The notes under the pieces: generated by a model
The model's input: the letters and a program-made list of their open reading frames with translations, nothing else
What the model was told of the DNA's origin: nothing
Database searches by the model: none
In this document: in pieces, positions 1 through 64,000 of the stretch
Numbering within the stretch: position 1 is the first letter of the stretch
How the letters are laid out: every line of letters starts with the position of its first letter
Source: Tillus elongatus
Lineage: Eukaryota; Arthropoda; Insecta; Coleoptera; Cleridae
Length of the DNA stretch: 64,000 bases
Assembly (NCBI GenBank): GCA_964006375.1
Contig: OZ023262.1
Span: 91,399,654-91,463,653, forward strand
Direction of reading: 5' to 3'
Program-made: the position numbers and the translations under genes

Positions 1-205
1 TAATATGTAATAGATTTTGTTCCCCACAAATATTTTGGTATTGCTTTGCTTCCTTGACCGCCAGAGTGACAAAATAAAAAAAATAAATGCCTATATCTTT
101 CAACCTAGAGATCTAAATTTTGATAGATATTATACTTTTAATAAAATTCACACAGAAACCGGCATATTACATTTAGTTGTCATACCTTTCTTACTTTCAG
201 AGACG

Positions 206-207
<2 letters not shown>

Positions 208-281
<74 letters not shown>
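208..281. repeat. (TA)n microsatellite
   Basis: Pure TA dinucleotide tract of about 37 units. It is one of about twenty such tracts in the window. Long tyrosine-isoleucine reading frames through it are artefacts of the repeat. Confidence 0.98.
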
Positions 282-284
<3 letters not shown>

Positions 285-789
285 TTAAAGTTACAAATCT
301 CCACGTCCGTGTTAACTGTGAAACGGTTTTACCAACAAGAAGTCTTAAAAGTCTTTATCTTTCAAATGGTGTTTTTTTCAACAAAAAGCCACTAAACAAA
401 AATTGAGTCAAAGACAAAAAAAGGAAACAAATTTGAAAGAAAAGTCCCAGCGCTAACGAAGCTTGGGAAACAAGGTATAATCACAGGAAGATAACTCATG
501 ATGGTCTCCAGTTATTTATTCGTAATATATGTGAGGTGTATTTTAGAGACATTTTGCAACTGGTTTAACAAAGGAGACGAGTAGCATAAATCAAGAACAT
601 TCTAATATATATTTCTTGCAATATTTATCAATGATAAACCGCTTTATACCACTTTTTACGTTTTAAAGATCCAATCTGATATTTACAGAAGAAAAATGAT
701 CTGGCACCAAATATTTTAATATAACCTTTTTTTCTTGTAACATAAAAATCTAAATTTTGGTGTATAGTTTAATTTTTATATTGTAAATC
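282..789. other. AT-rich stretch, nothing recognised
   Basis: No coding signal, RNA gene or repeat family could be recognised. The flank at 1-207 looks the same. Confidence 0.5.
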
Positions 790-984
790 TACCTACTAAA
801 TTTGGTTACCATAGCTTTTTTATTTTTTTGAGATAAGAATTTTTTTCGAAAGAAAACCCATAATTTTCCCGGGAAGCCTGGTTCGATTTTTCTGGCTAAC
901 AAACTTGTCCAAGCCACTTACAAAAGGAAGGTACGTACCAAATTTGATCCAAATCCACCCATCATTTTTTGAGTTTTCGGTGTG

Positions 985-1083
<99 letters not shown>

Positions 1084-1220
1084 AAAATTGAAACTGACCC
1101 CGAATATGGGTTCTAGGGGTCCTAGTTCGAGCACATTTGCAAAAAAAATTTCAAAATTCAAAAGTCGGGATCTCCCCCTTAGTGAATTTTTTCTGCGAAA
1201 ATTCACTAAAACCGGGGCAC
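790..1220 (-). repeat. Dispersed repeat with internal (TA)n (copy 1)
   Basis: The left half (about 830-988) contains the phrases 'CCAAGCCACTTACAAAAGGA' and 'TTTTTTGAGTTTTCGGTGTG'. Then comes (TA)n at 989-1077. The right half begins 'AAAATTGAAACTGACCCC' and ends with 'AAAATTCACTAAAA'. The same left-TA-right order recurs at 49610-50160, 53640-53975 and, split by insertions, at 1760-4200 and 9797-15645. The class is unknown, and no open frame is conserved between copies. Confidence 0.8.
989..1077. repeat. (TA)n microsatellite
   Basis: Pure AT dinucleotide tract at the centre of a dispersed repeat copy. Confidence 0.98.
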
Positions 1221-1759
1221 ATAGATACACTAAAATTTACAGTTTATCATAAATTTATTTTTAATAAAAGTATTTCGCACTGGTAAAAATTGTAAGTGTA
1301 ACCAACATTTGACCAAATAATCCACATTCTCCGACGAAGTCGCAAATTGCGGCTGTTTTAAAGGATATGGATAGTTATGCATAAAGGAACCAACCCACAA
1401 TATTAAAAAGTTTGATTTAACAGCGAAAAGTCAGCCAAAATATGGAATTCTGCTGTAGCACTTGAAATGCTACAGATGCTTAATCCGAAGGTGGTAAACA
1501 GGGTACTAGAGCGGTGACACAAAACCCATTATTATTCCTATGCAGTGGAACAGTTTTGGAACCAAATCAATAATAACCACTTTTTGAATCATATGAAAGA
1601 TATTAAAAATTTGGGACGCAGCAAGTGCGTTATGGTAGCGAATTTTCATTAAATTCAAATTTGAATAAGTCAATTTGCTATCAAGGTAAAACGTTAAATT
1701 AGTGTGTGGTAAAGTCTTTACCAGGGCAACATTCCTACCAAATTTCATCAAAATGACTG
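1221..1759. other. Non-coding stretch with one dispersed end motif
   Basis: No recognised gene. At about 1615-1655 lies one copy of the motif GACGCAGCAAGTGCGTTATG, followed by 'GTAGCGAATTTTCATTAA'. This is the terminal motif of the ~310-bp MITE-like family seen elsewhere in the window. Confidence 0.5.
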
Positions 1760-1892
1760 TTATTTCTCGAGATAAAATTTTTGTTTCATAAAACTTAATT
1801 TTTTTTTACAAAAAACGGCTCTGATCGGGCTGGCTAACAAACTTGTCAGCGGTCTTAACGAACAACATATATGTGCCAAGTTTCGTATCTCT

Positions 1893-1978
<86 letters not shown>
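1760..1978 (-). repeat. Dispersed repeat (copy 2), left half with (TA)n
   Basis: Similar to 830-1077: it has 'CTGGCTAACAAACTTGTC' and then (TA)n at 1896-1978. The right half resumes at 4141-4200 ('ACACAGAACTCCCTACTAGT', like 43881-43900), so the mariner at 1979-4046 inserted into the TA core of this copy. Confidence 0.7.
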
Positions 1979-1981
<3 letters not shown>

Positions 1982-2394
1982 GGTCGCTGATAAGTCTGGA
2001 AACGGTCGATTATCCGGGAAAATATACAAGGTGTCGAAAAAAGTTTTATACAAAAGTTTTTGGGTTCCTCAATGTCTACTAGGCGGTGATAATTTTATTT
2101 ATACAGGGTTGGTCATACAGGCGTGGCACACCAATATTAATTTTTTTAAATGGAACACCCTATATATTATTCGATATTTCAATCCTTCTCTTAATTTTGA
2201 GCAACATTTATGAGAAGCATAATGTACCTAAACTCAATCGTTTCCGGGTAAAAAAATAAATAAAAATAAACGCTACTGTTTTAAAAATCTATTGGATGAA
2301 GAACAAAAATAAATGAAAAGTAGAATATCTCTTGAAAACAATCTGTGAGTGTGAAAAGAACCGGTTGCGATGTTTTTAACATTGTTTGGAATCC
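1979..2394 (+). repeat. Left terminal inverted repeat of DD41D mariner
   Basis: Pairs with 3630-4046 along about 416 bp with few mismatches. Inside it, at 2104, lies a second end-like motif, TACAGGGTTGGTCATACAGG, preceded by TA. This looks like a transposon end within the TIR. Confidence 0.9.
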
Positions 2395-2536
2395 CAAGAT
2401 AAGATAAGATGCCCATAAGAAACGCAGTATTATTCTTTTGTTTTAAAATGTTTCCAGAACAACGAATGTCAAACATTCATTCAGTGTCAACAGTTTTGAA
2501 ACATTAGTAATTTAGTGTCAACAGTTTTTGTGCAAA

Positions 2537-3629
2537 ATGGCAAGTTTAAGTGAAACCGAACGTATCGAAATTTTAATGATGATAGGGTACGGTGATAGAA
2601 CACGAAGTTTTGCTCAAGTGGTGATTATGTTCAATGAGTTGCATCCTGAGCGGGAATCGATCTCCAAATCCACAGTTTCGAAAACTTTGCATCGTTTTCA
2701 CGAAACTGGCGGTATCAAGGATAAACCTAGAACTGGAAGGCCAGTAACCGTTACAAATGAAGAAAATTCTTTGAATGTAATATTGGATGTGGTGGAAAAT
2801 CCGAAAACTTCGGCACAGCAATTGGCTTTAAATCACAATATGAGTCGATATTCAATTCAAAAGATTACGAAGCGGGAAAAGTTCCGTCCATATAAAATTC
2901 ATTTATTGCAAGAACTGAGTGAAGACGATTTTGATCGCAGAATCGAGTTCTGTGAACTTATTATGGAGAAGTTACGCCAAAATTTTAACTTTGCCAACCA
3001 CATTTTGTTTTCCGACGAATCTACATTTTGTTTGAATGGACAAGTCAACCGACACAACTGTAGGTACTGGTCAGACGAAAACCCACATTGGATGGAACAA
3101 ATTCACACCCAAAGACCGCAAAAAGTAAATGTTTGGTGTGCTATTATTGGTGGACATATCATAGGACCTTATTTTATACACGGTAATTTGAACTCTGCTC
3201 GATATTTGACACTTTTGCAAGAATCAATTGTTCCAGACGTAAGTCGATTATTTCCGAACAATAACGACCCAAATCTACCAGCGGAAGAAATATGGTTTCA
3301 GCAGGATGGGGCACCCCCTCATTTTGGAATTGAGGTACGGGAATATCTGAATCAAACCTTTCCTGGCAGATGGATAGGGCGCAGGGGAACTATTGAATGG
3401 CCAGCTAGGTCTCCCGACATGACGCCGCTTGACTTTTTTTGTGGGGTCATGTAAAAAATTTAATTTACCAAAATAGACCGCAGAATATTGAAGAGTTGCA
3501 AGCAAGGATTGTGCATGAAATTAATAACATTCCTCAAAACGCTCTTGTAAATGCAGTGCAATGTTTTGTTAAGCGAATTCATTATTGTCAGGAGGTCAAT
3601 GGAGAACACTTTGAACATCTTATAAAATA

Positions 3630-3630
<1 letters not shown>
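2537..3630 (+). pseudogene. Mariner-type transposase (DD41D), one-base frameshift
   Basis: The transposase would bind the element's ends and catalyse cut-and-paste transposition at TA. I choose the ATG at 2537 (MASLSETERIEIL); the frame open upstream of it has no ATG. The N-terminal ~120 residues hold two helix-turn-helix DNA-binding regions with a GRP-like linker ('PRTGRPVTV'). The catalytic triad lies in 'FSDES', 'QQDGAPPH' and 'SPDMTPLDFF', with 41 residues between the second and third Asp. The frame breaks in a run of seven T at 3434-3440, just after the third Asp, where the sense of the downstream frame requires eight. The downstream frame continues to the stop at 3628-3630, which overlaps the right TIR. 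No other lesion is visible, so the copy is young. It is called a pseudogene because of the frameshift; an assembly homopolymer error is possible. Confidence 0.9.
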
Positions 3631-4143
<513 letters not shown>

Positions 4144-4200
4144 ACAGAACTCCCTACTAGTGAATCTTTCGTTGTAAGAAAAATTCGCTAAAAGGTGGTT

Positions 4201-5689
4201 GGCCTTTGAAAAAAATGTCGATGACGTAAAATTTGAAAGGCAGGAGTGGGAGAAACGTAAATTTTATGCAAAAATTGCAATTTTGAAAACTAGAGTTGAC
4301 GTTTCAGAATATTTCGTCAAAAAACAAATCGCTCAAATTTTAATAAACATATTGCATAATTTTGCCGCTCACTGTACACACACACACACACACACACACA
4401 TATCCCAGGTTAGTAGTGATCTCTAAGTCCTGGTTTTCTAAGGATCGTTTTGCATGTCAGGTGATATGAGGTCATGCCTTATCTTGTTCAAAAACGATAA
4501 AAGTTGTAAAACATGATACATCTACGATATGCAATGAATAATTTTAAACACAAACTAAGTGACTCAAAATACATTTTAAGTTAAAGTAGTTTGATTATTA
4601 AATGTATCTTCTAAATTTCAGAATAGCTATAAAACAGAAACCAAAAAAAAAAGAAGAAAATACTCAAAACAAAATGTGTTTAAACCAAGATTTGTCCCTA
4701 GTCGTTTCATGTTAGATTTTATTGATAAAGCATTCTCCGTTCGAACAGAGATTTACTAGCTCGTTGACCAAAACGCCGAATAAAAACCACGGAGTTAGGT
4801 GTAAATGCTGTCGAGACAGTGTCGAGCGACAGCGGAGGCACTGTTGTGTGGATAATGAATGACAGCCGTCGACCTAACAAATCCCCGACGCTGTTTCGAC
4901 GCTTGCCACATAATTACGCCAGTTGCCCTCTGGGAAGGCATTACCGACCTCTAGGAAAGCTTTAGGTGGGATTGCTCTTGTCAAACACACTTATACTTGA
5001 TGTATCAAACACGACCAGGGCTTTCTCTCTATACTCAAGTAATAAGGATTTACTTTTTTCTTTGGAAAGTGTGCGAATTGGTCTCTGGTGTAAAGCGGAA
5101 AATGTCGATTATCGCCCTCAAATTCTTTTTATTTATTCCTTTCTTTTTTTGTAATGTTTCTTTGAGATATACAAAATTTCCCTAAAATAAAGTGACAAAT
5201 ATAACATCTAATTGAAATGGCAGACTGTTTTACTTACAAAATTTGACAAAATGTATTTATTGTCTTTCGCCTCTTGAGACAGTTAGGAAAACATTTTTAC
5301 ACGTTTTTACAAAACCACAAGATTGGTAGAGTTCACCGAATGTTTTGAATATACTGTCATCTCAGTTTTTTCCTAATTTCCATTATTTCAAATCACATAA
5401 CCAAAAGTCCCTTTTACACATTTCTAAAGGATTTTTTGTGATTACTGCGTGTTGATTTAAACATATTATAAATCATATTTACACCAGATTGTCATTTTCA
5501 GACCAAGTTAGGCTTGTTGTAAAAGGTGCTTAAAACATAAGAAAATAATAGTTTTGTATGATTTTTTGCTGTAGGGTTTGAGAAAAGATGTGGTTTCACC
5601 TTCTAACCGCTGGAACTTGGTAGCTGTAAATGATGATATAAAAACATTTCGCGACGCAACAAGTGTGTTATTCTAGTGAATTTTCATAA

Positions 5690-5691
<2 letters not shown>
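4201..5691. other. Unique AT-rich sequence with a short (CA)n tract
   Basis: A (CA)n tract lies at 4376-4401. Around 4730-4960 the sequence becomes GC-richer and holds a short open stretch with a cysteine-rich peptide (CKCCRDSVERQRRHCC) without an ATG. It could be an exon or chance. Nothing else is recognised. Confidence 0.4.

Positions 5692-5778
<87 letters not shown>
5692..5778. repeat. (TA)n microsatellite
   Basis: Pure AT tract. At 5650-5690 a degenerate MITE end motif (GACGCAACAAGTGTGTTA) precedes it. At about 5840-5905 a piece of the dispersed repeat's right half follows ('TAGAGGTCCTAATTTCGCGC'). Confidence 0.95.
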
Positions 5779-5780
<2 letters not shown>

Positions 5781-5908
5781 TTAATTTTCTTTAGAATTGT
5801 ACACTATTAGTAAGGCATATTAGTAAAATTAATAATTTAATTAAAACAGAACTCAATTATAGGTTTTAGAGGTCCTAATTTCGCGCTCGTTTGAACAATT
5901 TTTTTGTT

Positions 5909-7705
5909 ACCGTCGATAAAGCCTCTGGCCTTGACGAGATCATAGCAATTGTTCTCAAAAAATGCGCACCAGAACTTGCTCCTGTCCTGACTCGTCTGTT
6001 TCACATCTTAGAATAGAGGCAGGAATTGGAAAAGTGCTCAAGTACAACCCGTCCCCAATAAAGGATCCAAGGTGCTTCCTGGCAACTACAGGCCTATTCC
6101 TCTCCTTCCAGTCGTCTCTAAAGTGATGGAAAAGTATATAAACAGCGAATTACTAAAATTTCTTGAGAAACATAGTCTAATCCACGACAGGCAGTATGGA
6201 TTCCGTCAACGCAGATCAACTGTTGACCTCCTTTCCTTTGTCACCCATTCTTAGAACAAGTCTATGGAACTACACGGTGAATCCCAGATTGTCGCTTTAT
6301 ACATATCCAAAGCATTCGATCAGGTCTGGCACGCCGCGCTGCTTAATATACTACCGGCCTATGGCCTACCACCAAAACTTTGTACCTGAGCAACAAATTT
6401 CCTCTCCCACCAGAGCAATTCTGTTGTCGTGGATGGCCATTCCTCTAAACTGTATCCAATTAATGCAGGAGTCCCTCAATGTTCAGCTTTAGCCCCTATT
6501 TTGTTTCTTCTCCACATCAATGACCTCCTCTCTAGCACATTCAACCTAGTTCACAGTTACGCGGATGACAGCACCTTCCACTCAAATATACAATATTCTA
6601 AGCCTGTCTCTTTAGCCCAGTTACATAAGGATCGCAGACTCGTGGAGGGTTCTGTCTCTGTGGATCTCCAAAAATTATTAGACTGGGGAAGTAGAAATCT
6701 TGTACAATTCAACTCCACCAAATCTCAGTCTTGATTTTCTCATAAGAGATACACCAGCACTAGATTCATCACAATGAACAACCAAGTTGTTCAAAGTAAT
6801 AGGTCCTTTTCACTTATTGGCATTTCTGTGGATCGAATTCTTATCACGTTACCTATTGAAAAAATGTGATAGTATTTATAAACGCAGACTGATGGAGGGT
6901 TCTATCTCCGTGGATCTCTAAAAGTATTAGGCTGGGGAAGTAGAAATCTTGTACAATTCAACCCCACCAAATCACAGTCTTGCTTTCTTTCTCATAAGAG
7001 ATACACCAGCCCTAGACCCATCACAAAAAACAACCAAGTTATTTAAAGTAACGAGTCCTTTTCACTTGTTGGGATCTCTGTGGATCGAAATATCAATTGG
7101 CACCAACATGTCACATCAATTGCAGTAGCGGCTGCTAAGAAATTAGGTTTCCTCTTCCGGGTTCGCAAATACTTTTGACCAGCTAATCTCTATACCTTAT
7201 ATACTTTACAAATAAGGCCAAACCTCGAATACTGCTCCCACATCTGGGGTGCCATTGCCGCTTATACACTTGTTATGCTGGACTCCATTCCGAAAAGAGC
7301 TATAAGTCTCATAGGTGACCCTACCCTCACCCAAAGGGTGCCATCCCTTGCCCACCGATGTGCCGTTGGTGACCTATCTCTCTCTTTTATAGATATCTGC
7401 ACGGTCACTGCTCTTTCTTCCATAGTTCCTCCACCTGCTGCCCCCAACAGATCTACCAGGGGAACAGAGCGAATGCACCCTTTTACTGTCCAGGTCACCA
7501 GACTTAGAACATCTTGTTAAGCCCGCAGTTTTGTCCCGAGGACTTGCAAGTTGTGGAATTCCTTGCCAGCACATGTTTTCATTCCCCTCCGAACCTCCAG
7601 ACCATTAAGTCCAGAATTAACAAGTTGCCTCTTTCCTCTTTGTCGACACCCACGGTACGATATTATTTCGGCTGTGAGCCCTCGTGGTGTGTTGTTGAAA
7701 TAAAT
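5909..7705 (+). pseudogene. Non-LTR retrotransposon (CR1/Jockey-like) ORF2 remnant
   Basis: This is the 3' part of a LINE. In successive frames the plus strand shows reverse transcriptase segments: 'KASGLDEI' near the start, 'NYRPIPLLPVVSKVMEK' (about 6083), 'HDRQYGFRQRRST', 'GVPQCSALAPILFLLHIND' and the catalytic 'SYADDSTF' (about 6557). A C-terminal region follows with 'LEYCSHIWGAIAAY' and 'SFVPRTCKLWNSLPA'. The style matches CR1/Jockey-type LINEs of insects. No endonuclease is visible, so the copy is 5'-truncated. It has several frameshifts and stops, and an internal duplication. The 3' end is probably at GTTGAAATAAA near 7700. A second 3' fragment of the same family lies at 40949-41427. 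Confidence 0.85.
6632..7091 (+). repeat. Internal tandem duplication in the LINE
   Basis: The segment at about 6632-6838 ('CGCAGACTCGTGGAGGGTTC' to 'TCTGTGGATCGAA') is repeated at about 6882-7091 with roughly 10% differences. The duplication lies within the part downstream of the YADD box and is one cause of the broken frame. Confidence 0.75.
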
Positions 7706-7919
7706 TTCTATTATCAAAAAATTATTTTAATCTTGTCAGCAATGAACAAACTAAATTTTTTATGAAGTTAGAAAAGTAAAATTTGGTATATCTATCTAGG
7801 TACTCTGGAAATGAAAGTACCTGCCCAATTTTAAACGTGGCATATATTTTTCCTGATTAATCGCCTGGACCATTTCGTTTTAGTCAACCTAATCGAACCG
7901 GTTTTTCCAACAACAACTA
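7706..7919. other. Short AT-rich spacer
   Basis: Nothing recognised between the LINE end and the next dispersed repeat copy. Confidence 0.4.
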
Positions 7920-8796
7920 ATTCTCTATTACTGAATTTTCTTAATAAATTAATAAAAATTCACTAATATTAACAATAAAAAATGTCTCGATAATTTTTAG
8001 CGCTAATTTTCTTAGAAAAAATTCGTTAATGAGGAGACCGCGAGTTTTGAATTAAAAAAATATTTTCTCAAATGAGTGCGAACTAGGCCTCCGTAGAATC
8101 CATATTCGGGTTTAGTTTAAGTTTTTCCCTTTTTACATATATACAGGGTGACGCATTTCTGCGGTAAAGCTCCATATAATTGTTATTATGCAAGATGCGA
8201 GGAAAAATTGTGTACGTTAATTAATTTTAGTTTAGTTTCAGTTTTTCCCTGTTTACATATATACGAGGTGACGCATTTCTGCGGTAAAGCTCCATATAAT
8301 TGTTATTATGCAAGATACGAGGAAAAATTGTATACGTTAATTATGGGGGTCTTGAGTTGCATCTTATAAAATTATTTTGACAATCACAGAGTGGTCTATA
8401 AGTCGCTGGTGATACCAACAATATTTTTTTGAACATTCCTTATTGAGTTATATCGAAATGTGATGTATATTTGTAAAAAAAAATAATTGAGAAGCAATAA
8501 CTGCGTTTTGGTAGCGAATTTTCATTAAATGTTTCAAAAGTCAATAACTCAATTTGCTGGAAACCTAAGGTTCGTCGGCTAGGAAACCACATTTCTTGAA
8601 AATATTTTCAAAAATTTTCGGAAATTTTTTGTACATTTTCAAAGAATAAGTTATTTTTATAAAATATGGTTCATTGTTTTTACTATATAGATTATACCGG
8701 TGACCAAATTGATACCTGCTTGCATTAAAAAAAACATATTTTCTGTCAAAATATTTTTATGTAAATTCACTTCCACAACGCACTTGTCGCGTCCAG
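7920..8796 (+). repeat. Dispersed repeat (copy 3) with MITE-like unit
   Basis: The segment from 'TTAATGAGGAGACCGCGAGT' (about 8025) through 'CCATATTCGGGTTTAG', the 120-bp duplication at 8111-8350 and the block at 8380-8420 matches 14975-15245 and 20815-21020. From 8491 to 8796 it holds a ~306-bp unit bounded by inverted copies of the GACGCAGCAAGTGCGTTATG end motif. That unit is the reverse complement of 48772-49078 and 57287-57599. Confidence 0.75.
8111..8350 (+). repeat. 120-bp tandem duplication
   Basis: The block starting 'TTTAGTTTAAGTTTTTCCCT' at 8111 recurs at 8231 with about 6 differences, so the two units are 120 bp each. The corresponding place in other copies of the dispersed repeat has a single unit (about 15061-15170), so this duplication is private to this copy. 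Confidence 0.85.
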
Positions 8797-9796
8797 ACTT
8801 TTAAATCTTAAACTGGCGTATTTCGGGATTTTTTATGAAAATGTACAATTATGAAAATTCGATACCATAACGCATTTACAGCGTCCAGATTCTTTTAATT
8901 TCTATTGTTTCCTAAAGTTAAAAACTGGATAACTTCACCTCTCTTTACATACAGTACTGTCTACCTATCAGCAGTTTGTCACTTTTAAATGTCTTTAAAT
9001 CGTTTGTATTAAGTACAAGCAATTTCACTTGCCACAGAAGTTCTAGATATTGTTGTTTCACACCATAGAGACTGTTGTCTAGTGAATAACAAGGTGAAGA
9101 AAAAGTCACGGTAATGATTAATTGCCATAATTTGTATCAAAAATTCCACAAATATATCATCCTACATAAATATTCCCGCACGTTGGCAATAACAACGAAC
9201 TTCCCTCAATATATCACCGGCAAAGTTATAATGCGAAAAGAGTGTGTAAGCAGTTGAAACGCTAAAGAGCCAGACAGATTTATGTGCATTGGCAAATAAC
9301 AAACCACTTTAAATAAATGGGGCAGTATTACAAATTACTCTGGGAAACATTTTTCGCATTTGGTCTGTCAACGCAATATGGAACAAAAGAGCAACGGCTG
9401 TCATATGAATTGTGTAATCAGATGCCTTTTACAGCCGGATCGCCGCTTGTTGACAGCTTGACTCATGAGGGTACGAAAATCATAAAAACCGCAGCACATT
9501 TCATTCTGCACACTGCTCATTTCTACTGACACATATTGGCGTATAAGCACCTACTGTGACAGCGGCGCGGCGTCCACATTTTACAAACTTACTCTACTGT
9601 TGTAATTTTCTGGAATGTATTGCTGTTATGCAATGCTGCTGCATTTTCCGGGAAAAACCAAAAGGTCAGAAATAAAGCTTATTTATGAAGCAAATAAATA
9701 TGTTGTTCTCAGAAGTCATTTTTTAAAAGTCTTTGTAGAGAAGTTACTTAAAAAACTGGCTTATAAAAAGACGTGGCTTTTCAACTAAATAATATT
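8797..9796. other. Unique sequence, nothing firm
   Basis: A further inverted MITE end motif lies at about 8855-8895. A 70-codon open frame at 9317-9529 starts with ATG, but it shows no recognisable domain, no signal peptide and no related copy in the window, so I do not call it a gene. Confidence 0.4.
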
Positions 9797-9933
9797 CTAA
9801 ATTGAGCGCAAACTAGGAACACATATCCGGGGTCAGGATCAAACTTTTGCTAAAACATGCTCTATATTTCGTGCCGTTTTAATTAATTTTCTTAGACAAA
9901 TCACTAATGAGGAGATCCGTGTAGCACCGATCT

Positions 9934-10024
<91 letters not shown>
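9797..10024 (+). repeat. Dispersed repeat (copy 4), first half with (TA)n
   Basis: The inverted form of the right half ('GAGCGCAAACTAGG', 'TCACTAATGAGGAGATCC') leads into (TA)n at 9937-10024. The other half continues after the mariner complex at 14362-15640, so the mariner entered the TA core of this copy. Confidence 0.75.
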
Positions 10025-10026
<2 letters not shown>

Positions 10027-10847
10027 TGGCGCATTGAAAACGAAACAGACCGATGTGCGTCCAGATATTTTTTTTAAAGAAACGCTAAAACACGTCAATT
10101 TTAATATTGAGGGGGATATGTTTTGACATAAAACTCAACTTTGTCACATCAACCCCTTAAGGGTGGTGATAACAACCCTTATATTTTAAATAGGGAACAT
10201 GGATCGAGTGTTACAACATTTGAAAGCTCCTTTCTTTCTGAATTCAGCACACTAATTTTCTCGAAGTTTTATCAACTCGTTTAAAAATTATTCACAGTTG
10301 AAGATGCAAAAACGCATTTCACTCATTTCGATAAGAAATGTGATGATAGTCAATGTTTTGTTGGTTTGTAAACAAAAAATTGACTATCAGAACATTTCTA
10401 ATCGGAATGAAAGAAATTTCGTTCATTATTTCAGTTTATCAGTCGGTTTGATACTTGATAGTACCACCGAACATTAATTTCACAATGGTGTATTCTGTAG
10501 AAGAAATAGTTGAAATATTTTCTATTTTTTTCAAAAACGATGACTGTGCCAACCGTACTGCAAATTTGTTTAATGAACGACATCCGAACAGACATGTTAA
10601 CAGAAAATGCATTTTGGAGTTAGTTGCAAAGTTTCGATAAAGTGGTTCAGTAGCCAACAAAAAACGGAATCCTGAACGTGAATTTCCGGTTAGAAATGAG
10701 ACTACTGAGATTGAAGTTTTAGGACAAATTGCTGCAGACCCAACTTTGGGCACGAGAAAACTGACCACTGTGTCAAACATCAAAAGAAGAACTATTCAGC
10801 GAATAGTGAAGCATCATAAATTTCACCCGTATAAAATTCATCTTGTA

Positions 10848-12586
10848 CAGGGTGATTCTTTATAATGTCCCCCCCCCCCCCCTTAAATTTTGTTATTTTA
10901 AGTGTCCCAAACAAATTGAAAGTATGGTTATGTAGGTGCTAAAAAATACTTTTTTTCTACGTATAAAAAATTTGAAAAATGATCAGTATACAGGAAAAAC
11001 CAAAAAGTTCATTTTTTTTAATGGATCACCCTATATATGAATTTATTTTTCGATTCCTCGTAAAATTCTAAGCATAATTTATATAACAGACCGTGTACTT
11101 AAAATGAATAGTTTTTGAAATATTCGCGATTGAAGCGTTATCATCAAATATTTCATTAAAGAACTGTTACAAATCAACAAGTCCTAGGATACCACGCTTT
11201 TAGTTGAAAACAAATAGCTCACAGTGACCTTCTGTCAATATTGTTGTAGTTGTATTGGTTAGTAAGTAAAAATGTACTTAGACAGAGAAAGAAGAATTAT
11301 TATATTAAAACTAATTTAAATTGTCACGCTGCCATTAGACATATGATAGAAGATAATCCCGGTATGCATGTCCCAACTCGAGAAACGTTCACATCTCTAT
11401 ATAGAAAGTTTCAAGAAACGTCAAATTTACAAAGGAGAAAAAGAACTGCTGTGAACGTAGATGAAAATGCAGAATTGAATATTTTACTTGCTATAGAAGA
11501 TAATCCAAACAATTCCATAAGTAACATTTCAAAGACATTACGAGCAACACAACAAAATATTCAGCAAACTTCATACAGTAAAGTCCAAAGAACGTTAAGA
11601 AAATGGAATCTAAAGCCATAACAGATTAAACCCACTACAAAGCTTACCCAAATGCAAAAAGATGATCGGGCGCATTTTGTCAACTGATTCTAGACAGAAT
11701 AAACATAAACAGCAATTTTTTGAAAACAGTTCTATGGACTGACGAGACTACATTTTCTACTAGTGGCCTGTTTAACCGAAAAAATACCAGACAAGTGGCA
11801 AGAGAGAATCCACATTCTTTTAGGGAATTTAAGTTTCTAGGGCGACAACCCGTGAATGTATGGTGTGGTATCCTGGGCAATAGAGTTATCGGTCTGTATT
11901 TTTTTGATACTGTTTTAAATGGAGGCCGCTATTTCGATTTATTGGAAAACGAGTTTGAAGAATATTTAGACAATTTGCCTTTAAATATATTACAAAATAT
12001 AATTTTTCAACAGGATGGAGCACCCCATCACAACATTCGTGCTGTGCGTAATTACGTAAGTGAAAGGTTTCCTGAATGGATCGGAAGAAATGCGCCTATT
12101 AAATGGCCTGCAAACAGCCCCGATTGGACACCTATAGATGCGTTTCTTTGGGGTTATATAAAAAACCGTGTATATGACCACCAAATTGCAAACCTCGATC
12201 ATTTTAAAGATTTGATACGGAATGAAATTATTAGTTTAAATGAAAATAGATTTCTTGATTTGTAACAGTTGTTTTGGTTTGATAAAATTTGTGATGATAA
12301 CGTTTCAAATGCAAATATTTCAAAAACTATTCATTTTAAATATACGGTATGTTATATACATTATGCTTAGAATTTTACGAGGAATCGAAAAATAAATTCA
12401 TATATAGGGTGATCCATTGAAAAAAATGAACTTTTTGGTTTTCCCTGTATACTGATCATTTTTCAAAATCTTTTTATTCGTAGAAAAAAAGTATTTTTCA
12501 GCACCTACATAACCATACTTTCAATTTTTTTGGGACATTTAAAATAACAAAGTTAAAGGGGGGCGACATTATAAATAATCACTCTG
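10848..12586 (+). mobile_element. Nested mariner-type transposon (DD40D)
   Basis: Element of 1,739 bp. Its left end CAGGGTGATTCTTTATAATG and its right end (reverse complement CAGAGTGATTATTTATAATG) abut a TA duplication at 10846-10847 and 12587-12588. The TIRs are about 310 bp (10848-11160 and 12266-12586). Its insertion into the transposase of the surrounding mariner gives a clear order of events. The left TIR carries a C homopolymer at about 10869-10882. The subterminal motif 'AATGGATCACCCTATATAT' resembles one in the TIRs of the element at 1979-4046. Confidence 0.9.
11272..12265 (+). pseudogene. DD40D mariner-type transposase, frameshifted
   Basis: The probable start is the ATG at 11272 (MYLDRERRIIILK). 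A frameshift follows within 20 codons into 'NCHAAIRHMIEDNPGMHVP', a helix-turn-helix region that stays open to the stop at 11621. A second frameshift at about 11690 leads to 'KTVLWTDETTFSTSG' (first Asp), 'WCGILGNRVIG', 'QQDGAPHHN' (second Asp) and 'SPDWTPIDAFLWGY' (third Asp). There are 40 residues between the second and third Asp. The C-terminus ends at the TAA at 12263-12265, directly before the right TIR. Its role was transposition of its own element. At least two frameshifts make it inactive. Confidence 0.87.
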
Positions 12587-13683
12587 TACAACAACTGAAT
12601 GAAGATGATTTTGATCGGCGGCTGGAGTTTTGTGAAGTTATGAATGCACGAATAGCTGATAACGGAAACTTTCTGTTCAATATCTGTTTTTCAGACGAGT
12701 ATACGTTTTTATTAAACTCTACAGTCAATCGTCATAATTGTCGTTATTGGGCAAATAATAATCCAAGAAATTTTCACGAAGTCCACACTCAAACTCTACA
12801 GAAATTGAATGTCCGGACTGGCATTTTTGGAAACCGTTTAATCGGACCAATTTTTCTTGATGTCAATTTGAGTGGCGAAACGTATTTGGAGTTACTAGAA
12901 GATATCGTTTACCCTCTACTAATTGACATTGTTGAAAATGATGATCGCTATCAAGGAAATCAATTAGTGTTTCAACAAGACGGAGCTCCTCCGCATTTTT
13001 CACAACGTGTTAGGGAGTTTTTGAACAAAGAGTTTCCAGAGCAATGGATTGGGCGTAGAGGTTCTATTGAGTGCCCCCCTAGATTCTCGTATTTAACTCC
13101 TTTAGACTTCTTTCTATGGGGCCATTTAAAGAGTAGAATTTTCGTAACAGAACCGGAGTCTGAATGAATTACGACGACGCATTGTTGAAGAATTCCGTCT
13201 AATAACTCCACAAATGCTCCAGAATGTCAGAGCTCGTTTTGAATAAAATTTGTACTCTTGTATGGAAGCTGGTGGTCAACAATTTAAACACTTACTTAAC
13301 TGAATAAACATTTTTGAACGTTTGGTTTTGTTTTTTTTTAGTTTTTTTTTAACGAAAAATTGACTAATTAGTGTATTTCTTATCACAATAAATTGCAACT
13401 CCAACTGTGAATAATTTTTAAACGAGTTGATAAAACTTCCAAAAAAATTAGTGTGCTGAATTCAGAAAAGAAAGAGCTTTCAAGTGATGTAACACTCTAC
13501 CCATGCTCCCTATTTAAAATATAAGGGTTGTTATTACCACCCTTAAGGGGTTGATGTGACAAAGTTGAGTTTTATGTCAAAACATGTCCCCCTCAATATT
13601 AAAATTGAAGTGTTTCAGCGTTTCTTTAAAAAAGAATTTCTATGGACGCAAATCGGTCTGTTTCGTTTTAAATGCGCCACCCT

Positions 13684-13981
13684 CACAACGTGTTAGGGAG
13701 TTTTTGAACAGAGAGTTTTCCAGACAATGGATTGGGCGTAGATGTGCTATTGAGTGGCCCCCTAGATCGCCGGACTTAACTCCTTTAGACTTCTATCTAT
13801 GGGGCCATTTAAAGAGTAGAATTTACGTAACAGAACCGAAGTCTCTGGAAGAATTACGTAGTGTTGAAGAGTGCCGTCTAATAACTCCCCAAATGCTCCA
13901 GAATGTCAGAGCTCGTTTTGAACAAAATGTGTCTTTTGTATGGAAGCTGGTGGTCAACCATTTGAACACTTACTTAACTGA
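13684..13981 (+). pseudogene. Duplicated 3' fragment of DD41D transposase
   Basis: This is a second copy of the C-terminal third of the surrounding mariner's transposase. It starts abruptly at 'QRVREFLNREF' right after a complete right TIR. It keeps the expected 'PRSPDLTPLDFYLWGHLKSR', where the first copy is mutated, so it is not a simple recent duplicate of that copy. It is followed by its own right TIR. Confidence 0.85.
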
Positions 13982-14358
13982 ATTAACATTTTTGAACGTT
14001 TGGTTTTGTTTTTTAGTTGTTTTTTTTAACGAAAAATTGACTAATTAATGCATTTCTTATCACAATGAATAAAATATGTTCTTGCAACTCCAACTGCAAA
14101 TAATTTTTAAACGAGTTAATAAAACTTCCAAAAAAATTTGCTTGCTGAATTCAGAAAAGAAAGAGCTTTCAAATGATGTAACACTCGATCCATGTTCCTT
14201 ATTTAAAATATAAGGGTTGTTATCACCACCCATAAGGGGTTGATGTGACAAAGTTGAGTTTTATGTCAAAACATGTCCCCCTCAATATTAAGATTGACGT
14301 TTCAGCGTTTCTTAAAAAAATTCTTGGGACGCAAATGTCTCGTTTTCAATGCGCCACC

Positions 14359-14361
<3 letters not shown>

Positions 14362-14427
<66 letters not shown>
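14362..14427. repeat. (TA)n microsatellite
   Basis: Pure TA tract abutting the right mariner end. Confidence 0.97.
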
Positions 14428-14428
<1 letters not shown>

Positions 14429-15640
14429 CACACAGACAACTCAACAAATATAGGCCGATTTTAATCAAATTTGGCACGTGCCTTTCTTTTGCAAATGGCT
14501 TGAACAAGTTCGTTAGACAGGAAAATTGGCTCACATTTTCCTGGAAAATTTTGTGTTTCCTTTTGGAACAAATTCATATCATAGGAAATAACAAAGTAAG
14601 GGCAACTAAATTTGGTGCGCCTGTTTGCATTATAAAGAGTCAACTATGTACCAAAATTTAGGTCGGCATGTTCGAAGACAAAAAAGTCATTGGCATTAAA
14701 AAATGGGGTTTTCCTCAAAACGCGATTTGAAACGTCAAAATTGGCAACATTTAGAACCTGAAACAAATACGGGTTATGTAAATAAAATGTCGCAGGAAGA
14801 GTGTTCTGCAAGCCCTTAGGTTTCTGCTTCAACCGCCATTGTCCTTCATTTTACCAAAATACCCCCGGAAAATTTATTTCAAATGGACTCTTTATCTGAT
14901 GCCTTGATAGTAGTTTTAGTTAAGTTTATGGTTTAACGGTCTATAATTTTTAGCAAATGTTCATAGACAAACTTCATTAAGGAGGAGACCGCCACTTATG
15001 AATTTTAAAAAAATGTCTTCAAATGAGTGCAAACTAGGACCGCTAGAATCTATATCCGGATTTAGTGTCAGTTTTTATATGTCTACATATATACAGAGTG
15101 GCGCATTTCTACGGTAATGCTTAATATAATTGTTATTATACAAGATACGAGAGAATATGTTATACGTTAATTAGATGCTGTCTTGAGCTGCATCTTATAA
15201 AATTATTTTGGCAATCACAGTATGGCTCATAAGTCGTTGGTGATACCTACAGTTTTTTTCCGAACACCCCTTATATTATTGCATATTTGCAGTATTTATC
15301 GAAATGATGCATATTGGTAAAAAAACAAATCGAGTAGCAGTAAGTGCGTTTTGGTAGCGGATTTTCATTAACTTATTTAAATCTCAGTAACTCTATTTGC
15401 TATTAACCTATGATTCGTTGGCTAGGAAACCGGTTGGCTCGGAAACATTTAATGCTTTTTTTCGGAAATGTTTTATACATTGTCAAACAATAAGTTATTT
15501 TGATAAAATATGGTACATTGTTTCTACTATATAGATTATATCGGTAACCAAATTGATGCCTGCCTGCATTAAAAAGACAGGTTTGCTATTAAAAACATTT
15601 TAAATGAAAATTCACTTCCAGAACGCACTTTCTGCGTCTT
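14428..15640 (+). repeat. Dispersed repeat (copy 4), second half with MITE-like unit
   Basis: Runs from 'ACACAGACAACTCAACAAAT' through 'CTTTTGCAAATGGCTTGAAC', 'GTCAAAATTGGCAACATTTA', 'TTTATGGTTTAACGGTCTA' and 'GAGTGCAAACTAGGACCGC' to a ~307-bp unit at 15334-15640 bounded by inverted MITE end motifs. It is collinear with 20240-21404 and inverted relative to 48772-49880, so the repeat is at least 1.2 kb long. No conserved reading frame is seen. Confidence 0.78.
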
Positions 15641-16159
15641 GGCTTTTTGTATTCTGCTTAGCGCGTCTACGTCCATGGTGAATACACAAACGTTTCACTT
15701 ATTGAGGGGATTCGCTGGCGAAAGCAACAATTCACAGGTCGTTCTAGAGCCGTTAAACAATATATCTTCAGCGGATTATGTTACCCGTACTTAGTGGATT
15801 AGCAGGACAATAGTAGAGTATTATTCGCTGCTAAGTGCCCGCACTCTGGAACCAGTTTAATATACCCCATCCTGTAAAATATTCTACCACTCTACACGTT
15901 TACTATCTGAATGTTTGGGGTAGTAGCTCTGGCTTTTTGTAGAAATATGTTCCTAAATGATGAAAGTTCTGAGTCCAGACGCAGCAATGTTATGGTAGTG
16001 AATCTAAATATTTACACAAAGTATTTTTTTTATTAAAAAAAAATTGGTGCCTCAACATTAATTGTCATTAGCACCTACAATATTTAATAGGGCAATAAAT
16101 TATTTACCAAATATTTGTAAACCTTATTTCTAATTAACAGTAAGAATTAAACAAATATA
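15641..16159. other. Unique sequence, nothing recognised
   Basis: Apart from one degenerate MITE end motif at about 15972-16005, I see no gene or repeat family. Confidence 0.4.
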
Positions 16160-17567
16160 AAAAAATAAATTAAAGCTTATTATAAAGTCCAGATGATTTC
16201 AAAAAACCAATGACACGCTCTATGTTTAATTTTTTAAGCTGTAGAACTTCGGTAGTTATCGAACTAGGCATATTGCTAAATTTCCTTGCTTGTTCATAGT
16301 CTTTGCAGTTGAATAAGAAATGTGACACTGAGAGTTGTACACTGCACTGACTACATAAAGGGGGTGGTGTTCCTTCTAGAAGATGTTGGTGTGTCATCTT
16401 TGTGTGTCCTAATCTTAGTCTTCTGACAAGGACGCTGTCTTTACGTTTTATTTTAAATTGTAACTTACTTTTTGTAATTACTAGTTGAAACAAATGTAAT
16501 TTGGTATTTTTTTTGACCAAAAATCCTGCCACTTAATAAAAGTTAGACGTCTGTAAGCAGCGATGAGATCATAACACATATTGAATTTCATTTTTGTTCC
16601 GCTTTTTATAGCTGTTTTAGCCTCCGAATCTGCTATCTCGTTGCCTTGATACCGATATGTGATGGTACCCATAAAAATAACACAGAAGTGTTGCTTATCA
16701 TTTTCAAATTTGACAACATTTATTTTATTTTGTGAACAAGGATGTTATCTGTTCTTGATTTCGTAAGTGCCTGGAGGCATGACAGTGAATCTGTGCAAAT
16801 AATATATTTTGGTACTGGGTTCTCTTTGTAATTAGGTATTGTGAGAGATTGAAGAAGAGCGAACAGTTCTCCGGTAAAAACACTAGTAGATTTAGGTCAT
16901 CTAAATTTGTGATATTTTCTGTCTTCTATGACTGAACATCCAACTCGGTCTTCATTTTTTGATGCATCAGTATATAAAATGTGACAATCTGCATGTTTAG
17001 ACAATTTGTCATAGAAAGCGGTTTGCAAAAGTTGTGACGGATTGACATACTTGCTGAATTCTAAGAGAGAGGTATCTACTGAAACCTGTGTATCTGACCA
17101 AGGAGGAGGACCACTTAACTTGGTGTTTGGCAGACGAGCTATGCCTCTATAGATATCTGAGGTGCGAAGAAATCTTACATACCAAGGAGCACAACATCTT
17201 GGCTTGGCGTTAAATCTGTTAATTAGAGGTAACATTGTAAACGCCTGGTGTAAAGGATTTTTTGGATTCGACATAATCTTCACTGCATGTTGTTGCAGCA
17301 ACATATTTCTTCTCAAATATAATGGTAGATCGTATGCTTCAGCGCACAGTGATATGGTTGGGGTCGTTTTGAAAGCTCCAAGTATCAATCTCAGACTACT
17401 ATTTTGAATGGTGTTAACAGAAGTTAATAGTTTTTTACTTGCAGTACCAAACTATGCTTCCATAGTCTAGTTTAGATCGTATGATTGCTAAATACACTCT
17501 TAACAATGATTGTTTATTAGCTCCTCAACTTAAATGTGATATGGCTTTTAAAAGATTAATTCTGGAA

Positions 17568-17570
<3 letters not shown>
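16160..17570 (-). pseudogene. Non-LTR retrotransposon 3' remnant with RNase H
   Basis: On the minus strand, reading from 17570 down, the post-RT 'thumb' region appears ('LLRVYLAIIRSKLDYGS', about 17470-17520). After it come 'LRRNMLLQQHAVKI', an RNase H domain opening with 'ILYTDASKNEDRVGCSV' (about 16940-16990), 'GNEIADSEAKTAI' of the same domain (about 16610-16645), and a C-terminal Cys-His region 'LRLGHTKMTHQHLL' plus 'LCSQCSVQLSVSHFLFNC' (about 16300-16420). The stop is near 16170. This layout is typical of I-clade and related LINEs. At least three frame breaks are present, and the 5' end is cut at the (TA)n tract. I judge the class from motif style only. Confidence 0.82.

Positions 17571-17574
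<4 letters not shown>

Positions 17575-17662
<88 letters not shown>
17575..17662. repeat. (TA)n microsatellite, slightly interrupted
   Basis: TA tract with CATA interruptions near both ends. It borders the truncated 5' side of the minus-strand LINE remnant. Confidence 0.95.
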
Positions 17663-18229
<567 letters not shown>

Positions 18230-18534
18230 TTCATCAAAATACCTTGTGCCTGAAAAAGTACAACAATTTTCCGAATATTAACTTTTACATTTTACCGAAA
18301 AACTGGTCTCATTTTCCTGGTCAACAAACCTATTCAAATGCAATTTACACAAAAACTACACCAGCCAAGGTATAATTATTCGCAAAAAGTTTTCTTAAAA
18401 GAAATTCAAAAAAATATTTTGACACAAAAATTTGCAAACAATTTCTTTAAAAAACTTTCCCATTTTTTTAGCTTAAGGAATGTTACACAAAAATTATATA
18501 AAATTCGTTTAAAAACAATTTGCTATATTTACTA

Positions 18535-18905
18535 GTGTTCGAAACACGGAATTTATTTGCGATGGGTGATGGTGAGATTGGGCGTTAAGGTAACGATTAG
18601 TGTGGGTTGGTTTTCGTTACACAGTGTAAAAAAATCCTTTGACTGGGTTTTTAGTGAGGCGTACATCTAAGAAAGGCAAAGAAAAATTATTTTCTAATTC
18701 TATGGTGAACTGGATCTGGGGGTTGATGTTATTTAGGTAAGAAAAGAATTCGTCTAGAGATTTCTTACCGTGTGGCCAGACAGCGAAAATGTCGTCAACG
18801 TACCTTAACCAGCAGGCTGGTTTAAGCTGGGATGAATTGAGGGCTTATGCCTTGAAGTTTTCCATGAAAATGTTTCTAATGTTTACACTAATATATTTTT
18901 TTATG
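18535..18905 (-). pseudogene. Penelope-like element reverse transcriptase fragment
   Basis: Too broken to give a long frame. On the minus strand the core reads 'ACWLRYVDDIFAVWPHGKKS' (about 18765-18822) with the catalytic YVDD. It is followed by 'FFSYLNNINPQIQFTIELEN', 'LPFLDVRLTKNP' and, across a stop codon, '[20 protein letters not shown]'. The upstream part shows 'IFMENFKA', then a stop, then 'ALNSSQLKP'. The order of these motifs (RYVDD, LPFLDV, RKPTHT..YLN..S.HP) is characteristic of Penelope-like elements, a retroelement class separate from LINEs and LTR elements. No GIY-YIG endonuclease is visible nearby. It is a dead fragment. Confidence 0.85.
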
Positions 18906-19768
18906 TTTGATGAAATATTTTATGGAGTTCTATACTCAATGAAAGTGGCTTTATTAATTTGTTGTTCACTGCAGAATTATCTTTAACTTCTAAGCGTAAG
19001 TATTTATTTCTTTATTGAAAGACTCACTTTGTATATTGTTCTGGGACGTCCCGGCTGCGTAAAATGTTATTTTCACTAGTATTAATTTTGAAATTTCCAC
19101 TCTATCAATAAATTGTATCTGGAGGCTTCCCGTTAGCTATTTATTTCTCGGCATCTGGTGAAAAAAGTCCTTTGTTGTTATTACTTTGACAAAAAACTGT
19201 CTAATCCCCGTTGCTATCGTAATTTCCCAATTTCGCTTTCTATCCTGGCTAATTCATATTTTCATTCCTGCTTTCTGTTTCCGATCCCTACTCACCCGGG
19301 ATACCACTCTTTTTACCATTTTTACTGATTTATATGTCAAATTTTAACGTATTTATATAAACCATGATTTTTTTATTTGATGGTTCATGTCTACACCTTT
19401 TATCACTCCATGTTAAATGTCTCGATGTTATAATAATCAGAATAAGATTACGTGTGTTTAAGTATTAATCACATTACCTTCTGCCAATCATTTGTACTAA
19501 AATTTTACATTTGTTCTTTAAACTACTACATATTAACATCTTATTACTAAAAAGACTGTTACATAAAGACTTCTTAAACCTATTTTATTTCATTAGTGAT
19601 ATCTGGATTGTGTTTTTATCACCTTTTGCTAGTCCTAACACCTTACACTGTTATATTAGCACTTGGTAGTAAAGTTGTGGCTAAGTTTTAATAACTCCAC
19701 ATCTTACCTGTCGTATATACAGTCTATGTTGTCTTTTCGGGTTTGGGTTTCACTACACATAGGCCTTA

Positions 19769-19834
<66 letters not shown>

Positions 19835-20214
19835 TTGTTTACCAACAATCAACTTACTTGCCCCTGTTACCGGTATAGTTGTGAATTTTATTTGAGTCTG
19901 TACCTTTAAATCCCTTTTCTTTTTTGACTTTTGTAAAATTATGGTTTCATTTTAATTTAAAATATAATTTAAAATAATATAAAAGAAAACTATCTCTTCA
20001 GGTTCTATTATTTCCTTGTTTATAGATTGGCCTGAGTACATGATATATGTATATAGTTTCCACGCGTAATGGCTGATCTATTAATTAATATCATTTTTAT
20101 CTCTCCTTACGTGCATTGTATTCGCCTATAGCTAGGTTTTTTGATTGTCGTAGTGTTTGACCTTGTTTAGTGGTGTAATGTTTTTATTTATGCTTTATTT
20201 TTAGCATTATATGT
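18906..20214. other. AT-rich sequence with one (TA)n tract
   Basis: A (TA)n tract lies at 19772-19831. No gene or repeat family was recognised in the rest. Confidence 0.45.
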
Positions 20215-21404
20215 GTGAAAGTAATAAATCTGTATGTGTGTGTGTGCATCACACCGACAACCAAAAAAATAATAGGCCGGTTTTGATCGAATTTGGTGTA
20301 GCTTTGGTGTTTGCTTTTGCAAGTGGCTTGGAAAGCCAAGAAAATTTACCAAGGTTTTCCCGGAAAATTTGGTATTTTCTCTCGGAAAACTTTCATATCT
20401 CCGGAAATAAGAAAGCAAGTGCAACCAAATTTGGCACACCCGTTTGTTATATTAAAATTGAACCACATGCCTAGGTCGGTAAGTTAAAATACAGAAAAGT
20501 TACGGGTATTTAAAGAAAACAAAATTGGGGTTTTTCTCAAAACTTCAAGGTCGCGATTTGAAACGTCAAAAGTGACAACATTTAGGCAAAGAACATGAAA
20601 CTAATCCGGTTGATGTAAAGAAAATGTCGCAAGAAGAGTGTTCTACAAACTCTTTAAGTTTCAGCTTCAACCGTCATTGTCTTTCATTTTACTAAAACGT
20701 TTCCAAAAAATTCATTTTAAATAGATCCTTACTCTGATGCATTGTCAGTAGTTCTAGTTAAGTTTATGGTTTAACGGTCTAGAATGTTTTGCTAATTTTC
20801 GTACAAAAAATTTGTTAATGAAGTAACCGCGACTTTTGAATTTTAAAAGATGTATTCAAATGAGTGCAAACTAGGCCTCCTAGAACCCATATTCGGGCTC
20901 AGTTTAAGTTTTATCTGCTTGCAGGATGATACATTAATTATAGGGTGTCTTGAACTGCATCCTATAAAGTCATTTTGACAATCAGAGGCTGGCCCATAGG
21001 TCATTGGTGATACCTACAGGTTTTTTTTCAACATCCCTGATATTATTGAATTTTTGCATTTTACTCCAAATATGATTCATGTTTCTAAGAAAAAAATATG
21101 TGGACGCAGAAGGCGCGCTTTTGCAGCAAATTTTCATTAAGTGCCTTAAATTTCAATAACTCAATTTGCTATTAACCTAAGGTTCGTTGGCTAGGAAACT
21201 AGTTTTCTCTGAAACATTTAAAGTTTGTTTGCGGATTTTTTCTTACATTTTTAAACAATAAGTTATTTTGACTATATAATATGATACATTGTTTCTACTA
21301 TATAGGTTATACCGGTAACCAAATTGGTGCTGGCTTGCATTAAAGACATATTTGCTATTAAATTTAATAAAAATTCACTTCCATAATTCGCTTGCTGCAC
21401 CGAG
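20215..21404 (+). repeat. Dispersed repeat (copy 5) with MITE-like unit
   Basis: Here a short (GT)n replaces the (TA)n core at about 20225-20247. 'CACACCGACAACCAAAAAAA' to 'GGCCGGTTTTGATCGAATTT' follows, and the copy is collinear with 14428-15640. Its MITE-like terminal unit is 21102-21404, with inverted motifs GACGCAGAAGGCGCGCTTTT and 'CGCTTGCTGCACCGAG'. Confidence 0.78.
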
Positions 21405-21418
21405 ACTTTTTGGGAGTG

Positions 21419-21952
21419 GGATTGTGAATCATCACAACTGACGCCGTTGCGCTGGCGGAAATCCGCACATATTCCAAGACACCTGAAAAATAAAATGTGT
21501 GGGGCGGCATGTATAGCGATTGCATTGTTTGTTCTTTTGTTCTGCCAAGACATTTAAGAGGGCATATGTATTTACGGTTATTGGAAGATGCTGTTGGTTC
21601 AACACTGTCATACATTTATGAAAAAAGTGACCGTTACAATGAAAATAAATTTATTTTTCAGCAAGGCGTACCGTTTCCCTTTGTCGGCATATGGACCAAA
21701 AATTTCCTGGGGATGAATTGGGCAATGATATGGAATAGAATGTCTTGCAAGATCGGCAGATTAAAACCATTTGGACTTCTTTGGACACCAAAAACAGAAG
21801 ACTAGACTATCAGAATTGGCAGACAATTTACGCAAACGCGTCATTGCCGAATGTCAAAGAATTCCAGAAATGTGTCGCGACATTCGAAGCCGCTTTGAAT
21901 AAATCCTGTATCATGGTATGCAACCTGAAGGTCAAGATCTTGAACATTTAGT
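21419..21952 (+). pseudogene. Fossil mariner-type transposase fragment
   Basis: Traces of the catalytic half of a transposase: 'MWGGMYSDCIVCSFV' (about 21497), 'RGHMYLRLLEDAVGSTLSYI' (about 21559), 'NKFIFQQGVPFPF' in the place of the usual QQDGAPPHF, and a decayed end to about 21950. The second catalytic Asp is replaced by Gly. TIRs were not found. It is older than the other mariner copies. Confidence 0.7.
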
Positions 21953-22009
21953 ACATTAGTATCCTGTTAAGGTAGGTACATAATAAAATAGTGCTGCAAA
22001 TTGAATAAT

Positions 22010-22104
22010 TACTTCCACATAGCTGTGATAATCTATTCTTCTCAGAAAGACATTCTCAAGAAATGAATCTAGCGTCCATGACTAGACCACAAAGAAAATA
22101 TTCA
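22010..22104 (+). repeat. Left part of a dispersed repeat split by a LINE
   Basis: 'CTTCCACATAGCTGTGATAA' to 'ACCACAAAGAAAATATTCAT' matches 44190-44280 and 50170-50275. The rest of this copy appears to resume at about 37025, so about 14.9 kb lies inside one copy. Confidence 0.7.
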
Positions 22105-22543
22105 TGTTCCACATACAGACTTGGAGACTACTTCTCTGGCTTCACTGTTGGGTTTCGTTTCTGTGCAAACCAGGTCCGGCACACCTGGCGCCGTTTGGAC
22201 AGTACAGGGGCCCACCCTTCCCTTGACCGGCGTAGGGGGCTGCCCTATCATCCATTCGGAAAATGCTCAATCGTGTCAGCAGCACCGGGTAGCTCCGTAA
22301 CAGGGGGTTAGCTGCACGCTTCGGGTCGCCACAGCGTGGCCGCAGAGCCGCTCTTAACGGAATCAAGTCTTATCATGGATGAAGCGCCGGGGCGCGGTGG
22401 GGTGATCTCCCGTATCTATACGCTCACCAAACCTTAAGCACACCATCACACACAAAACCCAATTTAGCAACCATGTACAGTCAAGTAACAGAAGATGGTA
22501 ACGTGCCAAAGCCCTGCGAGGAGGCAAAAGGGCTTAGGGGGTA

Positions 22544-23261
22544 GTGGCTAATGTGTCCCCACTCCTGCGAGGGGCGGGGGCTGCCGAGATCCCGGCCGCT
22601 GGGGCTGGCCCTGTCCCCTCGGGAACGTCAGGTCCGGCGGGAAGAAGGGAAATGCAGGTGGTCATCAACTCCAACCGGGGGGATGGCGTAGTCCTGGCGG
22701 AAGAGGCGGAGCCAACAAGGAGGAGTCTGGTGGCGGGGATGTTGGACGCAATGTCGGTATCCGACGTGACGTTGCAGCTCCGCTTCCGTAACTTGGGGAT
22801 AGTTGTTCCAGGGTGGTTCTTGGTGACCGCCGAGGATGACAAGTCCCTGAGTTGGCGTGTCAACGGCTGGTCCGGGACGGCGGTGGGTGATCGCCTTCAG
22901 CGCCGTAAGGGCAGGGGGCGCTCCATGGCCGGTCCGGATCGGCTTTTGGTTCAGAAGTCAAGAGTTGGACCTACAGGATGTTGTCAGGATGCTTGCGCTC
23001 CAGAACCGCTCGCTCAATGTTGGGCAGTGGCGGCACCTGGAGACGGCAAGAGGACCTGGGGCATGGCGTCTGGTCTTCGCTGTGGGGTCCGGGGTGGCTC
23101 GCGAGCTGGACGGGCAAGGCTGGCGATTGTATTTCGAGTTGGTGACTCTGGGTGTAACCAGAGTTCCGACATGGAGTGCGGTCGCCTCCGCTCGGCCCGC
23201 GGCGGGCGCACGGATGGGCTCTGACCAGGGGAGGTCTCCATCCGGGCGGCGTCGCAATTAA
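22544..23261 (+). pseudogene. LINE ORF1 (Gag-like) remnant
   Basis: The first frame from about 22544 runs through 'SVSDVTLQLRFRNLGIVVPG'. After a frameshift near 22860-22960 the second frame gives 'DLQDVVRMLALQNRSLNVGQ' and 'RLYFELVTLGVTRVPTWS', ending at the TAA at 23259-23261. The repeated 'lhvgsWrh...W.lvf.v.....L' pattern resembles the DUF4780-type region found in ORF1 of insect LINEs (inference). It would bind the element's RNA. It has at least one frame break. Confidence 0.6.
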
Positions 23262-24883
23262 ATTCGCGGGGCTACTGCGGGTGAGTCAGATCAACCGACA
23301 GCATAGCCCAGATGCCACTGGGGAGCTGGCAAAGCTCCTCGCAGGCGGTCCAGGCGGCGTTGTGTTGATCCAAGAGCCTTATGCGTATAGGAAGCAAGTG
23401 AGGGGGCTTAGAGGAATCGACTTCAACATCCTAGTTGGTAGCGAAGCCGAGGAAGAACAACCAAGTTCATGCATACTGGCGTCAAGGGACCTAGACGTGA
23501 TGTCGCTGCCGCAGCTCGAGTCCAGGGACGCCACAGCAGCTGTCCTGGAGTATAGGGTAAGTAATACTAGTCTTAAGGTTATGATGTGTAGCCTTTACGT
23601 TCCTACGATCGACGGGGGCTGCCTCCGACGGGGGAATTGGTGCGTATCGTCGATTTCGCAAGGAAGCATGGGTTACAACTAATTATAGGCTGCGATGCCA
23701 ATTCGCACCACAGATTGTGGGGCAGCACAAATACCAACCCACGGGGTGAGGCTCTATTAGAGTATTTGGCTACAACGAACCTGGAGGTATTAAACAGAGG
23801 TACGGCTCCGACGTTTGTCAATCGTATCCGGCAGGAGGTGATCGACATCACGTTAGCGAGGAGAGGAATAACGGAGGATATATCTAGCTGGAGGGTGACG
23901 GAACACATATCAATGTCTGATCATCTTATGATCAGCTTTGAATTGGATGTGGACCGTGAGAGTCCTCCCCCCAGGAGAAATCCAAGGAAGACTGACTGGG
24001 ATGCCTACCTAATAGGCCTCGGTGGGTCGCCAAGGATCCCAGAGGGGAGAAGACTATCTATAGAGGCATTAGATAGCGAGGTCGAGGCCCTAGAAGGGAA
24101 AATAATGGCAGCCTACGAGGCCGCGTCACCACTTAGGGGGGAACCGTCCATCAAAGTTAGATGGTGGAACAGGGATCTCGTCGTACTACGCGGGCGGACT
24201 CGGAGGGCCTTAAATCGAGCCGTCCGAGAATCGGGTGAAGCGGCCTGGGAGGATTCTAGAACTGCCAGAAGGAAGTTTAAGAAGGAATTATGCTGGAGTA
24301 AGCGAGCTGGTTGGCGCGCGTACTGCGGGGAAGTCAATTCCCTGCCGGACGCAGCCAGGCTGGTTAGAGTGCTCAAACAGGAGTTAGGTAGTAATGTAGG
24401 ATCTTTAAAGAAACCGGACGGGAACTGGACAAGCACCGGTGAGGAGACCCTGCGTCATCTTGCCGAAGTTCACCGAGGGCGGTGGAGCCGTCACGGAGGC
24501 TGCCGAACCGGGCCGGTGGACAGTCCCAAATGCGGACTGGCAGCTGGTGGAGGGGGTGGTCACAAATGGCTCTATAACCTGGGCGGTGGGCAAGTTCGCT
24601 CCATTCAAATCCGCAGGCTGTGATGCGATTTTTCCGGCCTTGCACTAGAGGGGCCTGGATATACTGCTTCCCAACATAAGGGAGGTTTTTCTGGCCAGCC
24701 TGGCGTGGGGCTACGTCCCAAAGGCGTGGCGCCGGGTTAGGGGGGTCTTCATTTCCAAACCGGGAAGGGAGGACTACACGCTGGCCAAGGCGTACAGGCT
24801 AATCAGCCTAACATCCTTCCTACTCAAGGCATTGAAAAAGTCAGTAGATAGGTTTATGTTGGGAGGGATCCTCAAGGATCATC
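23245..24883 (+). pseudogene. LINE ORF2, endonuclease and first part of RT
   Basis: An apurinic-type endonuclease domain: 'VVLIQEPYAYRKQVRG' (about 23360), 'MCSLYVPTIDGG' (about 23585), then a frameshift near 23630, 'IIGCDANSHHRLWGS' (about 23680) and 'MSDHLMISFELD' (about 23913) with the terminal His. Behind a second frameshift near 24440, RT motifs begin: 'GCDAIFPAL' (about 24620), a stop codon at 24646, 'VRGVFISKPGREDY' and 'AYRLISLTSFLLKALKK' (about 24795). The sequence then meets the palindromic insert at 24884. No clear start ATG is visible. Confidence 0.85.
24878..24883. repeat. Target site duplication (left)
   Basis: ATCATC, repeated at 34753-34758. It lies within the LINE reverse transcriptase frame. 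Confidence 0.9.
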
Positions 24884-24904
24884 AGTAGGTATGGCGGCAC
24901 TTGG

Positions 24905-25130
24905 GACAGACAGTGACGTCACATTTCACATCTCGCCTTGTTATGTAACCTGCATTCCAAGGTCAATGACCTTCCAAGGTGATTGACCTGTTATTTCTAG
25001 GAAACTTTGGCCAGACAGTGACGTCACATTTCACATCTCGCCTTGTTATGTAACCTGCATTCCAAAGGTCAATGACCTGTCTAGGAAACTTTGACCAGAC
25101 AGTGACGTCACATGACTTGGGCCAGACAGT
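24905..25130. promoter_or_regulatory. Left subterminal array of hormone-response-type and CRE-type sites
   Basis: AGGTCAATGACCT, a perfect inverted repeat of AGGTCA with one spacer base, occurs at 24960-24972 and 25066-25078. A one-mismatch version (AGGTGATTGACCT) is at 24977-24989. TGACGTCA, the CREB/ATF palindrome, occurs at 24914-24921, 25019-25026 and 25103-25110. They sit in a ~105-bp repeated unit. IR-1 of AGGTCA is the classical ecdysone-receptor type of element in insects (established knowledge); function here is inference. Confidence 0.7.
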
Positions 25131-25195
25131 CACATGCAAACATTCCAAAGTGTCTAACCTATTACTTCAAATTATTCTAAGGATATTTTGAAAAA

Positions 25196-25275
25196 AACCA
25201 TTTGGAGCAGGTGAGTTTCGAACCCCGGGCACTCAGATGGGAGGCAACGATGCTAACCACTGTGCTAAGCAGACG
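25196..25275 (-). other. tRNA-like sequence in left arm
   Basis: On the minus strand it reads 'TTAGCACAGTGGTTAGCATC', like an RNA polymerase III A box, then 36 bases on 'GGGGTTCGAAACTC', like a B box. Spacing fits a tRNA or tRNA-derived SINE head. The D stem and T stem pair poorly, so it is unlikely to be a working tRNA gene. The right-arm copy is at about 34355-34430. Confidence 0.45.
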
Positions 25276-25479
25276 CTTATTAATTTACTGTTTTAGGCTG
25301 GTATATATACGACTTTTAATTAAAACAAACCATACATGTAACATACATAAAGTTTTTATTATTATTAGATAATTGAATGATTCACAAAATAAGAATTAAT
25401 ATGTTTTAATATTATATAAATGTGAGCTGGAAGATAAAGCCCTTCTTACATTTAATGAGGGAATATCAAATCTGTAAAA

Positions 25480-25840
25480 ATAACACACAGAGGTCGTTGG
25501 CAAACAAAAGAAGGAAGTTCAGAAACAAAATAGACAACAGGTTCAAATAGGAAACCAAACTTAAATATCGTAGAGACAATAGAGGTCGCTGGCAAAACAA
25601 AGAAGGAAGCTCAGAAACAAAATGGACAACAGGTTCAACTCTTAAAAATAGGAACTTTTTTAGCCTTATGTGTGGGCGCGGCAAGTAGTTGATTTTATTT
25701 TGAAAGAGATACAGGTTCGATTCCTGATATATGCTCCTTGATATGGTAGCGTCAAATACAAAGAGGTACTGAATAACTAAACAGTAAGCTTAGAAACAAT
25801 GGTTGGTTACAGGTTCAATTCCCTTCTAACCCCCCACGTG
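25480..25840 (+). repeat. Cluster of B-box-like GGTTC units (left arm)
   Basis: Four partly similar units: two begin 'AGAGGTCGYTGGCAAA', and all carry 'ACAGGTTCRA', at about 25540, 25630, 25710 and 25810. The third (ACAGGTTCGATTCCTGA) has a perfect T-arm-like hairpin. They are mirrored at about 33850-34150 except for the region deleted in the right arm. Possibly derived from tRNA genes; possibly only a local repeat. Confidence 0.4.
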
Positions 25841-25892
25841 TTTAGTGTCATGTTACTCGTCTAAGTAAGCAGAATTAAAAAAAAAAAAAATG

Positions 25893-27062
25893 GCGACTAA
25901 AATAAGATAAAAAACTTAAAACCCTTATCGCGGAAGATCCGTGAGATGTACGATAGAACCAATACATGCACGGTGTTAAGGAGGTCAAATCAAAAGTGGA
26001 ATATACAATAAAATGGCCACTTCCGGTCTAAACTTTAAATCGTTATATCTTTTCAACGGAAAGTGATAGAAAGGAACCGACTTCAAAAATGTATGTTTCC
26101 TAACAAGGTCTACAAGAAAATGAGATAAAAAACTTTAAACCCTTATCGCGGAAGATCCGTGAGATGTACGAGAGAACCAACACATGCACGGTGTTAAGGA
26201 GGCCAAACCAAATTGGAATATACAATAAAATGGCCACTTCCGGTCTAAACTTTAAATCGTTATATCTTTTGAATGGAAAGTGATAGAAAGGAACCGACTT
26301 TAAAAATATATCGTTTCATAACAAGGTCTACAAGAAACTGAGATAAAAAACTTCAAATCCTTATCGCGGAAGATCGGCGAGACGTACGATAGAACCAATA
26401 CATGCACGGTGTTAAGGAGGCCAAATCAAATTGGAATATACAATAAAATGGCCACTTCCGGTCTAAAATTTAAATCGTTATATCTTTTGAACGACAAGTG
26501 ATAGAAATGAACTGACTTTAAAAATATATCGTTTCATAACAAGCTCTACAAGAAAATGAGATAAAAAACTTTAAACCCTTATCGCGGAAGATCCGTGAGA
26601 TGTACGAGAGAACCAACACATGCACGGTGTTAAGGAGGCCAAATCAAATTGGAATATACAATAAAATGGCCACTTTCGGTCTAAACTTTAAATCGTTATA
26701 TCTTTTCAACGACAAGTGATAGAAAGGAACCGACTTTAAAAATATATCGTTTCATAACAAGCTCTACAAGAAACTGAGATAAAAAACTTTAAATCCTTAT
26801 CGCGGAAGATCGGTGAGATGTACGATAGAACCAATACATGCACGGTGTTAAGGAGGCCAAATCAAATTGGAATATACAATAAAATGGCCACTTCCGGTCT
26901 AAACTTTAAATCGTTATATCTTTTGAACGGAAAGTGATAGAAAGGAGCCGACTTCAAAAATGTATGTTCCGTAACAAGCTCTACAAGAAAATGAGATAAA
27001 AAACTTAAAACCCTTATCGCGGAAGATCCGTGAGATGTACTATAGAACCAATACATACACGC
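25893..27062. repeat. 218-bp tandem array (left arm)
   Basis: The motif CGCGGAAGATC recurs at about 25929, 26147, 26365, 26583, 26801 and 27018, a period of 218 bp (last step 217). That gives five full units and a partial one. Each unit also holds 'ATAAAATGGCCACTTCCGGT' and 'ACATGCACGGTGTTAAGGAG'. Neighbouring units differ by a few percent, and alternate units are most alike, pointing to a two-unit higher-order step. Confidence 0.92.
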
Positions 27063-27099
27063 TGTTCAGCAAACCAATAAAATCAATAAAAATGTTACT

Positions 27100-27282
27100 T
27101 CAGGTTGACACTTCCGGTATAGCCGTTCTTAGAGCTAGATACATGTGTGACACCTCAAAATCATCGTCTTGTTGAACAGAAGAAATATAATATTTAAGTA
27201 AGTCAGAACAAGCTGTGTTAACACCTAAAAACAACACACTCTCTCTTAGACTTAATGAAGTTACTTTCAGAGAAAATTTCAA
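27100..27282 (-). CDS. Hypothetical 60-residue protein (left arm)
   Basis: ATG-initiated frame reading away from the centre: 'MKFSLKVTSLSLRESVLFLG' then 'YISSVQQDDDFEVSHMY'. No domain is recognised. The identical copy lies at 32397-32579. Since both arms are near-identical, conservation between them says nothing about selection. It could be chance. Confidence 0.25.
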   Translation of the reverse strand: MKFSLKVTSLSLRESVLFLGVNTACSDLLKYYISSVQQDDDFEVSHMYLALRTAIPEVST

Positions 27283-27479
27283 CCATACCAGAAAGAACAG
27301 TAATCAATAGCGTATTTAAATGTTGACTACATCAAGTGATGCGTGCTACAGACAAATTTTAGTACACCCTCTTAGACTTATTGAAGTTGACGGTACAGGC
27401 AGCTGTCAAGCGTACCTAACAAACCAAAGTAAATATGTCTTGAAGAACAGTCTTCAATTGCCCTAAGCCAACACATCTC

Positions 27480-28156
27480 TATCATTTCAGAGTAATCTTA
27501 GCCATGTGACCAGTTAAACTAAGTATCTTGAAGTGTAGCTTTTATGTTTATGAGATATAAAATAACAAAACTAAAGAGTTAATTGTCTATTAAAACAACA
27601 AGCAGAAGGGGTTGACTTGGTACCTACAGCTGCTACATACTTGGTAAAAATGGGTGCCACTAGCATTTCAGAGTAATTTTAATCACACAACACTCTAACT
27701 AACTGTCTTGAGATGTGGCTTTATGTGTTAATGGGTGGAAATAACAAAACTAAAGAGTTGATTGTCTATTACAACTGTCAGCGAAAGAAGCATTTAGGTA
27801 GCCGGAATACCGATATCCTAAATATTTCAAGAGTAATCTTAGTCATACAACACTCTTAACTAACTGTCTTGAGATGTGGCTTTATGTGTCATTGGTTGGA
27901 AAATAAGAAAACTAAAGAGTTGATTGCCTATTACAACAGTCAGCTGAAGGAACATTTGGGTTATCGGAATACCGATGTGCCAAATGTTCCAACCGAAGGA
28001 GCCCACTTAGAGACATCTCCAGGGGCTCGGAATACCGATGCCCTAGAAGTGTCGGAAGCAACATTTCAATTAACACCAACAACCGCTAAATACTTGTTGG
28101 ACTTTAGTATGTTTGATATTAAATTCGATTTGCTACATAACCATTCATTTTTATGA
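27480..28156 (+). repeat. Three diverged ~180-bp coding-like modules (left arm)
   Basis: The block 'AACTAAAGAGTTGATTGTCT' with 'TGTCTTGAGATGTGGCTTTA' recurs about every 180 bp, near 27560, 27740 and 27910. Only the last is an open frame (27869-28156). The earlier ones look like decayed copies of the same module. They are mirrored in the right arm at about 31523-32200. Confidence 0.65.
27869..28156 (+). CDS. Hypothetical 95-residue protein (left arm)
   Basis: ATG-initiated frame reading toward the centre. It contains 'LIAYYNSQLKEHLGYRNTD' followed by 'EGAHLETSPGARNTDALEVS' and 'FQLTPTTAKYLL'. The second half is related to the next frame at 28377-28697 (EGAHLDSSPGSRNTG..LEVSEA), so a protein module is repeated within one arm with mainly conservative changes. 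That is weak support for coding. No known family recognised. Mirrored at 31523-31810 with three or so base differences. Confidence 0.4.
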   Translation: MRCGFMCHWLENKKTKELIAYYNSQLKEHLGYRNTDVPNVPTEGAHLETSPGARNTDALEVSEATFQLTPTTAKYLLDFSMFDIKFDLLHNHSFL

Positions 28157-28376
28157 AAAACTCAACAATTTTTATTTCTGCTTAAGCGAATTTAATCAGA
28201 AATATAGAACCAATCTTCAAGAAACCGAAGTAAAATGATAAGAACATTAAGAACAAACATTCCGATACCGAAGTGATCCTAAACACACCATATGATGCAA
28301 ATTCTGTAAATCTTTTTAACAGAAGAAAAACAGAAGTGAAACACCGTAAGACAAATAGAACCGACGTACATAACAG

Positions 28377-28697
28377 ATGTGTCTGAGGAGAAACGTATTC
28401 AGAACCTTATTGAGTTTACTAAGTTTTAAGTATACGAACATATCAGTCTATGTACCAACCAATACCGATACCCTTAATATTTCAACCAAAGGAGCCCACT
28501 TAGACTCATCTCCAGGGAGCCGGAATACTGGCCCCCTAGAAGTGTCGGAAGCAACATCTCAACTAACACCTACAACCGCTACATACTTGGTAAAAAATGG
28601 GTGGAGCTCAGATTGTAAACGACTTGATAGGTGGTACATATGTTTGCAAAGATTTCATTCTAAATTTAGCCTGTTGGATATCCAATCTTTTCTATGA
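28377..28697 (+). CDS. Hypothetical 106-residue protein (left arm)
   Basis: ATG-initiated frame. It shares the module 'TKGAHLDSSPGSRNTGPLEV' and 'SQLTPTTATYL' with the preceding frame, then diverges into 'WYICLQRFHSKFSLLDIQSF'. The following (CCAA)n run at 28706-28744 lies just beyond the stop. No known family recognised. Confidence 0.4.
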   Translation: MCLRRNVFRTLLSLLSFKYTNISVYVPTNTDTLNISTKGAHLDSSPGSRNTGPLEVSEATSQLTPTTATYLVKNGWSSDCKRLDRWYICLQRFHSKFSLLDIQSFL

Positions 28698-28705
28698 AAA
28701 GTGCA

Positions 28706-28744
28706 ACCAACCAACTAACCAACCACCCAACCAACCAACCAACG
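28706..28744 (+). repeat. (CCAA)n-like tetranucleotide tract (left arm)
   Basis: CAACCAACCAACTAACCAAC and continuing. Mirrored at about 30935-30973 as (TTGG)n. Confidence 0.85.
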
Positions 28745-28904
28745 TTGAGGGGCGTAGAAATAGCAAGCTATCTACAAGTGGACCCCTCTGAACCTATGAT
28801 GTTAATAATGGATTAAGAGATTGAATTGGTACGTGTTTATATTGAAGGCTTGCAAGCTACGTACAAGTGTCTGAATATATGATGGTAATGATGGGTTAAG
28901 ATAT

Positions 28905-29291
28905 TTAATTGACATGCATTAAAGGCTTAGCGGTTTTCACTTGAGTCATCGTCATTCGAAAACTATTAGAACGAAAACCAGGTCCTTTACTCTGGTATAT
29001 CTTACTCAGTAGGAACCAAATGTCTTCGAAAACAACATTCTTTGCTTTTCTGAAAGGCAAGTGAGCAGCCCCCTTGTCGAACCCCTCCGAGCTAAAGGTA
29101 AACCCCACTCTGTCTTCGGGATCGACATCATGGACTATATGACTCACAATATCTTTAATACGATCTTTGACCCACTTCTCTGGATCGTTGACATCGTCAG
29201 GTATATCTTGTAGTCTAAAGCATACGCTTCGTCTATCAAGTTTAAACTTCTTATTGGAGGTCACTGTATCTTCAAGTATTTGGAATGCCAT
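28905..29291 (-). CDS. 128-residue protein, possible DNA polymerase B N-terminal module (left arm)
   Basis: ATG at 29291, stop at 28905, reading outward from the centre. It is the best coding candidate in the palindrome: charged N-terminal part ('FKLDRRSVCFRLQDIPDDVN'), an acidic stretch, then 'LPFRKAKNVVFEDIWFLLSK' followed by 'IYQSKGPGFRSNSFRMTMTQ'. The pattern 'LPFR...N....I...L.KI.QS.....' reminds me of the N-terminal region of large arthropod Polinton-type DNA polymerase proteins, but I could not check this. It may be a first exon, since a weak donor-like AAGTGAAA follows codon 116. The unique promoter of the loop does not lie upstream of this copy. Confidence 0.5.
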   Translation of the reverse strand: MAFQILEDTVTSNKKFKLDRRSVCFRLQDIPDDVNDPEKWVKDRIKDIVSHIVHDVDPEDRVGFTFSSEGFDKGAAHLPFRKAKNVVFEDIWFLLSKIYQSKGPGFRSNSFRMTMTQVKTAKPLMHVN

Positions 29292-29379
29292 TGTTTCGTG
29301 CTACACAACTGACTGTGTTGGTTAAAGGACCGAAGTTTAGCCTCGTGTTTATTAAAGACTAAAGTTTAGCAGGTACTAT

Positions 29380-29637
29380 TTGTTTTCACCTTCACTGTTG
29401 GCTACCGACTGAACCTTAGCGGACGCTCCTCGTCTTAATATTCGACAAACAACACAGACAACACAACTTATTGTTTTCACCTTCACTGTTGGCTACCGAC
29501 TGAACCTTAGCGGACGCTCCTCGTCTTAATATTCGACAAACAACACAGACAACACAACTTATTGTTTTCACCTTCACTGTTGGTTAACGACTGAACCTTA
29601 GTGGACGCTTCACGTCTTAATATTCAACAGACAACAA
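29380..29637. repeat. 91-bp direct repeats at the arm/loop border
   Basis: The unit 'TGTTTTCACCTTCACTGTTG' starts at 29381, 29472 and 29563. The first two are near-identical and belong to the arm. The third is diverged ('GGTTAACGACTGAACC', 'TTCACGTC') and lies in the unique loop. The right arm has only two units (30120-30300). Confidence 0.85.
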
Positions 29638-29850
29638 CGACAGCTGTCATACAGCTGTCTGACATGACAGACAGCTGTCATACAGCTGTCTGACATGACA
29701 GACAGCTGTCATACAGCTGTCATACAGCTGTCTAAGACAGCTGTCCTGTTAACACAGCTGTCTAACACAGCTGTCTAACACAGCTGTCTAACACAGCTGT
29801 CTAACACAGCTGTCTAACACAGCTGTCTAACACAGCTGTCTAATAGGGCA
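29638..29850. repeat. CAGCTG (E-box) array
   Basis: About 15 copies of CAGCTG, mostly as ACAGCTGTC. First they are in ATACAGCTGTC/TGACATGACAGA spacing, then as a regular 14-bp unit TAACACAGCTGTC. CAGCTG is a bHLH-type binding site; here it may be only a simple-sequence expansion. Confidence 0.85.
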
Positions 29851-30058
29851 GACATATGTCTAACACATGTCTAGCAGATGTGTAACAGTCACTCTTTTGC
29901 GGAACATAAGCTGAATGTTTTTAAGTCAAACAAGAAGAAAACAATTTAAAACACATCTACGATGACCATGAGGCAGCCTACATGGACTTTGAACAATTTT
30001 TAAAAATATATGCGGCCAGGTTAGTTGATTAACCATCCAGGTCAGTCACAGCTGACGC

Positions 30059-30094
30059 TATAAATAAAAACGATGCTGGAAGCGAGTGACGTCA
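30059..30094 (+). promoter_or_regulatory. Candidate promoter: TATA box plus CRE-type site
   Basis: TATAAATA at 30059-30066 with TGACGTCA at 30087-30094. A transcript starting about 30 bp downstream of the TATA box would run into the right-arm 128-residue gene. Only one promoter exists, because the loop is not duplicated. Confidence 0.5.
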
Positions 30095-30387
30095 CAAGAA
30101 ACGGTGGTGCATGTGCCCAAGTTGTGTTGTCTGTGTTGTTTGTCGAATATTAAGACGAGGAGCGTCCGCTAAGGTTCAGTCGGTAGCCAACAGTGAAGGT
30201 GAAAACAATAAGTTGTGTTGTCTGTGTTGTTTGTCGAATATTAAGACGAGGAGCGTCCGCTAAGGTTCAGTCGGTAGCCAACAGTGAAGGTGAAAACAAA
30301 TAGTACCTGCTAAACTTTAGTCTTTAATAAACACGAGGCTAAACTTCGGTCCTTTAACCAACACAGTCAGTTGTGTAGCACGAAACA

Positions 30388-30774
30388 ATGGCATTCCAAA
30401 TACTTGAAGATACAGTGACCTCCAATAAGAAGTTTAAACTTGATAGACGAAGCGTATGCTTTAGACTACAAGATATACCTGACGATGTCAACGATCCAGA
30501 GAAGTGGGTCAAAGATCGTATTAAAGATATTGTGAGTCATATAGTCCATGATGTCGATCCCGAAGACAGAGTGGGGTTTACCTTTAGCTCGGAGGGGTTC
30601 GACAAGGGGGCTGCTCACTTGCCTTTCAGAAAAGCAAAGAATGTTGTTTTCGAAGACATTTGGTTCCTACTGAGTAAGATATACCAGAGTAAAGGACCTG
30701 GTTTTCGTTCTAATAGTTTTCGAATGACGATGACTCAAGTGAAAACCGCTAAGCCTTTAATGCATGTCAATTAA
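30388..30774 (+). CDS. 128-residue protein, possible DNA polymerase B N-terminal module (right arm)
   Basis: Identical translation to the left-arm copy, so both copies are intact. This one lies about 330 bp downstream of the TATAAATA box in the unique loop, so it is the copy likely to be transcribed. Its leader would cross two 91-bp direct repeats (30120-30300). The start ATG is preceded by 'CGAAACA', a good eukaryotic context (A at -3). No membrane segment or signal peptide. Function is inferred only. Confidence 0.55.
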   Translation: MAFQILEDTVTSNKKFKLDRRSVCFRLQDIPDDVNDPEKWVKDRIKDIVSHIVHDVDPEDRVGFTFSSEGFDKGAAHLPFRKAKNVVFEDIWFLLSKIYQSKGPGFRSNSFRMTMTQVKTAKPLMHVN

Positions 30775-30981
30775 ATATCTTAACCCATCATTACCATCAT
30801 ATATTCAGACACTTGTACGTAGCTTGCAAGCCTTCAATATAAACACGTACCAATTCAATCTCTTAATCCATTATTAACATCATAGGTTCAGAGGGGTCCA
30901 CTTGTAGATAGCTTGCTATCTCTACGCCCCTCAACGTTGGTTGGTTGGTTGGGTGGTTGGTTAGTTGGTTGGTTGCACTTT

Positions 30982-31302
30982 TCATAGAAAAGATTGGATA
31001 TCCAACAGGCTAAATTTAGAATGAAATCTTTGCAAACATATGTACCACCTATCAAGTCGTTTACAATCTGAGCTCCACCCATTTTTTACCAAGTATGTAG
31101 CGGTTGTAGGTGTTAGTTGAGATGTTGCTTCCGACACTTCTAGGGGGCCAGTATTCCGGCTCCCTGGAGATGAGTCTAAGTGGGCTCCTTTGGTTGAAAT
31201 ATTAAGGGTATCGGTATTGGTTGGTACATAGACTGATATGTTCGTATACTTAAAACTTAGTAAACTCAATAAGGTTCTGAATACGTTTCTCCTCAGACAC
31301 AT
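30982..31302 (-). CDS. Hypothetical 106-residue protein (right arm)
   Basis: Mirror of 28377-28697 with identical translation. It converges toward the palindrome centre and faces the 128-residue gene at 30388-30774. Confidence 0.4.
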   Translation of the reverse strand: MCLRRNVFRTLLSLLSFKYTNISVYVPTNTDTLNISTKGAHLDSSPGSRNTGPLEVSEATSQLTPTTATYLVKNGWSSDCKRLDRWYICLQRFHSKFSLLDIQSFL

Positions 31303-31522
31303 CTGTTATGTACGTCGGTTCTATTTGTCTTACGGTGTTTCACTTCTGTTTTTCTTCTGTTAAAAAGATTTACAGAATTTGCATCATATGGTGTGTTTAG
31401 GATCACTTCGGTATCGGAATGTTTGTTCTTAATGTTCTTATCATTTTACTTCGGTTTCTTGAAGATTGGTTCTATATTTCTGATTAAATTCGCTTAAGCA
31501 GAAATAAAAATTGTTGAGTTTT

Positions 31523-31810
31523 TCATAAAAATGAATGGTTATGTAGCAAATCGAATTTAATATCAAACATACTAAAGTCCAACAAGTATTTAGCGGTTGT
31601 TGGTGTTAATTGAAATATTGCTTCCGACACTTCTAGGGCATCGGTATTCCGAGCCCCTGGAGATGTCTCTAAGTGGGCTCCTTCGGTTGGAACATTTGGC
31701 ATATCGGTATTCCGATAACCCAAATGTTCCTTCAGCTGACTGTTGTAATAGGCAATCAACTCTTTAGTTTTCTTATTTTCCAACCAATGACACATAAAGC
31801 CACATCTCAA
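31523..31810 (-). CDS. Hypothetical 95-residue protein (right arm)
   Basis: Mirror of 27869-28156. It differs at two residues (Val to Met, Thr to Ile). Same repeated 'GAHLETSPGARNTDALEVS' module. Confidence 0.4.
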   Translation of the reverse strand: MRCGFMCHWLENKKTKELIAYYNSQLKEHLGYRNTDMPNVPTEGAHLETSPGARNTDALEVSEAIFQLTPTTAKYLLDFSMFDIKFDLLHNHSFL

Positions 31811-32396
31811 GACAGTTAGTTAAGAGTGTTGTATGACTAAGATTACTCTTGAAATATTTAGGATATCGGTATTCCGGCTACCTAAATGCTTCTTTCGCTG
31901 ACAGTTGTAATAGACAATCAACTCTTTAGTTTTGTTATTTCCACCCATTAACACATAAAGCCACATCTCAAGACAGTTAGTTAGAGTGTTGTGTGATTAA
32001 AATTACTCTGAAATGCTAGTGGCACCCATTTTTACCAAGTATGTAGCAGCTGTAGGTACCAAGTCAACCCCTTCTGCTTGTTGTTTTAATAGACAATTAA
32101 CTCTTTAGTTTTGTTATTTTATATCTCATAAACATAAAAGCTACACTTCAAGATACTTAGTTTAACTGGTCACATGGCTAAGATTACTCTGAAATGATAG
32201 AGATGTGTTGGCTTAGGGCAATTGAAGACTGTTCTTCAAGACATATTTACTTTGGTTTGTTAGGTACGCTTGACAGCTGCCTGTACCGTCAACTTCAATA
32301 AGTCTAAGAGGGTGTACTAAAATTTGTCTGTAGCACGCATCACTTGATGTAGTCAACATTTAAATACGCTATTGAATACTGTTCTTTCTGGTATGG

Positions 32397-32579
32397 TTGA
32401 AATTTTCTCTGAAAGTAACTTCATTAAGTCTAAGAGAGAGTGTGTTGTTTTTAGGTGTTAACACAGCTTGTTCTGACTTACTTAAATATTATATTTCTTC
32501 TGTTCAACAAGACGATGATTTTGAGGTGTCACACATGTATCTAGCTCTAAGAACGGCTATACCTGAAGTGTCAACCTGA
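32397..32579 (+). CDS. Hypothetical 60-residue protein (right arm)
   Basis: Identical translation to 27100-27282. No recognised function, and no promoter evident. Confidence 0.25.
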   Translation: MKFSLKVTSLSLRESVLFLGVNTACSDLLKYYISSVQQDDDFEVSHMYLALRTAIPEVST

Positions 32580-32619
32580 AGTAACATTTTTATTGATTTT
32601 ATTGGTTTGCTGAACAGCG

Positions 32620-33785
32620 TGTATGTATTGGTTCTATAGTACATCTCACGGATCTTCCGCGATAAGGGTTTTAAGTTTTTTATCTCATTTTCTTGTAGAG
32701 CTTGTTACGAAACATACATTTTTGAAGTCGGCTCCTTTCTATCACTTTCCGTTCAAAAGATATAACGATTTAAAGTTTAGACCGGAAGTGGCCATTTTAT
32801 TGTATATTCCAATTTGATTTGGCCTCCTTAACACCGTGCATGTATTGGTTCTATCGTACATCTCACCGATTTTCCGCGATAAGGATTTAAAGTTTTTTAT
32901 CTCAGTTTCTTGTAGAGCTTGTTATGAAACGATATATTTTTAAAGTCGGTTCCTTTCTATCACTTGTCGTTGAAAAGATATAACGATTTAAAGTTTAGAC
33001 CGGAAGTGGCCATTTTATTGTATATTCCAATTTGATTTGGCCTCCTTAACACCGTGCATGTGTTGGTTCTCTCGTACATCTCACGGATCTTCCGCGATAA
33101 GGGTTTAAAGTTTTTTATCTCATTTTCTTGTAGAGCTTGTTATGAAACGATATATTTTTAAAGTCAGTTCATTTCTATCACTTGTCGTTCAAAAGATATA
33201 ACGATTTAAATTTTAGACCGGAAGTGGCCATTTTATTGTATATTCCAATTTGATTTGGCCTCCTTAACACCGTGCATGTATTGGTTCTATCGTACGTCTC
33301 GCCGATCTTCCGCGATAAGGATTTGAAGTTTTTTATCTCAGTTTCTTGTAGACCTTGTTATGAAACGATATATTTTTAAAGTCGGTTCCTTTCTATCACT
33401 TTCCATTCAAAAGATATAACGATTTAAAGTTTAGACCGGAAGTGGCCATTTTATTGTATATTCCAATTTGGTTTGGCCTCCTTAACACCGTGCATGTGTT
33501 GGTTCTCTCGTACATCTCACGGATCTTCCGCGATAAGGGTTTAAAGTTTTTATCTCATTTTCTTGTAGACCTTGTTAGGAAACATACATTTTTGAAGTCG
33601 GTTCCTTTCTATCACTTTCCGTTGAAAAGATATAACGATTTAAAGTTTAGACCGGAAGTGGCCATTTTATTGTATATTCCACTTTTGATTTGACCTCCTT
33701 AACACCGTGCATGTATTGGTTCTATCGTACATCTCACGGATCTTCCGCGATAAGGGTTTTAAGTTTTTTATCTTATTTTAGTCGC
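32620..33785. repeat. 218-bp tandem array (right arm)
   Basis: Mirror of the left-arm array with the same unit order. It spans the same five-plus units in reverse complement. Confidence 0.92.
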
Positions 33786-34354
33786 CATTTTTTTTTTTTA
33801 TTCTGCTTACTTAGACGAGTAACATGACACTAAACACGTGGGGGGTTAGAAGGGAATTGAACCTGTAACCAACCATTGTTTCTAAGCTTACTGTTTAGTT
33901 ATTCAGTACCTCTTTGTATTTGACGCTACCATATCAAGGAGCATATATCAGGAATCGAACCTGTATCTCTTTCAAAATAAAATCAACTACTTGCCGCGTC
34001 CACCTGTTGTCCATTTTGTTTCTGAGCTTCCTTCTTTGTTTTGCCAGCGACCTCTATTGTCTCTACGATATTTAAGTTTGGTTTCCTATTTGAACCTGTT
34101 GTCTATTTTGTTTCTGAACTTCCTTCTTTTGTTTGCCAACGACCTCTGTGTGTTATTTTTACAGATTTGATATTCCCTCATTAAATGTAAGAAGGGCTTT
34201 ATCTTCCAGCTCACATTTATATAATATTAAAACATATTAATTCTTATTTTGTGAATCATTCAATTGTCTAATAATAATAAAAACTTTATGTATGTTACAT
34301 GTATGGTTTGTTTTAATTAAAAGTCGTATATATACCAGCCTAAAACAGTAAATT

Positions 34355-34430
34355 AATAAGCGTCTGCTTAGCACAGTGGTTAGCATCGTTGCCTCCCATG
34401 TGAGTGCCCGGGGTTCGAAACTCACCTGCT
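34355..34430 (+). other. tRNA-like sequence in right arm
   Basis: Same A-box-like and B-box-like motifs as the left-arm copy, on the plus strand, with one base different in the middle (CCCATGTG here, CCCATCTG there). Confidence 0.45.
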
Positions 34431-34506
34431 CCAAATGGTTTTTTTCAAAATATCCTTAGAATAATTTGAAGTAATAGGTTAGACACTTTGGAATGTTTGC
34501 ATGTGA

Positions 34507-34731
34507 CTGTCTGGCCCAAGTCATGTGACGTCACTGTCTGGCCAAAGTTTCCTACACAGGTCATTGACCTTTGGAATGCAGGTTACATAACAAGGCGAGA
34601 TGTGAAATGTTACGTCACTGTCTGGCCAAAGTTTCCTAGAAATAACAGGTCAATCACCTTGGAAGGTCATTGACCTTGGAATGCAGGTTACATAACAAGG
34701 CGAGATGTGAAATGTGACGTCACTGTCTGTC
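34507..34731. promoter_or_regulatory. Right subterminal array of hormone-response-type and CRE-type sites
   Basis: Mirror of the left array. IR-1 sites AGGTCATTGACCT are at 34558-34570 and 34664-34676, with an imperfect one at 34647-34659. TGACGTCA is at 34526-34533 and 34715-34722. The middle one is mutated to TTACGTCA at 34610-34617, so the arms have begun to differ. Confidence 0.7.
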
Positions 34732-34752
34732 CCAAGTGCCGCCATACCTACT

Positions 34753-34758
34753 ATCATC
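34753..34758. repeat. Target site duplication (right)
   Basis: ATCATC, the partner of 24878-24883. Confidence 0.9.
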
Positions 34759-36796
34759 CCTTCCACAAAGGTCAGCACGCGTACCAGAGGGGGAAATCGA
34801 CGGAGACGGCGCTTCACGCTGTGACGCGGAAGGTGGAAAGGGCCCTACACTACGGGGAGAGCACATTAGCTGTGTTGTTCGATGTGGAGGGGGCCTTTGA
34901 TAAGGCAAGGACGGATACGGTCTGTGCCGCCCTACAGGAGAGGGGAACGCCGAGGTCCCTAATAAGCTGGGTGGCGAGCATGCTGGAGGACAGGATAGTT
35001 TCGCTGACCTTGAGGGGTCGAGGGCTGGACGTTGGGGTGACAAGCGGCTGTCCTCAGGGCAGCTGCCTTTCGCCTCATCTGTGGTGTCTGGTCATGGGCG
35101 GCCTCTTGGAGCGATTCTCTGAGAATGGCTGCTACGCCCAGGCGTACGCTGATGATGGGCTGGTCTTAGTCACCGGCAAATTCCTCGGAGTGATCTGTGA
35201 GTGTATGCAGGCTGCCTGTAGCATAATCGAAAGGTGGTGTGGTGAGCAGGGACTCTCCGTAAACCCGGCGAAGACGGAGATGACCCTTTTACCAAGAAGA
35301 GGAAGGTAGAGGGGTTCAGGGCGCCCGTGACGTTTGGAAAACCTTTAGCTTTAGTGCGGGAGGCCAAATATCTGGGGGTGATCCTGAACCTCAAACTAAA
35401 ATGGGGGTTGCAAATAGAACGAGTAGTGAGGAAGGGAGTAGCGACCCTCTGGCAGCTGCGTCGCGTGATAGGGAGGACTTGGAGACTTAATCCTCGGATC
35501 CTTCATTGGATCTACACTGCGATCGTCAGGCCGAGAATTCTCTATGGGGCGTTGGTCTGGTGGTGTGGTGTGAACCAAACTACCAGCAGGAAGCTGGCCA
35601 AACTCCAAAGGATGGCAACCCTGGGTATCATAGGCGATATGAGGACGACACCCTCAGCCGCGCTAGAGGTCCTGTTGATGCTGCCACCGCTTCTCATCTG
35701 TATCAGAAGGAAGGCTATGGCGTCGCATCTTAGAATGCGGGACTCAGGAAACTGGCGCGGAGAGGGAGCAGTAATAGAGCATGGAAGAGTCGCCAAGGAG
35801 GTGGAAAAGGAAATTCCGATTTCCGTCATAAAGGTGCGGGATGCCGAGGACGATATTAGGTTGACTAGGCCATACACCCTCAGGATCCCCAGTAGGGATC
35901 AGTGGAGGGAAAATGAGGTTGCATTCCAGCCCGCAAGCCTGGTCTGTTTCACCGACGGATCGCGGCTGGAGGACCAACAATCCTCCGGGAAAGGAATATA
36001 CATCGAGGGCCTGGGGGTTCGCGAGAGCTATGCTCTTGGGGCATATACCACGGCATTCGAAACAGAGGTGTATGCTATCCTGTCTGTGGACAATAGACAG
36101 GATGCGAAGAGGAGTCCCGAGAAATCTGTGTATATCTGCTCGGATAGCCAGGCGGTCCTCCGGGCAGTCTGCGCGGTCAGAATCAGGTCAACCCTGGTTC
36201 GGGAGTGCGCTGACGCCCTCAGAGGACTAGGCAGGACGAAGGAGGTGCAACTGGTGTGGATTCCGGGACACTGTGGTGTAGCGGGGAATGAGCTGGCGAA
36301 TAATCTCGCAAGACTCGGTTCCCGGCGACCGTTCTGTGGCCCGGAGCCTGGAATAGGCATAAGTAGGAAGACAGTCTCTGTCGCCTCAGACAGGTCGACC
36401 GAGGAAGCAATGGAGAGGCACTGGGAGTCGGTTGGTGGCTGCAGGCAGGCGAGGGATTTTGTGGAGGGGCCGGACAGAGATAAAGCTGTCTGGCTACTCG
36501 AAAGGAGTCGAGCTACGCTTCGCGGCATCCTTGGGGTGCTGACAGGCCACTGCGCCCTTAGAAGACACCTCACATTGATAGGCGTAGAGAGGGATCCCAT
36601 TTGCCAGGAATGCGGCGAGGATGAAGAAACGTCCTACTACTACCTGTGTGAATGCGAGGTTTTTGGGAGTCTTGGAGCAGAATTGTTCGGATCGAGGACT
36701 CTGCAGAGGAATCAGGTAATTACCGTCCAATTGAAGACCGTCACGGCCTTCATCTCGAGGTCGAGGCGGTTTGGCGACGGAACCGAGGAAGAGTAG
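34759..36796 (+). pseudogene. LINE ORF2, RT core, RNase H and C-terminus
   Basis: The RT continues directly after the insert with 'KGQHAYQRGKSTETALHAV' (about 34770), 'LFDVEGAFDKARTDTVCAAL' (34877), 'TSGCPQGSCLSPHLWCLVMG' (35042) and the catalytic 'AYADDG' (35142-35158). A frameshift at about 35305 follows. The next frame (35327-36796) gives 'AKYLGVILNLKLKWG', an RNase H domain with 'CFTDGSRLEDQ' (about 35943), 'FETEVYAIL', 'CSDSQAV' and 'VWIPGHCGVAGNELANN' (about 36256), and a C-terminal 'ICQECGEDEETSYYYLCECE' (about 36600) in which the usual His of the Cys-His knuckle is Tyr. This order fits LOA-like or R1-like LINEs. I cannot decide the clade without a tree. Confidence 0.87.
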
Positions 36797-36936
36797 AACA
36801 TGGTTGCTGGGTTGCTGGAGTTGGCAAAAAGGGCCTATTGTGGTCTACTTGCTTGGCGTTGGCCTCTCCACCACTGCTACTACTACTTCGTTTCTGCAGG
36901 TAAAGGGCGTAGCCAGCGCGTGAGCTAACTGGAGCA
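36797..36936 (+). other. 3' untranslated part of the GC-rich LINE
   Basis: Non-coding tail between the ORF2 stop (36794-36796) and the inverted terminal copy at 36937-36988. No poly-A tail or target duplication was recognised. Confidence 0.5.
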
Positions 36937-36990
36937 AGAAACGAAACCCAACAGTGAAGCCAGAGTAGTAGTCTCCAAGTCTGTATGTAA

Positions 36991-37780
36991 CATGGACCAG
37001 TTTCACTAAGTAAGGACAAGAACAATCAATGAATATCCATATTCCCTTGCCCAAAAACTTCTGAATATTACTCGAGTTTTCACAAAAAATGTCAATTTTC
37101 ACCAAATCACCCCTCATTTCCCCCATACCCCCTGAAGCGATCTTACCCAAAAACAATTCGAAGAGCTCCTTTGTCGGGTGCAAACTGGATACCAAATGTG
37201 AAGATGATATTGCGTTATTGCGCCTACTAACAGATAGGCGTACAGGCCGATAAACTGACTGACTGACAGATCCAAAAAAGTCGTTCCTGAATCAAGTTTT
37301 CTATATGTTTTGGGGCCTTCTACGCCGCCTTAGCAAAAAGAAATTTCGAAATTTCTGTCACCGATATTTCATCCCCATTCATTCAACCCCTAATTTAATT
37401 TCAGCGCAGAATACCAGATGATTGATGAAATCGAAAGGTTCTAATCAAGAAACCACGCCCCCGCCCCCATGCATCCCCTACCACCTCGAACGATTTAACG
37501 CAAAAAAATCCGAACCGTTCGTTTCTCAGTTCCTAACTGCACTCCAAATTTAAAGACGATATCTTAATTAATTCAAAAGTTTTCGTGGATACAAACAGAC
37601 AGACATACAGACCGACAGACAAAAAAATGTTCGTTTCCAAATCATGTATTCTATTTTTTTATACGTTTAACGACGTTTAAGCGAAAAAAAAATGTGAAAT
37701 TTTTGTCGCCGATGCCATACTTCCACAAGTATTGACGATGTGGAAGTAAAATAATCGAAGAAACTTGTGTACTTTGTTTC
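36991..37780 (+). repeat. Dispersed repeat with GACAGAC cluster (copy 1, right part)
   Basis: 'AAAAATGTCAATTTTCACCA', 'AAACAATTCGAAGAGCTCCT', 'CAGACAGACATACAGACCGA' and 'TTTTTGTCGCCGATGCCATA' match 44221-44993 and 50170-51060 in the same order. Two sub-blocks (about 37040-37370 and 37380-37740) repeat each other. No reading frame is conserved. Confidence 0.8.
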
Positions 37781-38060
37781 GCAGTCAACATTTTGAGATG
37801 TGTTTTCTCAAAAACTACAGAACCAACTCTCCGAAAGGTATACGTTTCGAAATGAAACTTTCATTAGATTCAAAATAAGGTGTCACTCAATGCCCCTTAC
37901 CGTTCGAAATTCCAGGGGTTAAACTCACCCTTGCTAGAGAGGTGATCTGACAGGGTTGAACATATCGGCAAAACGTTTTCCACTCGAAATAAAAATTGCA
38001 ATGTGCAAGCGATTTTTTAAAAATAACATGTTTCGTTTTCACTACACCACTCTGTATGTA
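37781..38060. other. Spacer with a possible mariner end
   Basis: 'GTTTCGTTTTCACTACACCA' followed by CTCTGTA at 38030-38056 resembles the right end of the mariner that starts next to it (GTTTCGTTTTCAATGCGCCA..CTGTA). A degraded end of another copy may therefore abut it. The remainder is unrecognised. Confidence 0.4.
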
Positions 38061-39960
38061 GGGTGGCGCATTGAAAACGAAACAGACCGTCCATAGATAT
38101 TTTTTTTAAGAAACGCTGAAACACGTCAATTTTAATATTGAGGGGCACATGTTTTGACATAAAACTCAACTTTGTCACATCAACCCCTTAAGGGTGGTCA
38201 TAACAACCCTTATATTTTAAATAGGGAACATGGATCGAGTGTTACATCATTTGAGAGCTCTTTCTTTTTTGAATTCAGCACACTAATTTTTTTGGAAGTT
38301 TTATCAACTCGTTTAAATATTATTCACAGTTGAAAATGCAAAAACGCATTTCACTCATTCCGATAAGAAATGTGCTGATAGTCAATGTTTTGTTGGTTTG
38401 TAAACAAAAAATTGAGTATTAGAACATTTCTTATCGGAATGAGAGAAATGCGGTTTATTATTTCAGTTTATCGGTCGGTTTGATACTTGATAGTACTACC
38501 GAAAATTAATTTCACAATGTATCTGTAGAAGAAAGAGTTGAAATAATTACAATTTTTTAAAAAACGATGACTGTGCCAACCGTACCGAAAATTTGTTTAA
38601 TGAACGACATCCGAACAGACATGTTAACAGAAAATACATTTTGGAGTTAGTTGCAAAGTTTCGACAGGGTGGTTCAGTAGCCAACAAAAAACGGGATCCT
38701 GAACGTGAATTTCCGGTTAGAAATGAGACTACTGAGATTGAAGTTTTAGGACAAATTGCTGCACCCAACTTTGAGCACGAGAGAATTGGCCACTGTTTCA
38801 AACATCAAAAGAAGAACTGTTCAGCGAATACTGAAGCATCATAAATTTCACACGTATAAAATAAACTGAATGAAGGTGATTTTGATCGGCGGCTGGAGTT
38901 TTGTGAAGTTGTGACTGTACGAATAGCTGATAACGGGAACTTTCTGTTCAATATCTGTTTTTCAGACGAGTGGACATTTTTATGAAACTCTACAGTCAAT
39001 CGTCAAAATTGTCGTTATTGGGCAGATAATAATCCAAAAATTTTTCACGAAGTCCACACTCAAACTCCACAGAAATTGAGTGTCTGGACTGGCATTTTTG
39101 GAGAACGTTTAATTGGACCAATTTTTCTTGATGGCAATTTGAGTGGCGAAACGTATTTGGAGTTACTAGAAGATATCGTTTACCCTCTACTAATTGACAT
39201 TGTTAAAAATGATGATCGGTATCAAGAGAATCAATTAGTGTTTCAACAAGCTGGATCTCCTCCGCAATTTTTAAAACGGGTTAGGGAGTTTTTTAACAGA
39301 GAGTTTCCAGAGCAATGTATTGGACGTAGAGGTGCTATTGAGTGGCCCCCTAGATCACTGGATTTAACTCCTTTAGACTTCTTTCTATAGGGCCATTTAA
39401 AGAGTAGAATTTTCGCAACAGAACCGAAGTCTCTGGAAGAATTACGACGACGCACTGTCGAAGAATGTCGTCTAATAACTCCACAAATGCTCCATAATGG
39501 TTGAGCTCGTTTTGAAGAAAATTTGTACTTTTGTATGGAAGCTGGTCGTCAACAATTTGAACACTTACTTAACTGAAAAAACATTTTTGAACGTTTGGTT
39601 TTGTTTTTTAGTTTTTTGTAACGAGAAATTGACTAATTAGTGCATTTTTTATCACAATGAATGAAATACGTTCTTGCAATTCCAACTGTGAATCATTTTT
39701 AAACGAAATGATAAAACTTCAAAAAAAAATTGTGTGCTGAATTCTGAAAAGAAAGATCTTTCAAATGATGTAACACTCGATCCATGTTCCCTATTCAAAA
39801 TATAAGGGTTATTATCACCACCCTTAAGGAGTTGATGTGCCAAGTTGAGTTTTATGTCAAAACATGTCCCCCTCAATATTAAAATTGACGTGTTTCAGCG
39901 TTTCTTAAAAAAATTCTGTGGATGCAAATCGGTGTGTTTTGTTTTCAATGCGCCAGCCTG
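38061..39960 (+). mobile_element. Second-family DD41D mariner, uninterrupted copy
   Basis: Same family as 10025-14361, 1,900 bp. The left end is GGGTGGCGCATTGAAAACGA after TA (first bases CA apparently lost) and the right end is CAATGCGCCAGCCTG before TA. The TIRs are about 330 bp. It serves as the reference for the uninterrupted structure. The TA targets here are not in a microsatellite. Confidence 0.9.
38517..39576 (+). pseudogene. DD41D mariner-type transposase, multiply broken
   Basis: The ATG is at 38517, soon followed by a frameshift. 'NERHPNRHVNRKYILELVAK' (about 38599) opens the DNA-binding part; further breaks near 38762 and 38860; 'FNICFSDEW' followed by a stop at 38983; 'SVWTGIFGERLIGPIFLDGN' (39079); 'QLVFQQAGSPPQF' in which the second catalytic Asp is Ala; 'SLDLTPLDFFL' then a stop at 39388. 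C-terminal traces run to TGA at 39574-39576. The loss of the catalytic Asp confirms inactivity. Confidence 0.87.
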
Positions 39961-40857
39961 TATAATGAAGACATTGAAAAATATTTACAAAAGCGAATTT
40001 ACAGTTAAAAAAATTAAATAAATCAACCTAACCATTAATCAAATAATTCAACGCTTGCAACCAATGTCTTCTGTTTACTTCCGAACATTTCTGATGCACA
40101 TTCATTAAAAAACACGACATTAAGTTTTCATGTTTTTACAGTAGATAAATAAATGAAGTGTAAAGTGGTGATAGTTTCTTGTTAAGGTTCTTCATATAAT
40201 CTCGTATATCTAAATAATAATCTAAATGCATAGCTGCATAGCGCAAATTTCTCCTAAACCGCAATGTAGCAGATTGTAGGTGCTATTGAGGTCGACTGTT
40301 GGACAGAACTGCTATAAATTTGTGAGCAGGGATTGCATTGCCGAAGACCGAGGATTAGCTGGTTGTTATCAAGGAGGGTTTAGGGCTTTTGATGAAGTCG
40401 CCGTGCTCGGAATGCTGGAGCAAGTGTCTGTAATGGAGAGAAGCATCTCGAGTGCACCAAAGCTTAAAGACTTCAGATCTAGACGGTATTAGCGAGACCA
40501 AGTTGTGCTCGACTTCAAGATATTTAATAATACTGTATGAGGAAACGTTGTTGGGAACCGCGTTCACAGAATATCCCATTTGGTCTTTATTGTATTACCA
40601 AGATCTCGGAAATTTTATTTGTCTGAGAAGGTGCTAATTTGCAGAGAAATCGATAACATTTGTCTTCTGTAAATTATGATACAAATAAAATTTAGCTTTA
40701 AGGCTTATATACGTAAATAATAAATATGTACTATAATTTTTTATAGTCTCGAAATAAGTTATATCATAGTTAATAAGCAATAACTTAAAATTTAAGGCGC
40801 CTTAAAGAAAGCACTGAAATTAAAGAATACCACAGGGCTTCGAATTATACCATCATC

Positions 40858-40861
<4 letters not shown>
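39961..40861. other. Unique sequence, nothing firm
   Basis: A 70-codon ATG frame at 40280-40492 shows no recognisable domain. The stretch 40370-40500 is somewhat GC-richer. I cannot assign it. Confidence 0.35.

Positions 40862-40948
<87 letters not shown>
40862..40948. repeat. (TA)n microsatellite
   Basis: Pure TA tract directly at the 5' edge of a LINE fragment. Confidence 0.97.
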
Positions 40949-40950
<2 letters not shown>

Positions 40951-41423
40951 TCCCACATCTGTGGTGCCCCTGCCGCTTCTACACCCGCTATCCTGCACTC
41001 CATTTAGAAAAGAGCATCGGTGACGCTACTCTCACCCAAAGGCTGCCATCTCTTGCCCACCGACTTGCCGTTGGAGCCCCCTCTCTCTCTCTCTTTTATA
41101 GATATCTGCACGGGCACTGCTCAGAGGAGCTTTCTTCCATAGTTACTGAACCTGCTGCCCCCAACAGATCTACCAGAGGAATAGAGCGAATGCACACTTT
41201 TACTGTCCAGGTCACCATACATAGAACATCTTGTTATGCCTGCTCTTTTGTCCCGAGGACGTCCAAGTTGTGGAATTCCTTGCCGGCACATGTTTTTTCT
41301 TCTCCTCCGAACCTCCAAACCTTCAAGTCTTCAAGTCTAGAGTTAACAAGTTGCCTCTTTCCTCCTTGTCGACACCCACGGTACGATAGTATTTAGGCTG
41401 CAAGCCCTCGTGGTGTGTTGTTG

Positions 41424-41427
<4 letters not shown>
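40949..41427 (+). pseudogene. CR1/Jockey-like LINE 3' fragment
   Basis: Same family as 5909-7705, matching about 7238-7703. An open frame gives 'LPSLAHRLAVGAPSLSLFYR', 'RSTRGIERMHTFTVQVT' and 'CSFVPRTSKLWNSLPAHVF', which is the ORF2 C-terminus. It begins at one (TA)n tract and its 3' end (GTTGTTGAAATTATATA) runs straight into another. It keeps a long open frame but lacks RT and endonuclease. Confidence 0.85.

Positions 41428-41505
<78 letters not shown>
41428..41505. repeat. (TA)n microsatellite at LINE 3' end
   Basis: The tract begins at the LINE 3' tail, where the related copy has TTGAAATAAATTTC. Confidence 0.97.
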
Positions 41506-41509
<4 letters not shown>

Positions 41510-41574
41510 ATTTATATTTAGAGATATATATGAATCGTGGTTACATGGGTGTCCACACTTGATGCTTTTTACTT

Positions 41575-42657
41575 AAAGAGAAAGGTATTGGATAACAGGT
41601 GGAAGAACCTTAGCAAGAAAAATTGTAAGAACATGTGTTACATATTTTAAGGTAAAACGGGCAAGTAAGGTACCAATGATGGGAGACTTACCTCTATACA
41701 GAGTAACACCAGCTCTTCCCTTTTCTGTCTCAGGCACCGATTTCGCCGGACCTTTCTATTTACGCGAAAGGTTTGGCCGAGGAGTTAGGAAGTTTAAGTT
41801 TTTTTAAATTTTCATTTGCATGACTACAAAGCCTGTACATGTAGAACCAGTATCTGACCTGCCACCTCACTTATTTCTGCCAATATCAATCGCGAAACGG
41901 GGTAAGCTATCTCATTTGATTTCTGATAACGGCACCACCTTTGTTAAGGCTAGTAAAAAATTATCAGAATTGGGAAAATATTTGTTGGAACATAATAAAC
42001 AATTAACAGAGAAATCGGCAACTGAAGGGATTACTTGGAGTTTCATTTGTCCACTTTCACCTAATTTCAGGGACTTATGGGAGTCGGCAGTCAAGTCAAT
42101 GAAGCATCACCTAAGGCGGGTTTTGATTGATCAATGTTTCAAAAAACTTTTACGTTACTTGTGATGATTGAAGGAATATTAAATTCCCGTCCTGCTTGTC
42201 CAATGTCCAATAATCCAAATGATTATTCATTCCTTACCCCTGGGCATTTCCTAACCGGCAGACCAATAGTATCATTACCAGAACATAATATGAAGAATGT
42301 TAAGCAAAATCGATTGACAATTCATAAACAGTTGAAGCAATTAAGACAGCAGTTCTGGAGAAGGTGGTCAAGAGAATATCGGACTCAACTACAGGTTCGT
42401 TCAAAGTGGATAAAGGCTTCAGAGTATATTGTGGAGGGTGCATTGGTTTTGTTGAGGGATGATATCTTGCCACCTACACAGTGGCGTCTGGGTCGAGTAA
42501 TTAGCAGGAATTCTGGTCCAGATGGTGTCACTCGTGTTGTTACTGTGAAGACGGCCAATGGTGCCTTCCGGAGAGCAGTTTCTAAAGTGTGTCCGCTACC
42601 ATTGGAACCAACGACGGTAATCGAACAAGCCAATTCCACAACTGAGAATGAAATATG
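41575..42657 (+). pseudogene. BEL/Pao LTR retrotransposon integrase and C-terminal remnant
   Basis: A 3' part of a BEL/Pao pol gene. 'MGDLPLYRVTPALPFSVSGT' leads into 'DFAGPFYLRERFGRGV' (about 41683-41780), the start of the integrase core. A frame break comes at about 41806. Then 'KPVHVEPVSDLPPHLFL', 'LISDNGTTFVKASKKL' (second acidic residue) and 'FRDLWESAVKSMKHHLRRVL' with the third (Glu) follow. After a frameshift near 42140 comes 'EGILNSRPACPMSNNPND' and the BEL-type tail 'FWRRWSREYRTQLQVRSKW' plus 'GALVLLRDDILPPTQWRLGR' (DUF5641-like), to TGA at 42655-42657. No gag, protease or RT is upstream in the window. Confidence 0.9.
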
Positions 42658-42803
42658 AAAGAAAATGTGCAGTGTTAAGCAGCATTTATTTTCTTTAGTC
42701 CAGCAATTTACAGACTATTCATACTTATGTTAATTTGTACTTACTTATACATTACATTATCAGTACATGTTTAAAGACCATAGGTCTTTTGAGGCGACCG
42801 GCA

Positions 42804-43080
42804 TGTTAGCGCCTCCACGCCACTGGCATATTTTAGAATTCAAAGGAAATATGAGCAGATAATGCGAAGAAAACTGCTTGAAAGCTGTCTATTTGAAGCC
42901 ATATCCCCATTAAACTCAGCCTACCCCGCACAGCACCACTATTTGCCACAGGTCACGTTATTTCCTTGGGGTGCACCCCCACCCACTCCTGGTCCCATAA
43001 CTTCCTTGGGGGGTGTGAACAAGAAATTTTTCTTGGGGGTTATGGATCCAGGGGAGGGCTAGGCAGGTTTCTGAAAACAG
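42804..43080 (+). repeat. Probable start of BEL/Pao 3' LTR
   Basis: A polypurine-like GAGGCGACCGGCA precedes TGTTAGCGCCTCCACGCCAC at 42804. This GGC-CGGC-TGTT junction is typical for the 3' LTR boundary of BEL/Pao elements. The end of the LTR could not be fixed, and the 5' LTR is not in the window, so the given end is nominal. Confidence 0.55.
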
Positions 43081-43084
43081 TTTA

Positions 43085-43806
43085 TTGAAAAGCGTTCGGG
43101 AGCTTAACTGCAAATTTACCGAAAATTCGCTACCAAAACGCACTTACTGCGTCCAGATTTTTTTCTTACAAATGCATGATATTTCGATAAAAAAATGCAA
43201 AAATGCATTAACAAATTTGTTCTACGAAAATTAGCTAAAAAATTATAGACCGTTAAACCATAAACTTCACTAAACATACAGCCAAAGCATCAACTTAACT
43301 AAACCCACAGCCAAAGCATCAGAGAAAGGGTCTATTTGAAATCAATTTTCTGTAAATATTTTAGAAAAGTGAAGGGCAATGACGGTTGAATTTGAAACAT
43401 AAGGCTTTGCAGAACACTGTTCTTGAAACATATTCTTTTCAAAATCCGTATTTGTTTCACGTTCCTTGCCTAAACATTGCCAATTTTTACGTTTAAAATT
43501 GCGAGTTTGACGTTTTGAGGAAAACTCTAAAATTTGTTTCTTTAAATGCACATAACTTCTTTTTCTTTATAGATAAAGACCTATATTTTGGTACAGAGTT
43601 CACTCTTTATAATGCAAACACGCGTACCAAATTGGTTACCCTTACTTTGTTATTTCTGCATATATGAATATTTTTAGAAAGAAAATACAAAATTTTCCGG
43701 GAAAACCTAGTCCGATTTTCCTGACTAACGAACCTATCCAAGCCACTTGCAAAAGGAAGGTACTCACCAAATTTGATGAAGTATGGTCCATTATTTTTTG
43801 AGTTAT

Positions 43807-43881
<75 letters not shown>

Positions 43882-43930
43882 CACAGATCTCCTCATTAAC
43901 GAATTTTTTTTAATTCGCTAAAAGTAAACT
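43085..43930 (-). repeat. Dispersed repeat (copy 6)
   Basis: Inverted relative to 20215-21404. A MITE end motif lies at about 43120-43165, 'TTAGCTAAAAAATTATAGAC' at 43212, a short tandem echo 'AACATACAGCCAAAGCATCA'/'AACCCACAGCCAAAGCATCA' at 43272-43320, and the 'CCAAGCCACTTGCAAAAGGA' phrase at 43737. Then (TA)n at 43810-43881 and the right half ('ACACAGATCTCCTCATTAAC'). Confidence 0.78.
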
Positions 43931-44189
43931 ATTCACCAAAATTTAGAATATTACAAGATATTTAGACATTACAAGAAAAAAAGTTATAAAAATATTTTGT
44001 GCCAGATCATTTCTATGAAAATTGATTACCACAACACACTTGCTGCATCCAGATTTTTTTTAAGTTTTCTTATTATAGATAGCTGTTCGATCTCTGACCA
44101 GACTGTAATTTTTGGCCCGTAAAGCTTGTTATTATAGTAGACACCAATTCACCACAGACAATCCAATAGTGCTGCAAATTGTACCGTAA
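43931..44189. other. Spacer with one inverted MITE end motif
   Basis: 'CCACAACACACTTGCTGCATC' lies at about 44028-44050; nothing else is recognised. Confidence 0.4.
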
Positions 44190-45000
44190 CTTCCACATAG
44201 CTGTGATAATCTACTCTCTCTAGAAAAACGTTCCCCAATTTAGGGCCCATGACGTGACCACAAAGAAAATATTTGTATTCCTGTACCAATAATCTTTTGA
44301 AACGTTATATTTCTCGCGTTTTATTGAGAAAATACAATTTTGACCCCTTATTTATCCCTGCCCCTAAAGTAATTTTACCCAAAAGCAACTCGAAGCGTTC
44401 CTTTGTCGGATGCTAACTGGATACCAAATTTAAATATGATATCTGAATTCCTTCGAAAGTGATTGCACCTTTCAACAGACGCACGTACATGCTAACAGAC
44501 CGACCAACCGACATACATTTTCATTCCAGAATCAAATTCTATATGTTTTGAGACTTTTTACGCCGTTTTAGTAAAGAAAATTCAAAATTTTTGTCAACAA
44601 TACTCCACCCGCACACATTTAACCCCCAATTTAATTTCAGCACAGAATAATAGGTGTTTGATGAAATTAAAAGTTGTTTAATAAATAAACCCAAAAATGT
44701 TATATTACCCGAGTTTTACCAAATCACCCCTCAGCAATCTCCTGAAGCGATTTTACCCAAAAACAATCTGAGTCGTTCGTTTGTCGTGTGCTAACAGTAT
44801 ACCAAACTTGAAGACGATATATCAGTTCGTTCTAAAGTTATCGGGGCTACAGACAGACATACAGAGCGACAGATCAAGAGACAAAAAAATGTTGGTTCCC
44901 AAATGATGTTTTCTATGTTTTGATACTTTTCACGACGTTTAAGCGATTTTTTTTTTACTTTTGTCATACTTCCACACGTTGTGAGGATGTGGAAGTAAAA
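44190..45000 (+). repeat. Dispersed repeat with GACAGAC cluster (copy 2)
   Basis: Uninterrupted copy: 'CTTCCACATAGCTGTGATAA' (44190), 'AAGCAACTCGAAGCGTTCCT', 'CAGACAGACATACAGAGCGA' and 'CTTTTGTCATACTTCCACAC'. It shows the sequence across the point where copy 1 is interrupted by the LINE. Confidence 0.8.
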
Positions 45001-45669
45001 ATGTACATAAACAAAATGTTTCCGAAAGTTTGTTACACAATTTAATATCATATGGTACCATCCATCGGTTGCGAATTAATTCGAAACACCTAACCTTCTT
45101 TGATTTTATACAGTAAGGCGTCTGTTTTTTGAATTCCTCATTGTATTGAAAGCTAAATAACACATGTTGAAATACATGCTTGCTAAATATATTCTTTGAC
45201 ATTTGATGAATGATTCAACAACTGTTATGCCATTGTTCGAGACGGATGTTTAAAGAATGCTAAAATCTTCATTAATCATCCGTTCTGAAAATCAACATAT
45301 TGACGGCCAGACAATTGGATACATGAAGCGAGCGTCCAACACAGAACTGGAAGCCTTTTGTTAGACTTGAAGAATGAAATAAAGATTAATACAAGTCACT
45401 AGAAGTCTGACAAGAACATAGGTTACTTAAATTAATTAATAACTTGGTAATGCTGCGACATTATTATGTTTGAAGATGGTAATTTGTTCATTCACTTTCA
45501 CACTTTTGTTAATTATTATTGTGATAGCTTGTAACGAAAACAAATACCCAGCGAAATGAGTTTCATATAACTAATTAAAAGAAATCTATAAATATTAATA
45601 AATAAATTAAAAACATACAGTGCGTATGGTTTCACCGTTGAACATTGTATGTGCGTTGACACAGATAAT

Positions 45670-45718
<49 letters not shown>

Positions 45719-45886
45719 GAGAGAGAGATTCAGTTTTCAGAGTTTATTAAAAAATCAATTATCGAAAGTTATCAATAGTTAGTTATCAAGTTGTAGGTAT
45801 TTTATATTTACTACTTTAAAGTTTGAAAATGAAGAAAATAGGTCATTATTAAGCAAAATTTACTTAACATAATTCTCTGCTGTTAA
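45001..45886. other. Unique sequence with (GA)n tract
   Basis: A (GA)n tract with one interruption at 45672-45728. No gene recognised. Confidence 0.5.
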
Positions 45887-45979
45887 CCCGGCTTGTGACA
45901 CGTGAGGTGTGACAAACCCCATTGCCTGAAACTTTCTTAAAATGTAGTCTTTGCGCCTGCGCCTGCCAGTAGCTTCAAA

Positions 45980-47770
<1,791 letters not shown>

Positions 47771-48140
47771 AACATTATATTTTTACTTTTTGACCAAATT
47801 TAATGATTTTTTTTTCTGTTAAATAATTCGAATTTTGGCTTTACGCTAAGATAAACTATACAATAGAAACGTGTGTTTTGTTATTTGAAATGTCAAATTT
47901 TATAAAATGTTACATTTTTTATATTCAATTTCATAGGTTAAGTTTTTCATGTATTTTGAAAAAAAAATTTAAGACTGTCTGATCTGTGTCTGATCCAATA
48001 AAAATACAAAAATATAAAGAAAAATGAAGTTATAAACCAACAATATTCATACAAATTAGTAAAACCTGTTCTTAAAGTTTGGGTTTCTCACACCCCACCT
48101 GTCGGAACACGTGAAAAAAATCCACCTGTCACATGCCGGG

Positions 48141-48771
48141 TTTAGGTGCAGCCAGAGCCTAGTCTGTGGCATGGTACAACCATTTACAGCTAGTGGAACT
48201 TGTACTAACAAGCTGCAGCTTCGTTTGAGTTAATTTCATCACTTATAGCTAGCGGACTTCTAACATAATTAAACCACTCAGAGCTGGCGCACCTGCTGTC
48301 ACGATGTAACCATTCAGAGCTGGAGAGACTGGTAAAATAAGAAAGTCTGAGTAGACACAAGTGACATTTCTTTGTGAGAACCGAAGTCGAATTGAGGATG
48401 TCAGGCATTTTCTGTATCGAGCCAGAGAGTAGAAAGTGAGTCAATAGACAGAGGCAGTGACTTAGTAGAAACTTGTAAAACGTTACAAATCCCCATTGCC
48501 CAGAGAAAACATTTGGCCCAAATTTTTTATGTCCTGTGAAATTAATATAAAGCGAAAGTCTAGATAGGTAAAATTTTTATGTTAAGAAGACGATATAATA
48601 TTGCTAACGATTTTGAAAAGTCGATTGAAAAAATAGCAAAAGCAAAGAGACCAAAGGTGGTTGAGATAGATAGTCGACACATTACTTTTAAAGTTATTTA
48701 AAATCTTATTAGCACAAAGAAAGATTGATATATAATTTAAAAACTTAGATATTTACATTTAAAAAATTCGG
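48141..48771. other. Unique sequence with short local repeats
   Basis: A loose repeat around 'AACCATTCAGAGCTGG' and 'AACCACTCAGAGCTGG' (48180-48330) is visible. No gene recognised. Confidence 0.45.
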
Positions 48772-49078
48772 GACGCAGCAAGTGCGTTATGGTAGTGAAT
48801 TTTCATAAAAATCTTTTTAATAACAAATATGTGTGTTTTTTTAAGAAAGCAGGCATCAAATTTGGTTACCAGTATAACCTATATAGTACAAACAATGTGC
48901 CATGTTCCATTGAAATAACTTTATTGTGTGAAAATGTACAAAAATTTCCAAAAGTAAACTTAAAATGTTCCCGAAAAAACACGTTTCTTGGTCAACCTTA
49001 TAGGTTAATAGCAAATTGAGCTGTTCAAATATGAAACATTTGATCAAAATTCGCTACCATAACGCACTTGCTGCATAT
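48772..49078 (+). mobile_element. MITE-like ~307-bp unit
   Basis: Ends with inverted motif GACGCAGCAAGTGCGTTATG on the left and its degenerate reverse complement on the right (CATAACGCACTTGCTGCATA). No coding capacity. Related units: 8491-8796, 15334-15640, 21102-21404 (inverted) and 57287-57599 (same orientation). The unit at 57287 is not inside the larger repeat, so the unit can stand alone. Confidence 0.7.
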
Positions 49079-49879
49079 AGAATTTATTTTCTTACAAATA
49101 TGCATTATATTTCGATGGAAAATGCAAAAATGCAATAACATAAGGCGTGTTTGATTAAAAAAAGGAAATTTGTATCACCAACGACTTATGGGCCACCCTG
49201 TGATTGCAGAAATATTATTTTAAGATGTAGCTCAAGACACCCTATAATTAATATATACAAATTTTCTTCATATCTTATATAATAACGGATATATTGAGCT
49301 TTATTAATTTTTTACGAAAATTCGACAAAAATTATATACCATTAAATGATAAACTCTTTAGCTAAGGCTACTGCCAAGCATCAGAGAAAGGGTCTATTTG
49401 AAATGAATTTTCTGCAAATATTTTAGTAAAATGAAGGACTATGACGGTTGAAACTAAGACGACTTTAGGGTTTGTAAAACATCTTTCTTGAGACATTTTA
49501 TTTCTATAGCACGTATTAGATTTAAGTTATTTGCCTAAATGTTGCCAATTTTGACATTTTAAATCGCCACTTTGACGTTTTGAGGAAAACCCCAATTTAT
49601 TTATTTTTAAATGCCTATAACTTTTTTGACTTTTGACCTACATAGCTAAATTTTGGTGGGTAACTTACCTATAAGGATGTAAACCTGCGTACAAAATTTG
49701 GTTGCCCTTACTTTGTAAATTCCGGAGATATAAATTTTTTTCGAAAGAAAACACAAAATTTTCCGGGAAAACCTGGGCAGATTTTCCTGACTAACGAACT
49801 CATCCAAGCCATTTGCAAAAGGAATTTTTTCACCAAATTTGATCAAAATCGGCCCTTTATTTTTTGAGTTATCGGTGTG

Positions 49880-50021
<142 letters not shown>

Positions 50022-50160
50022 ATATAAAAATTGAAACTGACCCCGGATATGTTTTCTGGGGGGCCTAATTAGCGCTCATTTGAAGAAATTTTTTCAAAAT
50101 TCAAAAGTCGGGATCTCCTCATTAGTGAATTTTTTTTAAGAAAATTCACTAAAATGGTGC

Positions 50161-51065
50161 TTAAAATTGAATTATAACCTCCACATAGCTGTGATAATAT
50201 ATTCTCTTCAAAAAGACATTCTCATGGAATGAATTTAGGGCCCATGACTTGACCACAAAGAAAATAATAGTATTCCTGTACCCATAAACTTTTTAAACGT
50301 TATATTACTCAAGTTTTATTGAAAAAATGTCAATTTTCACCAAATCACCGCTTATTTATGACCTACCCCCTGAAGCGATATGGACACAAAAACAATTCGA
50401 AGCGTTCCTTTGTCGGGTGCTAACTGAATACCAACTTTGAGGATGATATCTCAATTCGTTCGAAAGTTGTTGCGCCTATTGACAGACAAACGTACATACC
50501 GACAGACCGACATACCGACTGACCGACAAACAAAAAAATTTTCGTTCCAGAATCAAGTTTTCTATATCTTTTGAAACTTTTTACGCCATTTTAGCAAAAA
50601 AAAAAATTGGAAATTTTTGTCAACAATATTCCACCACCCGACATTCAACCCCTAATTTAATTTCGGGAAAGAATTCCATATGTTTGTTTAAATTAAAAGT
50701 TTTCTAATAAATAAATGCTAAAATGTTATATCACTCGAGTTGTAACGAAAAAATGTCAATTTTTACCAAATCACCCACCATTCACCCTCTACCGCCTAAA
50801 ACGATTTTACCTAAAAACATTCCGAACCGTTCATTTGTCGTTCACTAACTGTACACCAAATTTGAAGACGATATCTCAATCCGTTCCAAAGTTATGCTGG
50901 CTACAAGCAGACGGTCATACGGGCCGACAGACAAAAAAAAAATTCGTTCCCAAATCATGTTTTATATATGTTGTGATGCTTTGTACGACGTTTAAAAGCC
51001 AGAAATATGTTCAATTTTTTTTGACTGATGCGATAATTCCACACGTTGTGACGATGTGGAATTAA
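50161..51065 (+). repeat. Dispersed repeat with GACAGAC cluster (copy 3)
   Basis: Starts 'AACCTCCACATAGCTGTGAT', contains 'CCGACAGACCGACATACCGA' and ends near 'TTCCACACGTTGTGACGATG'. Collinear with 44190-45000. It directly follows a copy of the (TA)n repeat, as also happens at about 43930-44190. Confidence 0.8.
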
Positions 51066-51164
51066 TAATTACTGAAAATAAGAGTTACCAAAAAGCTTGT
51101 TAGCATTGAAAAATGAGTGATATAAATTATAAAATTTGGTTAGATATTTAAATTTAAAAAAACT

Positions 51165-52575
51165 CTAGACGCAGCAAGTACGTTATGGTAGTGAATTTTT
51201 ATAAGAATTGTACACAATTAATAAGATAAATTATTAAAACTAATTCTTTAAATTTAAATGGACCTGGAAGATCGGTTTTAGAGTCCCAGTTAGCGATTAT
51301 TTGAAAAAATTTATAGTTTATATGGAGCTGCTAAATTAAAATTTGGTCTTAGATGGGTATAATATGTAAGTACTGCAAGTGCCTTTAAAAAAATGGTGTT
51401 ACAAATTTCATTAAAGTTACACATGTTTTTCAGAAAAAATAAATGATTAACAAAGGGAATATACCTGTCGAATTATAAAAATATGTAAGTACTGCAACTG
51501 TCTTAAAAAAATTGTGTTACAAATTTGATTAAAGTTACAAACGTTTTTCAGAAAAAAATAATTATTTACAGAGAGAATGTACCTGTCGAATTATAAATAT
51601 GACAGGTATTTTTTCATATTAATTGCTTGGATGGTTTTGTTTTAGTCAACCCATCCAGTTTTTGCAAACAATAAACAACAAAAAATATGTTATGGTAGAA
51701 AATTTTCGTAAAAATATTTCAAATCTGATAGCTCAATAAATTTCCCATTAAGCCAGAATCTTCAATCTTGAACCTTAGTAACACCTATGTAAACGCACGT
51801 GGGTAATAAATTAAAGAAAAATAACATATTGAGCTTCGTTTTGTTTTAAAAAACCTTTTTGTTGTTTATTTTTTGCAAAAATTGGATGGGTTGACTAAAA
51901 CAAAACCATCCAAACAATTAATAAGGAAAAATACCTGTCATATTTATAATTGGACAGGTACATTCCCTTTGTAAATAATTAATTATTTTCTGAAAAACTT
52001 TTGTAACTTTAATGAAATTTGTAACACAACTTTTTTAAAGACACTTGCAGTATTTACATATTATATCTAAGACCAAATTTTTATTTAGTAGTTCCATATA
52101 AAATATAATTTTTTCCAATAATCGCTAACTGGGACTCTAAAATCGATCTCCAAGGTCCATTTAAATTTGAAGAATTAGTTTTAATAATATATCTTACTAA
52201 TAGTGTAAAATTCTTATAAAAATTCACTACTCTAATGTACTTGCTGCGTCTAGAGGTTTTTATAATTCGACAGGTACATTCCCTTTGTAAATAATTAATT
52301 ATTTTCTGAAAAACGTTTGTCACTTTAATGAAATTTGTAACACAATTTTTTTAAATGCACTTGCAGTACTTACATATTATATCCAAGACCAAATTTTAAT
52401 TTAGTAGCTCCATATAAAACATAAATTTTTTCAAATAATCGCTGACTGAGACTCTAAAACCGGTCTCCAAAGTCTATTTAAATTTAAAGAATTAGTTTTA
52501 ATATATATCTTATTAATAGTGTACAGTTCTTATGAAAATTCACTACCATAACGTACTTTCTGCGTCTAGAGTTTT
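51165..52575. repeat. Foldback repeat with MITE end motifs
   Basis: The left arm starts 'CTAGACGCAGCAAGTACGTT' at about 51168 and runs to about 51690. The right arm (about 51845-52256) is its reverse complement and ends 'CTTGCTGCGTCTAGAG'. A second partial right arm (about 52257-52572) repeats it and ends 'ACTTTCTGCGTCTAGAG'. The left arm likewise has an internal duplication (51355-51480 and 51480-51590). The centre is 'ATGGTTTTGTTTTAGTCAAC' and its inverse. No coding capacity. Confidence 0.8.
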
Positions 52576-53639
52576 TTGTGATACTGGAACCAATAAGTAT
52601 AAGTTAGTATTTGTTTCACTTGCCAGGTTATTAAAAATATTGAAAAACACAAATAACGATAAGCATGTGCTACTTACAGTTCAACAATTATTGTGTCAGA
52701 AACTTTAGGACCAAATCAAAAGAACACTTTTTAATAACAACTCTAACATAATATGTAGAGATATAATATAAAGAGCTTTATAACGCAAACTTGGCTAGTG
52801 CCTACTACTCCATGTAAGGTAGAATGCCTTGCAAAATATAACCATAAACAATAATAACGAATCTTCGAATGTTTTAAGGTTAGATTGATATTGAAGAAAT
52901 ATATTTCTGGATTATAATGCTACTGGCGCTGAAGCATCGGAAATTAGTACTGAGCTTATAGTTTTAAACCATTTCATTGAAGTGAAACTTCTATTTGGTA
53001 TAATATTTTGTAATATAACAAAGCATTTCAGTTTTAATAAATGTAAATAACACGTCGAGTGTCTGACGTTTCAGCGACGGCAGTCGGCGACTCTCGTTTA
53101 GCGGTGAGAGTTGCCCTGCCATGCAGCGATGTCAGATTGAGTAAATTAGAATTTATGATAAATCAAATGAAAAATTATTGGTAACTCAACATTTATTAAT
53201 ATTAAGCCACATTTATTAGACGGATTAATTTTTTGACGAACTTTTATTTGTCATTAATAAGTACAAATACGTGTTATTACCCTATATTTTACATTTTAAG
53301 ATTTAAATGAAATTTTATTAAATCTGACAACCCGGCTCCTTTATATTTAATTGTCAGGTGACTGTGGCTCTATTTGAATTATCTCTTCGAAATTACGCAT
53401 TCACAGTCTAACCATCCGTATCAACATTGAACCTGGGAAATGCTGTATGGAATTTGAACTGATATGTACATTCATTTATTATTTTGATTTTTTAATAACT
53501 CATGTCCTCGTATGCCATTTAATTTGAAATTTGGTTAGCTGTTATATTGTAACGTCTCCTCTATATATTTGCAAATGTTCATTCCAAACACTTCAATATT
53601 TCAAAAAATATTACGTTTTCAAAATGTCCTTTACATTTT
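52576..53639. other. Unique sequence, nothing recognised
   Basis: A small GC-richer patch at 53050-53140 does not resemble a known RNA or coding motif. Confidence 0.4.
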
Positions 53640-53758
53640 TTCCTAAGAAAAATTAGACGCACGGTGCCCATCTACGAACTCATCCAAGCCATTAACAAAA
53701 TCAAGGTAATTCCCAAATTTGGTCGAAATCGGTCAAGTATTTTTGAGTTAACGGTTGG

Positions 53759-53843
<85 letters not shown>

Positions 53844-53975
53844 TATATAAATTGAAACTGACCCCGGATATGGGTTCTAGAGGCCCTAATTCGCGCTCAT
53901 TTGAAATTTTTTTCCAAAAGTCTTAGCATGGATACCTCTCTATTAGTGAATTTTCTTAATGAAAATTCATTAAAA
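53640..53975 (-). repeat. Dispersed repeat (copy 8)
   Basis: 'CATCCAAGCCATTAACAAAA', (TA)n at 53763-53849, then 'AAATTGAAACTGACCCCGGA' and 'AAAATTCATTAAAA'. Only the region around the TA core is kept. Confidence 0.8.
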
Positions 53976-54867
53976 AGGAATAGTTAACGAAAATAAAAGA
54001 TACCAAAAGCTTATTAGCATTGAAAAATGAAGGATCTAATTAATAAGATTTGGTTAGATATACAATTTTTTTTAAATTAATATTTAAAGAAATTCAAAGT
54101 TACCAAAATTTAAAAGTCGCGATCTCTTCATTAGTGAATTTTTAAACGAAAATTCAATAATGGGTGATTTCAGTTATAAGATTGGCTGGTAGGAACGTCT
54201 GAATAATTTTTATTTTAGTAAAATAAATTAGATCCGTCACTTGTCGCAATGGCGAGATTATTTGATCGCAATTGGAAGATTATTTTATCATCTTCATCGG
54301 GGAAGATGAATAAAACATGTATAATTAGCTATCGTGCAGTGCTTTCATTAAACTTTGCAGCCGATAGATTCACACAAACCTCAAAGTACACTTGAGGCCA
54401 TTCGTCCAGTCTGATGAGCATCGAACACGCCATAACGTAATTACCATTCAGTTACTCTCCTTCATATCCTGACAGCATTATTAATACCTCGCTTCATCTG
54501 CTCTTTATGTTTACATTAAATTAACATTAATTTTAGTAGCCTAGTTTTTTTTACCGTCGCTCACACAAACGTTATGAGGTAGCCCTCGTTTATTTAGTTA
54601 ACTTGAATTACGGCCTATGTCAGAAGTTTGATGGACTGGTCCTGTGTAGTCGCCGACTTGCTTTCGGCCAGATATAAAATGCCTCGTTGATTTATATCTT
54701 GCCTTTGTATCTCTGTATTGTGAGTTATAAAACAGCTCGTTTGGATATAATCTATTTGTTTCAAAACGGTCGTAAACTTTGTCATGACTTGAGTGGTCTT
54801 ATAATGGCTGTTTAAATGAAAGAACAAAGGCGCATCAGTATTCAAAACTTAATTGAATTAATCTTGA
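53976..54867. other. Unique sequence, nothing firm
   Basis: A 76-codon minus-strand ATG frame (54615-54845) has no recognisable domain. No repeat recognised. Confidence 0.35.
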
Positions 54868-55128
54868 GCACTGTAGTAAAAAGAGTAACGTATTATAAAA
54901 GTAATAATACTTCACTTAAAAATTTATTGAATAACGAGTAACAAAAATTAAATTAAACTACATAACAAGCTTCTTAAAATTAATTGTAAAGGGTTGGCTG
55001 ACTTTTTTAAACCATTAAATTAACATTATTGTTTTTATTCTCATTTTCCTAAATTAACGTAACCGAGGTGGTTCAGTTTGCAAACCATCTAACGTCGGGT
55101 TGTCAGCTTTCACACGTTCGTTTGTAAC
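54868..55128. repeat. Repeat shared with 61953-62230
   Basis: 'GCACTGTAGTAAAAAGAGTA' to 'TTCACACGTTCGTTTGTAAC' matches 61953-62215 over about 260 bp with moderate divergence. Beyond this point the copies differ, but 57210-57258 ('GTTTGTAAATCGG' to 'AAAATAAATTTG') matches 62208-62245. Confidence 0.75.
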
Positions 55129-57286
55129 CTCCTTCAAATAAGTGGTATTGCTAACACAATCTGATATTGTATAATATAGTAAACGGAAAAGCTGTTATCT
55201 AAAGACTGACCTTAAGTGGATCTAGATCCGGTCGGTAGTGGGGTCACCATTACCTGTTAAACCCTAACCTAATGTATCTATCTATCAGATTTTATTATTT
55301 GCAAGATAAGAAACACTGGTAAGGTCAAAAGATGTTAAAAAAACTTACTACTTACTTAGTTCTGAGTTGTTCTGTCTGAAGTCCCATATTTGTTGGATCT
55401 CCTGATCAGAAGCTGGTTACTTTTAAGTTGTAGATATCTCGGTAAGCGCTAATCAGAATTATTATTATTTGCGTTGCCATCAAATGTGGAAAATATTGGT
55501 TAGGAATTACTTTTCAATTAAACAGATATGTTAATGTTAACAATAATATTAAATTTATTGATATAAATAAATTTGGGATAGTAAACAAAATTAAATCAAC
55601 ATGGTTGGTCAATTTAAAATAAACATAAACTCATACACAAACAAAAATCAAATAAACAGCAACAATTTTCAAGAAAAAGAAATTATCATTTTACATGGCA
55701 TATGACAAAACAATAAGATAAAATGGTTGTATGTTACCAAAATATTAACATTACCTACTTGAGGTATATCAAAAGTTATATGCTGTATTTTACAGCTCAA
55801 AAGCAAACACAAATTATTATGTAAATTGCTTCGTTCGTGCAATCAGTTCGGTTGATTTTTCAATGACTTAACTGGCCAGTCCTTTGAGTGAGGCTCCATT
55901 TAGGAAAAATATTCTTATGAGACATTTCTGCTTTAATGATTGAAAATGAAAGATATAAAAAAGAGTACAGGTTAAATATTTTACAAACAAAATCTGCTAA
56001 TTACAATTTGAAGTACTATGTATTTAAATTCACAATATTGACAAAAGTCTAAAGACTAAACAGGAAGTTTACAGTTGCCTCTTTTTTTTGACACCTGTCT
56101 GACACTATGAAGGTTCAAAATTGATCATGTTACTTTGAAAATTTAAATTGTAAAGGTTCAAATAATAGGCTGCTGCATGAAAGGTTTGGTTGTTCCACAC
56201 AATATAAAGTTTAATCGACTCACCGAGTCCCAACACCTGGAGTTACTTGTTGAACCTTTGAAGATGCTCTCCAAGTAGACTTAACCATCAGAGCCTAGCA
56301 TAGGCTTACCAATTCCAATACGAGAGGGAAGGTTGGAGAGAATATTTCCCATAAACGGGTATTGGACAGGTGGATAGTGTTGCTACAATACTGTGGGAGA
56401 CAAGTTGGCCCCTATGTTGATATTCTGTATTAATTTGACGAAAATTTTTCTACAGCAATTAAAACGTAAATTGGCTCAAGTGAAATTTATTGCCAATTGA
56501 CTCAAAATTCAATAATACTCAGAAACTGTTTTTGATTAATATGAGGAATGCACCAGGTCGTGAACAAAGTATCACCACTTAATTCGCGTTTTTTTGCCAA
56601 ACACGTCGTTTATTTAAGTTCAAAAACCGCTTAAATCACTTTTTAAGATAATTTTCAGCCACGGTAACTAGAACGATGTCAACTTGTCAAGAGCTCAGCT
56701 CACTCTCGTCGAGGTAACGTTTTGTGCGTTGAGGTCTGAATTCACCCCCCCCCCCCTCTAGCACAAACGTCCCTAGCCTATAGTTCAGGGCCTTGAAGGT
56801 TAATTTAGTGACTGAATTGCAGATATATCCCCGACTTCCCTTAACATTGAAAATGGACTGTTCTACCCTCAAGGCTCTTTTAACATTGTCAACAGATTTT
56901 TAACATAAAATAATATTTTGTTCTAGAATATTCTCAACGTATATTTTGTTTACTCTAACCCTCTTTGAGGAATAATGCGACACATCATTTACTAACAAAG
57001 ATATATTGCGTCTTTCGATGTTTGAATTTTTAACGTGCTTTTCTAGCCTGCAGAACGGAGTTTAGGGTAGTTAAATGTTGGCGACTTTTCATCAAATAAT
57101 TTTTGAAATTATAACATGAACTGCTCTACAGATATTGAATATTCGGCTATTAATTAAGTCTCTTACGGGCTCGTTTTGAATATTTAAAGTAGTAACGAAA
57201 CGCAATCGTTAGTTTGTAAATCGGGTCCGCGCCACCGCCAGTCCAAAATAAATTTGTTCTGTCTAAAAACAAATAAAAAAAAGTCT
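55129..57286. other. AT-rich stretch, probably interior of an unknown element
   Basis: No coding signal. A run of C at 56747-56757. Because 54868-55128 and 57210-57258 together match the short copy at 61953-62245, this stretch may be the interior missing from that copy. Confidence 0.4.
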
Positions 57287-57599
57287 GGACGCAGCAAGTG
57301 CGTTATGGTAATGAATTTTCATTAAAATGTTTTAAAATAGCAAATATGTTTCTTTTTAAAGAAAGCAGGCATCAAATTTGATTACCAGTATGACCTATAT
57401 AGTAGAAACAATGTACCATATATTATCAAAATAATTTTACTGTTTGAAACTGTATAACCATTTTCGAAAATAAACTTAAAATGTTCCCGAAACAACTAGT
57501 TTCCTTGCCAATGAACCTTATAGGTTAATAGCAAATTGAGCTATTCAAATTTGAAGCATTTAATAAAAATTCGCGACCATAATGCACTTGCCGCGTCCA
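57287..57599 (+). mobile_element. MITE-like ~313-bp unit, stand-alone
   Basis: The left end GGACGCAGCAAGTGCGTTAT and the right end 'AATGCACTTGCCGCGTCCAT' are inverted copies. About 80% similar to 48772-49078. A further half-motif follows at about 57745-57775. Confidence 0.72.
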
Positions 57600-57994
57600 T
57601 AATTTCTTTGCATTATAATTTTTTGGTCGAAATTAGATACATTAAAGATCAGCCTAGAACTGGCACGGACCGGGGGAATCCGACTATCTAATTAAAACAA
57701 AGCATTGTTTCATCTATTTAAACTGAGCAGATTTTAATAAAAAAATCGCATAACGCACTTCTGCATCCCGAATTTATTTCCTTACAAACATGCATTATAA
57801 TTACGTAATCGAAATTCGATACATTAAACGGCCGGTTCAGAACTGGCACGGACCCGTTGAATTCGACTATCTAATTAAAATAAAGCATCGTTTAATCTAT
57901 TTAGACTAAGCAGATTTTCCTGGCTGACGAATTTATCCAATCCACTTGCAAAAGGAAGGTATTCGCCAAATTTGCTCGTCATCAGCGCACACAA

Positions 57995-57995
<1 letters not shown>
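57600..57995. other. Short local duplication
   Basis: Two related stretches, about 57600-57720 and 57770-57905, share 'AGAACTGGCACGGACC' and 'GACTATCTAATTAAAA', about 180 bp apart. No gene. Confidence 0.6.
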
Positions 57996-58090
<95 letters not shown>

Positions 58091-59430
58091 ATAAAGATGT
58101 GTTTAAGCTAGGGTTTTTAAATTTAATTTAATATATAGACGTGATATAGATTTAGTTTTTTTAGTTATATTTTAGGTGTCTTAACTTTTAAGTTTTATTT
58201 ACCTGTAAAGTTAGTGAAATGTGTTGTAGATATTTTTATTACGAAATATATGTATTTGTGTGTGTAACTTACACCTGGATGTACTAAATGTCTTTTTTAT
58301 ACCTCTTTAATACACAGAAAACGACTAATAACTAATAACATACATTAACTGCCTCTAACCTCAGGGAGCATATTAAGCAAGTGCTATCAAAATTTTTATT
58401 ATAATTTCAAAAGTATAGTTAGATCTTTAAAACACTGAATCTGTTGTTTTTAGTCCATAATATAATTGTTTATTTTTTTAAATTTTTTAAAATATTGCCC
58501 TATCTGATTTTAGTTATTCCTCCCAAATACTTATATATGTATAAAAACAAAATAAAATAAGATACTAACTTTTCAAACAACACAAAACTTAAACTTTTAT
58601 TGATAGTAAATCGTCTGACAAATGCCTATAAGTACTAACTATCTATAATCTAACTTATTTAATGAATTTAAAAGCTTTCAAATTTCCAAGAAAGAACTGG
58701 CCAGGAGATCTTCCAAATAAAATTTTAAATTTAAACACTTTGTGTTGAAAATTCTTAAACTACTAAACTTAAAACACTGGTTAAAGGTAACTTTATTATG
58801 TAGAAACTTCACGTTTCATTATTTAATGGATATTCTAAATGAGGCTGAGCAATGATCCCTGCTGTCATCAGATGGGAAGACTAGCTCCTCATTATGAATT
58901 GTAAGTTAAAGATGACTGCTTTTAACGTATTGGGGCAACTTATATCTTATTTTTAGCACACTTATGGGTTTAATTAGTTTATTCTGATAATCTGTGTAGT
59001 CGTTATACACTGAAATATTTCGTAGGCCACATAAAAACGTAAATATTTTGGTTTTTTATAACTTACAGTTTCTTGTCAATTACTTCCTCCTTGTCGTTTC
59101 CTCTGCTGCTATTACTTAAAATGTCAAGCCTTTTTATTGTCTGCAAAACATTTACTTCAGTATCTCCTATTCAAAATCCCTTTTCTAATAACATTTTCAA
59201 ATCTCTCTTTTAATTTTTACTACCCAAAAATTCCCATCTATTTATTATTTTTCTCCCGTAACCAGCGTAACTAATTAAAAACTGCTTTTGGCCTTTATTC
59301 CAAATCTTTCATCATAACAAAAAAATCACACAATAATCCTATTTCATTATCTCCCCAGATACATACTTTTCATTGTTGTTGGTCCCTGACAGATTAGTTA
59401 ACCTACATTTTAAATTTTCTGTCAGTTTGA
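57996..59430. repeat. Large repeat of unknown class (copy A), starts with (TA)n
   Basis: After (TA)n 57996-58088 the order 'TTGATAAAGATG', 'ACTTACACCTGGATGT', 'CTCAGGGAGCATATTAAGC', 'TGACAAATGCCTATAA', 'CCAGCGTAACTAATTAAAAA' is the same as in 62406-64000. It may be the LTR or end region of a retroelement. No pol motifs seen. Confidence 0.6.
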
Positions 59431-59900
59431 CATGTGGTTCTTATCTGTTAACCTATACTATAATTTTATTGTCAGTTTGACATTTGTCGTAACTAAACAG
59501 CTGATCTTATATCTAGATTACATGACATTCTTAAAGTTACATACAACATTCTTACATCTTAATAGTCTTAAAAACTATAAAACAATATTCTCAAAGCTAG
59601 TAAACAATAACACTTTGAACTACCTAAAAATTAGTCATACATTTTTATTTACACGCACTACGTTATATCATTTTTATGCAGTCTTTTTCTGTACTTGATA
59701 TAACTTTCACTCCTTATAAACTAATTTCACCATTGCCATGCCTTTGCCTCATTCTCTCTGACACATATATATCAGTAAAATTTAGTTTCTCCCTGCCATA
59801 CAGTGCATAAACATTGCATACACCAAAAGTAAGTTCTTGTTTGTGTTAGGCTTTGTATGGGTTGTTTTAAAGTGTGGATGTTTACCTTCCCATTATAGAA

Positions 59901-59903
<3 letters not shown>
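59431..59903. other. AT-rich stretch, nothing recognised
   Basis: The 88-codon frame at 59432-59698 has the composition of AT-rich noise and no recognised motif. Confidence 0.4.
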
Positions 59904-59998
<95 letters not shown>

Positions 59999-60160
59999 TA
60001 AAGTCTGAAACCGACCTGGGACTTGGGTTCCAGGGGTCCTAAGTAGCGCTCATTTTTGGAATTTTTTTCAAAATTCAAAAGTCGCGATCTCCTTATAAGG
60101 TATGGACGCAGCAAGTGCATTATGGTACCTAGTTCATTTTCATAAAAATGATCTACACTG
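59904..60160 (-). repeat. Dispersed repeat (copy 9), TA core and right half
   Basis: (TA)n 59904-60001, then 'GAAACCGACCTGGGACTTGG' and 'AAAATTCAAAAGTCGCGATC'. It joins directly to a MITE end motif GGACGCAGCAAGTGCATTAT at 60103. Confidence 0.75.
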
Positions 60161-60170
60161 TTTATTATAT

Positions 60171-61407
60171 ATGCGAGGTTTGGCTATTAAATAACAAGAC
60201 TGCTCATGAAATTTTATTTTGAAAATTATTCTACAATCGATTGCTCCCCTCCCCTCGCTACACACCGTTTCATTAGGTTTTTTTTTTCGTTGGTCAAAGC
60301 TGGAAATCTTCTTTTGTAAGAGCATTTAGGAGCTGCGCCGATTTTCGCTTCACCTCTTCCATCGACTCGAACCGGGTTCCTTTTAAGGCAGACTTGATCT
60401 TCGAAAACAGAAAAAAGTCACAGGGCGCTAAATCAGGCGCGTATTCGAGTACTGCAGTGCCTCTACGGCTAAATAATGCTTCACAGACAGCGCGTTCTGG
60501 CCTGGTGCGTTGTCCTGGTGCAAGATCCAAGACATTTTCCACAGCTTCGGCCGTTTTTTACGAATTCGCTCTCGCGGTGTTGCCAAAACTTTTAGAAGTA
60601 AGTTTGGTATACAGTTTAACCCTCTGGAACCCATTTAGTCATCACGATGCCATCGATGTCGAAAAAACGATTAGCATGGCTTTAAATTTTGATTTCGACA
60701 TCCTTGATTTTTTCATTCTTGGCGATGCAGGAGTTTTCCAGTGCATGGATTGCCGCTTAGTTTCCACATCGTATTGGGTTATCCAGATTTCATGGCAGGT
60801 GATGATGTTTTCGATCACTTCACGTTCTTCATCTAACCTCTCAAGAAAATCTGTGCAGATTTGCTGATGGACGAGCTTTTGGTCAGGGAATTTTTTGGAA
60901 CCAACTTCGCACAGACTTTCTTCATGTTCGTCATGTAAAATTTTTCTGGCAGTTTCTTTATTGACATTTACAGCTTAAGCAATCATCTGAATGCGCATAC
61001 GACGATCTCAGCGCACAATTTCAGTGATTTTGGTCACTGTTTGCGGAATTGATACAGAGACAGGTCGACTGGACGTTGGTCAAGGCTCTCTCGGTCTTTA
61101 AAAACCCATTTATACCGTTTATATCATTCGAAAACACGGCCACTTATAGCACTCAATCGGAGTTTGTTTTTTAATATAACGAGAAATTGATCTCGTTCAC
61201 GCGTTTCTCGTCACTCATTGTTATCGGTACGAGAAAAAAACCCGTTCGTTTCTAACCTCTATAGAAACAATACTACTACATCGACTAAAACGTGTTTTCG
61301 TACTGAAATAGTAGACACTTCTAGCTATCCAACGCTGCATTCTTCTCCCCACTACCCTCTAGGACGTCTTTTACGCGCGCAGTCCGTTATTTCATAGCCA
61401 GACCTCG

Positions 61408-61411
<4 letters not shown>
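60171..61411 (-). mobile_element. Mariner transposon (DD34D-type)
   Basis: The ends are GCGAGGTTTGGCTATTAAAT on the left and, read inward from the right, AACGAGGTCTGGCTATGAAA: an imperfect TIR of about 28 bp with TA outside. Length is about 1.24 kb, as usual for classical mariners. The right end abuts (TA)n at 61409-61501. The short TIRs contrast with the long TIRs of the DD41D elements in the same window. Confidence 0.85.
60200..61225 (-). pseudogene. Mariner (DD34D-type) transposase, decayed
   Basis: Minus strand. The start is near 61220 ('EKRVNERDQF') with many breaks in the N-terminal half. 'LHQDNAPGQNALSVKHYLA' (about 60515) holds the second catalytic Asp. After a frameshift 'VLEYAPDLAPCDFFLFSKIK' (about 60420) holds the third, roughly 34 residues on. 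'KGTRFESMEEVKRKSAQLLN' and 'ALTKEDFQL' close the C-terminus. Typical mariner family order and spacing. Inactive. Confidence 0.87.

Positions 61412-61501
<90 letters not shown>
61409..61501. repeat. (TA)n microsatellite
   Basis: Pure TA tract at the right end of the mariner. Confidence 0.97.
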
Positions 61502-61506
<5 letters not shown>

Positions 61507-61952
61507 TTTTTATGAGAGTAAATTATATATAGTTCATTGTTTAATGGTTATTACTTGAAGAAAACTTTCAAAAGTATCAAAGTCGTGATCTCGTCATAGG
61601 CGAATTTTCTCTTTCTTCGCCTAGATTTTAAAACATCCGGAAGAATGTGCTAAAAAATTAGTTACAAAAATCCTATAATTTTTTTTGTGTTTAAAAAACT
61701 TCGCTAAAAAAAGACTATTTCTACAAAAATTTGTTGGGAAATTTTACATACAAATTCTGTGTGAAATATTTTCACCAAAAAATTTTTTTTGCACAAGAAT
61801 TCATTAAAACATATTTTTTCACAAATGTTAATGTTCATCAAAACTTCGCTTAATAATCTTTCACGCAAGAATTCAAAACAGACTTTTTTCTTAAGAAAAT
61901 TTAAAATATTTTTTCTTTCATGGAATTTCGATAAAATTTTGTAGTAAATTTG
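61502..61952. other. AT-rich stretch, nothing firm
   Basis: Loose recurrence of 'TTCGCTAAAAA'-like phrases resembling the right half of the dispersed repeat. No gene. Confidence 0.4.
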
Positions 61953-62245
61953 CACTGTAGTAAAAAGAATATGGTATTATAAAACGTAATATAACTTAAA
62001 CTAAAAATTTATTAAATAATGAGTAACAGCAATTAAATTAAACTACATAACAAGTTTCTTTAAATAAATTGTTAAGGGTTGGCTGTGTCAGGTTTTTTAA
62101 ACGATTAAATTAATATTATCGTTTTTAATCCCATTTCCCTAAATTAACCTAGCCTACGTGGTTCAGTTTGCAAACCATCTAACCTGGAGTTGTCAACTTT
62201 GACACGTTCGTTTGTGAATCGGCAGTCAGTCGAAAATAAATTTGC
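61953..62245. repeat. Short copy of the 54868-57258 repeat
   Basis: Joins the start and end segments of the longer copy without the ~2.1-kb interior. Confidence 0.65.
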
Positions 62246-62404
62246 AAATTTAAAAAAAATATTTTTTTTTCATGTTTGTTAATCCATAATTAGTTACAGT
62301 AAATCTCACGTTATATCCTTGAGAATGGAATAAACTTTTCCGAAAGCTCGGCTTTTAATAAAGAGTTGTATTTTGCAACTGGCGGCTTTCCCACAATTTT
62401 GTAA

Positions 62405-62405
<1 letters not shown>

Positions 62406-62496
<91 letters not shown>

Positions 62497-63092
62497 ATAA
62501 AGTTGGGTTGTATTAGGGTTTTCAGTCCCACGATTGGGTGACAATTGATAAAGGATGTTAAGCTAAGGTTGTTAGTCCCACGTTAGGGCGCTAATTGATA
62601 ATAAAAGGTTTATTTTAGGTTTATATTATTATATTTTGTATGTTAAATTATTGTTTATTGAATATTTGTAATACTTGTGATAATTGATATGGTACTCGAT
62701 ATGGTAACTAGTTTAAATATAGGTTTATGTATATTTAGTGTTTTATTGGATGTAAGTTTCTAAGTGTTTTAGCTATTAAGTTTTATGAAAAGTTGTTAGA
62801 CTATTCTTGTAAAGTAAATGTGTATAAAACTTACAATCTGGTATATCCACTGTCCTTTATTGCTGCCTGGAACCTAAGCAAACCTATTGCATGGATGAAA
62901 TTCACTCTTAAATCAGGGAGCCTCTTCAAGCTAGTGGGTTCAAGTCCTATCAATTTATTATAATTCCAAATATATATATATCTAAAACTTTCAATAATAT
63001 TGCTCTTTACTTTATGTTTGCAAATCTGTTATTCTTTTTAAAGTTTGAAGATGTTACTCCTTTTAATAACATTTGATAATATTTGTTTCCCC

Positions 63093-63180
<88 letters not shown>

Positions 63181-64000
63181 ATGTATAAATCAAAAATAAA
63201 GCAAGGATTTCAATTCAATACAAAACTAGAATCTTTATTAAATTTAACTGAAACAAATGACAAATGCCTAATACTATTGAATCTTTATATTACCACCTTT
63301 TAATGAATCTGATCAGTATTTATCTAATTAAATTTATGACTTTAAGAAAAAACGTTGTGTTCTTAGGTCAATGAAATTGTTTGTTCTACATAAAACCGCT
63401 CTTATGCTATCTACAAAGATCCAGATGGCAAAACTAACTTATACTATAGACTGTCACGCGTATTCGATGTGTCTCTTGGAAATGAGGTGCGTATTAATGT
63501 CTGCTGTTAACAGATGGCTGGACAAGCACCTTATAATTTAAAGATGGTTGCTTTCAAATATGTGGTGGCACTTATGTTCGCTTTTTGTCACAATTTTAAT
63601 TGCTCAAATTATAATTTTCTGATGCAGTACTTGGACTAGATAAAAAAACGTAAGTATTTGAATTGTTTAAACTCACTGTTTTGTTACCGGTGGTTTCTTC
63701 CCTTACGTGGTTTCGGCTGCTCCAAACTGACCTATTAACCTGCTATTGATGTTGGTCGAACCTTTACTTCATTTCCCACGCTGTTTTACCTTTCATTTCT
63801 TGTTTTTAACTTTCTCCTAAATTTTTTCTGCTGCTTCCAAAAAATGTAATAAAAATCCCCTTTGCTTATTATTTTTACTCTGTCTCCAGCGTAACTAATT
63901 AAAAACTGCTTTTGGCCTTCTTCCAAATCTTTTCATCAAAACAAATTTTTATACAATACTAAACCTCTTCATTATTACCACGGATACATAATTTTTATTG
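62406..64000. repeat. Large repeat of unknown class (copy B), starts with (TA)n
   Basis: Diverged partner of 57996-59430. It has (TA)n at 62406-62495 and an extra (TA)n plus (GT)n at 63095-63180. Near 62500-62590 the phrase 'GTCCCACG..GGG' is tandemly doubled. It runs to the window edge. Confidence 0.6.

Follow-up and report, generated by a model that had tools for sequence, protein, structure and literature searches.

A near-perfect palindrome in a beetle genome, probably a non-autonomous Polinton derivative with its own terminal-protein-like reading frame

Polintons (or Mavericks) are recognised by a characteristic signature: a 6-bp target duplication and termini that begin with AG. A second system of relevance comes from fungal mitochondria, where Vierula and Bertrand (1992) reportedly described a derivative of the linear plasmid kalilo that had suffered a deletion and forms hairpin and duplex DNA. 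The likeness to the element described here is that a linear replicon with protein-primed replication is reported to have a deleted, hairpin-forming version; kalilo itself, unlike our element, is a fungal mitochondrial plasmid. Polintons measure 15–20 kb, according to passages of a study of these elements (PMC4028283), and passages of a 2024 preprint (PMC11071308) place them at the root of several groups of eukaryotic DNA viruses. The same passages assign, on the basis of structure prediction, the terminal-protein (TP) domain of the protein-primed DNA polymerase B (pPolB) to the N-terminal part of that enzyme, and describe a polinton from the coral Stylophora pistillata in which, as in adenoviruses, the TP gene is separate from pPolB (preprint, PMC11071308). 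Finally, the Foldback and Galileo elements of Drosophila have very long inverted arms containing tandem repeats; the longest arms occur in non-autonomous copies (PMC3573991).

The element that we describe occupies positions 24884–34752 of the window, by which we mean the whole stretch of 64,000 nucleotides of Tillus elongatus DNA (contig OZ023262.1) that was analysed. It is 9,869 bp long, has the ends AG...CT, and consists of two inverted arms – the left at 24884–29560 (forward strand, 4,677 bp, first bases AGTAGG), the right at 30119–34752 (reverse strand, 4,634 bp, last bases CCTACT) – that were delimited by self-BLASTN of the window and are separated by a unique loop of 558 bp (29561–30118). 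Global alignment of one arm against the other gave 4,622 matches and 14 mismatches (nine transitions and five transversions) in 4,636 aligned bases, together with gaps of 39, 3 and 1 bp, in all three of which the left arm has the surplus bases. Outside the element the best-scoring inverted pair, among the minus-strand matches listed, has arms of 500 bp that are 98% identical; two longer pairs among the matches listed, of 601 and 623 columns, reach only 78% identity, and their arms are separated by tens of kb.

Copies of the hexamer ATCATC flank the element directly, at 24878–24883 and at 34753–34758, and beyond them lie the two parts of a LINE on the forward strand, of which the 5′ part (22538–24883, boundary approximate) has an endonuclease frame and the 3′ part (34759–36796, boundary approximate) has reverse transcriptase and RNase H frames, as identified by Pfam. 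G+C content is 37.5% in the element as against 56–58% in the interrupted LINE. When the element and one ATCATC are excised and 150 bp of each flank are joined, a single open LINE frame results, reading ...RFMLGGILKDHPFHKGQHAYQRGKSTETALH..., so that both the insertion and the target duplication can be taken as genuine. An earlier note on this DNA had given the coordinates, the lengths of arms and loop, the ends and the duplicated hexamer, all of which proved exact; its description of a clean interruption of the reverse transcriptase frame is borne out by the frame that reopens upon excision.

The right arm has as its longest open frame an intact ORF of 128 codons from its ATG (131 from stop to stop) at 30388–30774 on the forward strand; a mirror copy, with no mismatch between the two, lies at 28905–29291 on the reverse strand of the left arm. 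The 128-residue product has no match in Pfam. A search with the ORF that admitted candidates of about 440–1,400 aa returned two proteins, P0002 (1,114 aa; 71% identity over 119 aa, E 1.2e-47) and P0003 (627 aa; 58% identity, E 2.4e-39). Both carry DNA_pol_B_2, and in both the match runs from Met1 of the polymerase to residue 119. P0002 is the first of 62 proteins listed at E 1e-5 or better, of which 34 are 1,201–1,274 aa in length; those named to organism belong to beetles, one fly and one leafhopper. To judge from these alignments, the ORF is homologous to the N-terminus of an insect-type pPolB, the part that corresponds to the TP (D1) domain, and would encode that domain as a stand-alone protein. 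Two further lines of enquiry were dropped: the length of the ORF, which is attained in 14 of 200 mononucleotide shuffles, and the comparison of the two arms as a test of selection, the ORF copies showing no differences.

That the domain may stand alone elsewhere is indicated by a search with the ORF that admitted proteins of about 70–225 aa. This produced two candidates in all and both matched: P0064 (123 aa, 74% identity) and P0065 (124 aa, 62% identity), each known as a protein only. Both end within a few residues of the end of the window ORF, and their tails, compared by eye, are unlike the polymerase at that place. All three short proteins have Lys after an invariant Gln-Ser, a position at which 44 of the 48 rows of our alignment have Asn. 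These rows comprise the window ORF and 47 fetched proteins, retained from a total of 64 (P0001 not counted); the 17 that were left out gave no alignment over 90 or more domain residues at the score set. In the 48-row tree the window ORF, P0064 and P0065 form one side of a branch with support of 89/75; this branch is present in 91% of 200 bootstrap trees, and none of 500 shuffles was as low. The tree is thus suggestive of a group formed by these three proteins.

Evidence of constraint came from the columns at which the short proteins differ. Variability was measured in 43 rows, from which the three short proteins, P0048 with its long branch and P0054, a duplicate of P0020, had been omitted. Between P0064 and the window ORF there are differences at 30 of 118 columns, and these fall on columns that are variable among the polymerases (p 0.002). 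The effect is weaker in the pairs that involve P0065 (p 0.04 and 0.02), and in four polymerase control pairs it is stronger than in any of the three short-protein pairs (p 0.0013 or less). Because the differences are concentrated on polymerase-variable columns, some constraint has acted on the ORF in its evolution, although it may in part predate the standing alone of the domain.

The fold was predicted from an alignment (A4) of the window ORF with 44 of the 62 proteins. A TP would be expected to have a Ser or Tyr, close to a Gly or Pro, in the loop that joins helix 2 to the last strand. Ser101, invariant across all 48 rows, is a candidate for this residue, but in the model it closes the helix 88–101; in the window ORF it is followed by Gly103, Pro104 and Gly105. 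Ser108 and Ser110 also lie within this loop but are variable among the rows. As to the LF/PAD-like fold that a Polinton-type TP would have, Foldseek returned nothing at E 0.001 or better from the PDB, where the top rows were Csy3/Cas7 (E 0.027 to 0.04), nor from BFVD, where an Orpheovirus protein came top (E 0.006) and the mavirus polymerase fifth (E 0.024). The matches listed by a second structure comparison are, we presume, Y-family polymerases, with the exception of 7dkk, a designed protein; those to Y-family polymerases are many entries of few enzymes, and several extend beyond the little finger.

Other genes are either broken or were not found. A decayed piece of a KilA-N domain (profile positions 70–103) lies at 28621–28722 on the forward strand (PF04383; E 1e-6 for the single frame; 29.0 bits against a cut-off of 23.8), with its mirror, placed by hand from the arm alignment, at about 30957–31058 on the other strand; a second, weak piece (profile 35–57; PF04383, E 0.062, below the cut-off) is at 27887–27955 on the forward strand. 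With its domain in separate pieces, the KilA-N gene is evidently broken. Six-frame Pfam searches of 24884–29800 detected no integrase, ATPase, protease or capsid, a result that extends to the right arm through the near-identity of the arms, and no transposase family was detected in the same interval; below the cut-off were DUF3627 (E 0.0043) and three weaker, chance-like families. No polymerase body was detected in the window, where all further matches to P0002 and P0003 have E values of 0.96 or more, as expected by chance.

How, then, does the element compare with described systems? With insect Polintons/Mavericks of the adintovirus type it shares the AG...CT ends, the 6-bp target duplication, terminal inverted repeats and the N-terminal domain of pPolB. 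Unlike them it is 9.9 kb rather than 15–20 kb long, it consists almost entirely of its arms, and of the pPolB gene only the first 119 residues are represented, in a separate ORF, with polymerase body, RVE integrase, ATPase, protease and capsid not found. It is not an autonomous Polinton: neither polymerase body nor integrase was detected, and it is too short. The earlier note had assigned the element to the Polintons from its ends and the length of the duplication, an assignment that now gains the support of a gene, since the arms encode an insect-type pPolB N-terminal domain; its further proposal of a deleted, head-to-head form is also supported, while the intact TP-like ORF and the stand-alone relatives had been overlooked. 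We consider it probable that the element is a non-autonomous, self-complementary Polinton derivative with two like ends and a TP-like ORF of its own, relying on a full Polinton. The resemblance to the coral polinton and to adenoviruses lies in a TP that has its own gene apart from pPolB; as described in those passages of the preprint (PMC11071308), however, they encode pPolB too, whereas our element is palindromic and without it.

Such a derivative could have arisen from an ancestor in which the TP domain was already a separate gene and from which the middle and one end were lost. Identical ends would result from fold-back in the course of strand-displacement, protein-primed synthesis, or from the joining of two like ends; the anatomy is the same for both, and an origin by fold-back is plausible. 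The ORF product would then act as a TP priming at either end, with pPolB and integrase supplied by a full Polinton, and the displaced strand, pairing with itself over 4.6 kb, would rebuild a duplex origin and thereby keep the arms alike.

Several alternatives require consideration. One concerns origin only: two broken Polinton genomes may have been joined end to end in inverted orientation, or a chromosomal break repaired. We regard this as possible but on the unlikely side; unequal head-to-head joining leaves like arms and an unpaired stretch from one of them, but in its chromosomal version the explanation does not easily account for like ends enclosed by a single target duplication, the empty site being intact. 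The joining of free genomes is not touched by this objection. Another concerns the ORF, which might be a functionless remnant – the first 119 codons left by chance after a recent internal deletion of a Polinton with fused pPolB – in a dead or passively moved foldback. Deletions that leave stubs are common among transposons, the length of the ORF alone is within chance, and the arms are too similar for decay to be visible. Against this, P0064 and P0065 end near the same residue, have tails unlike pPolB and group with the ORF; moreover, the differences of the ORF respect the variable columns, and the KilA-N gene of the same arm is broken. We thus find a chance remnant doubtful.

The long arms with their internal tandem repeats resemble Foldback and Galileo, and could belong to some other foldback element (Foldback/Mutator or Galileo/P) that had acquired a fragment of pPolB. 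We know of no replication protein in Foldback or Galileo. The 6-bp duplication and AG ends match the Polinton signature, the sole intact recognisable gene is that of a Polinton replication protein, and the six-frame Pfam search of 24884–29800 returned no transposase family, all of which makes this explanation very improbable. Foldback and Galileo belong, besides, to other superfamilies, and the longest Galileo arms given in that paper are about 1.26 kb (PMC3573991). There is also the matter of assembly. Fold-back reads exist; nevertheless, with 14 bases and three gaps distinguishing the arms, a palindrome that stops exactly at the duplication, and flanks that each supply half of a single LINE, an artefact of this kind is scarcely credible.

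If the non-autonomous Polinton derivative that we favour is correctly identified, then a separate and intact TP ORF in a stripped element would be natural evidence for the domain acting alone, and the element could serve as a small system in which to test this. It would also preserve in the genome a trace of fold-back replication, such as one predicts when a protein-primed replicon displaces a strand. With a TP-like ORF as its one intact recognisable gene, the element suggests a satellite that takes all else from a full Polinton, and if functional it would behave as a defective or satellite Polinton; that a single copy is known weighs against this reading. More speculative, and in our estimation rather unlikely, is the idea that satellite Polintons form a whole class of replicons, self-complementary and protein-primed, with two origins of their own and a primer protein as sole gene, which would exploit the polymerase and integrase of full Polintons, and perhaps their capsid, in the manner of defective-interfering viruses, and in which hormone- and cAMP-type motifs at the ends would time expression. 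Among the matches listed from open-licence literature, none describes a Polinton that is palindromic or TP-only. In viral contigs the ORF gave no pattern match and the terminal 21 bases of the element none; the pPolB alignment gave 67 pattern matches and the stand-alone TP alignment 533, with none confirmed in either case. Prokaryotic genome contigs yielded 270 pattern matches, likewise with none confirmed, and phage records yielded nothing in one scan and two records at E 0.2 in another.

The remaining features are repeats and motifs. Each arm contains a tandem array of 5.4 copies of a 218-bp unit (25899–27066 and 32613–33779), and the terminal 300 bp (24884–25183, forward strand) include two IR-1 sites, AGGTCAATGACCT, and three CREs, TGACGTCA. 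Rfam gave no match at gathering score, a tRNA search found none, and five peptides matched no NCBIfam family. Within the loop are a diverged third unit of a 91-bp repeat, a CAGCTGTC array (an octamer, 15 times; 29641–29840), a TATA box and a CRE. The TATA box, TATAAATA (30059–30066, forward strand; a consensus match only), is aimed at the right-arm ORF; the CRE, at 30087, is also upstream of this copy, and the other strand of the loop contains no TATAAA, so that there is a promoter candidate for one ORF of the two. A possible C-terminal end of an upstream gene, without family match, reads toward the TATA box (29925–30032, forward strand). This peptide and the TATA box suggest that the loop goes with the right arm; the 91-bp units, which are in register, suggest that it goes with the left. 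To the left of the loop these repeats span 29380–29636, units 1 and 2 being identical and unit 3 diverged, and to the right there are two units (30119–30299). The diverged third unit opens with 22 identical bases, for which the probability by chance, calculated by hand, is about 4% given nine mismatches in 79; such a run would, if weakly, suit pairing at the turn.

The ends of the palindromic element (24884..34752) carry two short motifs of regulatory type, both identified by sequence match. A perfect IR-1 nuclear-receptor-type site, AGGTCAATGACCT, which we take to be ecdysone-type, occurs at 24960, 25066, 34558 and 34664, and the CRE TGACGTCA, presumably cAMP-type, occurs at 24914, 25019, 25103, 30087, 34526 and 34715. 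Across the whole window all four IR-1 sites and all six CREs fall inside the element, and the element ends hold every one of them bar a single CRE. For motifs picked after the sequence was seen, the terminal 300 bp (24884..25183) contain two copies of IR-1 against 0.0005 in shuffles, and three of the CRE against 0.007.

The loop between the arms contains an array of CAGCTGTC at 29641-29840, to which 15 of the 17 plus-strand copies of this octamer in the window belong; one more lies in the left arm. Upstream of the loop's TATA box (30059..30066), positions 29925-30032 translate into the peptide VKQEENNLKHIYDDHEAAYMDFEQFLKIYAARLVD, followed by a stop, possibly the C-terminal tail of an unknown gene.

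In the alignment of insect-type pPolB proteins (the protein-primed DNA polymerases of Polintons), profile positions 697-775 match the Vsr mismatch endonuclease (1odg, E 3.7e-5). One member of the family, P0014, is itself named Vsr mismatch endonuclease by its source.

Besides the palindrome, the window holds another inverted-repeat element (1896-4129), whose arms of ~500 bp, 98.2% alike, enclose a frame at 2516-3454 that is presumably a mariner-like transposase; AT arrays stand at its outer ends. AT/TA dinucleotide arrays are dispersed over 208-63170 (20 arrays of 65-147 bp each, with 90-100% matches; for example at 4047, 46513 and 57996).
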